Positions 1 to 64,000 of a stretch of 64,000 nt of DNA are shown piece by piece. Every line of letters begins with the position of its first letter. The first letter of the stretch is position 1. This DNA comes from Granulicella sp. dw_53 (GTDB taxonomy: Bacteria; Acidobacteriota; Terriglobia; Terriglobales; Acidobacteriaceae), in contig NZ_JAAVUR010000007.1 of the NCBI RefSeq assembly GCF_018449545.1, positions 124,001 to 188,000 of the forward strand, read 5' to 3'. The notes under the pieces were generated by a model, which was given only the letters and a program-made list of their open reading frames with translations, had not been told where the DNA came from and did not search any database. Both the position numbers and the translations under genes were made by a program.

Positions 1-411
1 ATCGCCGTGGACGTTGACGGGAACTCCGTACTGATCGACGACCTTGTGGTCGGGGTCGGCGAGGAGCTTGAAGGAGAAGGTGTCCTTGGAGCACCAGGTC
101 TTGTGGCCTTCGACGGTATCGAGGCTGATGCCAAGCACAACGGCGTTGAGCGAGTTGTACTTAGGCTGGTCGCGCTGGAAGTTGTGGGCTTCGATGGTGC
201 ATCCGGTGGTCTGGTCCTTGGGGTAGAAGTAGACGACAACCCACTTGCCTTTGTAGTCGCTAAGGCTAACAGGCTTGTCTTCCTGCGAGGGAAGGGTGAA
301 GTTGGGGGCGGTTGTGCCGATGGCGATAGCGTCGGCGGCGTAGGCGCGGAGGCCGAGGTTGCCGGCGGTGGCGATTGCCAGAATTGCTACGAGAGAGAGT
401 GCCTTGCGCAT
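1..411 (-). CDS. Exported peroxiredoxin, PrxQ/BCP type (3' end cut by window edge)
   Basis: Thiol peroxidase that reduces hydroperoxides, probably in the periplasm. The first 26 or so residues form a signal peptide ending near AYA-ADA. The thioredoxin-fold motif YFYPKDQTTGCT places the peroxidatic cysteine at Cys71. In many PrxQ proteins the resolving cysteine lies five residues later, but here that position is His76. Cys107, in the context HKTWCSKD, sits where the other PrxQ subgroup carries its resolving cysteine in helix 3. The protein is therefore probably an atypical 2-Cys enzyme using Cys71 and Cys107. 137 codons are visible and the frame runs open off the left edge. The ATG is the first one after an upstream gap of about 160 bp. 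The family call is firm; the export and cysteine pairing are inferences. Confidence 0.85.
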   Translation of the reverse strand, partial: MRKALSLVAILAIATAGNLGLRAYAADAIAIGTTAPNFTLPSQEDKPVSLSDYKGKWVVVYFYPKDQTTGCTIEAHNFQRDQPKYNSLNAVVLGISLDTVEGHKTWCSKDTFSFKLLADPDHKVVDQYGVPVNVHGD

Positions 412-571
412 GATCGATCCTCTTGAGACGGGGTGAGTGCAGGTAATAGTTGGACGGGGCCGTGGCAGCGCAGGTTTCAATCACCACGGTCGCTAGCGGC
501 GATTCTACGCTGCGGAAGAGAGCGTTGGCTCCGAAGCGAAGGCCATTTTCTGTCTGAATTTTGTCTGATTT

Positions 572-1420
572 TCAGTCTGCTGAAACGGTAATTCCAGCCG
601 CATTGGCTGCCGAGACGATGGCGGATTCGTCAAAGAGAAGAGTCCTGCCGGCCTCGATCGCCAGGCAGGTGGCTCCGGCTGCTTGCATGGCCTGGATGGT
701 TGGAACCCCAATGACTGGGACGTCGAAGCGCATGTCCTGATTCGGTTTGGCGACTTTGACCACCGTAAGGGAGCGGCGGAGCGTTGTTTCGTCGCCGGAC
801 ACTTCGGAGTTGAGGAGGGCTCCGGCACGGGCGATAGTGGCGTCGGTGCCTTCCATGGCCTCGACGGCGATGCAGGCCTGTGCGGCGATGACGACGGTCT
901 GGCCGAGGTCGTATCCGGCGATGGCCCGGGCCACGGTGCGGCCGTAGGCGATGTCTTTCAGCTCGTCTTCGGTGGGGTGGCGAGCGGTGAGCACGCCGGC
1001 CTTGGCGAGGAGCGGCTCGAGGTACTGGGTGGAGGAGACGAGCTCGATGCCTTCATCGGCGAGGACCTTGGCGATCGCGCCCAGAAGCATATCGGTGTTG
1101 CGGGTGCGAAGGTTGAGCAGGAGTTTGGCGAGGCGCCAGTCGGGGCGGATGGAGGAGAAGATCTGCTTATGCTTGACCTGTCCCGCCATGGTGGCGCGTG
1201 TGACGCCCTCGCGCTGGAAGACTTCGATGAGGCGAGAGAGCTCGCCGAGCGAGAGCCAGTGGAGATGGATCAAGGGGTCGGCTGCGGCGCGGGCCTCGAT
1301 CTCGGGATCGGTCTCTTCCTTCAGGGCGGCGACGACGACGGTGAGGCCGTGGGCGCGGGCGGCGTCGAGGAGAAGAAAGGGAAAGCGGCCGTTGCCGGCG
1401 ATGAGGCCGAGTTTATTCAT
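572..1420 (-). CDS. lpxI: UDP-2,3-diacylglucosamine pyrophosphatase LpxI
   Basis: Cytoplasmic lipid A enzyme that hydrolyses UDP-2,3-diacylglucosamine to lipid X and UMP, replacing LpxH. The 282-residue protein matches the LpxI (DUF1009) family in length. It starts with the characteristic MNKLGLIAGNGRFPF and has the later family segments GQVKHKQIF and DMRFDVPVIG. It is the last gene of an operon, 27 bp after the esterase stop, with lpxA and fabZ at the operon head, so the pathway context supports the call. No lpxH, lpxB, lpxC or lpxD is visible in the window. Confidence 0.93.
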   Translation of the reverse strand: MNKLGLIAGNGRFPFLLLDAARAHGLTVVVAALKEETDPEIEARAAADPLIHLHWLSLGELSRLIEVFQREGVTRATMAGQVKHKQIFSSIRPDWRLAKLLLNLRTRNTDMLLGAIAKVLADEGIELVSSTQYLEPLLAKAGVLTARHPTEDELKDIAYGRTVARAIAGYDLGQTVVIAAQACIAVEAMEGTDATIARAGALLNSEVSGDETTLRRSLTVVKVAKPNQDMRFDVPVIGVPTIQAMQAAGATCLAIEAGRTLLFDESAIVSAANAAGITVSAD

Positions 1421-1447
1421 GCGCTGGTCTCAGTTTAGCGTGGGCGT

Positions 1448-3043
1448 TCAGCGGAATTCGTCCCACAGCTGGAGCTCGGCGTCGAAGGGCTTCTCTTCGA
1501 CGTGGCTGTCCGGAGCGAGGATCATAGTGGAGCGAGTGGTCGGGTCGTATTGCGGCCATTGGGGAAGACCGCGAGCCGCTGGTGCATTGCCTCGAATGAA
1601 GGCGACCCAGGCCTGGTGGATCTGCTTCGACAGCGGTGCGGCGGTGGGATCGGCTACTTCGATCTGATCTAGTTGTTGCCAGACGAGGCTGAGGTCGATG
1701 GAGTGGAATGCCTCGCCCATCTGTCTGCCGGTGGGTTTGGTGTAGTCGAGGCGATACATCCAGGTAGACCCTCCGGTGCGAGAGTGCGCGTCGGCCAGGC
1801 GAATGCTGGGCACCCAATACTCCTCCGCTGTGACGGCGCGGACGCGGAGCTGGTCCTCGGGCATGTCGGGGTAGACGGTCTTGTATTTGGCGAAGACCTC
1901 GTTGAAGTGGGGGAGGTCCAGGTTGCCGAGATCGCGGCTGGTGGGATCGGACGTAGGATGCGGGCCGAGGAAGAGGGCGCTCTCGTCGCGGTTAGTCCCG
2001 ATGAGGAGGCGCTTGCCCGTAGAGGAGGCGGCTGAGATGAGGTCGACGGGGCGTTGAGGAAGGAAGCTATCCCCGGTCTCGGAGCGAAAGCGAAAGTGGC
2101 GGTCAGAGGTCGATATCAGCCGAGCCTCGGTGGCGATGAGCGAGACCGGCGACGCGGTGCGGAGGTCTTCGAAGCCAGGATTGGGTGAGGGATGGGCGGT
2201 GCGCCAGAGATTGCCGTAGTCGCTGGCAACCTTGGCGGCCTGGTCCAGGCTCAGGACGCGTTCGCCTCCGCCGCTCTGGGAGATTGCGGACTGGAAGAGA
2301 TTGCGAGATTGAGGCAGCGCCATCAGGGCGGCGGTGGCCTTGGCTCCGGCGGACTCTCCGCCCACGGTGACGCGGTCAGGATCGCCGCCAAAGGCTCCGA
2401 TGTTGTCGTGAACCCACTGCAGCGAAGCGACGAGGTCGTGGAGCGCGTTGTTGCCGCTGCCGGCATAGGAAGGGCCGAGGAGCGGGCCGAGATCCATGAA
2501 GCCGAAGACGCCGAGACGATAGGCGACGCTGACGAGAACGATGTTTTCGAGGGCGAAGTTCGTGCCGTCGAAGAGTGAGGCGAACGAGTGGCCGCCGGTG
2601 AAGCCTCCACCATGGATCCAGACGAAGACCGGGAAGGGGCCGCGACCCGGGGGAGCCCAGATGTTCAGGTAGAGGCAGTCCTCGCTTTGAGGCAGAAAGG
2701 GCTCGTAGGGCTGCATCGCGGCAGGAGCGAAGGTCGTAGCATCCCTGATGTCCTTCCAGGGCTTGAGAGGGGCTGTGGGGCGGAAGCGGAGCGAGCCTAC
2801 AGGAGGTTGAGCGAAGGGGACTCCGCGGAAGATGCGGATGCCCTTCGACGATTCGCCGCGAAGCTTTCCGCTGGGAGTTGAGACGACGACCGTGGAGAGG
2901 GTCGGATCGGCGAGGAGAGCGCTGGGGCTGAGGGCGAGCGCGGCGAGGGTCGCGCTGCTCTGCTGCAGAAAACGGCGGCGAGAGAGGGCTCCAGAACCGT
3001 TCTGGTTCGAGCCCTCGCTGCCGCCGTGTCTGCTATTTGCCAT
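1448..3043 (-). CDS. Tat-exported type B carboxylesterase
   Basis: Alpha/beta-hydrolase of the carboxylesterase type B (COesterase) family, acting on unknown esters. The N-terminus has a twin-arginine signal: the segment SRRRFLQQSS followed by a hydrophobic stretch ending ALLADP. The family signature DCLYLNIWAP, the oxyanion-hole glycines in WIHGGGFTGG and the nucleophile elbow GGESAGA are all present. The length of 531 residues is normal. The gene overlaps the preceding oxidoreductase by 11 bp and is followed 27 bp later by lpxI, so it is co-transcribed with lipid A genes. Export makes a direct role in cytoplasmic lipid A synthesis unlikely. Confidence 0.9.
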   Translation of the reverse strand: MANSRHGGSEGSNQNGSGALSRRRFLQQSSATLAALALSPSALLADPTLSTVVVSTPSGKLRGESSKGIRIFRGVPFAQPPVGSLRFRPTAPLKPWKDIRDATTFAPAAMQPYEPFLPQSEDCLYLNIWAPPGRGPFPVFVWIHGGGFTGGHSFASLFDGTNFALENIVLVSVAYRLGVFGFMDLGPLLGPSYAGSGNNALHDLVASLQWVHDNIGAFGGDPDRVTVGGESAGAKATAALMALPQSRNLFQSAISQSGGGERVLSLDQAAKVASDYGNLWRTAHPSPNPGFEDLRTASPVSLIATEARLISTSDRHFRFRSETGDSFLPQRPVDLISAASSTGKRLLIGTNRDESALFLGPHPTSDPTSRDLGNLDLPHFNEVFAKYKTVYPDMPEDQLRVRAVTAEEYWVPSIRLADAHSRTGGSTWMYRLDYTKPTGRQMGEAFHSIDLSLVWQQLDQIEVADPTAAPLSKQIHQAWVAFIRGNAPAARGLPQWPQYDPTTRSTMILAPDSHVEEKPFDAELQLWDEFR

Positions 3044-4178
3044 TGCGCACTTCTTCGGAGAGGTGGATGGTGCGGTTTGTCTTTGCGGAACGGCGCGCGG
3101 CGTCGAGGATGCGGACTACGGCGATGTTGGTATCGAGTGAGGTAAGGTCCTGCCGGGGTTGCAGTGTGTTGTTCAGGACCGCCACCAGATAGTTGAGCGA
3201 ATTGTCCTGCGGGGCAGGCAGCGCGGGAGCGGTCTGCAGATGTTCCGCTGCCTCTCCGGGGAGCCGAACCCGCATCTGGTCGGTGCGCTTCGTGTCGAGG
3301 TACACGGTATCGACGTAGCCCTTGGCCCCGTAGACCTCCATGTCCTTACGGTCGAAGGGCCAGTTCCAGGAGCCTTGCACGATGACCTGCGCGTGGGGAT
3401 AGGTCAGGACGATGGTGCTGTCGTCGTCGACGTTGGGATAGATCGAGGGCTTGATGTGAAGGGTGACGGCGGAGACGGTAAGCGGAAGCTCGCCGTGCAT
3501 GAACCAGGTGGCGAGATCGACGCCGTAGCAGCCAAAGTCGAAGAGAGCTCCTGCGCCGTTCTGTACCGGGTCGGTCAGCCAGGAGAGGAACTCGGGTCCG
3601 ACGCCGATCTCCTGCGGGCCGCGGTGGCCGTCGTGGACGACGAGCTTCCGCAGATCGCCTATCGCGCCGTCCTGGAGCATGGTGTGAGCGGCGGTGTTGT
3701 TGGCGTACCAGGTGGTCTCGTAGTTGGTCAGGACGGGGACGTTGTACTTCGTCGAGAACTGCTGGATGGCCAGGGCGTCTTCGACGGTGGTGGCGAGAGG
3801 TTTCTCGACCATGGCGGCGATGTGGAGCTGGGCAGCCTGTTCGATGGCAGCGCGGTGGCCGGCGATGGAGGTGTAGACCAGGATGGCCTGCGGATGGGTG
3901 CTCTGCAGCATGGCCGCTTCCGTGGGGAAGAAGAGGTTCGCCGGGAGATGGGTGCGGGCGATGTATCGTTCGCGCAGGGCGGCGTCAGGCTCGGCGATGC
4001 CGACTAGCTGGACTTCGGGGTGCGAGGGAAGGCTGCCCAGGAAGCCCTGGACGTGTCCGTGGACGAGGCCGACGATGGCCACGCGGATGGGTTGTTGCTG
4101 GGCAGAGGCGGTGTTGGGTCGCAGCGAGGTGAGGAGGAGAGCGGCAAGGAAGAATAAGCGCGGAGAGGTCATAGACAA
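3033..4178 (-). CDS. Exported Gfo/Idh/MocA-family oxidoreductase
   Basis: NAD(P)-dependent sugar oxidoreductase-like protein of 381 residues. A Sec-type signal peptide runs to about residue 26 (ending NTASA-QQQ). The Rossmann start is VAIVGLVHGHVQG, which keeps the fold pattern but is not the classical GxGxxG. The family signature EKPLATT carries the conserved lysine. It lies 47 bp after lpxA and overlaps the esterase gene. GnnA, another Gfo/Idh protein found between lpx genes in some bacteria, makes UDP-GlcNAc3N, but GnnA is cytoplasmic and paired with the aminotransferase GnnB. This protein looks exported and no aminotransferase is present, so I do not call it GnnA. Substrate unknown. Confidence 0.88.
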   Translation of the reverse strand: MSMTSPRLFFLAALLLTSLRPNTASAQQQPIRVAIVGLVHGHVQGFLGSLPSHPEVQLVGIAEPDAALRERYIARTHLPANLFFPTEAAMLQSTHPQAILVYTSIAGHRAAIEQAAQLHIAAMVEKPLATTVEDALAIQQFSTKYNVPVLTNYETTWYANNTAAHTMLQDGAIGDLRKLVVHDGHRGPQEIGVGPEFLSWLTDPVQNGAGALFDFGCYGVDLATWFMHGELPLTVSAVTLHIKPSIYPNVDDDSTIVLTYPHAQVIVQGSWNWPFDRKDMEVYGAKGYVDTVYLDTKRTDQMRVRLPGEAAEHLQTAPALPAPQDNSLNYLVAVLNNTLQPRQDLTSLDTNIAVVRILDAARRSAKTNRTIHLSEEVRNGK

Positions 4179-4225
4179 ATGGGCACCGGTTTACCTGTGT
4201 TGCTCAGAGTTGCGCTCTGATGCTG

Positions 4226-5011
4226 TTACTTGATGATGCCTCGTTCACTGCTGGCGATGAAGTCGGCTAGGTATTGGACGTGTTCGGCCTCGGGAGCTTC
4301 CGTGAGAGTAGCGCGAATCGCGGCGAGGGCGTCTGAGGTGTTGAGCTTGCTCGCCTGCAGCAGGCGATAGGCGACACGGAGCTGTTTGATCTGGATCGGG
4401 GTGAAGCCTCGGCGCTCCAGACCTACCTTGTTGAGTCCGTAGGCGTGGTTGTTGCGTTCGATGCTGGTGAGGGAGTACGGAAGAACATCCTGCGTGATGG
4501 TCGTTCCGCCACCGATGTAGGAGTACTTGCCGATGCGGCAGAACTGGTGAACGGGGCAGAGAGCTCCTACGACGGCATAGTCCTCTACGATGACGTGGCC
4601 GGCGAGCGTGGCGGAGTTGGCCAGGATGCAGCCGTTGCCGATGTGGGAGTCGTGGCCGATGTGAGTGTAGGCCATGATGAGGCATCCTGATCCTACGGAG
4701 GTTAGACCTCCTCCACCAGCGGTTCCGCGGGAGATCGTGACGTACTCGCGGATGGAGTTGTCGTCGCCGAAGGTGAGACGAGTGGGCTCGCCGTTGTACT
4801 TGAGGTCCTGCGGGGCGATGCCGAGACAGGCGAAGGAGTAGATCTTGTTGCGGGAGCCGAAGGTCACATGACCGTCGAGGACGACGTGGGAGACGAGTTC
4901 GCAGTCCTCGCCGAGGATGACGTTCTCGCCGAGGATGCAGTAAGGTCCGACGGTGCAGCTGGCGGGAACTTGCGCGCCTGGAGCTACGATCGCGGTGGGA
5001 TGGATGCTCAC
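4226..5011 (-). CDS. lpxA: UDP-N-acetylglucosamine O-acyltransferase LpxA
   Basis: First enzyme of lipid A synthesis: transfers a 3-hydroxyacyl chain from ACP to UDP-GlcNAc. The 261-residue protein is built of hexapeptide repeats of the left-handed beta helix. It has the LpxA signature PQDLKYNGEPTRL and the catalytic histidine in IGHDSHIG (His120, equivalent to E. coli His125). I chose the GTG start because it overlaps the fabZ stop in the arrangement GTGA and gives the normal LpxA length. A longer open frame upstream is only read-through over fabZ. It forms a translationally coupled fabZ-lpxA pair at the head of the operon. Confidence 0.94.
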   Translation of the reverse strand: MSIHPTAIVAPGAQVPASCTVGPYCILGENVILGEDCELVSHVVLDGHVTFGSRNKIYSFACLGIAPQDLKYNGEPTRLTFGDDNSIREYVTISRGTAGGGGLTSVGSGCLIMAYTHIGHDSHIGNGCILANSATLAGHVIVEDYAVVGALCPVHQFCRIGKYSYIGGGTTITQDVLPYSLTSIERNNHAYGLNKVGLERRGFTPIQIKQLRVAYRLLQASKLNTSDALAAIRATLTEAPEAEHVQYLADFIASSERGIIK

Positions 5012-5532
5012 TCGGTGGGAGCCTCGGGCGTTGGAGTCTCTGCTGGGGTCTTCTTGGGGCGTGCGACGAGCTGGCACATGATCGTCGCTTCGCAGGCGAC
5101 CTTGCCCTCGACGGTGGCGATGCCGAGCATCCTGACCGCGCGGCTGCGCCATTGGAGGATGGTGATCTCGAAGCGGAGTTGATCGCCAGGAACGACAGGA
5201 CGGCGGAAGCGGGCGTGTTCGATGCCGGTGAAGAGCATCAGGCGATCCTCGCGGTCCGGGAACTCGGTGAGGAGAAGCGCTCCGCCAGTTTGGGCGATGG
5301 CTTCGACCATGAGAACGCCTGGCATGATCGGAAAGCCGGGAAAGTGTCCTTGGAAGAAGGGTTCGTTGATGGTTACGTTCTTGATGGCGACGATTCGCTT
5401 TTTTCGTTCGATCTCAAGGACGCGATCGATGAGGAGAAAGGGATAGCGGTGGGGCAGGATGGCCATGATCTCGTTGATGTCCATCGTCTGCTGGGTCTGC
5501 GAGGTTGCTTCTATGTTCGACTCTTCACTCAT
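5008..5532 (-). CDS. fabZ: 3-hydroxyacyl-ACP dehydratase FabZ
   Basis: Dehydrates 3-hydroxyacyl-ACP in fatty-acid elongation and so balances hydroxyacyl supply with LpxA next door. The hot-dog fold shows the family start ILPHRYPFLLIDRV, the catalytic histidine in GHFPGFPIMPG (His63) and the catalytic Glu77 in MVEAIAQ. It carries about 20 extra N-terminal residues and a proline-rich C-terminal tail ending EAPTE. The start is uncertain: the chosen ATG has no strong ribosome site, and the ATG 16 codons downstream (MDINEIM) would give a more typical length. The stop overlaps the lpxA start. Confidence 0.93.
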   Translation of the reverse strand: MSEESNIEATSQTQQTMDINEIMAILPHRYPFLLIDRVLEIERKKRIVAIKNVTINEPFFQGHFPGFPIMPGVLMVEAIAQTGGALLLTEFPDREDRLMLFTGIEHARFRRPVVPGDQLRFEITILQWRSRAVRMLGIATVEGKVACEATIMCQLVARPKKTPAETPTPEAPTE

Positions 5533-5663
5533 GGCAGTGTTGAGTATAAATGTCTTGCTGCCTGGACATCGATGTTCTGCCAGCATTTGCTGCAGCAGAT
5601 CTGCAGTGAAGGCGCTCAAGAGGAAGCTGTGAGCGCCTTTCACTGCGTGATTGTTGAAAGAGC

Positions 5664-6713
5664 CTAGGCGGCGGGTGCGACGTGGCCGCTGGGAGTAGAG
5701 AGGGAGATTTCCAGCTCTTCCGGGGTCATATCGATGGAGACGTCGGCGAAGAGGGGAGTGCTGAGGTAGCGCTCGCCGGTGTCGGGCAACATGCAGAGGA
5801 TGGTCGAGCCTTTGGGGGCTTCGGCGGCTACCTGGAGGGCTCCGGCGAAGGTGGCTCCGGAGCTGATGCCGACGAAGATGCCTTCCTGAGTGGCTAGTTC
5901 GCGGCTCCAGCGCATGGCCGCAGCGTTGTCGATGCGGAGGACCTGATCGACGTTGTGGGCGTCGACGGCGTCCTGGGTGAGCTTCGAGATGAAGTCCGGG
6001 CTCCAGCCCTGCTGGGGGTGCGATGCCCAGGCGGGATGGCTGGCGGAGGGAGAGCCATCGGGGTTGTGGGGCTGCTCGATGCCGCTGGAGAGCATGGGAG
6101 CGGCGTCGGGCTCGCAGACGACGATCTTGGTCTCGGGGCGCTTCTCGGCGAGGACGCGTGCGACGCCTTTGAGCGTGCCTCCGGTGCCGAAGCCGGTGAC
6201 CCAGTAGTCGAGCGGACCGCCTTCGAAGTCGCGGAGGATCTCCTGGGCTGTGGTCTTCGAGTGCATGTCGGCGTTGGCTTCGTTGCTGAACTGCTCGGTG
6301 CGGAACCAGCCGTTCTTCTCGGCGAGCTCATCGACCTTCTTGACCATGCCTGTGCCGCGCAGTCCGGCAGGAGTGAGGATGACCTTGGCTCCGAGGAAGC
6401 GCATGAGCTTGCGGCGCTCGATGGAGAAGGACTCGGCCATGGTGACGACGAGCGGATAGCCCTTCTGGGCGCAGACCATGGCGAGGCCGATGCCGGTGTT
6501 GCCGCTGGTGGCTTCGATGACGGTCTGGCCGGGCTTGAGTGCGCCGCTGCGTTCGGCGGCCTCGATGACTCCGAGGGCGAGGCGGTCCTTGACCGATCCG
6601 AGAGGGTTGAAGGCCTCTACTTTGACGTATAGCTCAATGCCTGCGGGGGCGAGTTTGTTGATACGGATAACCGGTGTATTGCCCACGGTGCCGAGGATGT
6701 TATCGAACTTCAT
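5664..6713 (-). CDS. cysK: Cysteine synthase A (O-acetylserine sulfhydrylase)
   Basis: PLP enzyme making L-cysteine from O-acetylserine and sulfide in the cytoplasm. The PLP lysine is Lys42 in NPLGSVKDR, and the phosphate-binding and substrate loops appear as TSGNTGIGLA and GTGGTLKGV. The 349-residue protein is longer than the usual 310 or so, mainly because of an insert rich in Ser, Pro and His near the middle (around PDGSPSASHPAW) and a C-terminal tail. The start is well supported by AAAGGAG seven bases or so ahead of the ATG. It sits 131 bp upstream of fabZ on the same strand; co-transcription is possible but not shown. Confidence 0.93.
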   Translation of the reverse strand: MKFDNILGTVGNTPVIRINKLAPAGIELYVKVEAFNPLGSVKDRLALGVIEAAERSGALKPGQTVIEATSGNTGIGLAMVCAQKGYPLVVTMAESFSIERRKLMRFLGAKVILTPAGLRGTGMVKKVDELAEKNGWFRTEQFSNEANADMHSKTTAQEILRDFEGGPLDYWVTGFGTGGTLKGVARVLAEKRPETKIVVCEPDAAPMLSSGIEQPHNPDGSPSASHPAWASHPQQGWSPDFISKLTQDAVDAHNVDQVLRIDNAAAMRWSRELATQEGIFVGISSGATFAGALQVAAEAPKGSTILCMLPDTGERYLSTPLFADVSIDMTPEELEISLSTPSGHVAPAA

Positions 6714-6863
6714 GAAGTGAATCTCCTTTTCTGGGCAAAGCCAGCTACGCACTCAAACAGCATCGCATCGAGCTCGCATCGCTCAAGGACATCATCTGGG
6801 TTTGTCGCGGCGGACGCAAGGTTCGGTGGGCCGTGGATTGGTTGGTTTTCTGTAGCTTCGGGC

Positions 6864-8108
6864 CTAAGTGCCGTGGTCGAATGAGGTTCGCAGCGCGGTC
6901 TGGTAGGCGTCGTAGACGCGGTGGAAGACGGCGTCCCAACTGCAGGTGAGGGCGTAGGCGCGGGCGTTTTCTCGCATTCGGTGGAGGAGGGAAGGGTCTT
7001 TTGCGAGAGTGGCGATGGCGGAGGTGAAGCCCTCGTCGGGGGCGATGAAGCCGGTTTCGCCTTGCTGGACGATGTACTTTGGACCGCCTCCTGGGGTGAC
7101 GATGGCGGGAACGCCGCTGGCGAGGGCTTCGAGGACGACGTTGCCGAAGGTGTCGGTGTGGGATGGGAAGACGAGGAGGTCCATGTTGGCGTAGGCGGTG
7201 GAGAGGGCTTCGCCGCGAAGGACGCCGGCGAACTCCGCTTTGGCGGCGGGAAGCGCGGCGCGGAGGGAGGCTTCTTCGCTGCCGTGGCCGATGATGAGGA
7301 ACTGGACGTCGTGGATGCCGAGGTCGGCGAGTTGCCGCTCGAGGAGGGGCAGGAGAGCGACGTTTTTCTCGATGGAGAGGCGGCCTACGTAGCCCAGGAC
7401 TAGCTTTCCCGAGGAGGTGGGACGGGTGCGGCGGGCGGGGGAGAAGAGGGCGGTGTCTACGCCGCGCTGCATGAGGTGGCAGGGACGATGCGTGGCGTGT
7501 TCGAGGAGGTCGCAGAGCTCGCGGTTGGGGGCGAAGAGGACCTTGGCGAGGCGGTAGAGATGGGCGGTGGTCCAGAGGGTTGCGGATTCGACGCGGGCTT
7601 CGGCGAGGGAGGCCTGGCGGGCGGGAAGGCGGGAGGTGAGCCAACTCAGGCGGCGCGCGGCGTACTCGTGGACGTTGGTGTGCCAGGAGGCGGCGAGGGG
7701 AACGCCAAGCTCGGAGGCGAACCAGGCTCCGAGGAGGCCGAGCTCGCTGGGTCCGGTGATGTGGATGATGTCGGGCTTGAAGCGGATGAGCTCGCGTTCG
7801 ACGCGAGTGAGGTGGCGGCCGAAGAGGGGGTCGAAGGCGAGGTCTTTTTCGATGCCGACGGAGGCGAAGCCGCGGGGGAGCTCGAGGGTCTGGACGGTGC
7901 TGGCGGGGTCGGGTTGGGGGTTGGTCTTGCCGGCGCGGACGCAGAGGAAGGGGAGGCGGTGGCGCTGGGCGTAGGCGACGAAGTTGCGGCTGGTGTGGGC
8001 TACGCCGTTGACCTCGTGGAAGGAGTCGGGGAAGTAGGCTACGCGGGGCGGACGCGCGGGGGCGCGGCGGGTGAGTTCCGGCTCCGGGTTGGTGGTCCCC
8101 TCCTGCAA
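6864..8108 (-). CDS. GT4-family glycosyltransferase
   Basis: Retaining GT-B glycosyltransferase, similar in layout to GDP-mannose-dependent or sulfoquinovosyl transferases; acceptor and donor unknown. The N-terminal domain begins RVAYFPDSFHEVNGVA, with the glycine and asparagine typical of the acceptor loop. The C-terminal domain shows LGYVGRLSIEKN and the donor-binding motif FGNVVLEALASGVPAIV. The start is TTG, preceded by AAAGGA at good spacing. The gene lies behind a long leader and a conserved palindromic element that recurs upstream of the DUF721 gene near 49.5 kb. A long open frame on the same strand in another phase is a GC-content shadow. Confidence 0.88.
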   Translation of the reverse strand: MQEGTTNPEPELTRRAPARPPRVAYFPDSFHEVNGVAHTSRNFVAYAQRHRLPFLCVRAGKTNPQPDPASTVQTLELPRGFASVGIEKDLAFDPLFGRHLTRVERELIRFKPDIIHITGPSELGLLGAWFASELGVPLAASWHTNVHEYAARRLSWLTSRLPARQASLAEARVESATLWTTAHLYRLAKVLFAPNRELCDLLEHATHRPCHLMQRGVDTALFSPARRTRPTSSGKLVLGYVGRLSIEKNVALLPLLERQLADLGIHDVQFLIIGHGSEEASLRAALPAAKAEFAGVLRGEALSTAYANMDLLVFPSHTDTFGNVVLEALASGVPAIVTPGGGPKYIVQQGETGFIAPDEGFTSAIATLAKDPSLLHRMRENARAYALTCSWDAVFHRVYDAYQTALRTSFDHGT

Positions 8109-8232
8109 TGCTCTTCCTTTCTGGGGGGTGCCCCCCCTTGCCTGTATCCAACCCGTTTGGTTTGAGCGAGATAGCGGCTTGGTGGGCCGCTAAGTTCGTC
8201 CAAACAAATGGGTTACGTCCAAATATGCGCAA

Positions 8233-8296
8233 GCAAATGGCTTGTCTTAGCAAACAACTTGCCTTAGCAAACGGCTTGTCTTAGAAAACAACTTAG
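8233..8296. repeat. 17-bp tandem repeat, about 3.7 units
   Basis: Three full units of 17 bp (8233-8249, 8250-8266, 8267-8283) with the pattern GCAAAYRRCTTGYCTTA, then a partial unit GAAAACAACTTAG. The array lies inside the leader ahead of the GT4 gene and is absent from the related leader at 49.5 kb, so it expanded in this copy only. Confidence 0.75.
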
Positions 8297-8318
8297 GCCC
8301 GGCTGATTGGGCCGGGCC
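8296..8318 (-). terminator. Hairpin, possible terminator of the GT2 gene
   Basis: Perfect 8-bp stem GGCCCGGC/GCCGGGCC with a 7-base loop. On the minus strand it is followed by TAAGTTGTTTTC, a weak T-rich tail. It lies downstream of the minus-strand GT2 gene but also inside the proposed leader of the GT4 gene, so it could act as an attenuator instead. Confidence 0.4.
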
Positions 8319-8461
8319 TGCTGCTTTGTTGCTGAGACGTGCTCGGTTTGGGCATGTCTTTTCGACTCTTCTATGTTTCTTATCCTGTAGTTCTATTGTA
8401 TGGGATCGACCAAAACTAAAGTGCCACTTTCGCTGAAGTTTTATGTGGATCTAAGTGGTTC

Positions 8462-8761
8462 ATAGGGAATGAGTTGTTGGATGGGGGCGAATTATTTTCG
8501 GCGAAGAGGGCTTGACAAGAAATTCATGAGAATTTGAGTGTTGGCCTTGCCGAGCGTTGGCTCTCTCCAGGAAGTTCGTCGTTGGGGTGGAGGCGGCGAT
8601 AGGCCGAGCCTTTGGCCCTCTATTTCTTGGATCCCTCCTGATCGGGGTTTCGCACCCAGGCTGGTATGGAGCGGACCTTCGGCCCTTTCCGTCATGAGCA
8701 CTCTCTGACACCGGGAATTTGCTTCTGTCGTAAATACTCTCTTGCGTCGGGGGAGTTTGTT
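8462..8761. other. Intergenic stretch, no gene seen
   Basis: Between the conserved promoter block and the GT2 stop codon. Short open frames occur on the minus strand, but they lack a convincing ribosome site, codon bias or recognisable product. The sequence may contain decayed repeat material. Confidence 0.4.
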
Positions 8762-9703
8762 CTAGCGGCGAACTTCGGCGACGACGGGTACGGGGGCCTG
8801 GCGCAAGGTGGTGAGCATGGCTTCGCATCCTGCGCAGCAGGGTTTAGCTCTTGCGATGTACCAACGACCCAGAGCTGGAAATTGACCGAAGAGTGCCAGA
8901 CGCCAGTCGTTTGCTATGCCTAGTAGAAGTTGCGAGACCCCTCGGAAGCGATAGACGTTCCAGGACAGGATGCCGTTATAGAGGATCTCTCGTACACGCG
9001 TCTTGATGAAGTAGGAGAGTTTCAGGCTCCCCTTTACAGGATGTAACTGAGCGAAGAACATTTTCGAGAACAGATAGTGCCTTATCCGCTTCCATCCCGT
9101 ACGAATCTCCCAGGCGTGAAAGACCTGAGCATCGGGGACGAATTTGATAAGGGTCTTTCGCTCCATGAGGCGTTCTCTGAAGTCGACGTCTTCCATGGCT
9201 GGGAAGCGGAATCTCTCCTCAAAGCCGCCGAGGCTCATGAAGGTACTGCGCAGAATGGCGAGGTTGCAGGACCAAAGGTATCCTCCGGTCTCGTTGACCG
9301 GGCATTCTTCCGCATGGGATGTCCTGGTGCCGATGGCTGTGATTCTGCCCTCGAATACGGAGACGTTGGGGTTCTCGTTCCACTCCCTAACGTAAGAACT
9401 GAGAAGAGTTGGAGAGGCGATGCAGTCGTCGTCGAGGAAGAGGAGCAGGTCTCCGGTTGTCGACCTGGCTCCGTTGTTCCTGTTGGAGGAGGGTCCTCTC
9501 TGCGGGCCACGGAGGTACCGTACCCAAGGATAGAGTTGCTGGATCTGCGCGGTGTCATCCCGCTTACCGTCATCCGAGGTGACTACGTCGATTTCGTAGA
9601 GGGGGGATTCTTTCTGTAGCGCCAAGCTATCCAGTAATGGAAAGAGGGTGTTCAGACGATTGCACGTTGGGATGATGATAGAGATGGTCGAACGCTGCGT
9701 CAC
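8762..9703 (-). CDS. GT2-family glycosyltransferase
   Basis: Inverting GT-A glycosyltransferase of 313 residues, probably acting on a lipid-linked surface polysaccharide at the inner membrane. The nucleotide-binding start is ISIIIPTCNRLNTL, and the metal-binding DXD equivalent is LLFLDDDCIAS. The segment GGFEERFRFPAMEDVDFRER is the usual acceptor-side ED motif. A C-terminal amphipathic segment may associate with the membrane. The start is GTG with GGGAG seven bases upstream. It is on the same strand as the flippase and acetyltransferase, separated by about 400 bp. Confidence 0.88.
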   Translation of the reverse strand: MTQRSTISIIIPTCNRLNTLFPLLDSLALQKESPLYEIDVVTSDDGKRDDTAQIQQLYPWVRYLRGPQRGPSSNRNNGARSTTGDLLLFLDDDCIASPTLLSSYVREWNENPNVSVFEGRITAIGTRTSHAEECPVNETGGYLWSCNLAILRSTFMSLGGFEERFRFPAMEDVDFRERLMERKTLIKFVPDAQVFHAWEIRTGWKRIRHYLFSKMFFAQLHPVKGSLKLSYFIKTRVREILYNGILSWNVYRFRGVSQLLLGIANDWRLALFGQFPALGRWYIARAKPCCAGCEAMLTTLRQAPVPVVAEVRR

Positions 9704-10101
9704 GCGGAATCTCCCTTACGACAACTTCTACAATCTTTCAGATTTAAGGGTTTGTATAAGTGAGAGTTATTCGCAGTTATAAAAATGTTTCTAATAGGAA
9801 GTCTCTCGTTTCAGCGAGGCCTACTCCCCCTAAATGGGAGAGTAACTAGTCCTTAAGGCTAACTTATCCAACTTTATAAGTAAAGGTTTATCGCGAGGTG
9901 AATTTACTCCTATTTTTCAGGATGGTCGTAGTTATTTCATTGTTCTGAATGGCCTATGTATTTGGATCCAAATCGACTGCAAGAGAGCGTCTACGGTCCT
10001 TTCGACAGTTATAAGGGAATAGGAACTAGATAAGGGATCACACGTTTGTGTGATGCAACTTAAATTTCTCAATGATAATTTTGTAAGTTCGTGAGTTAGG
10101 G
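9704..10101. other. AT-rich intergenic stretch
   Basis: About 400 bp that is clearly richer in A and T than the flanking genes, between the flippase stop and the GT2 start. I see no open frame with coding character and no clear hairpin. It may hold the GT2 promoter. Confidence 0.4.
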
Positions 10102-11403
10102 TCAGACCTTGAGGACGTTCTGTTCGACGGTTTGCTCTGCTTTGCGCTCTCTACGGAATCCCTCAAAGGTGATGACCGATTGCACGAGCAACGCAGCCGT
10201 ATTGACCCAGATCCCCATGGCTAACACGCCTGCCGAAGTCGAGAGCGGCAAGAAGAAGATGCAGCTCAACTGAGTTCCGAAGACCACGACTACCTGTATT
10301 GTTCCTGTCCACCAGAAGACCCATTTGCGCGCTGAGTTCATGGACCACATTGCGCCTGAGACGTAGCCGATGGAGGAGGACAGGACGACGTATAGAACTT
10401 CGAGTCTCAGGCCGTGGTATTTAGGCCCCAGGACGAAGAGATACATCTCGGGGAAGAGTTTGGCAGAGATGCTCAGTACGAATGCGACCGATGTCACGAG
10501 GAACAGCGCGAAGAAGTATCGCTTGCGAAGGGTTCTAGATGGACTCTTGGCTATCTGAGGCGCTAGCAGGATGGAGTTGGCGATGTTCAATAAGAGGAAG
10601 AGTTGTCCTAGCCTTCCTAGTGCGGCTACTTCGGCTACTTCCTTCAGGTGTCCATAGGCCGCGATCAGGAAGAGCGATATCTGCGCTTGAAAGGCCATGT
10701 AGATGGTCGCGGGGAGGAGAGGCAGGAGATACTTTGCCATCTCAAGCACCGTGTCGGTGGGCTTGTCCACCGGCAAGGTAATCAGCTCGCGCGACTTATA
10801 GCGGTAGTTGATGCCAATGAGGATGATGCTGATGGTGCTGACCCAGACGGCGGTAACTGCGGAGAGTAAGTGGAAGTAGAAGAGCCCCAGGGAGATACAG
10901 AGTCGAAAGACCGCACCTAGAAGCTGCGGGAGGTAGTAGTCCTTGAGCTTGCCGTGCAGGAGTAAGGGGGCGTCGAAGTAAGCTGTCCAGCCCTGGAACT
11001 GCAAGGCTACAAGGATGGCTGCCGCTAAGAGAACCAGCTCGGGTACGGGGAGTCCGCGTAGTTTGTTGCTGTAGAAGATGAGGAGGAGGCCACCTAGAGT
11101 TACGACGATGAGGAGGCGCTTCCGGATGAGGCTGGCTGCGGCGATGTACCGGCCCAGGATCTCGCGGTCTCCGAAGCGGGTTCCGGTGAGGGCGATGACC
11201 GCCCCTCCGAAGCCGAGGTCGGTGAACATTCCCATGGTCGACTGAATGCCGAAGGCGAGGGAGTAGGCGGCGTAGTCCGAGGTGGGCATCAGCCGCAGGA
11301 GGAGCAGGCCTGTGGCGGCGTTGAGAACCTGGATCGCTGCCTGGCCGCCGAGAAACTGAGTGAGCAGCTTGAAGACTCTTCTAAGTCTTGAGTCGGAGCT
11401 CAC
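10102..11403 (-). CDS. Polysaccharide flippase, Wzx/MOP superfamily
   Basis: Inner-membrane protein of 433 residues with about 12 hydrophobic segments, as expected of O-antigen or exopolysaccharide repeat-unit flippases. The N-terminal part [23 protein letters not shown] followed by [10 protein letters not shown] is typical of the polysaccharide biosynthesis protein family. The start overlaps the stop of the upstream acetyltransferase gene (ATGA), so the two are translationally coupled. No polymerase or initiating transferase is adjacent; an initiating sugar transferase exists at 46 kb. Confidence 0.82.
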
Positions 11404-11933
11404 TGCGGCTCCTTGGTTGGTGAAGGTATTTTCAGGGTCGGTAGTTCTGTCTCGTCCGCGGGTACTGTGCCGATGGGTCTGGCTGGGTTTCCGACGACGA
11501 TGGTGCGTGGGGCTACATTTTTGGTCACTACGGCTCCGGCTCCTATGATTGCGCCCTCTCCTATTGAGATGCCGGGGAGGACGATCGCGCCGGTTCCCAA
11601 CCAGACGTCCGCGCCGATATTAATGGGGATGTTGATCATGCGGCTGCGAGCGGAGACGGCCTGGGAGTGGGTGGTGGAGGTGAGGGAGCAGGAGGCGGAG
11701 ATCATGGTTCGAGGACCGATGGTGATGTTTCCTCCGGCGAAGAGGTGGCAGAGGTTGTTGATCTCGACGTCGTCGCCGAGATGAAGCCCACTTTTGCCGA
11801 GGATCACGACGGTAGGTGCGATGGAGACGCGCTGCCCGCAGGAGCCGAGCTGGCTTTTCAGGTACTTATCCTGCCGGTTCCAGTACTCGCGTATAAGACG
11901 ATTGGCGACCCGGGCGATAAGGTGGTGGCTCAA
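11400..11933 (-). CDS. Hexapeptide-repeat acyltransferase (WcaF-like)
   Basis: Trimeric left-handed beta-helix acetyltransferase of 177 residues, probably decorating a polysaccharide intermediate with acetyl groups from acetyl-CoA. Hexapeptide repeats run from about residue 50 to 155, with the family stretch [13 protein letters not shown] and [17 protein letters not shown] histidine in TSTTHSQAV occupies the usual catalytic region. The stop overlaps the flippase start, which ties it to the polysaccharide locus. The C-terminus is a short proline- and threonine-rich tail. Confidence 0.87.
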
Positions 11934-12076
11934 TGCGGATTCCTCAACAAGCTGGCGATGGCCGTCTGCTGGATAGGAGCGGCGATCTGCGAGCGTTGTG
12001 ATGGCATTTCATGCCAAAGGGTTAAGAAAGTGGACAGACCCTTAAGCTATCACGCTGACTCCCGCGTGGGGCTGGG

Positions 12077-12613
12077 TCAGGACTTTGGGGAGTAGAAGGT
12101 GTAGATGGCGGAGTAAGGAATGCGGGAGGTTGCGTTGGCGTGCTGGGCGTCGCAGCCGCTGGTGGGAGCCGCTCCGCCGTGCGTGTAGGAGCGGCGGATG
12201 AATTCGACGTTTGACATGAGTCCGTCTCCCTGGTGGGAGGCGGCTTTGAGGAGGAGCCAGGGGATGGCGTTGGGCTCGTCGGAGGGGAACTGTGTGACGA
12301 GCTGGCCGGTGACGGAGCTGGCGTCCTGGTATCGCCAGGTGGGGCCGTTGCCGTGGGTGCCTTCCTCTTTTTCCGCGGCGTCGGCGTCGTAGAGGCGGGC
12401 ATCGGGAGCTACGAACTGCCATTGCCAGTGGCCTTCTACCTGGTGGCAGGCGTAGATCTGCGTTCCTTTGCCGAGCAGGGTGAGGACGGAGTGCTCGTTG
12501 GGTGGGGGAGAGGTGGCTTCCTCCGCGGTTACGGCGGATGCTGGATGGGGGGAGGCGAAGCTTAGGAGGGTTGCGATGATGATTGGAAGAACGGGGCGCC
12601 ACATGATCCGCAT
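12077..12613 (-). CDS. Exported DUF3455 protein
   Basis: Secreted protein of 178 residues and unknown function. A signal peptide ends near residue 26 (PASA-VTA). The body matches the DUF3455 pattern: GTQIYACHQVEGHWQWQF, then APDARLYDA and GTHGNGPTWRYQDAS. Two cysteines (in YACHQ and SGCDAQ) could form a disulfide. It stands alone between the polysaccharide genes and the divergently read EAL-HDOD gene. An ATG three codons downstream is an equally possible start. Confidence 0.82.
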   Translation of the reverse strand: MRIMWRPVLPIIIATLLSFASPHPASAVTAEEATSPPPNEHSVLTLLGKGTQIYACHQVEGHWQWQFVAPDARLYDADAAEKEEGTHGNGPTWRYQDASSVTGQLVTQFPSDEPNAIPWLLLKAASHQGDGLMSNVEFIRRSYTHGGAAPTSGCDAQHANATSRIPYSAIYTFYSPKS

Positions 12614-12806
12614 GGTAGCGGACTTAACGGAATGCGAGATGAATTATTCCTTTCGGAGAGGATTTTTTGAGATTTATTTTGGCGGGAGGGTGCGGGTGGA
12701 GCGAAGTCGCTGAATCTACGTACCTCCCGTTATAGAAGGGGTACTCCCGGTGGTTTGTGTTGATCCAGTGGAGGTTTCGCGCCGATAAGCCTTACCAAGG
12801 ATACCT

Positions 12807-14078
12807 ATGCCGGTCGAAGCGATTGTCTCTCCTGTTGTGTCTGCCGATTCGTCTTTGTATTCCTCTACGCGATTTGTCGGGCGTCAGCCGATTCTGGACC
12901 TGCAACAGGCGGTGCATGGGTATGAGCTGCTGTTTCGGACGAGTCTGGAGAACAGCTTTTCGGGGGACTCGGATAACGCGACGCGGCAGATGATCGACAA
13001 TGTGCTGTTGTTGGGGATGGATACGATCGCGCCGGGGAGCCGGGCGTTTGTGAACTGTACGCGTGAGGCGATTACGGAGGAGCTGATTACGTTTCTGCCG
13101 CCGGAGGTGACGGTGGTGGAGGTGCTGGAGACGGTGGAGGTGGACGAGGAGCTGGTGGGCGCCTGCGTCAAGCTGAAGAAGATGGGCTACCAGATCGCTC
13201 TGGACGACTATGTGCCGGGGGGTGGGAGCGACCGGCTGATCGAGCTGGCGAACTACGTCAAGCTGGATTACAGGGCTTGCGGGCCAGAGCAACTGCGGCA
13301 GATTCAACGCTATCTGGAGGGCGCGGAGGTGGCGCTGGTGGCGGAGAAGGTGGAGACGGCGGAGGAGTTCGAGCGGGCGCGGGATGCGGGGTATCTGTAC
13401 TTCCAAGGGTATTTTTTTGCGCGGCCGACGATTTTGCATAGCCGCGAGATTCCGCCGAACCTGGTGATTTATATGCAGCTCCTGAGTGCGATCAGCCGGC
13501 CGCAGATGGATCTGCGGGAGATCGAACGGCTGGTGATGGCGGAGACTTCGCTCTGCTACAGGGTGCTGCGGGTGGTGAATTCGGTGGCGGTGGGGCTGCG
13601 CTATGAGGTGACTTCGGTGCGGCAGGCGCTGCTGCTGCTGGGGGAGGATCCGCTGCGGAGGCTGCTCTCGATTGCGACGGCTACGAGTCTGTGGAAGCGG
13701 TACAACGTGTCGTCGGAGCTGATTCTGCTGGCGCTGCAGCGGGCGCGGTTTTGCGAGCTGCTGGCTCCGCTGTGCGGGCAGCCGGGAGGGGAGCAGTATC
13801 TGATTGGGTTGATCTCGGTGGTGGATGCGATTTTGCAGGTTCCGATGGAGCAGGTGTTGAAGATGCTGCCGCTACGGGGAGAGGCGGCGGGGGTGTTGTT
13901 GGGGCAGGATGGTCCGGCGGGGGCGTCTTTGAAGCTCATCCAGGCGTATGAGCGGCAGGATTGGAGGAGCTGCGGGTTGATCTGCAGGAGGCTGCATCTG
14001 TCGGAGGCGGAGCTTATGAGGATGTACGTGGTCGCGCTGCAGTGGGCGACGAAGGAGATTCGCGACGCAGGGCTTTAG
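12807..14078 (+). CDS. EAL-HDOD signalling protein (YuxH type)
   Basis: Cytoplasmic signalling protein of 423 residues. An EAL-like domain (about 22-210) is followed by an HDOD domain (about 215-400). The EAL signature is YELLFR (Glu40-Leu-Leu). The canonical DDFG loop is DDYVPG (Asp133-134), so the domain resembles the YuxH/CdgJ group, usually regarded as non-catalytic. It still keeps NCT, VLET and AEKVET at the positions of metal ligands. HDOD domains act as protein-interaction modules in two-component and c-di-GMP networks. It converges on the EAL-PAS gene with a 12-bp gap. Confidence 0.88.
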   Translation: MPVEAIVSPVVSADSSLYSSTRFVGRQPILDLQQAVHGYELLFRTSLENSFSGDSDNATRQMIDNVLLLGMDTIAPGSRAFVNCTREAITEELITFLPPEVTVVEVLETVEVDEELVGACVKLKKMGYQIALDDYVPGGGSDRLIELANYVKLDYRACGPEQLRQIQRYLEGAEVALVAEKVETAEEFERARDAGYLYFQGYFFARPTILHSREIPPNLVIYMQLLSAISRPQMDLREIERLVMAETSLCYRVLRVVNSVAVGLRYEVTSVRQALLLLGEDPLRRLLSIATATSLWKRYNVSSELILLALQRARFCELLAPLCGQPGGEQYLIGLISVVDAILQVPMEQVLKMLPLRGEAAGVLLGQDGPAGASLKLIQAYERQDWRSCGLICRRLHLSEAELMRMYVVALQWATKEIRDAGL

Positions 14079-14090
14079 AGGCTGGCTTGG

Positions 14091-15746
14091 CTATTGGGTC
14101 GCCTGGCTTCGAGTGGCTTGGCGAGTTGTGCCGATGGAGGTGGATGGGGTTCGTTCGATCTCGGCGGGGTGTTTTCCGTTTCGCTCGCGCGGATCGAGCT
14201 CTTCGACGCTGCCGTACCAGCGGATGATCTCGCCGGAGGGACCGAAGCGCGGGGAGCCGCGGGAGCGCATCCAACGCCACTCGCCGTCGATGGTGAGGGC
14301 GCGGTACTCGATGTCGATGGGCTTGCCGGTGCGGAGGGCATCGCTGAGGGTAGCCATGACTTTGTCGTGGTCGTCGGCGTGGAGGGGCTCGAGCCAGCCG
14401 AGGTTGCGGACGGGGTTTTCGGTGAGGCTGGCGGAGGCGACCCAGCGCGTGCCTCCGTGGAGGCTGTTGCCGTCGGCGTCCATGATCCAGGGGACGAGGT
14501 CGCGGAACTCGACGGATTGGAGCTGGCGCTCGTCGCTCTCGCGGAGGGAGGCCTCGGTGCGCTTGATGTCGGTGACGTCGGCTACGGCGACGGAGATGCC
14601 GATGACCTCATTGGCCTCGTCGAGGACGGGCTGGTAGGAGAGCTGGGCGGTCCAGTCGAGCTTTCCGAGGGTTGAGGCTCTTCGCTGGACTTCGATTTTG
14701 AGGAATGCCTCTCCGGCTAGGGCGCGACGGAGGTAGGGCTCGACGGTGGGGAAGAGCTCGGGCATCATCTGCTGGGCGGTTCTGCCCATGTGGGCGGCGA
14801 CGGAGGCTCCGTTCATCTCAGCGAGGCGCTTGTTGATGCTGACGTAGCGGAGGCCGCAGTCGAGGAAGCAGAGGCCGACGGGTGCGCCGTCGTAGATGGC
14901 CTGGAGCTGCGCGAGGCGCTGCACGGGGAGGGCTTCGAGGCTGGAGGGGGTCCAGCCGTCGACGGGCGCGGGCAAGGTTGCGGCGGTGGCGCGGTCGGGT
15001 GCGGCGACGATAACGGCGAGCTGGCTGGCGGGGGAGGGTCTGCCGTAGAGCCATCCCTGGCCGAGCTCGCATCCGAGCCAGAGGAGCATGTCGGCTTGCT
15101 CTTCGGTCTCGATGCCTTCGGCGATGGTGGTGAGGCCGAGGCTGTGTCCGAGGCCGACGGTAGAGGCGACGATCTTGCGGCTCTCGCGGGTATCGGTCAT
15201 GGAGCTGATGAAGGTGCGATCGATCTTGAGCTCATCGAAGGGAAGGGCCTGGAGGTGGGAGAGGCTGGAGTAGCCGGTTCCGAAGTCGTCGAGGGAGAGG
15301 CGGCAGCCCATGGCTTTGAACTCCAAGGCGATGATCCGGGCGCAGTCGATGTTGTGGAGGAGGGCGGTCTCGGTGACCTCTATCTTGAGGCGTGCGAGGG
15401 GGAAGCCGGCTGCCTCTGCCGCGAGGCGCACCTGGGTGGGGAGTTCGAGGTTCTGGAGCTGCGAGGGGGAGACGTTGAAGGAGAGGGTGAGGGGCGCGGG
15501 CAGAAGCGATGCGGAGAGAAAGGCCTGCCTGAGGACCTGGTGCATCAGGAGCTCGATGAGTCCGTTGTTCTCGGCGAGGCTGATGAAGTTGGGAGGAAGG
15601 ACGGGGCCGATCTGGGGATGATTCCAACGTGCGAGGATCTCGAAGCCGGATAGCCGACCGGTGCGGAGCTCGACGATGGGCTGGAAACAAGGGACTAGCT
15701 TTTCGGTTTCCAGTACACGACGTACATCGGCCAACTCGACGAGCAT
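14091..15746 (-). CDS. c-di-GMP phosphodiesterase, EAL-PAS-PAS
   Basis: Predicted soluble c-di-GMP phosphodiesterase of 551 residues with the order EAL (about 10-240), PAS (about 270-390), PAS/PAC (about 405-520). The EAL signature reads FEILARW, a conservative change. The other catalytic positions are intact: Asn91 (NVSPSQL), Glu123 (EVTET), Asp153-154 (DDFGTGYSS), Lys174 (ELKIDR) and Glu210/213 (AEGIET). An N-terminal EAL with C-terminal PAS sensors is the reverse of the common order. There is no GGDEF domain. It converges with the EAL-HDOD gene. Confidence 0.9.
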   Translation of the reverse strand: MLVELADVRRVLETEKLVPCFQPIVELRTGRLSGFEILARWNHPQIGPVLPPNFISLAENNGLIELLMHQVLRQAFLSASLLPAPLTLSFNVSPSQLQNLELPTQVRLAAEAAGFPLARLKIEVTETALLHNIDCARIIALEFKAMGCRLSLDDFGTGYSSLSHLQALPFDELKIDRTFISSMTDTRESRKIVASTVGLGHSLGLTTIAEGIETEEQADMLLWLGCELGQGWLYGRPSPASQLAVIVAAPDRATAATLPAPVDGWTPSSLEALPVQRLAQLQAIYDGAPVGLCFLDCGLRYVSINKRLAEMNGASVAAHMGRTAQQMMPELFPTVEPYLRRALAGEAFLKIEVQRRASTLGKLDWTAQLSYQPVLDEANEVIGISVAVADVTDIKRTEASLRESDERQLQSVEFRDLVPWIMDADGNSLHGGTRWVASASLTENPVRNLGWLEPLHADDHDKVMATLSDALRTGKPIDIEYRALTIDGEWRWMRSRGSPRFGPSGEIIRWYGSVEELDPRERNGKHPAEIERTPSTSIGTTRQATRSQATQ

Positions 15747-15866
15747 GTGGTCAATGTATGGCGAAACACAGAATGTGTCTATGTAATAACAGTTTTATGA
15801 GCGTCGTAGGAGCTAGAATCCGCAGCCTTTTCCGGAACGAGGACGGATGCCGGGTGTTGGTGTGAA

Positions 15867-17075
15867 TCAGGCGTCTAGTTTAGCGAGGGTGGCGCGCATG
15901 TCGGCGGAGTCGTTCCAGGCGATGCGGAGGCCGCCGGAGACAGGGGCTTCGCCGAGGAGACGAACGACGGCGAGGATGGCGGAGATCATGACCGGGGCTT
16001 TGGAGACCTCGTTCTTATCTTTGGTCCAGAGGCCGGATAGCTGGCGAATGTTGCCGTCGGTGTCGGGGTGGAAGACGCGCTCGTCCCAGCGCCGGGAGCC
16101 TTCAGGGAAGGCGGGATAGTTGCGAATGGCGTCGAGGGTGGACTGGAGAATGCGGTGCTTCCAGGGCTGAGCGTACTGCGGCATGAAGAGGACGTGGCTG
16201 CGGCGCTCGCGGCGAATCTCATGGACGAAGCCGGTGAAGGTATCGGCGTGGGTGAGGTTGAGGTTGGCGTTGGGCTCGATGCCGTGGCGGTCGCCGCCGG
16301 AGATGATGAGCTGGTTCCACTTGCCGGCGAGGACGGCTACCTCGTGGTTCTCTTTCCAGTTGCGCAGGCCGTTGAGCTCGAGGGCGTGGATGTATTGTCC
16401 GTTGACGGCGAGGAAGTCGTTGACGAGGACGTCGTGGAGATCTTTGCCGATGCGATAGAGATCCCAGAGGGGGTGGTTGAAGATGAGGAGGACGCCGGGG
16501 ATCTCGTCGAGCTCACAGAGCATCTCGGTGAGGAGCTTGGGGGCGCGATCCTTGTAGGGGATGGCGGTGAAGGCCTCGAGGCGATCCATCCACTCCTGCC
16601 CGGTGGCGCTGGGAAGGTTGTGGATGCCGAGGTGGAAGGCGGTGGAGCCGAAGGGGACGCTCCACTCGACCGAGACGGGAATGTGGCGTGCCGACGGGAC
16701 GGAGCGGAGGAGCAGGGGCGCCTGGATGGAGTCGTGGTCGGTGATGGAGACCATGCCGGGGAGCTGGAGGCCGTTCTCGATCTGCTCGCGCTCGAGGTCG
16801 AAGGCGAGGCGGGGGGTGAGGGGCGGGGTCCAGAAGCTGCGAGCGTAGTCGGGCTTGATGCCGCTGAAGCGGACGGAGCGCCGCTCGCACCAGCGGATGA
16901 TGGGCTGGAGGAGGGGGATGTCGGTGGAGAGCTCGGCGATGAAGTCGAGGGTCTCTTTGGATTGCGAGGTGTGGGAGTGGAGGGAGACGCCGGTGGTGAA
17001 GCCTTTGGGGGCGTTCGGTTCGCGCCAAAGGTAGGAGATGCTGGTCTGGTTGGTGGCGATGGTTTGGCGGGTCAT
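15867..17075 (-). CDS. PHP-like metal-dependent hydrolase
   Basis: Protein of 402 residues with the metal-binding motifs of the PHP superfamily: SLHSHTSQS (His33, His35), SITDHDSI, LIFNHPLWDL and SGGDRHG. These support a multi-metal phosphoesterase or related hydrolase; the substrate is unknown. There is no signal peptide. It stands alone between the EAL-PAS gene and a gene-free stretch ahead of fabD. The motifs are visible, but sequence between them is unlike the PHP domains of DNA polymerases or HisK, so it belongs to a less-studied branch. Confidence 0.72.
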   Translation of the reverse strand: MTRQTIATNQTSISYLWREPNAPKGFTTGVSLHSHTSQSKETLDFIAELSTDIPLLQPIIRWCERRSVRFSGIKPDYARSFWTPPLTPRLAFDLEREQIENGLQLPGMVSITDHDSIQAPLLLRSVPSARHIPVSVEWSVPFGSTAFHLGIHNLPSATGQEWMDRLEAFTAIPYKDRAPKLLTEMLCELDEIPGVLLIFNHPLWDLYRIGKDLHDVLVNDFLAVNGQYIHALELNGLRNWKENHEVAVLAGKWNQLIISGGDRHGIEPNANLNLTHADTFTGFVHEIRRERRSHVLFMPQYAQPWKHRILQSTLDAIRNYPAFPEGSRRWDERVFHPDTDGNIRQLSGLWTKDKNEVSKAPVMISAILAVVRLLGEAPVSGGLRIAWNDSADMRATLAKLDA

Positions 17076-17396
17076 GCTTTTTCCCTCCGGTTCCCTAATG
17101 TAAAGAGTCTGGGGTGGGAAGGTTACGGAGGGGTGACTGCACAGAGAATGGTGCTTGAATTTGAAGGATTTGATTACTGTTTTGGTGCTGGAATGGGAAT
17201 GGATGGTGTCACGGTGATCCTTGATGGAAGGCGTAACGGTGATTCTTGGGATAAAGGCTGATAAGAGCTGACGGTTGTTTGTGGTGCTTGTTGGTGCTTG
17301 TTGGTGCTTGTTGATTGCTGGTTTGGCTCGGGGTTGTTGTTGGTGCTTGGGCGGTGTTTTGGGTTGGTCTTCTTTTTCTTTTTTCTTTTTTTCTGG
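17076..17396. other. Gene-free stretch with simple repeats
   Basis: About 320 bp between fabD and the PHP gene. It holds a 10-bp triplicated repeat (17283-17312), a GT-rich tract and a pyrimidine run TTCTTTTTCTTTTTTC just after the fabD stop. I see no gene and no convincing terminator stem. Confidence 0.5.
17283..17312. repeat. 10-bp tandem repeat, three units
   Basis: Three perfect copies of GGTGCTTGTT in the gene-free region downstream of fabD. Imperfect extensions follow. It looks like replication slippage in low-complexity sequence. Confidence 0.85.
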
Positions 17397-18440
17397 TTAG
17401 GCTTGGGCCAGGGCGGCGAGGGTTTTTTCCATCGTGGTGGGGTTGTCTACGTGGAGGGTGTGGAGGGTGGAGTCGTGGTGGAGGATCTTGGGGTTGAGGC
17501 CGGAGAGGACTTTGCCGGGGCCTACTTCGATGAAGAAGGTGGGGGCTTGGGTGAGGAGGAGCTCGATGCACTCGACCCAGCGGACAGGGGCGGTGACCTG
17601 GCGGATGAGGGTGTCGCGGGCGTCTGAGTCGCGCGAGACGAAGCGGGCATCGGCGTTGGAGGCTACAGGGATCCGCGGATCGGCGAAGCGGACGCCTTCG
17701 AGCTCGACCATGAGGGACTTTTGGGCGGGGGCCATCAAGGCGCAGTGGAAGGGCGCGGAGACGGCGAGCAGGATCGCTTTCCGGGCGCCGGCGGCTTTGC
17801 AGAGATCGATGGCGCGGTGGACGGCGGGATCGGAGCCGGAGATGACGGTCTGCGAGGGGGAGTTGAGGTTGGCGGGGGAGACGGTGGATTGGTTGATGAT
17901 GTCGCGGTGAAGGCGGGAGTCGATCTCGGCGAGGGAGATGGCGTCGGGCGGGGTGGACTCGACGAGCTCAAGCTCGAGGCGAAGCTCGTCGGAGGCGCGG
18001 GCGCAGAGCTCGGTGACTTGTTCGGGGGGAAGACCGAGGATGGCTGCCATGGCTCCCTGACCGGCGGGGACGGCTTCCTGCATGAAGCGGCCACGGGCGC
18101 GGACGGTGCGGACGGCGTCGGCGAAGGTGAGGGTTCCGGCTACGACGTGGGCGGAGTACTCGCCGAGGGAGTGGCCGGCGGCCATGGCGGGGGTGAGACC
18201 GTGTTCGGCGAGGACGCGAGCGGCGGCGATGGAGACGGTGAGGATCGCGGGCTGGGTGTGCTCGGTGAGCTTGAGGAGGTCGTCGGGGCCGTCGAAGATG
18301 ATTTTGGAGAGTGCGAAGCCGAGGGCTTCGTCGGCTTCGTCAAAGATGGCCTTGGCGGTAGGGAAGGCGTCGTAGAAGGCGCGGCCCATGCCGACGGACT
18401 GTGAACCCTGGCCCGGAAAGAGGAAAGCTACTTTATTCAT
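17397..18440 (-). CDS. fabD: Malonyl-CoA:ACP transacylase FabD
   Basis: Transfers malonyl groups from CoA to acyl carrier protein for fatty-acid synthesis. The start KVAFLFPGQGSQSVGMG and the nucleophile motif GHSLGEYSA (Ser in GHSLG) are canonical, and the later histidine is in SAPFHCALM. At 347 residues it is longer than the usual 310, with about 27 extra residues (around LELVESTPPDAISLAE) between the GHSLG half and the VSPANLNSP segment. No other fab gene flanks it, so it is apart from the usual fab cluster. Confidence 0.93.
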   Translation of the reverse strand: MNKVAFLFPGQGSQSVGMGRAFYDAFPTAKAIFDEADEALGFALSKIIFDGPDDLLKLTEHTQPAILTVSIAAARVLAEHGLTPAMAAGHSLGEYSAHVVAGTLTFADAVRTVRARGRFMQEAVPAGQGAMAAILGLPPEQVTELCARASDELRLELELVESTPPDAISLAEIDSRLHRDIINQSTVSPANLNSPSQTVISGSDPAVHRAIDLCKAAGARKAILLAVSAPFHCALMAPAQKSLMVELEGVRFADPRIPVASNADARFVSRDSDARDTLIRQVTAPVRWVECIELLLTQAPTFFIEVGPGKVLSGLNPKILHHDSTLHTLHVDNPTTMEKTLAALAQA

Positions 18441-18493
18441 TGTCTCTATCGTAAATGACGGGGTTGCAGAAATAAGCCTCTGCGGTCCTAACG

Positions 18494-19339
18494 CTAGGTA
18501 CGGATGGAGTTGAGGTGAGTAAGGAGGGCGATGGAGGCGACGTTTTCGTGGTTCATGCAGAACTCGCGGCGGGCTTCGGCGTGGAACTTGAAGAAGGGGA
18601 GAGAGGAGAGTTTGCCGGGAAACATCCAGTCGTGAGGCTCGAGGATGATGAGGGGGAACTGGCTGCAGGCGGTGAGATCGCCGGAGAAGAGGGACTCTTC
18701 CGCGCCCTCGATATCGACCTTGAGGAGGAAGGGGGTGTAGCGGGAGGAGGGCTTGCCGGCGAGGATGGTGGCGAGGGAGAGCATCTGGATGGCGATGCCT
18801 TCTTCGCGGTCGGTGGTGCGGTAGCCCATGTCGCTGCCGCAGGGTTTGAGGAAGGCGTGGCCGTCGTGGGGGCCGATTCCGGCTTCGCGGATGTCGACGT
18901 CGAGACCTACGGCGTTCTCGCGAAGGATGACGACGTTGTCCGGTGAGGGCTCGATGGCGACGATATGAGATTCAGGGTAGCGCGCGGAGAACCAGGCGAC
19001 GCTGGTGCCAATGTTGGCTCCGCAGTCGACGATCAGGGGCTGACGTCCGGAGGCGACGATGTCCTGATAGAGGCGATCGATGTTGGCTCCGTGGACTCCG
19101 GTGGGCATGTCGTACTGGCGCTGGACGAAGCACTGCTGGATGGCCAGGGCGTCGGCCTCGCTCCAACGGCGGTATCGGATGGAGAGGCGACGGTCTCCGC
19201 AACGAACTTTGGCTACGCGGCGGGTGGTGGGGATTCCAGGATTGGCGGTGCGACGCAGGAGAGTGACGAAGGGCCGGGCCAAAAGATATGCGGTTCGACC
19301 AAATGGATTCGCGACGACGCGATTGACGTCTATGGGCAT
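18494..19339 (-). CDS. FkbM-family methyltransferase
   Basis: SAM-dependent O-methyltransferase of 281 residues, likely acting on a surface sugar or glycolipid. The SAM-binding motif I is LIVDCGANIGTSVAWF, followed by VAIEPSPDN and the FkbM signature LLKVDIEGAEESLF. I chose the second ATG (MPIDVNRVV) because GAGG lies about seven bases upstream; an ATG four codons earlier has no such site. The gene is 53 bp upstream of fabD on the same strand, which may be coincidence. A second FkbM gene lies at 41 kb but is not a close copy. Confidence 0.85.
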   Translation of the reverse strand: MPIDVNRVVANPFGRTAYLLARPFVTLLRRTANPGIPTTRRVAKVRCGDRRLSIRYRRWSEADALAIQQCFVQRQYDMPTGVHGANIDRLYQDIVASGRQPLIVDCGANIGTSVAWFSARYPESHIVAIEPSPDNVVILRENAVGLDVDIREAGIGPHDGHAFLKPCGSDMGYRTTDREEGIAIQMLSLATILAGKPSSRYTPFLLKVDIEGAEESLFSGDLTACSQFPLIILEPHDWMFPGKLSSLPFFKFHAEARREFCMNHENVASIALLTHLNSIRT

Positions 19340-19499
19340 GCAGAGCCTCATCGAGTAGATTCAACTCGATCTTGAAACTTTCCTGCCAAACGCAAGAATA
19401 TGACTGCTCTGTATGGCAGCCATTAAAGCACAAGAGAGCCTCGCGAGGCGTGAATCTCGTGAAGGAGCGTGATTTAGGCGGGTGGGATTTGAGGCTGGG

Positions 19500-19760
19500 C
19501 TAGATGCCGAGGCCGAAGTCTACGTCCTGCTCGTCGCCGGAGTGGGCGTAGAAGTCGTAGGGGGTGCGGCGATTGAATTTATAGCGGAGGCGAAGTTCGC
19601 GGCCCACGAAGAGTCCTAGAGCCACGGCTCCTAGGCCTGCCGAGATCCAGCCCACGGTCTTGAAGAGGGTGGACTCTTCGTCCGTAAGGGGGGCTTCGGC
19701 CTGGGGGGATTCTTCCTTTGCAGCGGAGCCGAAGATTCGGGATGTGGAGCGAAACTTCAT
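19500..19760 (-). CDS. Small single-pass membrane protein
   Basis: Predicted 86-residue protein of unknown function. Residues around 40-60 (TVGWISAGLGAVALGLFVG) form one transmembrane segment, preceded by an acidic, alanine-rich stretch and followed by a basic RELRLRYKF and a short acidic tail. I start at the ATG giving MKFRSTSRIF; upstream sequence in the same frame lacks coding character. No Shine-Dalgarno sequence is obvious. I do not recognise a family. The hydrophobic segment flanked by charged ends supports a real protein. Confidence 0.55.
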   Translation of the reverse strand: MKFRSTSRIFGSAAKEESPQAEAPLTDEESTLFKTVGWISAGLGAVALGLFVGRELRLRYKFNRRTPYDFYAHSGDEQDVDFGLGI

Positions 19761-19967
19761 GGTTGGATGATAGCTCAGGTTCATGTTGAAGGTCACATCC
19801 CCCGTTCGGGGTAGAGACCGGACTTCGTGGTGATACGAGGCCAGTTGCCTGCCTTCTTGGTGGGTTGGATGCAGTCTTTGGGGAAAAGGGAGCGTACTTA
19901 ATTTCATTCCTAAAAAGGTGCCTAAAGCTGCAATGGATGGTCTGGTGAGGTGTTCGGTTAAAGGTGT

Positions 19968-20624
19968 TTAGGTGACGTCGACGTTTTGGAATCCGAGGCT
20001 GTAGAGGAGGGTGGTGACGGTGGCGCGGGCGTTTTTGCGGGCGACGTCGAGGATTCCGTCGGCGAGGGCGGCCTGCTGGAGCTGCTGCTGGGCGCGGAGG
20101 CGGGTGTCGGACTCGAGGTTCTGGTCGACGGGGACGAGGAGGCCGGTGGAGCGCGCGTAGACGCGGGTGTGCTGGTTGTCGAGGGTGGTGACGAAGAGCT
20201 GGGAGGTGGGCAGGGTGACGTGGATGGAGCGGGAGCCGTTGGAGTCGGAGATGCGGACGTCCTCGGGCTTGAGCTGGGAGAGGTCGATTCCAGCGATGGA
20301 CTGGCCGTGGACGACGAGGAGGAGGCGGTCTCCGGCGAGCAGGTCGGGGAGGATGGGGCTGGATTTGCTGCCCTCGACGACGGTGTCGAGGGAGTAGACG
20401 ACGGTCTCGAGGCGGTTGAGGCGCTGGATCTTTTGGACGACGGCGGGGACGGAGGTGTCGAAGGTGACGGGCCGGCCTGTGATGACGGCGGCGACGCGGG
20501 CGAGGATGCCGCTGGTCGCCTGGCGCACGAAGACGCCCATGGCGGCTGCTCCGAGGAGGAGGGCGAGCAGGAAGGCGACGAAGGTTCCGGAGGAGGAGCG
20601 GCCGGAGGAGTATTGGGTGGTCAT
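19968..20624 (-). CDS. Membrane-anchored DUF4230 protein
   Basis: Protein of 218 residues with one N-terminal transmembrane segment (about 14-34) and a periplasmic DUF4230 domain. The domain pattern is visible in IQRLNRLETVVYSLDTVV, then GDRLLLVVHGQSIAGIDLS and IHVTLPTSQLF. Proteins of this family are single-pass and of unknown function. The start is supported by GAGGG about eight bases upstream. It is divergent from the MscS channel gene with 152 bp between the starts. Confidence 0.82.
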   Translation of the reverse strand: MTTQYSSGRSSSGTFVAFLLALLLGAAAMGVFVRQATSGILARVAAVITGRPVTFDTSVPAVVQKIQRLNRLETVVYSLDTVVEGSKSSPILPDLLAGDRLLLVVHGQSIAGIDLSQLKPEDVRISDSNGSRSIHVTLPTSQLFVTTLDNQHTRVYARSTGLLVPVDQNLESDTRLRAQQQLQQAALADGILDVARKNARATVTTLLYSLGFQNVDVT

Positions 20625-20776
20625 GTGTGGCGTTCCCTCGCTGATGGCTCTTAGCTTGCTGCAAGTGTATGCCGTGATTGGGGTATTGAGACGGCGTGGC
20701 GTCTAATAGGATGCAGGTGGCTCCTCTGGAGTCCGGGTAGTGGGTGTGGAACGCGACGAAATGAGGAGTTGCCAGG

Positions 20777-22606
20777 ATGAATCAGGTTCGCAAGGTATCG
20801 ATTACGGTGACGTTGGTGGTGTTGGTTCTGTGCTTGATCGGGAGCTTTATGACCCGGGGCGTGATGGAGCATATGCCCTTCCTGCATGGGCGGAGCAGTG
20901 CGACGGTCTCGCATGGAATTGTGGACCAGAGACCGTGGCAGACGGCGCAGACGCTGGCGTCGCTGGCGGTGTCGGCGGAGGAACGGGAGTTTGCGCGGGA
21001 GGCCGAGCGGCTGGCGGATCATGAGGTGGACCAGACGTTCGCGCAGTCGCTGCGGCAGGCGAGCGCGGAGACACGGCAGTTGAAGGGCGAGGCGCTGGCG
21101 TTGCAGCAGAGGGTCAACGATCTTCAGGAGACGGTGAAGGAAGATCAGGCGCGGGTGACGGCGCTGACGGCGAAGGCGAGTGCGGTGGCGGGTCCGGCGG
21201 GCGCACAGGCGGCGGCGAGCGCGGTGGGGGACGATCTGGATGTAGCGAAGGCGCAGTTGGGGCTGGACCAGAATGAACTGTCGGACTCGATGGAGGATCT
21301 GGCCCGGAAGAGTGGAGACCAGCGTGGGAAGATTCAGGAGGAGCTGTCGGCGCGCGAGGCGGCGATGAAGAAGTACGACGCGCAGACGGCGGCGGGGGAT
21401 GGGCAGACGGCGGTGGTCTCGGCGGGGAAGTATAGGACGTTGGCGGGGCAGATCGCGGCGTGGTGGGCTCAGCGTAGCCGGATGGATCTGATCGATCAGG
21501 CGGAGCAGTTGGCGCGGGCGGATGTCGCTGCGCTTACGGCGGATCATGCGAGGCTCGAGGACGCAGCGAAGGCGGCGGAGGATACTGCCAGTGCGGCGAA
21601 TGCGGCGGGGGAGTCGAAGTCGTCGCGGGTGAAGGAGCTGCAGGGGCTGGCGTCGCAACGGAACATTCTGAGCATTCTGGATGACAGGCTTGGGGCGCAG
21701 CAGCAGTTGGCGGCGCTGTACCTGCGGTGGGGCGATCAGGTGGAGCTGCAGCACAAGATTGTGGTTCACCTGATGTTGCAGGCTTTGACGACCATTGCGG
21801 TGATTGTGCTGCTGACGATCCTGGCTGGGTGGGGTCTGCAGGTGGCTTTGGATCGCGTCTCGCGGGACCGGCGGCAGAAGGCGACGCTGCGGACGATTCT
21901 GAATCTGGGGACGCAGTTGATCGGGCTGCTGCTGGTGCTGCTGGTGGTCTTCGGAAGTCCGGAGCAGATGCCGACGATCTTGGGGTTGGCTACGGCGGGG
22001 TTGACGGTGGTATTTCAGGACTTCATTCTGGCGTTCTGCGGGTGGTTTGTGTTGATGGGAAAGAATGGGATTCGGGTAGGAGACTGGGTGGAGATCGATG
22101 GGGTCGGGGGTGAGGTGGTGGAGGTTGGGTTGTTCCGGACGTGGCTGCTGGAGACGGGGAACTGGACGGCGAATGGGCATCCGACGGGGCGGCGAGTCTC
22201 GTTTCTGAATGGGTTTGGAATCAAGGGCAAGTACTTCAACTTCTCTACGGCTGGGCAGTGGATGTGGGATGAGATCAAGATGAATATTCCTCCGGGGGAG
22301 CAGACGTATCCGTTGATCGAGAAGATCCGCGAGGCGACCATCAAGGCGACGGAGGAGGATGCGAAGATGGCGGAGCAGGAGTGGAAGCGGGTGACGCACG
22401 AGGAGGGATCGCCGCAGTTCAGCGCGACTCCTTCGGTGGATATGCGGCCGGCGGGCTCGGGCGTGGATATTGTGGTGCGGTATGTGACTCGGGCTGGAGT
22501 GCGGCTGGAGACCCGGAACAAGCTGTATGGGGCGGTGGTGAAGCTGATGCAGGACCCGTCTGGAGTGGTCGAGGCTGGGAATGCTCCTGCGCCTGCTGCC
22601 TCGTAG
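20777..22606 (+). CDS. MscS-family mechanosensitive channel
   Basis: Inner-membrane channel of 609 residues. An N-terminal hydrophobic segment leads to a long Gln/Ala-rich coiled-coil periplasmic domain (about 60-310), then membrane segments around 335-440 and the MscS beta domain. The pore-lining and beta-domain segment is FILAFCGWFVLMGKNG followed by GIRVGDWVEIDGVGGEV. The size and coiled-coil domain resemble the larger MscK/YbdG-like members rather than short MscS. GAGGAG lies about nine bases before the ATG. It probably releases solutes under osmotic downshift; it is read in the same direction as the HpnB-like gene 28 bp later. Confidence 0.88.
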   Translation: MNQVRKVSITVTLVVLVLCLIGSFMTRGVMEHMPFLHGRSSATVSHGIVDQRPWQTAQTLASLAVSAEEREFAREAERLADHEVDQTFAQSLRQASAETRQLKGEALALQQRVNDLQETVKEDQARVTALTAKASAVAGPAGAQAAASAVGDDLDVAKAQLGLDQNELSDSMEDLARKSGDQRGKIQEELSAREAAMKKYDAQTAAGDGQTAVVSAGKYRTLAGQIAAWWAQRSRMDLIDQAEQLARADVAALTADHARLEDAAKAAEDTASAANAAGESKSSRVKELQGLASQRNILSILDDRLGAQQQLAALYLRWGDQVELQHKIVVHLMLQALTTIAVIVLLTILAGWGLQVALDRVSRDRRQKATLRTILNLGTQLIGLLLVLLVVFGSPEQMPTILGLATAGLTVVFQDFILAFCGWFVLMGKNGIRVGDWVEIDGVGGEVVEVGLFRTWLLETGNWTANGHPTGRRVSFLNGFGIKGKYFNFSTAGQWMWDEIKMNIPPGEQTYPLIEKIREATIKATEEDAKMAEQEWKRVTHEEGSPQFSATPSVDMRPAGSGVDIVVRYVTRAGVRLETRNKLYGAVVKLMQDPSGVVEAGNAPAPAAS

Positions 22607-22634
22607 TATTTTTTGAGCGGCGATAATGTGAGGG

Positions 22635-23768
22635 ATGATCTTCGCGTTCGCAGTGGTGAGTTTTGGGATTTGGTTGTGGCTTCTGGCCGGGCATGGTGGT
22701 TTCTGGAGGTCTGGCCCGGTGCTTGGGGTGGCGACGCCAGTGGTGCGGCGGTTGAAGGTGACGGCGGTGGTTCCGGCGCGGAATGAGGCCGAACATGTAG
22801 TGGAGATGCTGCGGTCTCTGCTGGCGCAGAGGTTCGATGGCGATCTGCGGGTGGTGTTGGTGGACGACAACAGCACCGATGGGACTGGGGAGCTGGCGCG
22901 TGAGTTGGCGGCAGGGGATGCGCGGCTGCGGGTTGTGTCCGGAGAGCCGCTGAAGGCTGGATGGTCGGGGAAGATGTGGACTGTGTCGCAGGGGTTGCGG
23001 CAGGCGGAGGCGCTGGAGGCGGATTACGTGCTGCTGGCAGATGCGGACATTGTGCATGGCCCCGGGCATGTGGAGCTGCTGCTGTCGAAGGCCGAGCGGG
23101 AGGGGCTGGGGCTGGTGTCGGAGATGGTGCGGCTGCGGTGCGAGGGCTTTGCGGAGCGGGCGACGATTCCGGCGTTCGTGTTCTTCTTCCAGATGCTTTA
23201 TCCGTTTCGCTGGGTGAACGATAAGAGTCGAGCTACGGCTGCGGCGGCGGGAGGTACGATGCTGGTCTCGCGGGAGGCGCTGGATCGGGTGGGAGGTGTG
23301 GATAGGATTCGGGGGGCGTTGATCGACGATGTGGCGCTGGCGCGGGAGATCAAGCGGGAGGGCTATGGGATCTGGCTGGGACATGCGGAGGAGACGTGGA
23401 GCGGGCGGCGGTATGCGGACTTCGGAGAGGTGTGGGAGATGATTGCGCGGACGGCGTATGTGCAGCTTGGGTATTCGCCGTGGATGCTGCTGGGGACTTG
23501 CGTGGGGATGATGGTGATCTATGTGGAGCCGGTGTTGGCGAGCTTGTTTAGATCGGGGGCGGTGCGGGGGCTTGGAGTGATCTGCTGGATGATGATGGCG
23601 GCTGCGTTTCAACCTACACTGCGACGGTATCGGCGGTCTCCGCTTTGGGGTTTGGCGCTTCCGGCGATTGCGTTGTTTTATACGGCGGCGACTGTGGGGT
23701 CGGCGGTGCGGTCTTACCGGGGGCAGGGTGGGCGGTGGAAGGATCGGGTCTATCCGGCTGGGATTTGA
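22635..23768 (+). CDS. hpnB: HpnB-like glycosyltransferase (hopanoid-associated)
   Basis: Membrane-associated GT2 enzyme of 377 residues. An N-terminal hydrophobic anchor with LWLLAGHGGFWR is followed by the GT-A domain: VTAVVPARNEAEHV, VVLVDDNSTDGTG, LLADADIVH and GRRYADFGEVW. C-terminal hydrophobic segments lie around residues 290-355. The overall plan matches the hopene-associated glycosyltransferase HpnB. No squalene-hopene cyclase or other hpn gene is in the window, so the name rests on sequence pattern alone. It follows the MscS gene by 28 bp. Confidence 0.75.
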   Translation: MIFAFAVVSFGIWLWLLAGHGGFWRSGPVLGVATPVVRRLKVTAVVPARNEAEHVVEMLRSLLAQRFDGDLRVVLVDDNSTDGTGELARELAAGDARLRVVSGEPLKAGWSGKMWTVSQGLRQAEALEADYVLLADADIVHGPGHVELLLSKAEREGLGLVSEMVRLRCEGFAERATIPAFVFFFQMLYPFRWVNDKSRATAAAAGGTMLVSREALDRVGGVDRIRGALIDDVALAREIKREGYGIWLGHAEETWSGRRYADFGEVWEMIARTAYVQLGYSPWMLLGTCVGMMVIYVEPVLASLFRSGAVRGLGVICWMMMAAAFQPTLRRYRRSPLWGLALPAIALFYTAATVGSAVRSYRGQGGRWKDRVYPAGI

Positions 23769-23893
23769 ACGCTATCGAGGCTCAGACTGCGATTGAGCTA
23801 CGAACAGTTCTCTTGTTGCTACGCAGTGATGAAGGAAGCAGAGAGGGCAACTTCCCGAGCGCTGATCCTGTCGGCACTCGGGAGGTTGTTCGC

Positions 23894-24805
23894 TTACGTC
23901 GCCAGCCATTCCAAACGCCGGGGCTTCCACCCGAGGACTCGCTTCGCCTTCGTATTTGAGGCTCCACTTAGCTTCGTCGCGTAGTAGACCGCATCTTCCC
24001 CTGCGATTGCTGTCATCTCTGCTTCGCTAAGATGCGTGGGCTGTGGAGCACCCAGAAACTTTGCAAACGCAGGCAGCCATACGCTCTGCGGCAACGGGTC
24101 ATCATCTACGAGGTTGTAGATGCCGGGCTCCGCTGTCAGCGCCGCGACTGTTACGACTGCTGCATCGTTGATATGCACAAACGACCACACGCCCTCGCCT
24201 TGACCCACCACCGGATTCTGTTGCCGCATGACCATGTTGGCTGCCGCTTCGCCGGGGTGGTACCAGGTCTTCGGTCCATAAAAAAATCCATACCGTAGAG
24301 CCACACCCTCAATTGCACTGGAGCTGAACAGCCGCGTCTCCAGCTCGGTATAGGTCCGAGCATTGGCCGCTACACTCGGACTCGCATTTATATCCAATGG
24401 AGACGATTCATCCGCTAGTGTTCCTTTTGCCGGCTTCAAAAAGAATCCGCTCGACTGCTGCAGATAGCGCCGCACACCACTGGCGATTGCCGCACGAAGC
24501 AAATTTACTCCGCCCTCAAGCCTTAGCCGTGTGTCGCGCTCCGCGTACTTTGGCATATCGCTCTGCTCCTTTGGGAGCGAGGTCAATTCATCTATCAAGA
24601 CCTCCGCCTTTGCCTGCCGTAGAGCAGCCTCCACTGCTGCTGCATCGAGCGCGTCCGCGATGATTGCGGTGGCTCCCTGGCTCTCCAGGTTCTTCGCCCG
24701 CGTCTCGCTGGTTGTCATTCCCACTACGGAGTGTCCCTGCTTCAACAGTTCCGCGATGAGCGGTTCTCCGATCGCTCCACTTGCCCCTGCAACAAATACA
24801 CGCAT
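23894..24805 (-). CDS. NAD-dependent epimerase/dehydratase-type SDR
   Basis: Extended or atypical short-chain dehydrogenase of 303 residues, cytoplasmic. The cofactor-binding start is RVFVAGASGAIGEPL. The usual active-site YxxxK is replaced by YTELETR, which has no lysine at the expected place, so classical SDR catalysis is doubtful. The segment VALRYGFFYGP and the late GVWSFVHINDAA follow the NAD-dependent epimerase pattern. It stands alone; its codon use and lower GC than neighbours may hint at a different history. Substrate unknown. Confidence 0.82.
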   Translation of the reverse strand: MRVFVAGASGAIGEPLIAELLKQGHSVVGMTTSETRAKNLESQGATAIIADALDAAAVEAALRQAKAEVLIDELTSLPKEQSDMPKYAERDTRLRLEGGVNLLRAAIASGVRRYLQQSSGFFLKPAKGTLADESSPLDINASPSVAANARTYTELETRLFSSSAIEGVALRYGFFYGPKTWYHPGEAAANMVMRQQNPVVGQGEGVWSFVHINDAAVVTVAALTAEPGIYNLVDDDPLPQSVWLPAFAKFLGAPQPTHLSEAEMTAIAGEDAVYYATKLSGASNTKAKRVLGWKPRRLEWLAT

Positions 24806-24959
24806 TGCCCTCTCCTCTTCAACGCATCGATTCCTAACCGAATGTTCCTAGGAACATGATACGAGCGTCAGCAGGCTGAGTAGGCTGCAATCCGAATTGC
24901 CAATCTTCGGATCTGACAAAGATTGGCTAGCGGACGTTGAGTCGTCGACTGCGCGTCGT

Positions 24960-25967
24960 TTACTTTTTCGGAACGGAGATGGTGATGTTGCGGTAGGCGA
25001 TGACGCCGTGGTGATCTCCCTGCAGATAGAACGGTCCGGGCTCGGCCTCATTGCTGTCGAGAGCACCTCCGGTCGGGCCGGGAATCTCGACGTTGTCGTG
25101 GTAGACCTTGCCGTCGCGCAAGACTGTCACATGTCTGCCGACCAGGGTGACGTCGAAGGTGGTCCATCTTCCGAGACCGAGCTCTGAGCCCGCTGGCGGC
25201 GGATAGTGGCTATAGATCGCGCCCATCTCATGCGATGGGATCTTGCCGCCTTCGGTGCCCACCTGCAACTCGTAGCGGCCACGCAGATAGATGCCGCTGT
25301 TGCCACCCTCCGGACAGTTCACTTCGATATGTAGTTTGAAGTCCTGGAACTTTTCCGTGGTCATGATGTTGGCAGCGCCGTGGCCTCGTTGTCCGGGGAC
25401 TTCGGGATTGTCATTCACCAGCTCGCCGTTGCGGGCGACCCATTTGTTGTTGTCGACGTTTCCTATCGGCTCCCAACCTTTGAGATCCTTGCCGTCGAAG
25501 AGGGGTGAGGGTTTGGTCCACTTGGTCGGCGTTGGCCGATCGAGCGAAGGCGCTTTCACGCCAGTGAGCATCGGGCCTCCGGCGTCACCGTGTATCTCGA
25601 CGCCGGTTAGCTTGCCTGGGCTGGGGGAGGTGAGCTCCCAGTTCGTTGCTGAGTTGGTTCCTGAACCGGGGGCGGCCTCCGCCACAGTCACGATCAGTTT
25701 GCCCGACTCCATGTGGGCGCCTGTGATCGGATGCCATGCGCCGCCCCTGGGCTGAACGCGGCCTTCAATCTTGCCGCCGTTCTCCGTGAGCTCTATCCAT
25801 TGCGGATACGGTTTGCCGGTGGCGGGAGTAACCGTTATGTCCCAACGACCGAGGAACTCCTTGGTGTCTTGCGCGGAGGCTGTAGAGGCGAGCGCGGCCG
25901 CCAGGATAGAGGCAAACAGAGTCTTAATTTTCACGGGTTTGAGTGTAACGTCTTTCGGCCTACCCAT
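24960..25967 (-). CDS. Exported DUF1080 (3-keto-disaccharide hydrolase-like) protein
   Basis: Secreted protein of about 335 residues. A signal sequence with LFASILAAALASTASA-Q precedes a first beta domain of about 120 residues and then a concanavalin-like DUF1080 domain starting PLFDGKDLKGWEP and including GNSGIYLRGRYELQV. Some DUF1080 proteins hydrolyse 3-keto-glycosides; others are of unknown function. The start is unsettled: the chosen ATG has AGGTGA upstream at short spacing, while a GTG 11 codons later would give a more typical signal peptide. Confidence 0.85.
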   Translation of the reverse strand: MGRPKDVTLKPVKIKTLFASILAAALASTASAQDTKEFLGRWDITVTPATGKPYPQWIELTENGGKIEGRVQPRGGAWHPITGAHMESGKLIVTVAEAAPGSGTNSATNWELTSPSPGKLTGVEIHGDAGGPMLTGVKAPSLDRPTPTKWTKPSPLFDGKDLKGWEPIGNVDNNKWVARNGELVNDNPEVPGQRGHGAANIMTTEKFQDFKLHIEVNCPEGGNSGIYLRGRYELQVGTEGGKIPSHEMGAIYSHYPPPAGSELGLGRWTTFDVTLVGRHVTVLRDGKVYHDNVEIPGPTGGALDSNEAEPGPFYLQGDHHGVIAYRNITISVPKK

Positions 25968-26245
25968 GTCACCTATTCTTCGCGGACTCGTCACGCTGAC
26001 GGTCATTGCTCTTTGCTCTCTTATCAGAGAGACATGGCTATTCCACTTTATGTGTCAATCTGCAGTTCTTCCTGGGAAGAAACAACCGTAGGTTTGAAGC
26101 TTTCGTAGGAGAGTTGTTCTAGTCTCCTGGCGGCTTCGATGTCGGTGGGAATTTCGTTAACAAATTTTCGGAAAATATGAGTAAGGAGGAGCGCACCTTT
26201 GCGCCGGAGATATATCCATGTTTGGTGCTTAAGGAGCACTAAAAC

Positions 26246-27718
26246 ATGCGTGAATCAAGAAGTGTTTGGCGAGTTCTCCGGACTTTAACCTCATCCTGCA
26301 TTCCAACGCTGTTCTTTCTGCTCTTTGTGTTGGCATCGTCATCGACGATGGCATCCGCACAGACGGGGTATACGGGAGTCTTTGTTGGCGGACCGCTTTA
26401 TAAGCATCTGCAGAATAGCGTTACGGAGATACAAAACTCCGGGTTTACAGAGGTGATTGTCTGGAGCGTTGAGGTCGACTCCAAAGGAGATCTCAACTTC
26501 AACGGCGAGTTCCCATTAACTTCGAATGGAGTTTATGTGGGAGGCCAAACCTTTCCAAGTTTTGTATCCGATCTGGCGACCTTGAAACAAGGCACCGTGC
26601 AGAGAATCACTTTCAGCATTGGCTCCTCTAACGTAGGGGACTGGCAGGATGTGGAGGCTTTGGTTCGCGCACAAGGGACTGGCTCGAGCAGTATTTTGTA
26701 CCGTGATTTTCAAGCTCTGAAAGCTGCGATTCCTTCGCTGGATGCTGTGGACTTCGACGATGAAAACAACCAGGACCCAGCTTCTACCGTTGCCTTTGCT
26801 GTCATGCTGGGTAAGCTTGGCTATCATGTGATGCCGGACCCTTTTGACAACAGTAGCTATTGGACGTCGGTGGTCTCGCAGATCAACAGTCAACTGCCCG
26901 GGACGGTGGATGGAGTTCATCTGCAGACCTATGCGGGTGGCTCGGGCAATAGTCCGTGCTCGAACTGGGACTTCGGAGGTGTTCCTGTATTTCCGGGGCT
27001 CTGGGATCAGAACGACAGTCCGAGCCAGGTGCAGAGCACGATGACCGCATGGAATCGTCAGTGTGGGATCACGGGTGGGTTTCTATGGCTTTATGACGAC
27101 ATCGTAGGCAAGAACGAGGCGTCGCAATATGCCAGCGCAATGAATACTGCGGTGGGTGGAGGCGGTGCAATTGGAATTGGCACTCCTGTCGATTTAGGGT
27201 CTGCGTTCAACAGGATTGGGATCTATACCGATGGAAGCGTGTTCGCGAGCAACGGAGGGTTGGATGGGGTTGGCTTTGCTTACTCCTTCGACCAACTGGG
27301 CTCGTCGCAGGTGTGGAACGAAACTACTTTTACATTGGGCCAGCCCAACTTGCCCAATGACGTGAGTGCCAACGGTCAAACCATTGCTTTGCCTGCGGGC
27401 AATTTTTCCGCTCTGCGGATGTTGGCTACAGGGGTAGAAGGCAACCAGTCTCAGCAGACTTTCACGGTGACCTACTCGGATGGAACGAGAAAGGCATTCC
27501 GTCAAAGCGTAAGCGATTGGGCTACTCCGCAGAATTTTTCGGGAGAATCAGTCGCTGTGAGCATGCCCGCACGCTTGGCAGCCTTTGGATCCGTGCAATC
27601 TGGCACGTTTGACTTGTATGGCTATTCTTTTTCTTTGGATAGCTCGAGGACTGTGTCCACCATTACGCTGCCCATTAATTCGAACGTAGAAGTTCTGGCG
27701 ATTACAGTGGTGCCTTGA
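26246..27718 (+). CDS. Secreted GH18-fold protein with C-terminal beta domain
   Basis: Exported protein of 490 residues with a signal peptide ending near residue 38 (MASA-QTG). The first part (about 40-305) looks like a TIM barrel: DAVDFDDE at 166-173 fits the DxxDxDxE signature of GH18 chitinases, with the catalytic acid at Glu173. Later strands include DGVHLQTYAGG and GGFLWLYDD. The last 170 residues form a separate beta-rich domain ending in NSNVEVLAITVVP. I infer a glycosidase or chitin-binding protein; the substrate is not known. AAGGAG precedes the start. A strong terminator follows. Confidence 0.65.
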   Translation: MRESRSVWRVLRTLTSSCIPTLFFLLFVLASSSTMASAQTGYTGVFVGGPLYKHLQNSVTEIQNSGFTEVIVWSVEVDSKGDLNFNGEFPLTSNGVYVGGQTFPSFVSDLATLKQGTVQRITFSIGSSNVGDWQDVEALVRAQGTGSSSILYRDFQALKAAIPSLDAVDFDDENNQDPASTVAFAVMLGKLGYHVMPDPFDNSSYWTSVVSQINSQLPGTVDGVHLQTYAGGSGNSPCSNWDFGGVPVFPGLWDQNDSPSQVQSTMTAWNRQCGITGGFLWLYDDIVGKNEASQYASAMNTAVGGGGAIGIGTPVDLGSAFNRIGIYTDGSVFASNGGLDGVGFAYSFDQLGSSQVWNETTFTLGQPNLPNDVSANGQTIALPAGNFSALRMLATGVEGNQSQQTFTVTYSDGTRKAFRQSVSDWATPQNFSGESVAVSMPARLAAFGSVQSGTFDLYGYSFSLDSSRTVSTITLPINSNVEVLAITVVP

Positions 27719-27743
27719 TTCTTGCTGTGTTGTTAAAAATTTA

Positions 27744-27780
27744 TGCCTGCAATCTCGAACTTCGCGAGAGATTGCAGGCA
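27744..27780. terminator. Bidirectional rho-independent terminator
   Basis: A perfect 13-bp stem (TGCCTGCAATCTC paired with GAGATTGCAGGCA) and an 11-base loop lie between the convergent GH18-like gene and pyrG. On the plus strand it is followed by TGAATTTTTTG. On the minus strand the run TAAATTTTTAAC follows, so it can serve both genes. Confidence 0.9.
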
Positions 27781-27809
27781 TGAATTTTTTGTTTGTTGGC
27801 GGTGCTGCG

Positions 27810-29791
<1,982 letters not shown>

Positions 29792-31489
29792 TTGAAGCAG
29801 CCTGCCCAAGTTAGCGTCGAACGTATCGACCGCTCGATCCCGGTATTGATCTCGGGCGCGGTTGGTGGCGTGCTGCTGATGCTGATTACGTATGGCGTGA
29901 TCTTCGCCCATGAGCAACATGCGATTTCCTTGCGGCAGTGGGTGGAGCATACGCACGATGTCATCGGGCTGATGGACCGGGCCTCGCGCAGCGTCGATCA
30001 GATTGAGTCGGACCGCAGTTTTGGGGGAGTGCAGCAGAGCCGTCCGATCCTGGAGCGGGACCGCAGGCAGGCGAAGAGACTGGAGACCACTGCGTTCAGC
30101 CTGCAGACGCTGGTCTCCGATAATCCCAAACAGACGCCCCGGATTGAGGCGCTCTTGCTGTGCGCTTCGAATCTGCGGGAGGGCACTGCGAGTGCCGATA
30201 AGTTTTTGAGGCTGGAGCCGGATACGTTCGAGGAGTGTCATCTGACCCTGGACGGATTGAGAACCGAAGAGCAAGGCTTGCTGAAGAGTCGAAGCGAGCA
30301 GGCGCAGGCCAGCGGCGTGGCTGCCATCCGGATGGGGATCGCATATGGGGCTGTTTCGTTTGCCGGGATGCTGGGTCTTTTCTGGTTTTTGATTCGAAGC
30401 GCCTTTCAGCGCAGGCGCCTGGCTACAGAGCTGCAAGAGGCGAATCGAGGGCTCTCCGATACGGTACGGCAGTTGGAAGAGCATGCCGTCGATCTGAACC
30501 TGCTGACCCTGGTGCGGGACGAGTTGCATCTTTGCGTGAGCTTGAAGGAGGCGCATGATTCGGCGGCGCTCTTTCTGTTTCAATTGCTGCCGAAGACGAG
30601 CGGTGCGATCTGCCTGATCAACGAGTCGCGCAACATGGTGGAGCGGGTGTCGCAGTGGGGTGAGACGCCGCGCATGGAGATGGTTCCGGAGGTCTTTTCG
30701 CCCGATCAGTGCTGTGGGTTGCGTTCGGGGCGTTCGCGGTGGCAGTTCTCCGGCGAGTCGGAGGTTCATTGCGCTCATTTTTCGGGGATGGTGCCGATGC
30801 ATTATGTCTGCATTCCACTGTCGGCGCAGGGCGAGGCGCTGGGGTTTGTCACGATCCGATGTTCGAGCGAAGGGGAGTTGCGCGAGTTGGAGAAGAGCAG
30901 CGATAGTCTGCACCAGATCGTGGAGCTGACGGCGATGACGATTGCGTCGCTGAAGCTGCGGGTGAAGTTGCAGAACCAGTCGATCCGGGACCCACTTACG
31001 GATTTGTATAACCGGAGCTTCATGGAGATTGCCTTCGAGCGCGAGCTGCGCCGGGCGGTTCGGAAGCAGAGCACGCTGGCGGTGTTCATGCTGGATGTAG
31101 ACCACTTCAAACAGTTCAACGACACGCTGGGACATGCGGCGGGCGATACGACGTTGAAGGAGGTTGCCGAGGTGTTCCGCAAGTGTGTGCGGTCGGAGGA
31201 CATCATCTGCCGCTATGGGGGTGAGGAGTTCGCGATTATTCTGCCGGATATCACTCCAGAGGTGGCGATGGAGCGGGCGGAGTCGATCCGGTTATCCGTG
31301 AGCGCGATGACTCTGTGGGTGCATGAGCAACGTATGCCGGAGGTGACGATCTCCATCGGAGTTGCAATGTATCCGGAGGGTGGTTCGAGCACGGACCAGC
31401 TTCTGCGTACCGCGGATGAGGCTTTGTATCGGGCTAAGCGGGGTGGACGGAACAAGGTGGAATCGTCTATGGGATTTATTCCCGCTTAA
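29792..31489 (+). CDS. Membrane diguanylate cyclase with GAF-like sensor
   Basis: Synthesises c-di-GMP. The 565 residues contain transmembrane segments near 17-40 and 190-210 enclosing a helical periplasmic sensor, a coiled coil, a GAF-like domain (about 245-390) and a GGDEF domain (about 400-560). The active site is GGEEF (476-480), a competent variant. The inhibitory I-site RSED lies five residues upstream, so feedback inhibition is expected. The start is a TTG with GGTGAT just upstream; an ATG seven codons earlier is blocked by an in-frame stop. Confidence 0.9.
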   Translation: MKQPAQVSVERIDRSIPVLISGAVGGVLLMLITYGVIFAHEQHAISLRQWVEHTHDVIGLMDRASRSVDQIESDRSFGGVQQSRPILERDRRQAKRLETTAFSLQTLVSDNPKQTPRIEALLLCASNLREGTASADKFLRLEPDTFEECHLTLDGLRTEEQGLLKSRSEQAQASGVAAIRMGIAYGAVSFAGMLGLFWFLIRSAFQRRRLATELQEANRGLSDTVRQLEEHAVDLNLLTLVRDELHLCVSLKEAHDSAALFLFQLLPKTSGAICLINESRNMVERVSQWGETPRMEMVPEVFSPDQCCGLRSGRSRWQFSGESEVHCAHFSGMVPMHYVCIPLSAQGEALGFVTIRCSSEGELRELEKSSDSLHQIVELTAMTIASLKLRVKLQNQSIRDPLTDLYNRSFMEIAFERELRRAVRKQSTLAVFMLDVDHFKQFNDTLGHAAGDTTLKEVAEVFRKCVRSEDIICRYGGEEFAIILPDITPEVAMERAESIRLSVSAMTLWVHEQRMPEVTISIGVAMYPEGGSSTDQLLRTADEALYRAKRGGRNKVESSMGFIPA

Positions 31490-31640
31490 TTTTGTACGGG
31501 GCGTTCGGATTTGGGCCGGGCGTTGTTGTGGGACGCTGGCGCGATCTTGAGACTCGATGGATCGGAAAGTTGATCCGACGAAAGCTGGTTCTTAGGGAAC
31601 CTCTGCTGAGTCGAGTGATGCTGGTTTATGCTGATGCCAC

Positions 31641-32120
31641 ATGAATCGATGTGTGAGTCGGGTTGGCTGGCTGAAGTTGCAGGCGCAGGCGTTGCGTACT
31701 GTGGAGACGTTGTCGTTGCGGTGTGGCTGCCGATCGCGTGTGGCAGGGCATCTGTTGACCGGTCTTCGAGGAGAGCGGGAGGCGCTGTTTCATCTGCGGG
31801 GGCTGGGGTATGTGGTGGTGGCCCGGCGGTGGAAGAGCGTGAGGCTGCGCGGGGATGTCGACCTGATTGCGTGGGAGGGCGATTGTCTGTGCTTTATCGA
31901 GGTGAAGACGCGGACGGGACATGATCCGATGGAACCGGCGGAGGCTGCGGTGGACTCGCAGAAGCAGGAGATGCTGCGGCGGATGGCGCGGGCGTACCTG
32001 CGCGGATTTCCAAGGAGGATGCGGAGCGAGGTACGGGTGCGGTTCGATGTGGTGTCGGTATACTTGCAGCCGGGCGGGATGGAGTTTGAGGTGCGGAGAG
32101 GGGTCTTTGGATGGGAATGA
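31641..32120 (+). CDS. yraN: UPF0102/YraN-family nuclease-fold protein
   Basis: Small protein of the YraN family, which has a restriction-endonuclease-like fold and a poorly defined role in DNA metabolism. The family core is seen from LRGEREALFHLRGLGYVVVARRW to RGDVDLIAWEGDCLCFIEVKTR, with the Asp and Glu-x-Lys typical of the nuclease motif. The protein has about 40 extra residues before the core. It overlaps the DinB-fold gene by 10 bp and is probably co-transcribed with it. Confidence 0.87.
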   Translation: MNRCVSRVGWLKLQAQALRTVETLSLRCGCRSRVAGHLLTGLRGEREALFHLRGLGYVVVARRWKSVRLRGDVDLIAWEGDCLCFIEVKTRTGHDPMEPAEAAVDSQKQEMLRRMARAYLRGFPRRMRSEVRVRFDVVSVYLQPGGMEFEVRRGVFGWE

Positions 32121-32602
32121 CGTATGCGCAGGGAAGCGATGTCGCGGCGCTAGAGCCGGCGGAGTTAAGTGAGCGGCTTGCCGGGGTGATCGAGGCGGCG
32201 CTGGTGTGGTTGCGGCCTTTGGGCGATGCGGTGGCCGGACGACCGGAGCGGGAGGGGAAGTGGAGCGCGAAGCAGGTGATTGGGCACCTGACGGACTCGG
32301 CGGTGAACAATCTGGGCCGGGTGGTGCGGATGCAGATCGCTCCGGGGCAGAGGATGGGAGGCTATGAGCAGGAGGAGTGGGTTCAGCTACAGCACTACCA
32401 GGAGCGAGGGTGGACTGAGGTATTGGACATGTGGGTAGCGCTGAATCGGCAGATGGCTTGGACGGTGGCGCATATACAGAAGAGCAAGCTGGGGCAGGTG
32501 GGGTCAATAGAAGGGGACGAGCTGACGCTGGGATTCCTGATTGAGGACTATATCGCGCATATGGAGCATCATTTGCGGGCGATTCAGGTTTGGGTGGGCT
32601 GA
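32111..32602 (+). CDS. DinB-superfamily protein
   Basis: Four-helix-bundle protein of 163 residues of the DinB/YfiT type, which bind a divalent metal through three histidines and often act as thiol-dependent S-transferases. Candidate ligands are in QVIGHLTDS and in YIAHMEHHLRAI. It overlaps the end of yraN, so translation is coupled. Substrate unknown. Confidence 0.85.
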   Translation: MGMTYAQGSDVAALEPAELSERLAGVIEAALVWLRPLGDAVAGRPEREGKWSAKQVIGHLTDSAVNNLGRVVRMQIAPGQRMGGYEQEEWVQLQHYQERGWTEVLDMWVALNRQMAWTVAHIQKSKLGQVGSIEGDELTLGFLIEDYIAHMEHHLRAIQVWVG

Positions 32603-32665
32603 CCATTTTCGGTGCGGCGGTGTCTAATAAGGTGTTTGAGATGATGACTTGCGAGGATTAAAGCG

Positions 32666-33154
32666 ATGACGCTGCTGAATGCACCGGAGTATGACGAGAG
32701 CGGAGAGACGCGTAAACGCAATCTGCTGGTTGGGTCGGGGATTTTACTGGCGGTGCTGGTGTTGACCTGCCTGGGAGGCTATCTGCTGGGGCATGGGTGG
32801 TTCTTTTCGAACCTGCCGGCGGAGCACAAGGTGAGTAAGTTCTTTTCGGCACTGGAGGCGAAGGACTTTCCGAAGGCGTATGCGATCTATATGAACGATG
32901 CCGAGTGGCAGCAGCATCCGCAGAAGTACGACTACACGCTGAAGCGGTTCACCGAGGACTGGACGACGGAGAGCCCGGTGAAAGAGCCGATTACTTCGCA
33001 CCAGATCGATATCTCGAAGACGGATGGGACGGGTGCGTTTGGGACCGGGATTATCGTGGCGGCGCGGGTGAACGGCGATCACAAGCTGTTCATGTTTTAC
33101 ATCCGCAAGGATGGGACGCTGACCTGGCCTGCTCCGCATGAGCTGGGGTATTAG
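32666..33154 (+). CDS. Membrane-anchored protein of unknown function
   Basis: Protein of 162 residues with a short cytoplasmic N-terminus (ETRKRN), one transmembrane segment (about 22-44) and a periplasmic domain. The domain starts AEHKVSKFFSALEAKDFPKA, which resembles the alpha-plus-beta cone of SnoaL/NTF2-like or DUF4878-type domains. It has a YIRKDGTLTWP end strand. I do not recognise a specific family. It follows the DinB gene on the same strand by 63 bp. Confidence 0.75.
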   Translation: MTLLNAPEYDESGETRKRNLLVGSGILLAVLVLTCLGGYLLGHGWFFSNLPAEHKVSKFFSALEAKDFPKAYAIYMNDAEWQQHPQKYDYTLKRFTEDWTTESPVKEPITSHQIDISKTDGTGAFGTGIIVAARVNGDHKLFMFYIRKDGTLTWPAPHELGY

Positions 33155-33202
33155 GTCGCGGTGAGTTGGTTCGTTGCGCTGGATTTGTGCCGATCCGAGC
33201 GA

Positions 33203-33272
33203 ACCGCGGGTCCTTCGACTCCGTTGCTCGCAAAGTGCGCGAGCAACTTAGCTCAGGATGACAAATTTGTGG
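33203..33272. repeat. Dispersed palindromic repeat, family I, copy 1
   Basis: Starts ACCGCGGGTCCTTCGACT and ends CTCAGGATGACAAATTTGTG. It encloses the stem TTGCTCGC/GCGAGCAA. Two further copies lie at 50.4 and 60.0 kb with different but still self-complementary stems. Confidence 0.85.
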
Positions 33273-33285
33273 TGTGCGCTCAATG

Positions 33286-33360
33286 TGGTGCGAGCCGCTG
33301 TGGTGCGCGCTAAATTTAGTGCGAACCAAGTTGGTGCGAACTACAAGTTAGTGCGAACTA
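33286..33360. repeat. 15-bp tandem repeat, about five units
   Basis: Units of 15 bp around the core TTGGTGCGAACTA, degenerate at the left end (TGGTGCGAGCCGCTG) and clearer to the right. The last unit reads into the MFS gene, so its final codons (ISSH and stop) are made of repeat sequence. The core GGTGCGAAC also occurs in the tandem repeat inside the S9 peptidase gene. Confidence 0.7.
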
Positions 33361-34622
33361 ATAGCCAGTTCGACTGCGCTTGCTGCGGGAGGGGAGAGGC
33401 GGCGGGCTCCCCAGAGCAGTAACAGGCCAATGAATAAGTAGATGGCGGCGGTAGCGGAGATGCAGGCGCTCATGCCGTAGCGCTGAGCCGCGACGGCGAT
33501 GGCGATGGGGGCGAAGCCGCCTCCGAGCCAGCCCATGGAGTTGAGGAGTCCGGCGGCGGTTCCGCGACGGGCTGTGGGGACGACGTCGTAGAGGCCCGCG
33601 AAGAGATTCGCGTCGTAGAGGCCCTTGAAGTAGCCGAAGCCGACCATCGCGAGGATGAGCCAGGGGATCGAGGTGGTCCAACCGGTGAGGAAGAGGAAGG
33701 GCACTCCGCAGAGCAGGCCGAAGGATTGGGTGAGAAGGCGGCCGCCGTAGATCTTTTTGACGAGGGTATCGGCTAGCAGGCCGCCGGAGAGGACGCCGAG
33801 GACAGAGGCGATCTGGAGGTAGGCGGTGCCGTTGAGTCCGGCCATGGAGAGGCTCATGTGGAACTTCTGGAAGAGGAAGGTGGGCATCCAGGTGAGGAAG
33901 ACGACCGCTACGAAGTTGGCTCCGATGAAGACCGCGATTAGGAGCAGGACCATGGGATTGCGCAGGACCTCGCGGAGGCCTACGAGGAGGTTTCCGCTGG
34001 TGGGCCGAAGGGCCTGGGAGGCTGGAGCATCGGACATGCCGCGGGTGGGTTCCTGGAGGAGAGTCCAGAGGATGAGGCCGAGGAGGATTCCGAGGCCGCC
34101 GAAGAGTAGGAAGCTGGAGCGCCAGCCGTAGAACTGTCCGACGAAGCCGGAGACGGCTCCTCCGGCGATGCTGCCGGCGTAGACGGCGGACTGGTGGAGC
34201 GACATCGCCCGGGAGCGGGTGGCGGAGGAGTGGTAGTCGCCGATGAGGGACATGGCGGCGGGGAAGTAGAAGGCTTCACCCAGACCGCCGAGGGCTCGGC
34301 AGAGGACGAGCTGGGCGTAGCTGTGGGTGAGGGCCGTGGCAGCGGTAATGAAGGACCAGAAGATGAGGGCGCTGAGGACGAGGGTCTTGCGGGGGAGGCG
34401 GTCGCAGAGCCATCCGGCGAAGGGGCCGAAGAGGGCGTACATCCACATGAAGGAGGCTCCGACGATGCCGAGCTGGATGTCGGAGAGCTGGAGTTGCTGC
34501 TTGATGAGGGGGAAGACGGAGAAGATGGCCTGACGGTCGGCGTAGTTGAAGAAGCAGACGAACCAGAGCATGGCGACGACGAGCCATTTGTAGGAGCTTC
34601 GCCGCGTGATGGCTTCGGTCAT
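33348..34622 (-). CDS. MFS transporter, anion:cation symporter-like
   Basis: Twelve-helix inner-membrane transporter of 424 residues. The first-helix pattern FFNYADRQAIFSVFPLIK and the loop GWLCDRLPRKTLVL match the ACS branch of MFS, whose members (ExuT, GudP, DgoT types) import sugar acids with protons. Its start overlaps the stop of the GntR gene (ATGA), so the pair is one operon, facing the sialidase-aldolase-isomerase-kinase genes. I infer that it imports the acidic sugar that those enzymes consume. Its last codons come from a 15-bp tandem repeat. Confidence 0.87.
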   Translation of the reverse strand: MTEAITRRSSYKWLVVAMLWFVCFFNYADRQAIFSVFPLIKQQLQLSDIQLGIVGASFMWMYALFGPFAGWLCDRLPRKTLVLSALIFWSFITAATALTHSYAQLVLCRALGGLGEAFYFPAAMSLIGDYHSSATRSRAMSLHQSAVYAGSIAGGAVSGFVGQFYGWRSSFLLFGGLGILLGLILWTLLQEPTRGMSDAPASQALRPTSGNLLVGLREVLRNPMVLLLIAVFIGANFVAVVFLTWMPTFLFQKFHMSLSMAGLNGTAYLQIASVLGVLSGGLLADTLVKKIYGGRLLTQSFGLLCGVPFLFLTGWTTSIPWLILAMVGFGYFKGLYDANLFAGLYDVVPTARRGTAAGLLNSMGWLGGGFAPIAIAVAAQRYGMSACISATAAIYLFIGLLLLWGARRLSPPAASAVELAISSH

Positions 34623-35434
34623 GATTGGGGCGTCATCTTATGGATGTCGAAGAAGGTGGGGACGGCGTGGCGGAGGGAGGTCTCGCGCTTCCACTGGTCG
34701 TAGGCGTTGAGGCGCTCGCGCTGGCTGGCCTGGATGTGTTCGACGATGGCGGTCATGGCGGCTTCGCTGTGCTGCTGGACGACGGCGTCGAGGATGCGCT
34801 GATGGTACTCGTAGATGCTCTGGAGGGCGGCGCGGTCGTGGCCGCCGCGATGGATGGCGAAGATGCTGATGAGGAGGCGGGTGTCGTTGATGATCTTCTG
34901 GACGCGGGAGTTCTGAGCCATGCTCATAAGGAGAGCGTGGAAGCCGAGGTCGCAGGCGATGAAGCGCTCCATGCCGGACTGGTCGAGGTGGGTGTTGCCG
35001 GAGGTGTCGAGCTCTCGCTGGAGGGTGAGGATCTCGTCGACGAGGTGCTGGAGGCGGTCCTGATCGGCGGGGCGCATGGTGAGGCGGGAGACCTTGGCGA
35101 CGGCGTAGACCTCCAGGGCCTCGCGGAGCTCGTAGAGCTCGATGATGTCTTCGCGGGTGAGCTGGGCGACGACCATACCACCACCCGGACTCTGGTGGAG
35201 GAGGCCCTCGGCGGCGAGCTGGTTCATGGCCTCACGGATGGGGGTGCGGCTGCTGCCGAGCTCTTTGGCGAGGAGAAGCTCGGAGATGCCGCCGCCGGCG
35301 GGGAGGGTTCCCTGGGCGATGAGCTGCTGGATGTGGAGGTAGGCCTTTTCGCGGATGGAGAGGTCGCGTGCGCCGTGGTGCTGCCTGGGTCTGCGGCTCA
35401 TTCGCCCAGCATACTCGGATTGGAGTTTTGGCAT
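34619..35434 (-). CDS. GntR-family regulator with FCD ligand domain
   Basis: Transcription factor of 271 residues. The winged helix-turn-helix (about 20-95) includes AYLHIQQLIAQGTLPAG and LAKELGSSRTPIREAMNQL. The FCD all-helical domain (about 105-245) has the acidic and histidine ligand positions around HLDQSGMERFIACDLGFH. FCD domains commonly sense carboxylic acids and sugar acids through a metal ion. I start at the ATG giving MPKLQSEY, with AGAGG upstream; the frame is open further back. Together with the MFS gene it is divergent from the four-gene catabolic operon, which it probably controls along with itself. Confidence 0.9.
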   Translation of the reverse strand: MPKLQSEYAGRMSRRPRQHHGARDLSIREKAYLHIQQLIAQGTLPAGGGISELLLAKELGSSRTPIREAMNQLAAEGLLHQSPGGGMVVAQLTREDIIELYELREALEVYAVAKVSRLTMRPADQDRLQHLVDEILTLQRELDTSGNTHLDQSGMERFIACDLGFHALLMSMAQNSRVQKIINDTRLLISIFAIHRGGHDRAALQSIYEYHQRILDAVVQQHSEAAMTAIVEHIQASQRERLNAYDQWKRETSLRHAVPTFFDIHKMTPQS

Positions 35435-35516
35435 GGCTGTCGACCTCTTTCCGGGTTGGCCTTCCGTGTCGATTCTCAGGATTGACGAGGATGAATGGCT
35501 GACTCTGCGAACCTTT

Positions 35517-35545
35517 ATATCTTCGATTGCGAGATATGTCGACAT
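35517..35545. promoter_or_regulatory. Two palindromes between divergent operons, probable GntR operator
   Basis: ATATCT (35517-35522) and AGATAT (35532-35537) form an inverted repeat. It overlaps the perfect 10-bp palindrome ATGTCGACAT (35536-35545), whose core TGTnnACA resembles operators of VanR/UxuR-type FCD regulators. The block is 48 bp before the sialidase-like gene and 83 bp before the regulator gene, so one protein bound here could silence both directions. Confidence 0.5.
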
Positions 35546-35592
35546 CAAGACGACATGGAGGGTATAGTCGCTGTGCAGTCATACGGAGGCTT

Positions 35593-36717
35593 ATGCGGTC
35601 GGTTCGATCCGGGTGGACGTTCGGGATTTGTCTTGCGATTTGTTTGGGGGTGATGGCGGCCTCGGGGTTGGCGGTGCGAGCGGCGGAGGCGAAGCCGGTT
35701 CGGGAGCAGATCTTCGCGCCGGGTACGGCTCCCTTCCCTTCAAGCCATGCTTCGACGGTGGTGGAGTTGAAGGGTGGTGGGCTGATGTCGGCGTGGTTTG
35801 GAGGCACGGCGGAGGGCAAGCCGGATGTGGCGATCTGGAGTTCACGGAGGACGGCTGGAGGGTGGTCGGCTCCGGCGGAGCTGGCGCGGGAGGCGGAGGT
35901 GCCATGCTGGAATCCGGTGCTGTTCCATACGAAGGATGGGCGACTCTGGCTGTACTACAAGTTCGGGCCTAGCCCAAGCAACTGGACGGCGGCGAGGAAG
36001 GTCAGCGCGGATGAAGGGGTGACCTGGAGTGCGGCGGAGTATCTGCCGGCAGGGCTGGTGGGGCCGGTGCGGGCGAAGCCGCTGGTGCTGGAGGATGGGA
36101 CGATCGTGAGTGGGTCGTCGGTGGAGGCGTACCGGTCGTGGGCGGTGTGGATCGAGCGGAGCACGGATGGAGGGAAGACGTGGGTGAAGATCGGGCCGAT
36201 CGTTCCGCCGATCGATGCCGCGAAGGAGGACCTGAGCCGAGGTCCGGCCCCGGTGCTGCCGGGTACGACGAAGCCGAAGGAATCGGCTGTAACGCGGGGG
36301 ATCATTCAGCCTTCGGTGGTGTCGTTGGGAGGAAAGCATCTGCGGCTGTATGCGCGGTCGACTGCGCTGACGCAGCGGGTGACGGTGGCGGACTCGTACG
36401 ACAACGGAGTGACATGGACGCAGGGGCGGGTGCTGGAGGTGCAGAATCCGAACTCGGGGATCGATGCGGTGGCGCTGCGGGATGGGCGGGTGGTGCTGAT
36501 CTACAACAACACGACGAGCGGGCGGACTCCACTGAATCTGGCGGTGTCGACGGACGGGGAGCACTTCAAGATGTTCGCCACGCTGGAGGAGGAGCCGGGG
36601 GAGTACTCGTACCCGGCGCTGATCCAGACGGCGAACGGCGATCTGGAGATGACGTATACGTGGAACCGGAAGATTATCGAGCACGTTCATCTTCCGCTGG
36701 CGGATGTACCGAAGTAG
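35593..36717 (+). CDS. Exported sialidase-fold (BNR) glycosidase
   Basis: Six-bladed beta-propeller protein of 374 residues with an N-terminal signal peptide ending near residue 31 (VRA-AEA). Three Asp-box motifs are visible: SADEGVTW (138-145), STDGGKTW (190-197) and SYDNGVTW (268-275), plus a degenerate fourth at STDGEHF. The C-terminal YPALIQTANGDLEMTYTW is typical of the BNR_2 branch. This fold includes GH33 enzymes that cut sialic acid, KDN or Kdo from glycans. The start has GGAGG just ahead. It heads an operon with aldolase, isomerase and kinase genes. I infer release of a 2-keto-3-deoxy sugar acid, with Kdo the best candidate. Confidence 0.75.
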   Translation: MRSVRSGWTFGICLAICLGVMAASGLAVRAAEAKPVREQIFAPGTAPFPSSHASTVVELKGGGLMSAWFGGTAEGKPDVAIWSSRRTAGGWSAPAELAREAEVPCWNPVLFHTKDGRLWLYYKFGPSPSNWTAARKVSADEGVTWSAAEYLPAGLVGPVRAKPLVLEDGTIVSGSSVEAYRSWAVWIERSTDGGKTWVKIGPIVPPIDAAKEDLSRGPAPVLPGTTKPKESAVTRGIIQPSVVSLGGKHLRLYARSTALTQRVTVADSYDNGVTWTQGRVLEVQNPNSGIDAVALRDGRVVLIYNNTTSGRTPLNLAVSTDGEHFKMFATLEEEPGEYSYPALIQTANGDLEMTYTWNRKIIEHVHLPLADVPK

Positions 36718-36745
36718 GAGCTTCATTCCGAAAGAGGGAGATCGC

Positions 36746-37666
36746 ATGGCAGAGAAGCTGGTGACAGGGGTGTATGTGGCGGTGCTGACGCCACGGAGCG
36801 CGGATGGCAGCATCGACGCGGCGGGTCTGGGGGCTGTGATCCGGTTCCTGATGGGGAAGGGGATCTCGTCGTTTGCGGTGAACGGGGCGACGGGGGAGCT
36901 GTGCCTGACTACTCCGGATGAGTTGCGGATGATGCTGACGGTGGTGCAGGAGGCGAGTGCGGGGCGGGCGGAGATTCTGTGTGGGGTGGGAGCGCCGGGG
37001 ACTGCAAGGGCGAAGGAGTTGGCGGTGACTGCACGGAGCGCCAGCTACCACGGTGCGGTGAAGGGGCTGCTGCTGCCGATGCCGTACTTCTTTCCGTATC
37101 AGCAGGAGGATCTGGAGTTGTTTTGCAGGGAGGTTGCGGCGAGTACGGAGCTGCCGATTCTGCTGTACAACCTGCCGCAGTTCACCTCGGGGCTGGCGAA
37201 GGAGACGGTGCGGAGGCTGATTACAGAGGTGGCGAATATTGTCGGGATCAAGGATTCGAGCGGGTCGCTGGAGATTCTGCGCGACCTGACGGAGCATGGG
37301 GTGGATGCCTGCCGGCTTGTGGGGAATGACACTGTTTACGCTCAGGCGTTGCAGGAGGGGGTCTGCGACGGGATCGTGTCGGGGGTGGCTTGCCCGTTGC
37401 CGGAGTTGATCCAGGCGTTGTGGCGGGAGGCCGCACGTACGGAGTCAGAGGAGTTTGCGAGTGCTTCGCGGTTGCTGGATGAGTTTATTGCGCAGTTGAA
37501 TGCGTTTCCTACGCCCTGGGGCCTAAAGTGGACGGCGGAGGCTCGAGGCATTGTGCCGGCTACGTTCTCGCAGCCGGTGACGCAGCATCGACGCGAGCAG
37601 GGACGTGCGGTTGTGGCATGGATGCAGGAGTGGCTGCCCGGCGCGATCGAGGCGACGACCCGGTAG
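36746..37666 (+). CDS. DHDPS/NAL-superfamily aldolase, proposed Kdo aldolase
   Basis: Class I pyruvate-dependent aldolase of 306 residues. The Schiff-base lysine is Lys169 in IVGIKDSSG, the tyrosine is Tyr141 in LYNLPQF and the carboxylate-binding loop is NGATGE (46-51). In true dihydrodipicolinate synthase the loop is GTTGE, whose first threonine is part of the proton relay; here it is alanine, which argues against DapA. It lies 28 bp after the hydrolase gene with GGGAG before the ATG. The isomerase and kinase downstream are pentose-type enzymes, so cleavage of an eight-carbon 3-deoxy-octulosonate to pyruvate and D-arabinose fits best. Confidence 0.85.
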   Translation: MAEKLVTGVYVAVLTPRSADGSIDAAGLGAVIRFLMGKGISSFAVNGATGELCLTTPDELRMMLTVVQEASAGRAEILCGVGAPGTARAKELAVTARSASYHGAVKGLLLPMPYFFPYQQEDLELFCREVAASTELPILLYNLPQFTSGLAKETVRRLITEVANIVGIKDSSGSLEILRDLTEHGVDACRLVGNDTVYAQALQEGVCDGIVSGVACPLPELIQALWREAARTESEEFASASRLLDEFIAQLNAFPTPWGLKWTAEARGIVPATFSQPVTQHRREQGRAVVAWMQEWLPGAIEATTR

Positions 37667-37689
37667 GACAAGCGATAGGAGAGGATTCG

Positions 37690-39321
37690 ATGGAAGAGAA
37701 GTTGGTGGCGGGAGAGAAGGATGTGTTTCTGGTGACGAGCGGAGACCTGCGGGTGGCGGCGAACCAGGTGTGCTGGCCGGCGCAGCGGGAGTTGGAGGAG
37801 CGGCTGACGGCGGCGTTTGCCGAGCAAGGTTTCAGGCTGGTGCGGGCTCATGCTTATGACGAGGTGGAGGGGCATGGGTTCATCTCGTCGCAAAGGATGG
37901 GGATGGATGTGTTCATGCGGATTCCCAAGGGCGTGAGGCTGGTGTTCGCGACGGCGGCGTGGCAGTACAGCCACCATGTGCTGCCGGGACTGCGCAGCCA
38001 TGAAGGGCCGATGCTTACGGTGGCGAACTGGTCGGGGCAGTGGCCGGGGCTGGTGGGACTGCTGAATCTGAATGGCTCCTTGACGAAGGCGGGGGTGGAG
38101 TTTTCTTCGATCTGGAGCAGGGACTTTACGGATGCGTTCTTTCGCGATGGGGTGGTGGAGTGGCTGAAGGATGGGACGATCTCGCATGATGTGTCGCAGG
38201 TGCATGTGCTGGAGGCGGGGAGGATCCCGGCGGAGTCGGCGGCGCTGGGCCAGAGGCTGGCAGAGGAGTTGAAGCATCGCAAGGCGATTCTGGGGATCTT
38301 CGATGAAGGGTGCATGGGGATGTATAACGCCATCGTTGACGATGAGTTGCTGAACCCGGCGGGCATCTATAAGGAGCGGCTGAGCCAGTCGGCGTTGGTG
38401 GCGAAGATGCGGACGGTGGCGGAGGATGAGGCTGCCGCGGTCTATCAGTGGCTGGTGGAGAAGGGGGTTACGTTAAAGCTGGGCAAGGACCCTGCCACGG
38501 AGTTGACGCTGGCGCAGGTGCTGGAGCAGTGCAGGATGTATATCGCGGCGGTGCGGATTGCGAATGAGTTTGGCTGCGATGCGATTGGGATTCAGTATCA
38601 GCAGGGGCTGAAGGATATGGCCGCGGCGTCGGATCTGGTGGAGGGGCTGCTGAATAATGCGGAGCGGCCTCCGGTGTTTGCAGAGGGGACGCAGACGGAG
38701 TTGTATGCGGGTGGGCCGCTGGTTCACTTCAACGAGGTGGATGAGTGTGCGGGGGTGGATGGGCTGGTGACGAATCGCTGCTGGAGCGCGCTGGGGATCG
38801 ATCCTTCGACGACGCTGCATGATGTCAGGTGGGGCGAGCACTACAAGGGCGAGGGGTTGGATGAGTTTGTGTGGCTGCTACAGATCTCGGGTGCGGCTCC
38901 GGCGAACCACTTCGTCGGCGGGTATGCGGGGGCTACGAGCGAGCGGCAGCCTGCGATGTACTTTCCGCTGGGAGGCGGTTCGTTGAAGGGTGTGAGCCGG
39001 CCGGGAGAGATCGTCTGGAGCAGGGTGTTTGTGGAGGGTGGGGCGCTGCATGTCGATCTGGGGCGAGGGACGGTGGTTTCGCTGCCTACGGCGGAGACGG
39101 AGCGACGCTGGAGGGAGACGACGTACCAGTGGCCGATTATGAATGCTGTCTTTCATGGCGTGAGCCGGGACCAGTTCATGGCGCGGCATCGGGCGAACCA
39201 TGTGAACGTCGCGTATGCGCCTACGGCTGAGATGGCGGATAAGGCGCTGGCGACCAAGGCGGCGATGATGTCGGCGCTGGGGCTGACGGTGCATCTTTGT
39301 GGGGAGACTGCTATTCGCTAA
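37690..39321 (+). CDS. L-fucose/L-arabinose isomerase-family protein, proposed D-arabinose isomerase
   Basis: Large aldose-ketose isomerase of 543 residues in the FucI/AraA superfamily. Recognisable parts are FDEGCMGMYNAI (metal-ligand glutamate region), FGCDAIGIQYQQGLKD and the C-terminal QWPIMNAVFHGVSRDQFMAR with RANHVNVAY, where the last histidine is a usual metal ligand. E. coli FucI is known to accept D-arabinose. The start has GGAGAGG upstream and is 23 bp after the aldolase stop. It is somewhat shorter than FucI (about 590) and longer than AraA (about 500). Substrate assignment is inference. Confidence 0.82.
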   Translation: MEEKLVAGEKDVFLVTSGDLRVAANQVCWPAQRELEERLTAAFAEQGFRLVRAHAYDEVEGHGFISSQRMGMDVFMRIPKGVRLVFATAAWQYSHHVLPGLRSHEGPMLTVANWSGQWPGLVGLLNLNGSLTKAGVEFSSIWSRDFTDAFFRDGVVEWLKDGTISHDVSQVHVLEAGRIPAESAALGQRLAEELKHRKAILGIFDEGCMGMYNAIVDDELLNPAGIYKERLSQSALVAKMRTVAEDEAAAVYQWLVEKGVTLKLGKDPATELTLAQVLEQCRMYIAAVRIANEFGCDAIGIQYQQGLKDMAAASDLVEGLLNNAERPPVFAEGTQTELYAGGPLVHFNEVDECAGVDGLVTNRCWSALGIDPSTTLHDVRWGEHYKGEGLDEFVWLLQISGAAPANHFVGGYAGATSERQPAMYFPLGGGSLKGVSRPGEIVWSRVFVEGGALHVDLGRGTVVSLPTAETERRWRETTYQWPIMNAVFHGVSRDQFMARHRANHVNVAYAPTAEMADKALATKAAMMSALGLTVHLCGETAIR

Positions 39322-39379
39322 GTGCTCCAGAGCTGGCGGCGTGGCGTGCGGGTCTTTTTAAGATTTTAAGAGAGACTGG

Positions 39380-41014
39380 ATGGCAGTGTCGCGGGAGCTG
39401 TGCGACTGGGAGAAGACATTGAGCGTAGTGGCGGGAGTTGACTTCGGGACGCTGAGCGTCCGTATCTCGATCTTCGATAAAGAGCGTGGGAAGCTGGGTT
39501 CGGCTACGGCGGAGTATGCGCTGAAGCGGTCGGCGACCGATCCGGACTTCGCAACACAGAGCCATGATGAGCAGATGGCGGCGCTGGCGCGGGCGATGCG
39601 CGAGGCGGTGCAGGTGAGCGGGATCTCGGGCGACTCGGTTGCTGCGATTGCCTTGGATACGACGGGGTCGAGCGTGATTCCGGTGGGCGAGGGGATGGTC
39701 CCGCTGGGGGACTACTACCTGTGGTGCGACCATCGGGCGGCGGGTGAGGCGGCAGAGATTACGCGTGCGGCGAAGAGCTATGACGGAGGCGCGGGGTTCG
39801 AGGGGATCGAGTGGTGCGGCGGGGTGTACTCGTCGGAGTGGGGGTGGTCCAAGCTGCTGCATTGGTTGCGGCATAATCCGGCAGAGCGTGGGAGGTTTGT
39901 AACGGCGCTGGAGCACTGCGACATGGTGGCGGCGACGTTGTGTGGGATTACCGATCCTGCGGAGCTGCCGCGGAGCATCTGCGCGATGGGGCATAAGTGG
40001 ATGTGGAACGAGCGCTGGGGTGGGCTGCCTCCGGAGGACTTTCTGGTAAGCGTCGATCCGCTGCTGGCGGGGGTTCGGGAGAAGATTGCGGGGCGGTACC
40101 AGACGTCGGATAAGCTGGCGGGACATCTGAGCGCGGAGTGGGCAGAGAGGCTTGGGTTGAAGGCGGGGATTCCGATTCCTACGGGGGCGTTCGATGCGCA
40201 CTGGGATGCGGTGGGAGCGAATATACGGCTGGGCGATGTGGTGAATGTGATCGGGACTTCGACCTGCATCATCGGGCTGAGCGCGGAGCAGAGCCTGGTG
40301 CCGGGGGTGTGTGGGGTGGTGCCGGGATCGGTGTATCCGGATAAGGTGGGGATCGAGGCAGGGCTGTCGGCGGTGGGGGATATCTTCAGCGCGATTGCGA
40401 CGCGGGCGGGGAGCACGGTGCAGGCTCTGTCGGAGGCGACGAAGGACTATCGCGCGGGGCAGACGGGGCTGCTGCGGCTGACCTGGGATAACGGCGACAG
40501 GACGGTGCTGGTGAATCCGGAGCTGGGTGGGGTGACGCTGGGTTGGAACCTGATGCATACCGCCGCAGACGAGCTGTTCGCAGCGGTGGAAGGGACGGCG
40601 CTGCATACGAGGATCATTCTGGAGCGGATGCAGGAGCATGGCACGGTGATCAACCGCGTGATCAATGGCGGGGGGATTCCGAAGCGGAATGCGGGGCTGA
40701 ACCAGATCTATGCGAATGCGTTGAACAAACCGGTGCTGGTGCCGGATGGCGATGTGACGAGCCTGGGGTCGGTGATCCTTGCGTTTCTGGCGGCAGGGGA
40801 TTTTGCCACGGTGGAAGAGGCGCAGGATGCGCTTTGTCCGGCGTATCGGGTGTTCGAGCCGCAGGCTGATGCGGTGGGGCAGTATGACCGGCTGTATTCG
40901 CTCTACCGGGATGTTTACTTTGGACTTGGGAGCCCGGATGCGGCGCCGGTGGCGCTTGGTCGCGTTCTGCCTGAGTTGCGGGCTATTCGCAGGGTTGCTT
41001 CAGGGGCTGTTTAG
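39380..41014 (+). CDS. FGGY-family ribulokinase
   Basis: Carbohydrate kinase of 544 residues close to AraB-type ribulokinases. The phosphate-1 loop is VAGVDFGTLSVRISIFD. The ribulokinase-specific stretches SEWGWSKLLHWLR and GAFDAHWDAVGANI with VIGTSTCIIG are present, and the ATP-binding region has INGGGIPKRNAGLNQIYAN. AraB-type kinases are known to phosphorylate both D- and L-ribulose. It is the last gene of the operon, 58 bp after the isomerase gene. Its product would be ribulose 5-phosphate, which feeds the pentose phosphate pathway. The convergent FkbM gene begins 3 bp after its stop. Confidence 0.88.
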   Translation: MAVSRELCDWEKTLSVVAGVDFGTLSVRISIFDKERGKLGSATAEYALKRSATDPDFATQSHDEQMAALARAMREAVQVSGISGDSVAAIALDTTGSSVIPVGEGMVPLGDYYLWCDHRAAGEAAEITRAAKSYDGGAGFEGIEWCGGVYSSEWGWSKLLHWLRHNPAERGRFVTALEHCDMVAATLCGITDPAELPRSICAMGHKWMWNERWGGLPPEDFLVSVDPLLAGVREKIAGRYQTSDKLAGHLSAEWAERLGLKAGIPIPTGAFDAHWDAVGANIRLGDVVNVIGTSTCIIGLSAEQSLVPGVCGVVPGSVYPDKVGIEAGLSAVGDIFSAIATRAGSTVQALSEATKDYRAGQTGLLRLTWDNGDRTVLVNPELGGVTLGWNLMHTAADELFAAVEGTALHTRIILERMQEHGTVINRVINGGGIPKRNAGLNQIYANALNKPVLVPDGDVTSLGSVILAFLAAGDFATVEEAQDALCPAYRVFEPQADAVGQYDRLYSLYRDVYFGLGSPDAAPVALGRVLPELRAIRRVASGAV

Positions 41015-41017
41015 GAT

Positions 41018-41848
41018 CTACCAGGCGTGGATCATCTGAACGCGGAGAACTCCTCCGGAGTAGAGAAGGCCTTTTCCCTCGACGCTATAGCCTAGTGACT
41101 TCAGCAGTGTGTACATGGTGTCGAAGTCTGTGTCGCTGTGGTAGGTGGTGACTGCCAGCTTGGGGTGGAACTCTTTCAGGAATTTTTTCCCGCCGGCGAA
41201 GATTGCGGGTTCGGCTCCTTCGGCGTCGCACTTGATAAAGGTTGGCTTGAACTCCAGTTTTTCGACTGCTTCGTCCAGAGTTACTACGGGGAGTTCGTAG
41301 GCACCTGGAACAGGCTCGGAGCAGATGCGGCTGCCGGCGGGGTTCTTCAGGTCTTCCGCAAAGTATGCCGTGGATGGCTCGCCTCCGAAGAGACAGTTCA
41401 GGATTTGCGGGCTTGGCTCATTGCGAATCTGGAAGAGCTGAGTCATGAGAGCGCACATGGAACGGGACGGCTCGACGGCGATGACGTGTTTGCACTTCGC
41501 GGTTACGAAGGCTGAGAAAGCTCCTTCGCAAGCGCCGATATCCAGGACGACGTCGTCTGGGCCGATCTGGGTGGAACCGTACAGGTATTGATGGGGGTGC
41601 TCTGGCGTCAGGATCTCTGAGAGTATCTGCAGAAACCCCGACCTTGGAGCATTGCCAGGCCAGAGGAACTTCTGATTCCCGATCGTGGCCTGCAAGAAGC
41701 TGCCGACGTCGCTAAAGGAGTAAGGGGCTGACTCGCGAAACTTTCGGTCGAACTTGCTTCCAGTGTGGAACAGCCACTGCTTGGACACGTTGCTGGCAGG
41801 TCCTTGAGAGCTTAGTAGATTCGTTATAGATCTCAGCTTCTCTATCAT
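41018..41848 (-). CDS. FkbM-family methyltransferase
   Basis: SAM-dependent methyltransferase of 276 residues. Motif I is VVLDIGACEGAFSAF, with VIAVEPSRSM and the FkbM hallmark FIKCDAEGAEPAIFAGG. An N-terminal region of about 85 residues precedes the catalytic domain. It is convergent with the ribulokinase gene and lies upstream of the rhamnose locus on the other strand, so it may methylate a polysaccharide sugar. It shares only family motifs with the FkbM protein at 18.5 kb. Confidence 0.87.
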   Translation of the reverse strand: MIEKLRSITNLLSSQGPASNVSKQWLFHTGSKFDRKFRESAPYSFSDVGSFLQATIGNQKFLWPGNAPRSGFLQILSEILTPEHPHQYLYGSTQIGPDDVVLDIGACEGAFSAFVTAKCKHVIAVEPSRSMCALMTQLFQIRNEPSPQILNCLFGGEPSTAYFAEDLKNPAGSRICSEPVPGAYELPVVTLDEAVEKLEFKPTFIKCDAEGAEPAIFAGGKKFLKEFHPKLAVTTYHSDTDFDTMYTLLKSLGYSVEGKGLLYSGGVLRVQMIHAW

Positions 41849-41915
41849 GGGTTGAGGATAGCGCAGTCGCGTATCGTCTGGACCTGAAAAGAGTTCTTTT
41901 GAGGATTTACTTCAT

Positions 41916-42158
41916 TTACTTCTTGGCGGCGCTTCCTGGGGTTATGTTTGCATCTTCAGGGGCAGAGGGGTTTAGATGTCCCTCGGCGTTTTCAGGGGTG
42001 GGTGAGTCGACGCCCGTATGTCCGGGGCCGGCAGTACCGGGATTATCTCCGCGAGGGCCGGAGGGCTCCGCTGCCTGAGTGTGTGTGGCAGGGTTGCTTG
42101 GCTTTGAGGCTGCCTGGGATGATTCGGGATCGAGCTCGGCAAGATCAGTTTTCGCCAT
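41916..42158 (-). CDS. Small disordered proline-rich protein
   Basis: Predicted 80-residue hydrophilic protein, rich in Pro, Ala, Ser, Gly and acidic residues, with no hydrophobic segment or known domain. It starts MAKTDLAELDPESSQ and ends GSAAKK. A GAGGTG lies nine bases before the ATG, which is the main reason to accept it. It could be non-coding; no family is recognised. Confidence 0.45.
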   Translation of the reverse strand: MAKTDLAELDPESSQAASKPSNPATHTQAAEPSGPRGDNPGTAGPGHTGVDSPTPENAEGHLNPSAPEDANITPGSAAKK

Positions 42159-42525
42159 TAGGAAACACACCTCTCAATGCCTGAGTAACAGGCTATCTGG
42201 GGTATAAGAGTGGGGCGAGTCTCGTGCGGTTGTCCGATCTCGTCGCCACAGAGCGTTTCCTGGGCCGTATCCTAAATGTTGGAGGGACTGGCCTTCGAGG
42301 TAGAAGGGGCAGTTAGAAGGTAGAATCGGCTTTTTAGGGCTCTTTGCAGCCATTTGAGCATCTGCTTGCGAGGACTCGTTGGTGTCGTGCCCAGAGATGA
42401 ACTTTCCCGTTTCAATTTGGACTGTTCAGCTTCGTCATGAACTGATTGAAGGGATCGGCGTTGGGCAGTGTGCGCCTGCTATGGTGTAAAAGCTATTTCT
42501 GGTTGCGAGAGATAGGGAGATCGAT
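42159..42525. other. Intergenic stretch upstream of rmlB
   Basis: About 360 bp with no gene. It must hold the promoter of the rml operon; a weak TATGGT lies about 45 bp before the start but has no good -35 partner. No repeat of the dispersed families is present. Confidence 0.4.
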
Positions 42526-43641
42526 GTGACGAAGGCGGTTATGACGGAAAACATACTTGTAACGGGCGGGGCGGGATTCATTGGGTCCAATTTTGTGTTG
42601 GACTGGATCGCGGCTGGGCTCGGCCCGGTGGTGAATCTAGATGCTCTGACCTATGCGGGAAATCCGGAGAATTTGGCGACTTTGGAGGGCGATCCGGCCT
42701 ATACGTTCGTGCATGGCAACATCTGCGACGCCGCGCTGGTGGAGCGTCTGCTCGCGGAGTACCGGCCCAGGGCAGTGGTGCACTTCGCGGCGGAGAGTCA
42801 TGTGGACCGGTCGATTGTCGGACCGGAGGCCTTCCTTAAGACGAATATCGATGGGACGTTTACGCTGCTTCGTGCAGCGCGCAGCTACTATGACGGGTTG
42901 GTTGGGGAAGAGCGCGAGCGGTTCCGGTTTCTGCATGTGTCGACCGATGAGGTCTATGGGACGTTGACGCCAGAGGCTCCTGCCTTCCATGAGGAGACGC
43001 CCTATGCGCCGAACTCGCCCTATGCGGCTTCGAAGGCTGCGAGCGATCACCTGGTGCGGGCCTGGGTGCATACCTATGGGCTGCCGGCCGTTGTGACGAA
43101 CTGCTCCAACAACTACGGGCCATACCAGTTTCCAGAGAAGCTGATCCCGCTGATGATCTCGAATGCCCTGGAGGGCAAGGGACTGCCGGTGTACGGAGAT
43201 GGAAAGCAGGTTCGGGACTGGCTCTACGTCGGCGACCATGCCAGTGCGTTGCGTGTGGTGCTGGAGCGCGGCCGGATCGGCGAGACCTACAACGTGGGCG
43301 GCGGAAACCAGCGGACCAATCTTGAGGTTGTGACGACGCTATGTGAGCTGCTGGATGAGTTAGTACCGCAGTCGAAGTTTCGTCCGCACCAGCAGTTGGT
43401 GAAGTACGTCACCGACCGTCCAGGCCATGACCGGCGGTATGCCATCGATGCTCGCAAGCTGGAGGGCGAGCTTGGGTGGCGCGCGCAGGAGAGCTTCGAG
43501 ACAGGCTTGAGGAAGACGGTGGAGTGGTATCTCGCCAATGCAGCCTGGGTGGCGGACGTGACGAGCGGCGCATATCAGCAGTGGTTGACCAAGAACTATG
43601 CCGCGCGAACGACCTTGGCGGCGGGAGAGGGAGCACGATGA
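42526..43641 (+). CDS. rmlB: dTDP-glucose 4,6-dehydratase
   Basis: Second enzyme of dTDP-L-rhamnose synthesis. The extended SDR begins [15 protein letters not shown], with the catalytic pattern STDEVYGTL (Thr-Asp-Glu) and YAASKAASD (Tyr-x3-Lys). The length of 371 residues is normal. The start is GTG with AGGGAG six bases upstream; an ATG five codons later (MTENILV) is the alternative. The stop overlaps the rmlA start as ATGA, which shows translational coupling. Confidence 0.95.
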
Positions 43642-44513
43642 AGGGAATTATTCTGGCCGGAGGCTCGGGAACACGGCTGCATCCGGTGACACAGGCGGTG
43701 AGCAAGCAGTTGCTGCCGGTGTACGACAAGCCGATGATCTACTACCCACTGTCGGTGCTGATGCTGGCGGGGATACAGGAGATCCTGATCATCTCGACGC
43801 CTGAAGATACGCCCCGATTCGAGCAGTTGCTAGGTACGGGGAAGCAGTGGGGTCTGTCGCTTCAGTACGCCGTGCAGCCCTCTCCGGACGGCCTGGCGCA
43901 GGCGTTTCTGATTGGCAAGGATTTTCTTGCGGGCGAGGGATGCTGTCTGGTGCTGGGAGACAACATCTTCTATGGTCATGACTTTGCCAAGGCGCTTCGC
44001 GCAGCTTCGGAGAGCGGCGAGGGCGCGACCGTCTTTGCGTATCCGGTGCTGGATCCAGAGCGGTATGGAGTGGTGGAGTTCGATGCGGAGCGTCGTGCGA
44101 TCTCGATCGAGGAGAAGCCCACTAAGCCGAAGTCGCGCTATGCAGTGACCGGAGTCTATTTCTACGATGCGCAGGTGGTTAGCGTGGCGGAGAGTCTTAA
44201 GCCCTCTCCACGAGGGGAATTGGAGATCACGGACGTCAATAAGTGGTATCTGGAGCGCGGACAGTTGAGGACAGAGCTGCTGGGACGCGGGATCGCCTGG
44301 CTGGATACGGGGACGCATGACTCGCTGCTGGAGGCTTCCATGTTCATCCAGACGATCGAAAAGAGACAGGGGCTGAAGGTGGCTTGTCCGGAGGAGATCG
44401 CGTTTCGCCTCGGCTATATCAGCGCGGACGAGTTGCGGGCGCTGGCGGGCAAGATAGCCAAGAGCACCTACGGACAGTATCTGCAGCGCCTGCTGGAAGA
44501 GACGGTCTATTGA
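43638..44513 (+). CDS. rmlA: Glucose-1-phosphate thymidylyltransferase
   Basis: First enzyme of dTDP-L-rhamnose synthesis, making dTDP-glucose. The 291-residue protein has the nucleotidyltransferase signature [14 protein letters not shown], the substrate segment [15 protein letters not shown] and [10 protein letters not shown]. The ATG overlaps the rmlB stop. A longer open frame reaching back into rmlB is read-through and is rejected. The stop overlaps the rmlD start as TGATG. Confidence 0.96.
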
Positions 44514-45442
44514 TGGCAGCAGCGATGACGGAACGTATCTTGTTGACCGGAGCCTCCGGGCAGGTGGGCGGCGAACTCGTCGGAACGCTCGCTCCCTTGG
44601 GAGAGGTCGTCGCGCCGGGACGAGGAGTGGTGGACCTTGCGGACTCTGAGGGAGACTTCCGGTCGCTGCGGGAGATGATCCAGACGATAAGGCCTCGCTG
44701 GATCGTCAATCCGGCCGCCTATACTGCGGTGGATAAAGCAGAGAGCGAACCGGAGGTCGCGTATGCGATCAATCGCGATGCCGTAAGGGCGATCGGAGAA
44801 GAGGCGCAGAAGATCGGCGCCAGCGTCCTCCACTTCTCGACGGACTATGTGTTCGATGGCCTGGGCAGCGAGCCCTACCTGGAGACGGATACTCCCGGGC
44901 CTATGAGCGTCTACGGGAAGAGCAAGCTCGCCGGGGAGGTAGCGCTTGCCGAGAGCGGTGCGGCTCACATCGTCTTTCGGACCAGTTGGGTCTACGGGGG
45001 ACGAAGCAAGAACTTTCTGCTGACGATTCTGAAGCTGGCACGGGAACGGGAGACGGTGCGGGTGGTTGGAGATCAATATGGCGCTCCAACGTGGAGCAGG
45101 GATCTGGCGGCGGTGACCGCAGCTGTGATGCAGCGTTGTGAGGCGGATGCGGGGAAGGGATCTCTGAGCGACACGGTGGCTCGTGCAGGTGGGATTTATC
45201 ACGCAAGTGGAGCTGGGGTCACGACTTGGCATGGATTTGCTGCGGAGGCCGTCCGGCAGCAGAGAGAACGTGAGCCTGGAGTAAAACTGGCCGAGATTGA
45301 GGCCATCACCACGGCAGAATACCCTACGCCCGCGAGACGGCCCGAGAATTCGCGGTTAAATTGCAATAAGCTGGCCGATCGCTTCGGGTGGAAGATGATG
45401 GCCTGGCAGGATTCTTTACATAAAGTGCTAGCGGAGATCTGA
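44513..45442 (+). CDS. rmlD: dTDP-4-dehydrorhamnose reductase
   Basis: Final enzyme of dTDP-L-rhamnose synthesis. The 309-residue reductase has the cofactor motif LLTGASGQVGGEL, FSTDYVFDG and the active-site YGKSKLAGE (Tyr-x3-Lys). The ATG overlaps the rmlA stop; an ATG four codons later (MTERILL) is also possible. It converges with rmlC, an unusual split of the four-gene pathway, and a hairpin lies between the two stops. Confidence 0.95.
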   Translation: MAAAMTERILLTGASGQVGGELVGTLAPLGEVVAPGRGVVDLADSEGDFRSLREMIQTIRPRWIVNPAAYTAVDKAESEPEVAYAINRDAVRAIGEEAQKIGASVLHFSTDYVFDGLGSEPYLETDTPGPMSVYGKSKLAGEVALAESGAAHIVFRTSWVYGGRSKNFLLTILKLARERETVRVVGDQYGAPTWSRDLAAVTAAVMQRCEADAGKGSLSDTVARAGGIYHASGAGVTTWHGFAAEAVRQQREREPGVKLAEIEAITTAEYPTPARRPENSRLNCNKLADRFGWKMMAWQDSLHKVLAEI

Positions 45443-45473
45443 GGGAGAATGACTCCGATTTCTTACTCCGAGG

Positions 45474-45493
45474 CTCCCTCCCTTTGGAGGGAG
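45474..45493. terminator. Hairpin between convergent rmlD and rmlC
   Basis: Perfect 8-bp stem CTCCCTCC/GGAGGGAG with loop CTTT. Neither side has a proper T-run, so it is a weak terminator candidate, but its place between two convergent stops favours that role. Confidence 0.45.
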
Positions 45494-45496
45494 AGA

Positions 45497-46060
45497 TTAT
45501 GCGTCGAGTGGCGGGAGGTCGGCGGCGGTGAAGAGGGTGCCGACGGCATCCTTGGGGCTGACGGATGGAGTGAGTCCGTCCAGGGCCTCCAGAGGCCAGG
45601 AGATGTTGAGGGTGGGGTCGTTCCAAAGGATGCAGCGCTCCCCGGGTGGGTGGTAGAGGTCGGTCGTCTTGTAGAGGACTTCGGCGGTGTCGGAGAGGAC
45701 GAGGAAGCCGTGGGCGAAGCCTTCGGGGATCCAGAGGAGTTGGAGAGGATCTGACTTGAGGTGAAAACCTTCCCATTTGCCGAAGTCGGGGGAGCTGGGC
45801 CGGAGGTCGACGGCGACGTCCCAGATGTGACCGGAGAGGACGCGGACGAGCTTTCCCTGGGGTTTACCGAGCTGGTAGTGAAGGCCGCGGAGGACGCCTT
45901 TGGTCGAGAAGGACTGGTTATCCTGGACGAAATGGGTCGGGAGGTGTTGATCTGCGAATTTCACTTGGTTGTAAACTTCCGCAAACCAACCGCGACTATC
46001 TCCGAATCGTTGGGGTTCCACTAATTGGAGATCTCGGATGGTGGTGTTCTTTACCTTCAT
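45497..46060 (-). CDS. rmlC: dTDP-4-dehydrorhamnose 3,5-epimerase
   Basis: Third enzyme of dTDP-L-rhamnose synthesis, a cupin epimerase of 187 residues. The motif QDNQSFSTKGVLRGLHYQ carries the catalytic histidine. IPEGFAHGF and the later Tyr/Asp region VLYKTTDLYHPPGE complete the family pattern. I start at the ATG giving MKVKNTTIRD; frame open upstream lacks support. It is the only rml gene on the minus strand. Confidence 0.95.
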   Translation of the reverse strand: MKVKNTTIRDLQLVEPQRFGDSRGWFAEVYNQVKFADQHLPTHFVQDNQSFSTKGVLRGLHYQLGKPQGKLVRVLSGHIWDVAVDLRPSSPDFGKWEGFHLKSDPLQLLWIPEGFAHGFLVLSDTAEVLYKTTDLYHPPGERCILWNDPTLNISWPLEALDGLTPSVSPKDAVGTLFTAADLPPLDA

Positions 46061-46225
46061 AGAGATAGTGTAGCGAATCCGTCCGGAATTCCTGTATTCT
46101 CCTCCCTGGTAAGAAGTCCCATTAGTCACTTTGGTACTGAAAGCTCGAAGAAATGGTTGTCTGTGAAAGGTTAAGGTTACCTAAGGAATACAAACGGGTA
46201 AACTAATCGGGTTGAGCAACTGTGG

Positions 46226-47248
46226 TTGAACTTCTCTCGTCCCAATCTGATACAGGAAGATGAGAGATACGAGGACACGCATATCGGGCCATCAAGAGTC
46301 CGTCCATCGGTTGGAGAGGGGCAACGAAAGCCTAAAACTCGCCGGATGGCGTTTAAGGAGAACACCGGAGGCGCGGACGTTTCGCAGTTGCGAGTTGCGA
46401 GACGGAGTGAAGGAAGCAATCCGCCAGACAGTTCAAGCAGGAGAAACCGCACGGCGGACTCGTCCCACAGCCGGGACAGAGATGCGACGGGCAGAGACTG
46501 GACAGAGATTTTGGTTGAATATCAATCTCCCGAGTCACGGGTAGTGGCCATAGAAGGTTCATATTCGTACACGGAGCCCTTGGGACGACCTTATTCGCGG
46601 TCTTACCGTTCAAACCGTTTGCCGTCGAGATTTTTCCGCTACCGAGTGGTAAAGCGAACCCTCGATATCGTTCTGGTGCTGGCGCTGACTCCCATACTGT
46701 TGCCGCTGATGCTTCTTCTCTCGGGCGTGGTGTGGATGAGCTCTCCAGGACCGATCTTCTACTCGCATCGGCGTATTCGGCGTAACGGTGAGTTCTTCTC
46801 GATGTGGAAGTTCCGCACGATGTGCCAGAACTCGGCTGAGGTTCTGGAGCACTATCTTGCGAGTCATCCCGAGGCGCGGGCAGAGTGGAACAAATCGCAT
46901 AAGTTGAAGCATGATCCTCGCGTTACGCGAGTGGGATCGTTTATGCGGCGATACAGTCTCGATGAGATTCCGCAGATGTGGAACGTCATTACCGGACAGA
47001 TGAGCCTGGTTGGACCTCGGCCGATTGTGGCTGCCGAGGTGGAAAAGTATGGCGATTGCTTCGGTTGCTACTGCCGTGTAAAGCCCGGACTCACGGGACT
47101 TTGGCAGGTCTCCGGACGGAGCAAGCTGACTTACGATGAGCGCGTGGCTTTGGACTGCGAGTATGTCGAGCGATGGTCGCTAACGCGCGACTTTGTGATC
47201 TTGTCGAAGACTTTTATGTCGGTTGTGAACCAGGATGGGGCTTACTAG
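46226..47248 (+). CDS. Polyprenyl-phosphate sugar-1-phosphate transferase
   Basis: Initiating transferase for a surface polysaccharide, moving a sugar phosphate to undecaprenyl phosphate at the inner membrane. The catalytic half starts with the re-entrant hydrophobic helix after [10 protein letters not shown]. It contains FSMWKFRTM, the [10 protein letters not shown] catalytic segment, LVGPRP and [13 protein letters not shown]. It resembles the ExoY/WbaP C-terminal domain without the four-helix N-terminal domain. Instead about 130 residues of charged, Ser/Arg-rich, disordered sequence precede it. The start (TTG) is uncertain; the ATG 40 codons later is an alternative. The adjacent rml genes suggest the same polysaccharide. 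A terminator follows. Confidence 0.85.
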
Positions 47249-47280
47249 CCTCGCTAGTCCTTGCGGTCTGAATAGGAATG

Positions 47281-47307
47281 ATCGGCATCTGGACTCCAGA
47301 TGCCGAT
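47281..47307. terminator. Hairpin between the sugar transferase gene and gatA
   Basis: Perfect 12-bp stem ATCGGCATCTGG/CCAGATGCCGAT with a 3-base loop, followed on the plus strand by TTCGTTT. It separates two convergent genes. A smaller palindrome ACTAG-CCTCG-CTAGT lies at 47244-47258. Confidence 0.8.
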
Positions 47308-47320
47308 TTCGTTTATGGCG

Positions 47321-48802
47321 TTAGAGCTTGAGAGCCTCGATCGCTGCTCCTACGCGTAGCATTGTTGCCTCGTCGAAGTGCTTTCCCATGACCTGAACGC
47401 CGATCGGCAGTCCTTTGGTGGTTTCGCCGCAGGGGATGCTTGCTCCGCAGATTCCGGCCAGACTTGCGGCGACGGAGTAGATGTCTTCCAGGTACATCTT
47501 CACTGGATCGTCTGTCTTTTCGCCTAATTTGAAGGCTGGGGTCGGGGTCACGGGCGATACGATTACGTCTACCTCCTCGAAGGCCGCGAGGAAGTCGCGT
47601 GTCAGCAGGGTTCGAACCTGCTGGGCTTTGCGGTAGTAGGCGTCGTAGTATCCGGCGCTGAGCGCGTAGGTTCCCAGGAGGATTCGCCGCTTTACTTCGG
47701 CGCCGAAGCCTTCGTCGCGGGTCTTGCGGTACATCGCGGAGAGAGTGTTTGCTTCCTGCGCTCTGAGACCAAAGCGGACGCCGTCGAACCGCGACAGATT
47801 TGATGAGGCCTCTGCGGTGGCGATGACGTAGTAGGTCGGGACTGCATACTTGGTGTGGGGCAGGCTTACTGGTTTGACTACGCATCCGGCGGCGCGGAGT
47901 CCGTCTAGAACCCGCTCGATGGCGGCGCGTATCTCCTCGTCCAGACCTTCCCCGAAGTATTCGGCTGGTACGCCTACTTTCAGGCCCGCGACTGGTTTTT
48001 CCAATGCGGCGACGTATCCGTCGACGGGACGGTCTGAGGCGGTGGCGTCTCGTCCGTCGGGTCCGGCGAGGACCTCCAGCATGGTTGCGGCGTCTTTTAC
48101 GGTCCGTGTGAAGGGTCCTACGCGGTCCAGCGAGGATGCAAATGCGATCAGACCGAAGCGGCTTATCCGTCCGTAGGTGGGGAGTACGCCGACCACCCCG
48201 CAGAATGCCGCAGGTTGGCGGATCGATCCGCCGGTATCTGTTCCCAATGTCGCTACTGCAAATCCTGCGGCGACTGCCGCGGCGCTTCCGCCGCTGGATC
48301 CGCCGGGGACGCGGTCCAGGGCGCGGGGGTTTTTTACCGGTCCGTAGGCTGAGTTCTCGTTCGAGCTTCCCATGGCGAACTCGTCGCAGTTCAGCTTGCC
48401 TAGCAGGACGGCTCCTGCTGCTTCCAGTTTCGCGACCGATGTTGCGTCGTAGGGCGGCATGTAGCCCTTGAGGATCGCCGACCCTGCGGTTGCCGGGGAG
48501 CCGGTCATGGTCAGGACGTCCTTGATTCCGATGGGGACTCCTGCGAGAGGTCCTAGTGGGTCGCCCTTGGCTACGGCTGCATCCACTCGTTCTGCCTGTG
48601 CGAGGGCTCGCTCGCGGCTCAGGGCCAGAAAGCTGTTGATTCCCTTGGCAGCCGGATTCTGGGGGCCTTCTGGCCCGTCCTCGGCGGCGATGCGGGCGTA
48701 GTGCTGTTCTGCGAGTGCTGTCGCGGTTGTCTTTCCACCCACCAGTTCCGCACGAACCGCGTCCATATCCAACGTCAACAAGTCCAAACCCATCTCCTTC
48801 AA
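47321..48802 (-). CDS. gatA: Glutamyl-tRNA(Gln)/aspartyl-tRNA(Asn) amidotransferase subunit A
   Basis: Amidase subunit that releases ammonia from glutamine for transamidation of mischarged tRNA. The amidase-signature triad is visible: Lys94 in VPIGIKDVL, a cis-serine in the GGSSGGS loop (167-173) and the nucleophile Ser193 in GTDTGGSIRQ. The 493-residue length is normal. The start could be M1 or M4. It is 24 bp after gatC. gatB is not in the window. Confidence 0.95.
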   Translation of the reverse strand: MKEMGLDLLTLDMDAVRAELVGGKTTATALAEQHYARIAAEDGPEGPQNPAAKGINSFLALSRERALAQAERVDAAVAKGDPLGPLAGVPIGIKDVLTMTGSPATAGSAILKGYMPPYDATSVAKLEAAGAVLLGKLNCDEFAMGSSNENSAYGPVKNPRALDRVPGGSSGGSAAAVAAGFAVATLGTDTGGSIRQPAAFCGVVGVLPTYGRISRFGLIAFASSLDRVGPFTRTVKDAATMLEVLAGPDGRDATASDRPVDGYVAALEKPVAGLKVGVPAEYFGEGLDEEIRAAIERVLDGLRAAGCVVKPVSLPHTKYAVPTYYVIATAEASSNLSRFDGVRFGLRAQEANTLSAMYRKTRDEGFGAEVKRRILLGTYALSAGYYDAYYRKAQQVRTLLTRDFLAAFEEVDVIVSPVTPTPAFKLGEKTDDPVKMYLEDIYSVAASLAGICGASIPCGETTKGLPIGVQVMGKHFDEATMLRVGAAIEALKL

Positions 48803-48826
48803 AACTCCTATTTGCTCACGCTGGCT

Positions 48827-49150
48827 TTATCGTTCAATGACCTTCGGCACCTTGAAGAAGCGGCCGTCCGTCTCAGGGGCCGCTGCCATTACCAGGCTGC
48901 GGTCCAGGGAGGGCCGAATCTGGTCGATGCGAAGCGATTCGCCGTGCTCCTGCGCCTGTAGTCCGAGCACTTCGCCTACCTGGGCCATCGCGGGGACGCC
49001 GGTGGTGTCGAGCTCGTTCAGCTCGGCGATGTAGCCGAGGACGGCGTTCAGGTCGCGCTGCATGCGCGGCTCTTCGTCTGGGGTCAGCTCGAGGTTTGCC
49101 AGCTCTGCGACTCGCCGGACGTCTTCCAGCGTTACTGCACTTTCACTCAT
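48827..49150 (-). CDS. gatC: Aspartyl/glutamyl-tRNA amidotransferase subunit C
   Basis: Small subunit of 107 residues that stabilises GatA-GatB. It begins SAVTLEDVRRVAELANLELT, with the typical DLNAVLGYIAELNELDTTGV helix and the RFFKVPKVIE tail. It is in one operon with gatA, and the DUF721 gene lies just upstream. Confidence 0.93.
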   Translation of the reverse strand: MSESAVTLEDVRRVAELANLELTPDEEPRMQRDLNAVLGYIAELNELDTTGVPAMAQVGEVLGLQAQEHGESLRIDQIRPSLDRSLVMAAAPETDGRFFKVPKVIER

Positions 49151-49186
49151 ATCCGCTCCTGTTGCGTTACCGCGATGCCGAATTTT

Positions 49187-49507
49187 TTAGGCTGGGCCGG
49201 ACCTGCCGGCCTCCGCATTCTGCCTTGCAAAACTCTTTACCTCGAAGTGTATCCCGGTGACTGCTACCGCTGCGATCTTGGCTAGCTCCCGCCGGAGGAC
49301 TTCGCTCATGGAGCGCATCTGCTGGAGCCATGCGGCGTCTGTCACCATGATTCGCACGAGTCCGTCTTCGTATCCCACTACCTCGCCGTGCCCTGCCATT
49401 GCGGAGCCGCAGGCGACCGGCCAGGCGGCTGCGAGGCGGTCGATTGCCTCCAGGGCTTCCAGGCTTCTCCCCAGGGATCCTCGTAGTAGTCCTCGCATTC
49501 CCTCCAT
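49187..49507 (-). CDS. DUF721 (DciA-like) protein
   Basis: Protein of 106 residues with the DUF721 core: AAWPVACGSAMAGHGEV, then DGLVRIMVTDAAWLQQM and LRRELAKIAA. DciA, the characterised member, loads the replicative helicase DnaB in bacteria lacking DnaC. This short form has only the core domain. It is followed 36 bp later by gatC on the same strand. Its leader carries the conserved palindromic element also found ahead of the GT4 gene at 8.1 kb. Helicase loading is an inference from the family. Confidence 0.75.
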   Translation of the reverse strand: MEGMRGLLRGSLGRSLEALEAIDRLAAAWPVACGSAMAGHGEVVGYEDGLVRIMVTDAAWLQQMRSMSEVLRRELAKIAAVAVTGIHFEVKSFARQNAEAGRSGPA

Positions 49508-49535
49508 CGGTCCCCCCTCCCCCCTTGGCTGGGCG

Positions 49536-49744
49536 CAACCCGTTTGTTTTGTTTCGCTTACGTGGGTTGATCGGCTGCAAGCTGTTCATTCTGGATGGGT
49601 TATGTCCAAATTCGTGACTCAGCTTGAGTTAGGTGGTTTTCTTTTCTTTCGTTCGGTTCTTTCTCTCTATGGTTCTATTTTATGGGATGGACCGTAACTA
49701 AAGTGCCACTTGGGTGGAGGATATTTTTCTGGCGTAAGTGGTTC
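49536..49744 (-). promoter_or_regulatory. Conserved palindrome, -10 box and hairpin leader, copy B
   Basis: Reading towards the DUF721 gene: half-site GAACCACTT (49736-49744), palindrome AAGTGGCACTT (49701-49711), an 18-bp spacer with GGTCCATCCCA, -10-like TAAAAT (49677-49682), then the leader words TTTGGACATAACCCAT and CAAACGGGTTG (49536-49546) and a C/G run before the start. The spacing between palindrome and -10 box equals that of copy A. Confidence 0.5.
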
Positions 49745-49898
49745 TTGCTGGGAGCTTTAGATTAAGGGTGGACCTTTGCAAAGTGCTGTTTAGGGGTTGA
49801 CAGCCTTGCGGAGGGGGCGAGGGTTGAGGCAGCGTCATTGACGCTGGTGAGGCATGCAAGGAAGACACCGTTAGGAAACTGGCTCGTCGATTTCTCGT

Positions 49899-50276
49899 CT
49901 ACTCGTCGACTGGAAATTTCCATCTAGACAAAGCAAACGACACGCACACCAACGCAAAGACGAGCCAGGGAATAAAGCTAATTCCGGAAGCTCGAGGACT
50001 GCCGAATATCACGTCGTATTTGGACGTTACGCCCGCGAGCATTCCTATCAGGACATAACAAACAAATGAGATAAACCCTTGGATTCGTGAGACACATACA
50101 AACACCACGAGCGGAAGAATGAGGAGTGGGTAAAAGACCAGGTAGGCTTCATCAACGCTTGTTATGCTGGCGCCAAAGCTCATCGCCATGAGCCATATAG
50201 CTTCATAAGCCGCCGCTACAAGCACCGCAAGGCCCAAGACGGAGTATTCGGGAACTCGATAAGCGTTTAGCGGCAT
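49899..50276 (-). CDS. Small integral membrane protein
   Basis: Predicted protein of 125 residues with four hydrophobic segments (about 12-34, 44-62, 65-85 and 100-118) and few charged residues. GGGAG lies eight bases before the ATG. Its GC content is lower than that of flanking genes and repeats surround it, so recent acquisition is possible. I do not recognise a family and cannot suggest a function. Confidence 0.65.
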   Translation of the reverse strand: MPLNAYRVPEYSVLGLAVLVAAAYEAIWLMAMSFGASITSVDEAYLVFYPLLILPLVVFVCVSRIQGFISFVCYVLIGMLAGVTSKYDVIFGSPRASGISFIPWLVFALVCVSFALSRWKFPVDE

Positions 50277-50395
50277 GCGTATGCACTCCCCGGAGTGGAG
50301 TTCAAATCAGTTGGCGATTGATTGAAATCCTACAGGCCAACGGCTGCATCGATAGAACGTTCGTTGTCCTTGGGTGGGTTGGGTTGAGCAAACGA

Positions 50396-50498
50396 CTAGA
50401 ACAAGCAACAGCAAGTGCAACCGCGGGTCCTTCGACTGCGTAACTCGCGGTGAAGCTGCGAGTTACTTCGCTCAGGATGACAAATTTGTGGGGGTATT
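50396..50498. repeat. Dispersed palindromic repeat, family I, copy 2 (extended)
   Basis: The core runs from ACCGCGGGTCCTTCGACT to GATGACAAATTTGTGG and encloses the 9-bp stem GTAACTCGC/GCGAGTTAC. The upstream flank CTAGAACAAGCAACAGC is shared with copy 3 at 60.0 kb but not with copy 1. Confidence 0.88.
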
Positions 50499-50583
50499 GT
50501 CGTGAAGGCGTTTGTGGCTTGGGAAGGTTATGGTTCCCACCATTGATTGAGGCGGGAGCCTGGATTTGTGACGGGGGGAGAGT

Positions 50584-50635
50584 GGAGATCCCACCCTTCG
50601 CGAGAGACAAAGACGCGAAGGATGGGGCACCCGGG
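50584..50635. repeat. Dispersed palindromic repeat, family III, copy 1
   Basis: An imperfect hairpin with arms CCCACCCTTCGC and GCGAAGGATGGGG, ending GGCACCCGGGC. A near-identical copy lies at 58.47 kb. Confidence 0.85.
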
Positions 50636-50713
50636 CTTTGTTGGGTCACGAGAACAAACGGCGGCGTTGGGTTGAATGACGTTTGTTCAATTTGGAGAGA
50701 TGAGGTTGGGGAA

Positions 50714-50784
50714 GGAGTGCGGTCGTGCTTCGCACGATACCCCACCCTATTTGCGATGAGACTGCAAAAAGGATGAGGCACCCG
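50714..50784. repeat. Dispersed palindromic repeat, family II, copy 1
   Basis: A short hairpin TCGTGC/GCACGA is followed by a longer one, TACCCCACCCTATTTGC facing GCAAAAAGGATGAGGCA. Related copies lie at 56.54 and 58.40 kb. With families I and III it fills the gene-free region 50277-50811. Confidence 0.85.
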
Positions 50785-50811
50785 CGTTGTGCTGCTCCGT
50801 TTAGGCAGTTG

Positions 50812-51819
50812 CTATTTGGGTTGGGGGGTTCTTGGGGGTGGGGGTTTCTGGGGGTCGGCGGTTGGGGTTGGATCTGAGCTGTTGGTTGGAGTGGCTGGGA
50901 TGTTGTTGTCTGGGGTGGCTTTGTTGTTGGTGATGTCTTCGCCGTTATAGATGATCTTGCTGGTGGCGCGGAAGCGTTTGTAGTCGGAGTATTTGACGAT
51001 GGTCCGGATGTGGACGTCCTGGGCCATGGCGCCTTGCTGGGCGGCGAAGTGGAGGTTGCCCTCGGCCTTGGTGTAGGTGGGGAACCAGAACTGTCCGTCA
51101 ATCTGCTCGTAGTAGGTGGTGAAGGGCGGAGAGAGGTCTTCGTGGCCCTTACGCATGTCCTGGGGGACGGTCTTGCCGTTGACGAGGACGATCTGGAAGT
51201 CCTGCTGGTCGACCCAGACCTTGCCCTGGAAGTAGCGTTTGCCTTTGACGAGGGTCTTGGGGCCGGCGGAGAAGACGTAGGTATCGAGCTCATCGACCTT
51301 CTGGCGGCCGAGGTAGGCGACGTCGTACTGGGGCAGGTCTTCGGTGGTGAGGACGAAGGGGAGGCGGTGCTCGATCTCGTCGAAGTCGCCGGGGGACATC
51401 ATGACGCGTTCGAGGCTGTTCTGGGGGGCGAAGACGACGCGCTCTTCGCGTTTGCCGTCGCGGTTGAAGGTGATGTCGGTGACCTGCTGGTACTCGCCGT
51501 CGGGACGGTTGGTGTCTTCGGCGAGGGTCTGAACTTTGACGGACTGGCGGAAGACGTAGTTCTGGCGGGCCTGGTTGAAGACGGATTCCCGGGCGGCGAA
51601 CTTCTGGATGATCTGATCGGGGGTCAGGTTGGCGGGCGGGGTGGGGTCGAGGGGGCCGAAGCCGGCGGGGTCGTCGGAGGAAGAATCTACCGCTTCTGTG
51701 GGGGAATTTGCGGTCGCGGCGAATGTCGGAGCGGAGGCAGCCGATAGAACCAGCAGGATCACCAGAGTGGCACTCAAGAGGCTAGTGGGAATGACGGTCG
51801 CAGTGTTGGGGTTTTTCAT
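50812..51819 (-). CDS. Exported LolA/LolB-fold-like protein
   Basis: Secreted protein of 335 residues of unknown function. A signal peptide ends near residue 36 (TFA-ATA). The body (about 65-275) looks like the open beta-barrel of outer-membrane lipoprotein-sorting proteins: TPDQIIQKFAARESVFNQA, then DITFNRDGKREERV and YFQGKVWVDQQDFQIVLVNG. The last 50 residues are a Pro/Thr/Asn-rich disordered tail. There is no lipobox cysteine. Its start faces the degenerate histidine kinase gene with about 130 bp between. Confidence 0.75.
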   Translation of the reverse strand: MKNPNTATVIPTSLLSATLVILLVLSAASAPTFAATANSPTEAVDSSSDDPAGFGPLDPTPPANLTPDQIIQKFAARESVFNQARQNYVFRQSVKVQTLAEDTNRPDGEYQQVTDITFNRDGKREERVVFAPQNSLERVMMSPGDFDEIEHRLPFVLTTEDLPQYDVAYLGRQKVDELDTYVFSAGPKTLVKGKRYFQGKVWVDQQDFQIVLVNGKTVPQDMRKGHEDLSPPFTTYYEQIDGQFWFPTYTKAEGNLHFAAQQGAMAQDVHIRTIVKYSDYKRFRATSKIIYNGEDITNNKATPDNNIPATPTNSSDPTPTADPQKPPPPRTPQPK

Positions 51820-51946
51820 AATGCGAGAGCTCCTGAGTGGCGGGGACGCTTTGCAGCGCGGTTGGTGGCTGATGACGTTGCGGAACCCGTCTCCTCTTAA
51901 AGAATAGACGCGTTAAACAGTAGACGCGGTTGAAGGAGATTTGGGG

Positions 51947-53422
51947 ATGTATGCAGGGTTGGGAGGGGGCGAAGGTTGGACCGTGCCACGCGAGCTGGCG
52001 GCGGTAGCAGCTCTATGTGGGCTGGCGACGACCGGATGGGCGGTGCGGCGGGGGCGGTCGCTGATGGCGGCGGTGCGGCTGGACCGGCGGGTGAAGGCGG
52101 AGTTGGAGGCCTATGCGCGGCTGGATGCGCGGATCTCCTCGTCTGGCGAGGTGCGGGATTTATGCAAGCGGGTGTGCCGGACGGTGGCGGCGGTGAGCGT
52201 GTTTCGCCGGGTGGCGATGCTGGTGAGCGATGAAGAGGGACGGCTGGTGGTGACGGGGAGTCTGGGGCTGGACGACCTGATGGTGGAGGCGCTGGACGGC
52301 TGGGGTGAGCGGACCATGCGGGTTGGGCCACGGCTGCGGCAGGAGTCGACTGGGGAGGGAGAGGGTCGGAAGGGAAGGAACGCCGGGGCTCGTTTTCGGT
52401 CGGAGACGCAGGGGGCGGCGAAGGCATGGACGCGGAGCCTTGTGGTGAGGCTGGAGCTGGGACAAGGCGAGACGGAGTTGTCCATGGGCCAGCCGTGGTT
52501 CTCGGAGATGCGAATAATTCCGCTGTGGACGACGGCGGGGAGCATGGTGGGAGCGATTGCGGTCTGTGGTCTGGCCCAAGGGGGACCGGTGGGGGCGGAG
52601 GAGACGGGACCGTTGGAGGATCTGGCGGTCAAGCTGGCGCGGGCGCTCGAGAGTGTGGAGCTGATGGAGCGGTTGTCGCGGGCGGAGAGGCTGGCGGGGC
52701 TGGGGCAGCTTGCGGGTGGGATAGCCCGTGCGATGAATCATCCGCTTACGGAGGTGCTGGGATACGCGGAGCTGATCGCAGAGATGAGCCGAGACAGGCG
52801 AGTGCAGGAGAACGCGAACACGATTGCGCGGGAGGCGACACGGATGCGGCAGGCGGTGCAGGGTCTGTTGGATCTTTGGGAGCCGGTTCCGCTGGCCGAT
52901 GAGGCGGTGAGCATGGCGGTGTTGGCGCGGCAGGTGGCGGCAGCATGCGAGGACAATCTGGCGGCGCGTGGGGTTCGGATGGTGGTGGAGGCGAGCGAGG
53001 AGGCCAGTGCGGTCGTACGGGGCAGGCGGGACCGGCTGAGGTTGATGCTGGAGCATCTGCTGCACAATGCGGCGCAGGCGATCGTGAAGACTTCGGCTGG
53101 TCTGGGGTATGGGCGGGAAGATGCGATACGGGTGACGGTGCGGCAGGGTGAGCGGGGCGTCCAGGTGATTGTGAGCGATACGGGGCCGGGATTCGCGGAG
53201 CCGGCGAGGGTCTTCGACCCGTTTTATACGACGCAGCATCCGGGTCAGGGAGCTGGTTTGGGGTTGAGCGTCTGCTACGGGATTGTGAGAGAGCATCACG
53301 GGGAGATTAGTGCGTTCAATATGCATCCGCACGGCGCGGCGGTGGTGGTGGAGCTGCCGGTGGAGGTGGCGGGGAGGGCATCAGAGGAGGTCGAGGAGGA
53401 GACGCGGCTGGGGCGGCGGTAA
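51947..53422 (+). CDS. Histidine-kinase homologue lacking the phospho-acceptor histidine
   Basis: Protein of 491 residues: an N-terminal hydrophobic segment (about 15-30), a GAF-like region (about 60-235), a HisKA-like helix pair and a HATPase_c domain. The H-box, usually AHEINNPL, reads ARAMNHPL, so the acceptor histidine is Arg261 and the following glutamate is alanine. The ATPase boxes look intact: N box LLHNAAQAI, G1 SDTGPGFAE, F box VFDPFYTT and G2 GAGLGLSVCYG. It probably binds ATP but cannot autophosphorylate in the normal way. The ATG is chosen because GAAGGAG lies eight bases upstream. No response regulator is adjacent. Confidence 0.85.
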   Translation: MYAGLGGGEGWTVPRELAAVAALCGLATTGWAVRRGRSLMAAVRLDRRVKAELEAYARLDARISSSGEVRDLCKRVCRTVAAVSVFRRVAMLVSDEEGRLVVTGSLGLDDLMVEALDGWGERTMRVGPRLRQESTGEGEGRKGRNAGARFRSETQGAAKAWTRSLVVRLELGQGETELSMGQPWFSEMRIIPLWTTAGSMVGAIAVCGLAQGGPVGAEETGPLEDLAVKLARALESVELMERLSRAERLAGLGQLAGGIARAMNHPLTEVLGYAELIAEMSRDRRVQENANTIAREATRMRQAVQGLLDLWEPVPLADEAVSMAVLARQVAAACEDNLAARGVRMVVEASEEASAVVRGRRDRLRLMLEHLLHNAAQAIVKTSAGLGYGREDAIRVTVRQGERGVQVIVSDTGPGFAEPARVFDPFYTTQHPGQGAGLGLSVCYGIVREHHGEISAFNMHPHGAAVVVELPVEVAGRASEEVEEETRLGRR

Positions 53423-53505
53423 TTTCTTTGCGCAGCGGGAGGCGTTTTTGCGATGCTTTCCGCCAGGGCCTTTTTGCCAAATGCAGATGGGATTAGACTT
53501 TCGGC

Positions 53506-55866
53506 ATGAAGATCCGTGTCTTTTTCTTGTGTGTTGCGGTGGCGGGGTTGGGTTATAGGGCTGGTTGGGGGCAGGGCGCGGCTGGGGCGCGGGACGCCGG
53601 CAAGAGGCCGATGACGTTTGAGGATCTGCAGAAGATGCGGCGGGTGAGCGATCCGCAGGTGTCGCCGAGTGGCAAGTGGGTGATGTTCTCGGTGACGGAG
53701 GTGTCGCTAGAGAAGAATACGAAGGTCAATCACCTTTGGGTAGTGCCGGTTCGAGGGGGCGCGGAGGTGCAGGTGACCTCCGGAGAGGGGGAGTCGAACG
53801 GGCGGTTCTCGCCGGATGGCAGGTCGGTCTCGTGGACGGCGGGGGATCAGATTGTGGTGGCGCACTGGGATGAGGCCGCGGGCAAGCCAGGGGCAGGTCT
53901 GACGCTGACGCAGGTGAGCACGGGCGCGGATGGGGCGATCTGGTCGCCTGACTCGAAGCGGCTGCTGTTTGTCTCGAGCGTGTATCCAGAGTGCTCGGAC
54001 AAATGGAGCTGGGCGGAGGAGAATGCGTGCAACAAGGCCAAGGATGATGCGGCGGCGAAGAGTCCGGTGAAGGCGCAGGTATGGGACCATCTGCTGTTCC
54101 GGCATTGGGATCACTTTACGGGGCAGAAGCGGAGCCATGTGATGGTGGTGGATGCGACCTATGGGGCTTCGGTGCGGGATCTGACTCCGGCGAAGGTGGT
54201 GGGGGATGCGGAGACGCCTACCTTCACGGTGGGTGGACCGCTGGGGTATGCGTGGGCTCCGGACTCGAAGGAGATTGCTTATGTGACGAATCTGGACCCG
54301 GTTCCGGCGGCTTCTACGAATAACGATGTGTTTATGCTGCGGCTGGATGAGCAAGGGGCGAAGGCGGTGAAGGTCTCGACCTCGCCGGGAAGCGACGATG
54401 CACCGGCCTATTCGCCGGATGGGAAGTGGCTGGCGTTTCGGACGCAGGCGAAGGCGGGGTATGAGAGCGATCGGTTTCGGCTGGCGATCTATGACCGCAA
54501 GGAGGGGACGGTTCGAGAGCTTGACTTGAGCCAGGAGGACTCTTCCAGGTCGGGGAAGCCGGTGGAGGTCGATCTCGATCGTTGGGTGGATGAGTTCTTT
54601 TGGTCGCACGATGCGCAGAGGATCTTCTTTGTGGCGGGAGACCGGGGCGAGGAGGTTATCTACGGACTGAACTTCAGCAGTGAGGAACTGCATCGATTTG
54701 GAAGGACTCCGGGAGTGTGGGGCAGCCTGGTGCAGGCCGGTCTTGAGTACAAGCTGGTGGGAACGCTGACTCGGGTGGATCAGCCGACGGAGATTGCGCT
54801 GGCCGATCTGCAGAAGATGGATGATGGCCCGGCTGCGGCGGTTTTGAGTCCGAGCAAAGCTGGTGTGGGCAAGGCTAGTGCGAGGAGAGCTGGTGCGAAC
54901 AGGGCGGGTGCGGCCAAGGTTGTCAGCCCGCGGAGTGGCGCGGATCTGCGCGTCGAGAGTGAACCGGAGCCTCCGATTTTTCTGACTCATCTTAATGACG
55001 CGGTCCTGGCGTCTTTGGAGCTGACGCGGCTTGAGTCGTATTGGTTCACCGCGGCGGATGGAGTGAAGGTGGAGGGGTTTGTGTTGAGGCCTCCGAAGTT
55101 CGATGAGACGAAGACGTATCCGGTGAAGTTCCTGATTCATGGAGGGCCGGAGAGTGCGTGGGAGAATGCCTGGAGCTACCGGTGGAATCTAGAGCTGATG
55201 GCGGCGAGCGGATATGTGGTGGTGATGGTGAATCCGCGAGGGTCGACGGGGTATGGGCAGGCGTTTATCGATGGGATCAATGGCGATTGGGGTGGCAAGC
55301 CTTATCTCGATCTGATGAAGGGCCTGGATGCGGCGGAGGCGAAGTATCCGTTTCTCGACAAGACGCGGGAGTGTGCACTGGGGGCCAGCTATGGCGGGTT
55401 TATGGCGAACTGGGTGCTGACGCATACGAACCGCTTCCAATGCATCGTGACGCACGATGGGATGTTCGATCCGGCTTCGGCGTATGGGACGACGGAAGAG
55501 CTGTGGTTCAACGAGTGGGAGTTCCGGAGGCCGAAGGATACGAAGCCGGCGCAGCCGTGGAGGTACGATGCTTTGCCTGTTGCCGAGGATCCGTTCCGGA
55601 GGTGGTCGCCGATGCTTTCGATCCAGAAGGCGAAGACTCCTACGCTGGTGATTCATTCGCAGAAGGACTACAGGTTGGATGTTTCGGAGGGTCTGCAGTT
55701 ATTTACGGCGCTGCAGCGGCTGGGGGTTCCTAGCAGGATGCTTTACTTTCCGGATGAGGGGCATTGGATCTTGAAGCCGCAGAACTCGCAGCTCTGGTAT
55801 GAGACGGTGGGGGATTGGTGCGATCGCTGGACGAAGAGTGGCAAGTACGCGGAAGGAATGAAGTAG
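53506..55866 (+). CDS. Exported S9-family serine peptidase
   Basis: Prolyl-oligopeptidase-family peptidase of 786 residues, of the acylaminoacyl-peptidase/DPP type. A signal peptide ends near residue 24 (GWG-QGA). A beta-propeller (about 40-440) precedes the alpha/beta-hydrolase domain. The catalytic triad is visible: Ser628 in GASYGGFMANW, Asp in HSQKDYRLD and His in PDEGHWILK. Between the two domains a four-unit, 15-bp in-frame DNA repeat encodes a basic Ala/Gly linker (AGVGK-ASARR-AGANR-AGAAK). It probably degrades peptides in the periplasm. The next gene, recX, starts 2 bp after its stop. Confidence 0.93.
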   Translation: MKIRVFFLCVAVAGLGYRAGWGQGAAGARDAGKRPMTFEDLQKMRRVSDPQVSPSGKWVMFSVTEVSLEKNTKVNHLWVVPVRGGAEVQVTSGEGESNGRFSPDGRSVSWTAGDQIVVAHWDEAAGKPGAGLTLTQVSTGADGAIWSPDSKRLLFVSSVYPECSDKWSWAEENACNKAKDDAAAKSPVKAQVWDHLLFRHWDHFTGQKRSHVMVVDATYGASVRDLTPAKVVGDAETPTFTVGGPLGYAWAPDSKEIAYVTNLDPVPAASTNNDVFMLRLDEQGAKAVKVSTSPGSDDAPAYSPDGKWLAFRTQAKAGYESDRFRLAIYDRKEGTVRELDLSQEDSSRSGKPVEVDLDRWVDEFFWSHDAQRIFFVAGDRGEEVIYGLNFSSEELHRFGRTPGVWGSLVQAGLEYKLVGTLTRVDQPTEIALADLQKMDDGPAAAVLSPSKAGVGKASARRAGANRAGAAKVVSPRSGADLRVESEPEPPIFLTHLNDAVLASLELTRLESYWFTAADGVKVEGFVLRPPKFDETKTYPVKFLIHGGPESAWENAWSYRWNLELMAASGYVVVMVNPRGSTGYGQAFIDGINGDWGGKPYLDLMKGLDAAEAKYPFLDKTRECALGASYGGFMANWVLTHTNRFQCIVTHDGMFDPASAYGTTEELWFNEWEFRRPKDTKPAQPWRYDALPVAEDPFRRWSPMLSIQKAKTPTLVIHSQKDYRLDVSEGLQLFTALQRLGVPSRMLYFPDEGHWILKPQNSQLWYETVGDWCDRWTKSGKYAEGMK
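54859..54918 (+). repeat. In-frame 15-bp tandem repeat within the S9 peptidase gene
   Basis: Four units of 15 bp (54859, 54874, 54889, 54904) following GCTGGTGCGAACAGG with variation. They encode four five-residue units, each with a Lys or Arg at the end. The core GGTGCGAAC is shared with the intergenic 15-bp repeat at 33286-33360. Confidence 0.8.
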
Positions 55867-55868
55867 CG

Positions 55869-56453
55869 ATGGCGTTTGCGAGGCCTAAGAAGCGGGAGCC
55901 GGTGGGGGAGGCTGGGTTGTTCGACTATGCCGTGGGGGTGCTGGCGCGGCGGATGCGGACGGTTCGGGATCTGCGGCGGTTGATGCGGAATCGTGCGGAG
56001 GAGGGTGAAGCGGGCGAGCGGGCGATGGATGCGGTGTGTGTCCGGCTGAAGGATCTGGGATACCTGAGCGATACGCGGTTCGCGGCGGACTATACGCGGC
56101 TGCGCAAGGAGAACGAGAAGTTCGGACGGAGGCGGGTGCAGCAGGACCTGATGCAGAAGGGTGTGCAGAAGGAGCTGATCGCCACGACGCTGGCGAAGGC
56201 CTACGACGAGGTGGATGAGGTGGGGCTGGCGCGGGAATATGTGGCTCGGAAGCGGATGAAGAAGCCGAGTGGTGTGAACGCTCAGAAGGAGACGGCCCGG
56301 GTGATGGGGCGGCTGATGCGGGCGGGGTTCTCTTCGAGCACGATTTATAAGGTGCTGCGGGAGTGGGATCTGCCGGAGGAGGCGATGCCTGTGGAGGGTG
56401 GGGCGGATTCGGATAGTTATGCGGAGCGGGATGAGGATCTGCCGGAGTTTTAG
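55869..56453 (+). CDS. recX: Regulatory protein RecX
   Basis: Protein of 194 residues of the RecX family, which binds RecA filaments and inhibits recombination. The three-helix repeats are seen in ALFDYAVGVLARRMRT-like sequence near the N-terminus, then LKDLGYLSDTRFAADYTRLR, GRRRVQQDLMQKGV and LMRAGFSSSTIYKVLREW. It has an acidic C-terminal tail. recA is not adjacent. I start at MAFARPKK, 2 bp after the peptidase stop; earlier in-frame starts lie within the peptidase gene. Confidence 0.9.
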   Translation: MAFARPKKREPVGEAGLFDYAVGVLARRMRTVRDLRRLMRNRAEEGEAGERAMDAVCVRLKDLGYLSDTRFAADYTRLRKENEKFGRRRVQQDLMQKGVQKELIATTLAKAYDEVDEVGLAREYVARKRMKKPSGVNAQKETARVMGRLMRAGFSSSTIYKVLREWDLPEEAMPVEGGADSDSYAERDEDLPEF

Positions 56454-56540
56454 GTGTTGGGTGATGGGGGGGCGGGAGTTGTGTTCTCCATCCATTGGCT
56501 CTCTCGGGATGGGACACCTTGAGCGTTTGGGGTTTGGATA

Positions 56541-56612
56541 GGAGTGCGGTCGTGCTTTCGCACGATACCCCACCCTATTTGCGATGAAGCTGCAAAAAGG
56601 GTGGGGCACCCG
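56541..56612. repeat. Dispersed palindromic repeat, family II, copy 2
   Basis: The most regular copy: short stem TCGTGC/GCACGA, then TACCCCACCCTATTTGC facing GCAAAAAGGGTGGGGCA, 15 of 17 positions paired. It sits in the gene-free stretch 56454-56789, which also holds a possible decayed family III unit near 56486-56519. Confidence 0.88.
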
Positions 56613-56789
56613 TTTTTGTGGTCTTCCCTTGGGATTTTGTGGGTGTGGTGGGGTTTGTGGCTTGACAGTGTGGATTGGGGCTGTATAGGTTTCTATCTCA
56701 ACGTCAGCGGTAACTCTGTCTGGGGCCTGATTTACGGGTCTAGGTCTGATGGTCTATTTTAAGGGCCCGCTTCTCGATAGAGTTTAAGG

Positions 56790-56918
56790 ATGTCTGTTAA
56801 GAAAGAGTTGCCGATGAGCTTGGGTCGAAGGTTGAAGCTGGTTGTTACGGATAGTCACTTCCTCGTGCCGTTTGCGGTGCTGCTTGCAGGAATTGCTTTG
56901 TTGATCGTGTTGCACTAA
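56790..56918 (+). CDS. 42-residue single-pass membrane protein
   Basis: A short frame encoding a basic N-terminus (MSVKKELPMSLGRRLKL), then VVTDSHF and one hydrophobic segment (LVPFAVLLAGIALLIVLH) ending the protein. The layout, a charged amphipathic start and one C-terminal membrane helix, is that of a real membrane peptide. A second in-frame ATG at codon 9 has AAAGAG at good spacing. It lies 75 bp before the sugar permease gene on the same strand. I believe similar short proteins occur in related genomes, but this was not checked. Confidence 0.55.
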   Translation: MSVKKELPMSLGRRLKLVVTDSHFLVPFAVLLAGIALLIVLH

Positions 56919-56993
56919 AGCCAGGTTCTTGGAGCCAGAGTTTGGGCCAGCGGTTTGGTGCGTCGTGAGACGGATTTTCGAGGAGAGAACGAG

Positions 56994-58307
56994 ATGGGAA
57001 CTGCGGTACGGGCGGCGGGGAGACAAGCGGGCAAGCAGGGTGGGCGGCAGGCGATCTCGCTGCATGCGCTGGGTGTGATCTGTGGGTTGACGGCGGGGGT
57101 GTGGCTGGGTGCGGCGGAGGCTCCGACGAAGCTGGTGAATATTGGGATGTCGCCGTTTGCGGTCTCGCTGTGCATGGTGGCGGGGGTGTTTACGGCGCGG
57201 TGGACGTTTCCGACGCTGTTGAAGGGGACCAGCTACGTCTTCGCGGACCTGATGGAGAAGAAGCATCTGGTGGTGTGGGCTCTGCTGGCTGGGGCGTTGT
57301 GGGCGGTGGCGAATACGCTGACGGTGTTTGCGATTCGGGATGTGGGGCTGGCGGTAGCGTTTCCGATGTGGAATGCGAATTCGCTGATCGGGCTGTTGTG
57401 GGGGCGGGTGCTGTTTCGTGAGTTGCAGGGTGCGGGGCGGAAGACAGTCATCAAGGTGGTGTTTGGGGGCGTTGCGATCGTTGCGGCGGCGGTGATGCTA
57501 GGATTCAGCACGCTGCACGATGGCGGCGTGACGACGAAGCATGCGGTGAGCGGGATTCTGGCGGCGCTGGGAGCGAGCCTGATGTGGGGGACGATGTATG
57601 TTCCGTACCGGAAGGCTTATATCAGCGGGATGAATCCGCTGTCGTTTGTGACGGCGTTTACGGTGGGCGAGCTGGCGATGGTGTTTGCGCTGGCGGCGGC
57701 TTTGGGCGGGGGCACTCATGCTGTGCTGGCGGAGGTGGCGCAGGCGAAGGGTGTGCTGTTCTGGCTGTTCCTGGGCGGGTTTGTGTGGGTGATTGGGGAT
57801 CTGTTTCAGCAGTTTGCGGCGAAGTATCTGGGGATTGGGCGGGGGATTCCGCTGTCGAATACGAACCAGTTGTGGGGGCTGGCCTGGGGGGCGTTGGTGT
57901 TCGGTGAGTTGGCTACGGCGGACAGGGCGCATCGGGTGCTGGTGATTGCGGGGTCGGCGATTATGATCCTGGGGGCGTATGCGATCAGCACGGCGGTGGC
58001 GGGGGCACGGGAGAACAGCTCGACCAACGATGCGCTGGCGCGGGAGTGCGACCGCTATGGGTTGGACTATCACCGGACGTTGATGGCGATGGCGGGTGAG
58101 GAGTTCGGTGGGCGGAATGAGCGGCGCAGGTGGTGGGACTATGCGATTGTGTTGGCCGCCACGGCAGTGTTTGTGTGGCTGGGGTTGAAGGCTACGGTGC
58201 CTCCGTTGACGATGGATATGCGCTGGGTTGCGGCGCTGGGGGTGATGTTGGTGGTTAGTCTGGGCTTGGGTGGGTGGAGTCTGTGGCGGCGGACTCGGTT
58301 TTCTTAG
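56994..58307 (+). CDS. RhaT/GRP-type sugar permease
   Basis: Integral membrane transporter of 437 residues with about ten to twelve hydrophobic segments, of the drug/metabolite superfamily branch that includes L-rhamnose and glucose permeases. Typical stretches are ISLHALGVICGLTAGVWLGA, AFPMWNANSLIGLLWG and RGIPLSNTNQLWGLAWGALVFGEL. A cytoplasmic loop of about 50 residues (around NSSTNDALARECDRYG) separates the last two helices. GAGGAGA precedes the chosen ATG. The substrate is not known; the rhamnose genes at 42-46 kb are biosynthetic and not evidence for rhamnose uptake. Confidence 0.82.
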   Translation: MGTAVRAAGRQAGKQGGRQAISLHALGVICGLTAGVWLGAAEAPTKLVNIGMSPFAVSLCMVAGVFTARWTFPTLLKGTSYVFADLMEKKHLVVWALLAGALWAVANTLTVFAIRDVGLAVAFPMWNANSLIGLLWGRVLFRELQGAGRKTVIKVVFGGVAIVAAAVMLGFSTLHDGGVTTKHAVSGILAALGASLMWGTMYVPYRKAYISGMNPLSFVTAFTVGELAMVFALAAALGGGTHAVLAEVAQAKGVLFWLFLGGFVWVIGDLFQQFAAKYLGIGRGIPLSNTNQLWGLAWGALVFGELATADRAHRVLVIAGSAIMILGAYAISTAVAGARENSSTNDALARECDRYGLDYHRTLMAMAGEEFGGRNERRRWWDYAIVLAATAVFVWLGLKATVPPLTMDMRWVAALGVMLVVSLGLGGWSLWRRTRFS

Positions 58308-58402
58308 GGTGGAGGCTTTCGGCTGTGGTTCCTGGGGAAGGAAGGCGGTCGGGCTTTCCCACCCCAACGAGCAAAAGCGCTCGTCGGGGACCCCGGTTCG
58401 CC

Positions 58403-58452
58403 CGATACCCCACCCTATTTGCGATGAGACTGCAAAAAGGATGGGGCACCCG
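58403..58452. repeat. Dispersed palindromic repeat, family II, copy 3
   Basis: CGATACCCCACCCTATTTGC facing GCAAAAAGGATGGGGCAC. The short leading hairpin of the other copies is replaced by unrelated sequence. It lies 21 bp before a family III copy. Confidence 0.85.
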
Positions 58453-58473
58453 TTTTTGTGGCTGTGAGAGAGC

Positions 58474-58525
58474 GGAGATCCCACCCTTCGCTAGAGACAG
58501 AGGCGCGAAGGATGGGGCACCCGGG
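58474..58525. repeat. Dispersed palindromic repeat, family III, copy 2
   Basis: Arms CCCACCCTTCGC and GCGAAGGATGGGG with only a few differences from the copy at 50.58 kb, mostly in the loop. The gene-free stretch 58308-58687 holds this and a family II copy and nothing else I recognise. Confidence 0.85.
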
Positions 58526-58687
58526 CTGTGGTTCCTGGGTTATGTTCCAGGGGTTATGGTTCCCAGGTTGTGGAGGCCCGTGAGTGGGGGCTTACGGTAC
58601 CATCTTAAGTAGCGGACGCTGAGGAGTTTTCCGATCTCGTGGCCGTCCTCGTGTGAGGATGCGCTGTTTTTGGTTCCAGGTCGCTGT

Positions 58688-59911
58688 ATGAGTCGGGCCC
58701 TTCGCTCGAGGTGGGGTTGGGAAGGTTCTGCTGAGGATATTTTGTTTCTGAACCGTCTGCGAAGGGTTACAAGAGATCATCGGTGGATTCCGGAGATCGA
58801 TGGATTGCGCTTTGTGGCCATCTGCTCCGTTTTTCTTTATCACGTCTTTGGCGAGCTCTCGATTCGCTCCGGACGGGTAATTCTGGTCGAGCCGGGCTAT
58901 GGGTGGCTGGCGCAGATTCTGAACAACGGGCGGCGCGGGGTGGAGCTGTTCTTCGTGATCAGCGGGCTGATTCTGGCGTTGCCGTTTGCCCGGCACTTTT
59001 TGTTGGGAGCAGGGCCGGTCTCGCTGCGGAAGTACTTTATGCGGCGAGTCACACGTCTGGAGCCGCCGTATATCGCCTCGATGATTGTGGCGGTTCTGCT
59101 GTTCGGGGTGTATCGGCATGGGCTGCCTCCGGGATATCTTCCGCATGCGCTGGCGAGCCTCTTCTATCAGCACAACCTGGTGTATGGGGAGCTGAGCTGG
59201 GTCAATCCGGTGACGTGGAGTCTCGAGGTGGAGATCCAGTTTTATATCGTCGCGCCGATTGTGATGCAGTTCTATCGCATCCGGCGGACGTGGTTGCGCC
59301 GGATAGTGCTGCTGGCGTGCATCCTGGGGGTGGAGCTGGCCCAGCCGGCTCATGCTTCGCTGCGAGTTCAAGGGAGCATTTTGTTTTATCTGCAGTACTT
59401 CCTGGCGGGGCTCCTGGTGGCGGATGTCTTTGTGCTCGAGCTCAAGGAGATGAGTTCTTCGTGGATTTGGGATTTGGCGGGGGTGTCCGCTCTAGGGGCG
59501 ATCTTCTGGTTCCAGACGGAGGCGCTGTGGATGAAGATCCTGCTGCCGGTGGCGATTGGGGTCTTATGTCTTGCGGTCATGAAGAGCCATGGTTTGCGGC
59601 GGGTGCTTGGGAATCCCTGGGTCGCGGTCGTGGGGGGTATGTGCTATTCGATCTACCTGTTGCACTTCCTGTTGATCGCGGTGCTCTTCAAGGTGACGAG
59701 GCACGCTATTTTGCCGGGCCAGATCTTTGTGGTCAACTATGCGATTCAGCTTTTGTTGCTGGCGGTGCCGGTGTTGTTGATGTGTGCTGTCTTCTTTGTG
59801 TTGGTGGAGCGGCCCTGCATGGATCCGAACTGGCCCTCGAAGCTTTGGCGTAAGGTTGCGGGGCGGTCTGATGCTGTTGATGTTTTGGATAGCGGTTTGA
59901 ATGCGGAGTGA
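58688..59911 (+). CDS. Acyltransferase 3 family (OafA-like) membrane protein
   Basis: Multi-pass inner-membrane acyltransferase of 407 residues, likely adding acyl or acetyl groups to surface sugars. The N-terminal signature IPEIDGLRFVAICSVFLYHV includes the conserved histidine. RRGVELFFVISGLIL, the FMRRVTRLEPPY arginine segment and VTWSLEVEIQFY are also typical. About ten hydrophobic segments follow. I start at the ATG giving MSRALRSR; a TTG six codons earlier is possible. It stands alone between repeats. Confidence 0.9.
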   Translation: MSRALRSRWGWEGSAEDILFLNRLRRVTRDHRWIPEIDGLRFVAICSVFLYHVFGELSIRSGRVILVEPGYGWLAQILNNGRRGVELFFVISGLILALPFARHFLLGAGPVSLRKYFMRRVTRLEPPYIASMIVAVLLFGVYRHGLPPGYLPHALASLFYQHNLVYGELSWVNPVTWSLEVEIQFYIVAPIVMQFYRIRRTWLRRIVLLACILGVELAQPAHASLRVQGSILFYLQYFLAGLLVADVFVLELKEMSSSWIWDLAGVSALGAIFWFQTEALWMKILLPVAIGVLCLAVMKSHGLRRVLGNPWVAVVGGMCYSIYLLHFLLIAVLFKVTRHAILPGQIFVVNYAIQLLLLAVPVLLMCAVFFVLVERPCMDPNWPSKLWRKVAGRSDAVDVLDSGLNAE

Positions 59912-59980
59912 TTCGGGGAGTGTTTGAAGGGATTTGGTTGGGGCACCCGTAGAGTGTGCTTGGGTTGGAGAGAACAAGAG

Positions 59981-60083
59981 CTAGAACAGGCAACAGCAAG
60001 TGCAACCACAGGTCCTTCGACTGCGCCTCTCGCGGTGAGACTGCGAGAGGCTTCGCTCAGGATGACAAATTTGTGGGGGTTGT
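59981..60083. repeat. Dispersed palindromic repeat, family I, copy 3 (extended)
   Basis: The core starts ACCACAGGTCCTTCGACT and ends GATGACAAATTTGTGG, around the 9-bp stem GCCTCTCGC/GCGAGAGGC. The flank CTAGAACAGGCAACAGC matches copy 2. Confidence 0.88.
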
Positions 60084-60164
60084 TTGTGTTGAGGCGATTG
60101 GTCGAACATCAGCTGGTGACTCAGCATTAGCGGGTAGCTGAGCACATTAGCTGGTGACTGAACA

Positions 60165-61457
60165 TTAGCCGGTGACTACGGCGGCTTTCTTGAGGTAGTA
60201 GGGGTCGATGTCTACTCCGAATCCGGGGCCGGTGGGGATCTGGATGACTCCTTCGCTGTTGCTGCGGAGGCTGGAGGTGGGGCAGTGGTAGGGGAGGTCT
60301 TCGTTGAACTCTTTGAACTCGTGGTATGGGCCTGAGTTGGGGATGGCCGAGATGAAGTGCATCATGTAGACGTAGCCGAGGCCGCTGGCGGAGATGTGCG
60401 GGATGCACTGTTTGCCGAGGGCGTGGGCCATGCGGGCGACCTGCATGCAGCGGATCATGCCGCCGAAGTAGAACATGTCCTGCTGGACGATGGAGAGGCC
60501 GCCGTTGGCGATGAGCCAGCGGAAGTTGTGGGTGCTGGGCTCCTGCTCGCCGCCGGCGATGGGGATCTCGAGGGCATCGGCGACCTGGCGGGTCTCTTCG
60601 TACCAGTCGAAGGGGCAGGGCTCTTCGTAAAAGGCGTATTTGTACTGCTGCATGAGCTTGCCGATGGGGATGGCTTCGGCGGCGGTGTAGGAGCCGTTGG
60701 CGTCGGCGGAGATGACCATCTGGTCGCCGAAGGTCTTGCGGACGAGGGGGATGAGTTTTTCGCTGCGGCCCTTGGGGAACTCGGGGTGGGACATGCGGCC
60801 GCCGAGTTTGAACTTGATGGCCTTGGCGTTGGAGATGGCGACGTCGCGCTTGAGGTGGTCGATGGTCTCTTCGGCGGAGATGTCGCGCTCGCCGTTGGCC
60901 TGGTAGACGGCGATCTTCTGGTTGTAGAGCTTGTCGCTGATGAGGTGGCCGATGGGGCGCTTGGACATCTTGCCGAACATGTCGAGGATGGCGAACTCGA
61001 GGGTGGCGATGGGGACCCAGATGGCGAGGCTCTGGGCTTTGTAGTTGTTCTCGTAGACGGTGACGGCGGGGATGAGGTCTTCGATGTCGCGGGCGTCCTT
61101 GCCGATGAAGAAGGGTGCGATGTGTTTTACGAACATGGGGTAGAGGACGGCCATGAGCGCGGAGTTGGAGACGGAGATGCCCTCGTGGCCGTCGGTGGAG
61201 CGGACGCGGCAGAGGTACTCCTTCTTGTTGCGGAGGAGTTCGATGGTCTGGATGATGACGGGATCGGGGAAGAGGCCGCGCTGGAAGACGGGCTGTTTGA
61301 GGACGGCGTCGAGTTTGGCGTAGCGCTCGTTGAGGGTGCCGGGGAGGCCGTGGCGAGGGGCGTTGAGGAACTGGGCTTCGGCGTTGCGGGGGAGGGTGGC
61401 GGCGACGGCAGCGGTGGAGAGGACGTTCTGGATGAGGCTGCGGCGGGTGAGGCTCAT
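60165..61457 (-). CDS. Tat-exported enolase-superfamily (mandelate racemase-like) protein
   Basis: Protein of 430 residues. A twin-arginine signal (SLTRRSLIQNVL, then a hydrophobic stretch) suggests folded export. The enolase-superfamily barrel is clear: the KxK catalytic pair in AIKFKLGG, metal ligands in SADANGSY, YEEPCP and GGEQEPS, and a late histidine in CIPHISASG. These point to a sugar-acid dehydratase or racemase. Export is rare in this superfamily. It is divergent from a LacI-type regulator, which may control it. Confidence 0.85.
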   Translation of the reverse strand: MSLTRRSLIQNVLSTAAVAATLPRNAEAQFLNAPRHGLPGTLNERYAKLDAVLKQPVFQRGLFPDPVIIQTIELLRNKKEYLCRVRSTDGHEGISVSNSALMAVLYPMFVKHIAPFFIGKDARDIEDLIPAVTVYENNYKAQSLAIWVPIATLEFAILDMFGKMSKRPIGHLISDKLYNQKIAVYQANGERDISAEETIDHLKRDVAISNAKAIKFKLGGRMSHPEFPKGRSEKLIPLVRKTFGDQMVISADANGSYTAAEAIPIGKLMQQYKYAFYEEPCPFDWYEETRQVADALEIPIAGGEQEPSTHNFRWLIANGGLSIVQQDMFYFGGMIRCMQVARMAHALGKQCIPHISASGLGYVYMMHFISAIPNSGPYHEFKEFNEDLPYHCPTSSLRSNSEGVIQIPTGPGFGVDIDPYYLKKAAVVTG

Positions 61458-61677
61458 GCTTGCTCCTGGGTGTGAGGGACGTTGGAGTGGAGAGAGGTTG
61501 AGAGCGTGCGTGGGGCAGGAAAAATTTCACTGCAAGTGTAAGGGAGGCGTGGAAGATAAGGCGAGTCCGGGTGTTGACGCGGGGAGAGCGTTCCAACTTG
61601 GGCATGCGCTGTAGCTATTGATGGGGAGGAGGTTACTATGGACTGCGACCTTGTGGGATGATGGCACAGGAGTGTGT

Positions 61678-62685
61678 ATGGCGGTTCGGTTGAAGGATAT
61701 CGCGCGGGATCTTGGAGTATCTGTGGTTACGGTGTCCAAGGTGCTGCGGGGAAACACCGACATCAGCGATGAGACCCGGAAGCGGGTGTTGAAGCGGATG
61801 AAGGAGTTGAACTACCAGCCAAACATGATGGCGCGAGGGCTGGCGAGCGGGCGGACGTATACGGTGGGGCTGGTGGTTCCGGACCTGGTGCATCCGTTCT
61901 TCGCGGAGTTTGCGAAGGCACTGAGTGGAGCTTTGAGGCCTTCGGACCGGGCGCTGATCCTTGCGTCGTCCGAGGAAGACCCGGAGATCGAGCAGAAGGA
62001 GATCCAGACGCTGCTGCGGCGCGGGGTGGATGTTCTGCTGATTGCTTCGTGCCAGGCGCAGCTCAAGAATTTTTACGATATTGGGGACCAGCGGACTCCG
62101 TACCTTCTGTTCGACCGGAACTTTCCGCATCTGGCGGCGCACTTTATAGGCTCGGATGACGTGAAGGTGGGCGAGATGGCGACGCGGCATCTGGTGGAGA
62201 TGGGGCGGAAGAGGATCGCGCATATCGGGGGCAAGAACACCAGCCCGTCACTGGACCGGTTGCGGGGCTTCCGGAAGGTGATGGAGGAGGAACGGCTGCA
62301 GGTGCCGGAGGGTTACGTCGCCGTCCGCGAACGGGTGGAAGAGGCGGGCGATGCCGTGGGGTTTGCTGCGATGCAGGAGCTGCTGCGGCTGGAGCCCAGG
62401 CCGGATGCGGTCTTCTGCTACAACGACCTGACGGCGGTGGGAGCGATTGAGGCGTTGCTGGCGGCGGGTTTGAAGGTTCCGGAGGATGTGGCGGTGATCG
62501 GATGCGGGAACTTCCGGTACGCAAACTATCTGAAGGTGCCGCTGAGCTCGATCGACCATGGGACGGCGGAGCTTGGGCGGATCGCGGGAGAGCTGGCGCT
62601 GGACCTCTCGGCGAATCCTGAGCAGCCGCCGCGAAGCGTTCTGCTGGAGCCGAAGTTGGTGGTGCGGCGTTCTACTTTGGGATGA
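61678..62685 (+). CDS. LacI-family transcriptional regulator
   Basis: Repressor of 335 residues: helix-turn-helix and hinge (VRLKDIARDLGVSVVTVSKV through YQPNMMARGLASG), then a periplasmic-binding-type ligand domain with the family stretch TYTVGLVVPDLVHPFFAEFA and RRGVDVLLIASC. GGAG lies about five bases before the chosen ATG; an upstream in-frame ATG adds 20 unlikely residues. It lies between the divergent exported enolase and the co-directional myo-inositol oxygenase, whose promoter carries a LacI-type operator, so I infer that it controls the oxygenase gene. Confidence 0.92.
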   Translation: MAVRLKDIARDLGVSVVTVSKVLRGNTDISDETRKRVLKRMKELNYQPNMMARGLASGRTYTVGLVVPDLVHPFFAEFAKALSGALRPSDRALILASSEEDPEIEQKEIQTLLRRGVDVLLIASCQAQLKNFYDIGDQRTPYLLFDRNFPHLAAHFIGSDDVKVGEMATRHLVEMGRKRIAHIGGKNTSPSLDRLRGFRKVMEEERLQVPEGYVAVRERVEEAGDAVGFAAMQELLRLEPRPDAVFCYNDLTAVGAIEALLAAGLKVPEDVAVIGCGNFRYANYLKVPLSSIDHGTAELGRIAGELALDLSANPEQPPRSVLLEPKLVVRRSTLG

Positions 62686-62728
62686 TTGCGGGAACTTAGG
62701 TAAGAAAAAGAGTTTGAATAAAAAACAT

Positions 62729-62768
62729 TTGCAAGGAATCGTCTTCGCCGAGTATAGTTACCGCTAAC
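62729..62768 (+). promoter_or_regulatory. Promoter and LacI-type operator of the myo-inositol oxygenase gene
   Basis: A -35 box TTGCAA (62729-62734), an 18-bp spacer and a -10 box TATAGT (62753-62758) are followed at once by GTTACCGCTAAC (62757-62768). This is an inverted repeat with a central CG like many LacI-family operators. The operator covers the end of the -10 box and the expected start of transcription, so bound repressor would block the promoter. Confidence 0.65.
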
Positions 62769-62823
62769 GTAAACCGTGGGGGATTTGTCTCTCGCGATAA
62801 GGCAGGAAAGAGGAGTCTCCCCG

Positions 62824-63678
62824 ATGGCTACAATCGCAACGCACACACCGCTCAAGGACATGGATGAGTGGGATGAGTTTCTTACCGGACGCTACCAGGA
62901 GGGTAAGACGGAGGATCAGTTTCGCCAGTACGACGCGACCGCGAACCCGGGAGTGGCGGAGTTTTACCGGCTGAACCACCAGTACCAGACCTTCGACTAT
63001 GTGATGGCGAAGGAGAAAGAGTACTTCGGCCTCGACAAGGGGATGAAGTCGATCTGGGAGGCAGCAGAGTTTCTGAACACGCTGGTGGATGACAGCGATC
63101 CGGATACGGACCTGACGCAGATCGAACATCTGCTGCAGACGTCGGAGGCGATCCGCAGGGATGGGCATCCGCGGTGGTTCGTATTGACGGGATTCATCCA
63201 CGATTTAGGCAAGGTGCTTTGCCTGTGGGGCGAGCCGCAGTGGGGTGTAGTCGGGGACACGTTCCCGGTGGGATGCGCTTACTCGAAGGATATCGTTTTT
63301 CCTGAGTATTTCGCGGCAAATCCTGATATTCACAATCCGCTGTACCAGACGAAGTATGGCATCTATGAGCCCAACTGCGGGCTGGATAAGGTGCATCTAT
63401 CGTTCGGGCACGACGGCTATATCGGCGAGGTGATGAAGAACTACATGCCAGAGGAGTCGTTGTATATGCTTCGGTATCACTCGTTCTATGCGGCGCACCG
63501 GCATGGGGCGTATCGGCACCTGATGAGCGATCACGACGTCGAGATGCTGGAGTGGGTGAACAAGTTCAATGTGTATGACCTGTACTCGAAGGGTCACACG
63601 AAGCCGGATGTGAAGGCGCTGAAGCCTTACTATGACGATCTGTTTGCGGAGTTCTTTCCGGAAAAGATTGCATGGTAA
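62824..63678 (+). CDS. myo-Inositol oxygenase
   Basis: Non-haem di-iron oxygenase converting myo-inositol and O2 to D-glucuronate. The 284 residues equal the length of the animal enzyme. All six iron ligands are present: His102 (EHLLQTSE), His126 and Asp127 (FIHDLGK), His196 (FGHDGY), His219 (YHSFYAAH) and Asp252 (YDLYSK). The family start [20 protein letters not shown] is also seen. AGAGGAG lies eight bases before the ATG. It has its own promoter with operator and a strong terminator, so it is a single-gene unit. Enzymes for glucuronate breakdown are not in the window. Confidence 0.95.
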
Positions 63679-63703
63679 GAGTCGTTTAGCTCCAGGCTCT
63701 TTT

Positions 63704-63735
63704 GCCCCGAACCGCGATGCGGTTCGGGGCTTTTT
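63704..63735 (+). terminator. Rho-independent terminator after the myo-inositol oxygenase gene
   Basis: Perfect 12-bp stem GCCCCGAACCGC/GCGGTTCGGGGC with loop GAT, followed by TTTTTCTTTG. It is 25 bp after the stop codon. Confidence 0.95.
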
Positions 63736-63853
63736 CTTTGGGTTGAGTCAAGGGATTGGAAGAATTGTTCTTCTAGTTTGCGCTATCCGAAGTGGCGAAA
63801 TTGAGTAACTCTGTCTTTTACCGTTACTTATCTAACATATTCAGGATTGTCTA

Positions 63854-63909
63854 GTTAGCGCTACCGTTGCGTATTTTTCTTGACGGTCGTAGGTGGGCGT
63901 GCGTAATGT
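63854..63909 (+). promoter_or_regulatory. Second LacI-type operator and promoter before an off-window gene
   Basis: GTTAGCGCTACC (63854-63865) resembles the operator at 62757-62768. It is followed by a -35 box TTGACG (63880-63885), an 18-bp spacer and a -10-like TAATGT (63904-63909). No start codon with coding sequence is seen before the right edge, so the gene it serves lies outside. Confidence 0.45.
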
Positions 63910-64000
63910 TCTCCCCGAACCTAAGGACGGCCTGAAAGAGCCGTTGAACTGAGCTGGTGACTTCCGGATATGAGCTGTTGCTGCCCGCGATATGGGCGTG

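What the first reader, a model, noticed from the sequence alone, without database searches (positions are those of the whole stretch)
33348..41014. Proposed Kdo (3-deoxy-D-manno-octulosonate) utilisation locus
Seen: a divergent pair of operons, GntR/FCD regulator plus ACS-type MFS transporter facing an exported sialidase-fold hydrolase, a DHDPS/NAL-type aldolase, a FucI/AraA-type isomerase and an AraB-type ribulokinase, in that order. Known: GH33 sialidase-fold enzymes include Kdo hydrolases; Kdo aldolase gives pyruvate and D-arabinose; FucI-type isomerases convert D-arabinose to D-ribulose; AraB-type kinases accept D-ribulose; ACS transporters carry sugar acids; FCD domains sense carboxylates. 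Inferred: the gene order is the pathway order, from glycan-bound Kdo (LPS or the pectin rhamnogalacturonan II) to ribulose 5-phosphate. Other substrates fit less well: sialic acid or KDN would yield ManNAc or mannose, which does not need a fucose-type isomerase and ribulokinase.
Basis: partly seen in the sequence, partly recalled or inferred. Interest (0 to 1): 0.85.

Follow-up and report, generated by a model that had tools for sequence, protein, structure and literature searches.

The report
Probable Kdo-eating operon and its regulon
A soil acidobacterium carries six neighbouring genes, apparently switched through one DNA site, that probably release, import and digest Kdo, the eight-carbon acid sugar of plant pectin and bacterial endotoxin; each step is now a clear laboratory test.

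Summary
The six genes are real, at the stated coordinates and order. The Kdo reading is well supported by comparative genomics; no activity was tested. (1) The isomerase model matches L-fucose/D-arabinose isomerases (Z 35-38); in a relative, a 70%/69% identical isomerase-kinase pair lies beside GH172, a family with exo-D-arabinofuranosidases, without the aldolase nearby. (2) In 250 family genomes, 15 of 16 with the aldolase have the isomerase, against 39 of 234. (3) In Bacteroidota the hydrolase's relatives are fused to or near GH78 alpha-L-rhamnosidase in 8 of 14 regions fetched, beside RG-II-type enzymes; RG-II chain C ends in rhamnose, on Kdo. (4) A palindrome, TGTCGACA, lies in promoter windows of 17 of 19 aldolase loci, 33 of 35 copies. 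Hydrolase genes lying elsewhere carry it in 3 of 7 aldolase-bearing genomes and 0 of 10 aldolase-free ones. It also precedes a TonB-type receptor and an ~830-aa protein without an above-cut-off Pfam match. Weak points: specificities untested; 9 other aldolase-isomerase loci lack the kinase; GH51 or GH29 near some; sialidase active site not mapped; Kdo source for this organism unknown.

The parts
33348..34622 (-). MFS transporter of the ACS/D-galactonate type, proposed Kdo importer
   Evidence: MFS_1 6.9e-67; best NCBIfam TIGR00893 183 bits, below its cut-off of 395; overlaps the regulator gene by 4 bp; relatives have a TGTCGACA site upstream in L117, L118, L158 and one shared with the kinase in L156
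34619..35434 (-). GntR/FCD regulator (longest ORF runs to 35548; ATG at 35434 more likely)
   Evidence: GntR 3.4e-14, FCD 2.3e-15; start inferred from the sequence
35536..35545 (.). Palindrome ATGTCGACAT, proposed operator of the GntR regulator
   Evidence: Only copy of this 10-mer in the window; TGTCGACA core in promoter windows of 17 of 19 aldolase loci
35593..36717 (+). Exported sialidase-fold hydrolase (BNR_2), proposed alpha-Kdo hydrolase; ORF from 35527
   Evidence: BNR_2 1.9e-77; profile match to sialidase 1eur 2.3e-14; model matches sialidases at Z 34.3, rmsd 2.6, 307 aligned
36746..37666 (+). DHDPS/NAL-superfamily aldolase, proposed Kdo aldolase (Kdo to pyruvate + D-arabinose); ORF from 36704
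   Evidence: DHDPS 4.8e-42; Lys169 and Tyr141 (catalytic positions, recalled) invariant in 24 of 24 aligned sequences including E. coli NanA and YagE
37690..39321 (+). FucI-type isomerase, proposed D-arabinose to D-ribulose; longest ORF from GTG 37528
   Evidence: Model pLDDT 93.7; best structural matches L-fucose isomerase Z 37.9 and D-arabinose isomerase 3a9r Z 36.8; E349, D378 and H504 invariant in the 58-sequence alignment
39380..41014 (+). AraB-type FGGY ribulokinase, proposed D-ribulose to D-ribulose 5-phosphate
   Evidence: PRK04123 ribulokinase 503 bits over cut-off 428; 89% identical orthologue in L031; 69% identical kinase beside isomerase and GH172 in L112

Best explanation
A Kdo-utilisation operon. 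The exported sialidase-fold enzyme cuts terminal alpha-linked Kdo from a glycan in the periplasm; the MFS protein imports free Kdo; the aldolase splits Kdo into pyruvate and D-arabinose; the FucI-type isomerase makes D-ribulose; the AraB-type kinase makes D-ribulose 5-phosphate, which enters the pentose phosphate pathway. The GntR/FCD protein represses the operon at the TGTCGACA palindrome and is probably released by Kdo or a product. In relatives the same site also lies before a TonB-dependent receptor and an ~830-aa putative glycosidase that probably import and trim the Kdo-bearing oligosaccharide. Shown by computation: families, folds, key residues, co-occurrence, shared palindrome. Inferred: every substrate, and that GntR binds the site.
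For: Families and folds. Aldolase orthologues (at least 200 bits) in 16 of 250 family genomes, isomerase (E <= 0.001) in 54 of 250: 15 of 16 vs 39 of 234, Fisher p 2.5e-10, within-genus CMH p 1.1e-5. Hydrolase orthologues (over 350 bits) in 22 of 250: 10 of 16 vs 12 of 234, p 1.8e-8. Palindrome: 33 of 35 TGTCGACA cores in 352,509 bp of 19 aldolase loci fall in promoter windows that make up 37,136 bp. Of 7 aldolase-bearing genomes whose hydrolase lies elsewhere, 3 (G281, G241, G480, one genus) have TTTGTCGACAAA 95-115 bp before the matched hydrolase, against 0 of 10 aldolase-free genomes fetched. GH78 fused to the hydrolase domain in L086, L244 and L245; fused or within 4 kb in 8 of 14 Bacteroidota regions fetched. 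Isomerase-kinase-GH172 in L112; GH172 genes in 6 of the 80 isomerase loci, 5 of them within 4 kb. PMC10115798 (passages): on D-arabinan, D. gadei's most abundant carbohydrate-active enzyme is a predicted fucose isomerase. PMC4016182 (passages): NALs make KDO from D-arabinose and pyruvate, slowly. PMC12282258 (passages): Kdo and Dha are the acids of RG-II chains C and D; chain C ends in alpha-1,5-rhamnose.
Against: No activity data. Outside the window, L031 and G502, the other nine aldolase-isomerase loci (L059, L115, L116, L117, L118, L120, L155, L158, L162) have no kinase match in the fetched stretch, and kinase homologues at E <= 0.001 are found in 185 of 250 genomes, so the kinase is the least specific part. 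A GH51-type arabinofuranosidase lies near the operon in L115, L116 and L155, and a GH29-type fucosidase in L059 and L161, which could hint at L-arabinose or L-fucose. The hydrolase also occurs in 12 of 234 genomes without the aldolase, and 4 of 7 unlinked hydrolases in aldolase-bearing genomes lack the site. G474 has the aldolase without the isomerase. Bacteroidota aldolases beside the isomerase are only 15-24% identical to the window's. Of 20 further WWTGTCGACAWW sites fetched, 13 lie inside ORFs. PF24067 is absent from G000. The sialidase catalytic residues could not be mapped reliably.
Confidence: 0.73

Rival explanations
1. The operon handles a different 3-deoxy-2-ulosonic acid whose retro-aldol product is a FucI-type aldose (a Kdo derivative or epimer, or an undescribed ulosonic acid).
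For: The genes constrain the product (an aldose that a FucI-type enzyme accepts), not the exact acid; the sialidase-like active site could not be mapped.
Against: Kdo is, to my knowledge (recalled), the common natural ulosonic acid that gives D-arabinose; GH78-hydrolase fusions in RG-II-type loci match Rha-Kdo.
Confidence: 0.12
2. An L-fucose or L-arabinose operon: isomerase and kinase act on L-fucose or L-arabinose and the aldolase serves a parallel sugar-acid branch.
For: GH29-type gene near L059/L161 and GH51-type gene near L115/L116/L155; FucI-type fold; the kinase meets the AraB-type ribulokinase model.
Against: No fuculose-phosphate aldolase, ribulose-phosphate epimerase or sugar-acid dehydratase among the six genes; the kinase is far below the L-fuculokinase cut-off (42 vs 471 bits); a closely related isomerase-kinase pair sits with GH172 elsewhere; the palindrome ties the sialidase-like hydrolase to the aldolase-isomerase operon.
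Confidence: 0.08
3. Sialic acid or KDN catabolism (nan-like operon).
For: Sialidase fold, DHDPS/NAL superfamily aldolase and a GntR regulator with a weak NanR match (40 bits vs cut-off 260).
Against: No NanE or NanK among the six genes; nanA equivalog not met (71 vs 382 bits); an isomerase and ribulokinase are not needed for ManNAc or mannose.
Confidence: 0.03
4. The genes are co-regulated but form two unrelated functions: a D-arabinan branch (isomerase, kinase) and a separate keto-acid branch (aldolase, transporter).
For: Isomerase and kinase also occur without the aldolase nearby, beside GH172; aldolase without isomerase in G474.
Against: 15 of 16 co-occurrence, and adjacency of aldolase and isomerase in 10 of 16 genomes plus a contig-end split in G195; isomerase near a DHDPS-family gene also in Bacteroidota and Trueperaceae loci.
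Confidence: 0.05

Closest known systems
E. coli nan operon (sialic acid catabolism)
   Same: Same logic: acid-sugar importer, DHDPS-superfamily aldolase and the GntR-family regulator NanR (gene names seen; the rest recalled); sialidases release the acid in other bacteria
   Different: Downstream steps are an aldose isomerase and a ribulokinase, not NanE/NanK; nanA cut-off not met
D-arabinan utilisation loci (Dysgonomonas gadei PUL42; Microbacterium arabinogalactanolyticum; PMC10115798, PMC10509167, passages read)
   Same: A predicted fucose isomerase (D. gadei) and a putative isomerase and kinase (Microbacterium) for D-arabinose; GH172 beside relatives of this isomerase
   Different: Here D-arabinose would come from an aldolase acting on a ulosonic acid; no GH172 among the six genes
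RG-II degradation loci of Bacteroidota
   Same: Relatives of the hydrolase fused to or near GH78; isomerase, DHDPS-family and SSF genes beside GH141/GH78 (L086) and apiosidase-like/BT_1020-like genes (L101)
   Different: None of the six window genes is another RG-II enzyme; PF24067 absent from G000
Kdo hydrolase of Helicobacter pylori (KdoH1/H2; PMC3245313, passages read)
   Same: Removes Kdo from a glycolipid
   Different: Serves lipid A remodelling, not nutrition; its sequence was not compared here

Membership tests
GH33-type sialidase fold | Sialidase beta-propeller fold | tested here: met
   AF2 model pLDDT 78.8; Z 34.3, rmsd 2.6, 307 aligned to 2ber; profile hit 2.3e-14 to 1eur
GH33-type sialidase fold | Arg triad, Tyr/Glu pair and Asp acid/base | tested here: inconclusive
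   Sequence alignment came out in a different blade register from the structural range, so no residue mapping is claimed
DHDPS/NAL superfamily aldolase | Schiff-base Lys and catalytic Tyr | tested here: met
   Lys169 and Tyr141 invariant in 24 of 24 aligned sequences; their roles recalled
N-acetylneuraminate lyase (NanA) | NCBIfam nanA equivalog cut-off | tested here: not met
   71 bits vs 382
L-fucose/D-arabinose isomerase (FucI) superfamily | Fold | tested here: met
   Z 37.9 to 6k1f and 36.8 to 3a9r over residues ~180-543; the N-terminal ~180 residues were not covered by those rows
L-fucose/D-arabinose isomerase (FucI) superfamily | Metal ligands Glu, Asp, His | tested here: inconclusive
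   E349, D378, H504 invariant; matched to FucI E337, D361, H528 by motif only, ligand numbers recalled
L-fucose/D-arabinose isomerase (FucI) superfamily | Pfam gathering scores | tested here: not met
   27.8 vs 28 and 26.8 vs 29.3 bits: a divergent branch
AraB-type ribulokinase | PRK04123 equivalog cut-off | tested here: met
   503 bits vs 428; the other ribulokinase model TIGR01234 scores 299 vs 583, not met
GntR/FCD regulator | GntR and FCD domains over cut-off | tested here: met
   52.7 vs 27 and 57.6 vs 24.3 bits
ACS D-galactonate transporter | TIGR00893 cut-off | tested here: not met
   183 vs 395 bits; MFS_1 met
Kdo catabolic pathway | Aldolase, isomerase and kinase activities on Kdo, D-arabinose and D-ribulose | not testable with these tools
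   Needs enzymes
nan operon | NanE and NanK in the cluster | tested here: not met
   None among the six genes

The most novel reading that the evidence does not exclude
A dedicated Kdo-scavenging regulon in Acidobacteriaceae: one GntR/FCD operator (TGTCGACA palindrome) controls a TonB-dependent receptor, an exported sialidase-fold alpha-Kdo hydrolase, a second ~830-aa enzyme that would found a new glycosidase family (only a sub-cut-off GH67N match), an ACS-type Kdo transporter, a new Kdo-aldolase subgroup, a divergent D-arabinose isomerase family and a D-ribulokinase. Hydrolase and ~830-aa protein would be alternative ways to free the substrate: 15 of 16 aldolase-bearing genomes have at least one of them, 5 have both (counted by hand).
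Probability: 0.43. Interest if true: 0.72.

Novelty: new variant of a known kind. Interest (0 to 1): 0.62.

Why it matters
Kdo is in the endotoxin of most Gram-negative bacteria and in the pectin of land plants, yet the listings seen in the paper searches (open-access library; one search listed 20 of 28 papers, 12 of 290) named no bacterial gene set for eating it. If right, the locus gives genes for every step from bound Kdo to central metabolism, a handle for finding such loci (the palindrome plus the aldolase-isomerase pair), a testable Kdo hydrolase for RG-II chain C and a lead to a new glycosidase family. It could also let sialidase-like and DHDPS-like proteins in such loci be renamed.

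Tried and rejected
Residue mapping of the sialidase active site: a sequence alignment to the Micromonospora sialidase gave a blade register that conflicts with the structural range, so no claim on the Arg triad, Tyr, Glu or Asp is made.

Profile comparison of the isomerase with single E. coli FucI and AraA sequences was not significant; the fold comparison was used instead. phmmer of the isomerase against the PDB found nothing meaningful.

Identity of the ~830-aa partner: Pfam gave nothing for one member and a sub-cut-off GH67N match for another; PDB searches gave only weak alpha-glucuronidase N-domain matches. GH138 and related RG-II families were thought of but not tested. An early note that this protein and the hydrolase exclude each other was wrong: 5 genomes have both.

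Kinase homologues are too widespread to be a marker. The strict pattern WWTGTCGACAWW has 61 forward matches in 18 genomes against 11 for the reversed control pattern; it misses the window's own site, and G094, without the aldolase, has 4. Of 20 further sites fetched, 13 lie inside ORFs, including both from G000; two (L188, L190) lie between a receptor gene and the ~830-aa gene in G281 and G241; three lie upstream of other TonB-receptor-like genes. No TGTCGACA promoter site in the aldolase loci of G415 (L154) and G049 (L157); in G462 (L160) only before the receptor. The isomerase-kinase-GH172 locus of G049 and the isomerase-GH172 locus of G217 have no such site.

Limits of counts: the isomerase sample is the best 80 of at least 592 loci, so its neighbourhood counts describe close relatives only. 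In one search, promoter windows were -350 to +120 around longest-ORF starts and can overlap coding sequence (one L059 site lies inside the isomerase gene); related genomes are not independent, so that p-value is only indicative. The three unlinked hydrolases with the site belong to one genus. In one search, L096's genome was not held and not searched. Of the strong one search places, G626:C23:247322 and G523:C8:125745 were not fetched; region L242 is the same place as L105. Two of 12 aldolase-free hydrolase genomes (G341, G312) were not fetched. For G455 only the upstream side of the hydrolase was seen (L202).

Full report
Observation. The six ORFs are present as described and belong to the families named: MFS_1, GntR plus FCD, BNR_2, DHDPS, fucose-isomerase-like, FGGY ribulokinase. 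The isomerase scores just under Pfam's cut-offs, i.e. it is a divergent branch; the transporter is ACS-like but below the curated D-galactonate cut-off; the aldolase is not NanA by the curated model (71 vs 382 bits). Likely starts leave a divergent promoter of about 158 bp between GntR (35434) and the hydrolase (35593). The window lies in genome G000, contig 54; the closest named relatives of the isomerase are labelled Acidobacteriaceae.

Folds and residues. The hydrolase model (5 sequences, pLDDT 78.8) matches sialidases over the whole domain (2ber Z 34.3, rmsd 2.6, 307 aligned). The isomerase model (58 sequences, pLDDT 93.7) matches L-fucose isomerases (Z up to 37.9), Bacillus pallidus D-arabinose isomerase (3a9r, Z 36.8) and then L-arabinose isomerases (29.1 to 32.5), over residues ~180-543. 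E349, D378 and H504 are invariant in the 58-sequence alignment and by motif resemble the FucI metal ligands. The aldolase keeps Lys169 and Tyr141 in 24 of 24 aligned sequences.

What sugar the isomerase-kinase pair sees. In L112 (genome G049) an isomerase (70%) and a kinase (69%) are followed by a sugar transporter and a DUF2961/GH172 protein, with no aldolase in the fetched 18 kb; the same genome has the aldolase elsewhere. L113 (G217) has isomerase and a GH172-type gene. A profile built from these two finds GH172 genes in 6 of the 80 isomerase loci, 5 of them within 4 kb. [quoted passage not shown] gadei on D-arabinan (PMC10115798, passages); a D-arabinan locus with putative isomerase and kinase is described in PMC10509167 (passages). 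So D-arabinose is the best guess.

Co-occurrence. In the same 250 family genomes, aldolase orthologues of 200 bits or more occur in 16 (scores then drop to about 100), the isomerase at E <= 0.001 in 54, the hydrolase above 350 bits in 22. Aldolase with isomerase: 15 of 16 vs 39 of 234 (p 2.5e-10; within four genera CMH p 1.1e-5). Aldolase with hydrolase: 10 of 16 vs 12 of 234 (p 1.8e-8). Among aldolase-free genomes isomerase and hydrolase are not associated (3 with both, p 0.43). Aldolase and isomerase are adjacent in 10 of the 16 genomes, with an eleventh (G195) split by a contig end; G462 has them 26 kb apart; G415, G049 and G329 have the isomerase elsewhere; G474 has none. G217, outside the 250, keeps a broken isomerase piece in the same region as its aldolase and an intact copy elsewhere.

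Other phyla. Of the 80 loci, 11 have a DHDPS-superfamily gene in the fetched stretch, including Bacteroidota (L072, L086, L091, L096, L101, L105) and Trueperaceae (L068, L089). Of these, the seven aligned (L091 was left out) are 15-29% identical to the window's aldolase. L105 (Cyclobacterium xiamenense) has isomerase, hydrolase (40%), DHDPS and SSF symporter in a row. L086 (Flavobacterium MAG) has one ORF with a GH78-type alpha-L-rhamnosidase and a BNR_2 domain 36% identical to the window's hydrolase, near SSF, isomerase, DHDPS, GH141 and a second rhamnosidase-like gene. L101 (Hymenobacter) has SSF- and DHDPS-like genes and the isomerase near apiosidase-like and BT_1020-like genes. Searching 198 genomes of the class of G523 with the L086 hydrolase domain gave 27 with a match at E <= 0.001, 11 of them strong (190 bits or more). 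Of 14 regions fetched from those 11 genomes, 8 have the GH78 homologue fused (L244, L245) or within 4 kb, 2 (L242, which is L105 again, and L249) have DHDPS and SSF homologues beside the hydrolase, and 4 have neither. RG-II chains C and D carry Kdo and Dha, and chain C ends in alpha-1,5-rhamnose (PMC12282258, passages). PF24067 (BT_1020 propeller) is over cut-off in 5 of 24 genomes searched: all 5 Bacteroidota genomes and none of 19 Acidobacteria, one of which (L031's) has a sub-threshold match. Of 10 aldolase-free Acidobacteria regions fetched around the hydrolase, 3 (L170, L173, L184) share a gene cluster-mate that in L178 (aldolase-bearing G049) is a GH78-type protein; an SSF-type gene shares the neighbourhood in L170, L173, L178 and L185.

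Palindrome. ATGTCGACAT occurs once in the 64-kb window, at 35536, in the divergent promoter. In 19 aldolase loci, 35 TGTCGACA cores occur in 352,509 bp and 33 lie in promoter windows (37,136 bp) of aldolase, hydrolase, regulator, transporter, kinase, receptor or ~830-aa genes; 17 of 19 loci have one, 16 of them by a gene of the aldolase operon or its regulator/transporter and one (L160) only before the receptor. Hydrolase genes that lie elsewhere in aldolase-bearing genomes have the site 95-115 bp upstream in 3 of 7 (G281, G241, G480; not G179, G049, G225, G455); hydrolase genes of aldolase-free genomes in 0 of 10, whose regions hold no TGTCGACA at all. In G241 and G281 the receptor and ~830-aa pair, also unlinked, has the site between the two genes. 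The strict pattern WWTGTCGACAWW has 0 to 7 matches per genome in 18 genomes, 61 in all against 11 for the reversed control, and does not match the window's own site; 13 of 20 further sites fetched lie inside ORFs. So the core is informative by position, not by presence.

The ~830-aa protein. Found at 180 bits or more in 20 of 250 genomes, 10 of the 16 with the aldolase and 10 of 234 without (counted by hand). It has no above-cut-off Pfam match in the two members tested and only weak GH67 N-domain similarity. Together with the hydrolase it covers 15 of 16 aldolase genomes (all but G415, 77% complete).

Mechanism and certainty. Release, import, retro-aldol cleavage, isomerisation, phosphorylation: the order of the four + strand genes matches the proposed pathway. 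Families, folds, conserved residues, linkage and shared palindrome are computed here; all substrates and regulator binding are inferred. Sialic-acid lyases make KDO from D-arabinose and pyruvate slowly (PMC4016182, passages), so Kdo chemistry is within the superfamily's reach. Sialic acid, KDN, Dha and aldonic acids do not give an aldose that needs a FucI-type isomerase and a ribulokinase (established chemistry, recalled). For the window organism the Kdo source is open: RG-II, LPS or another glycan.

Against. Nine other aldolase-isomerase loci show no kinase in the fetched stretch; GH51- or GH29-type genes near some; hydrolase without aldolase in 12 of 234 genomes; 4 of 7 unlinked hydrolases without the site; Bacteroidota aldolases only 15-24% identical; catalytic residues of the hydrolase not mapped. 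I lowered the main odds slightly (0.74 to 0.73, novel case 0.45 to 0.43) after the 3-of-7 count.

Literature. The listings named no paper on a bacterial Kdo catabolic gene cluster; long lists were seen only in part (20 of 28, 12 of 290), subscription papers are mostly missing from that library, and one further RG-II paper looked up was not held. So novelty is provisional.

Noticed in passing
L059:13714-16203 (-), L120:1157-3673 (-), L188:3350-5746 (+), L190:3615-6029 (+): ~830-aa protein family, often near a TonB-dependent-receptor-like gene and the TGTCGACA site; no above-cut-off Pfam match in the two members tested, weak GH67 N-domain similarity; candidate new glycosidase family.
   Followed up: partly
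L086:4452-8243, L244:6571, L245:6290: Natural fusions of a GH78-type alpha-L-rhamnosidase and a sialidase-fold BNR_2 domain in Bacteroidota.
   Followed up: partly
G217:C1:606116-606532 (L114/L029): Broken isomerase remnant in the aldolase region while an intact copy lies beside a GH172-type gene elsewhere in the genome.
   Followed up: no
L114, L120, L122, L158 (about 276-aa ORFs): HpcH/HpaI-family aldolase (Pfam tested in L120) directly beside the ~830-aa gene; might serve the related acid Dha, a guess.
   Followed up: no
L178:1532-4120 (-): Protein combining an FGE-sulfatase domain and a BNR_2 domain near the hydrolase gene of G049.
   Followed up: no
window 42526-46129: ORFs that look like a dTDP-rhamnose synthesis cluster (RmlB/A/D/C-like by eye, not searched), next to an FkbM methyltransferase gene at 41018-41848.
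   Followed up: no
L199 site 3394, L201 site 3332, L193 site 3495: Further TonB-receptor-like genes with a TGTCGACA site about 300-500 bp upstream in G225, G455 and G480.
   Followed up: no
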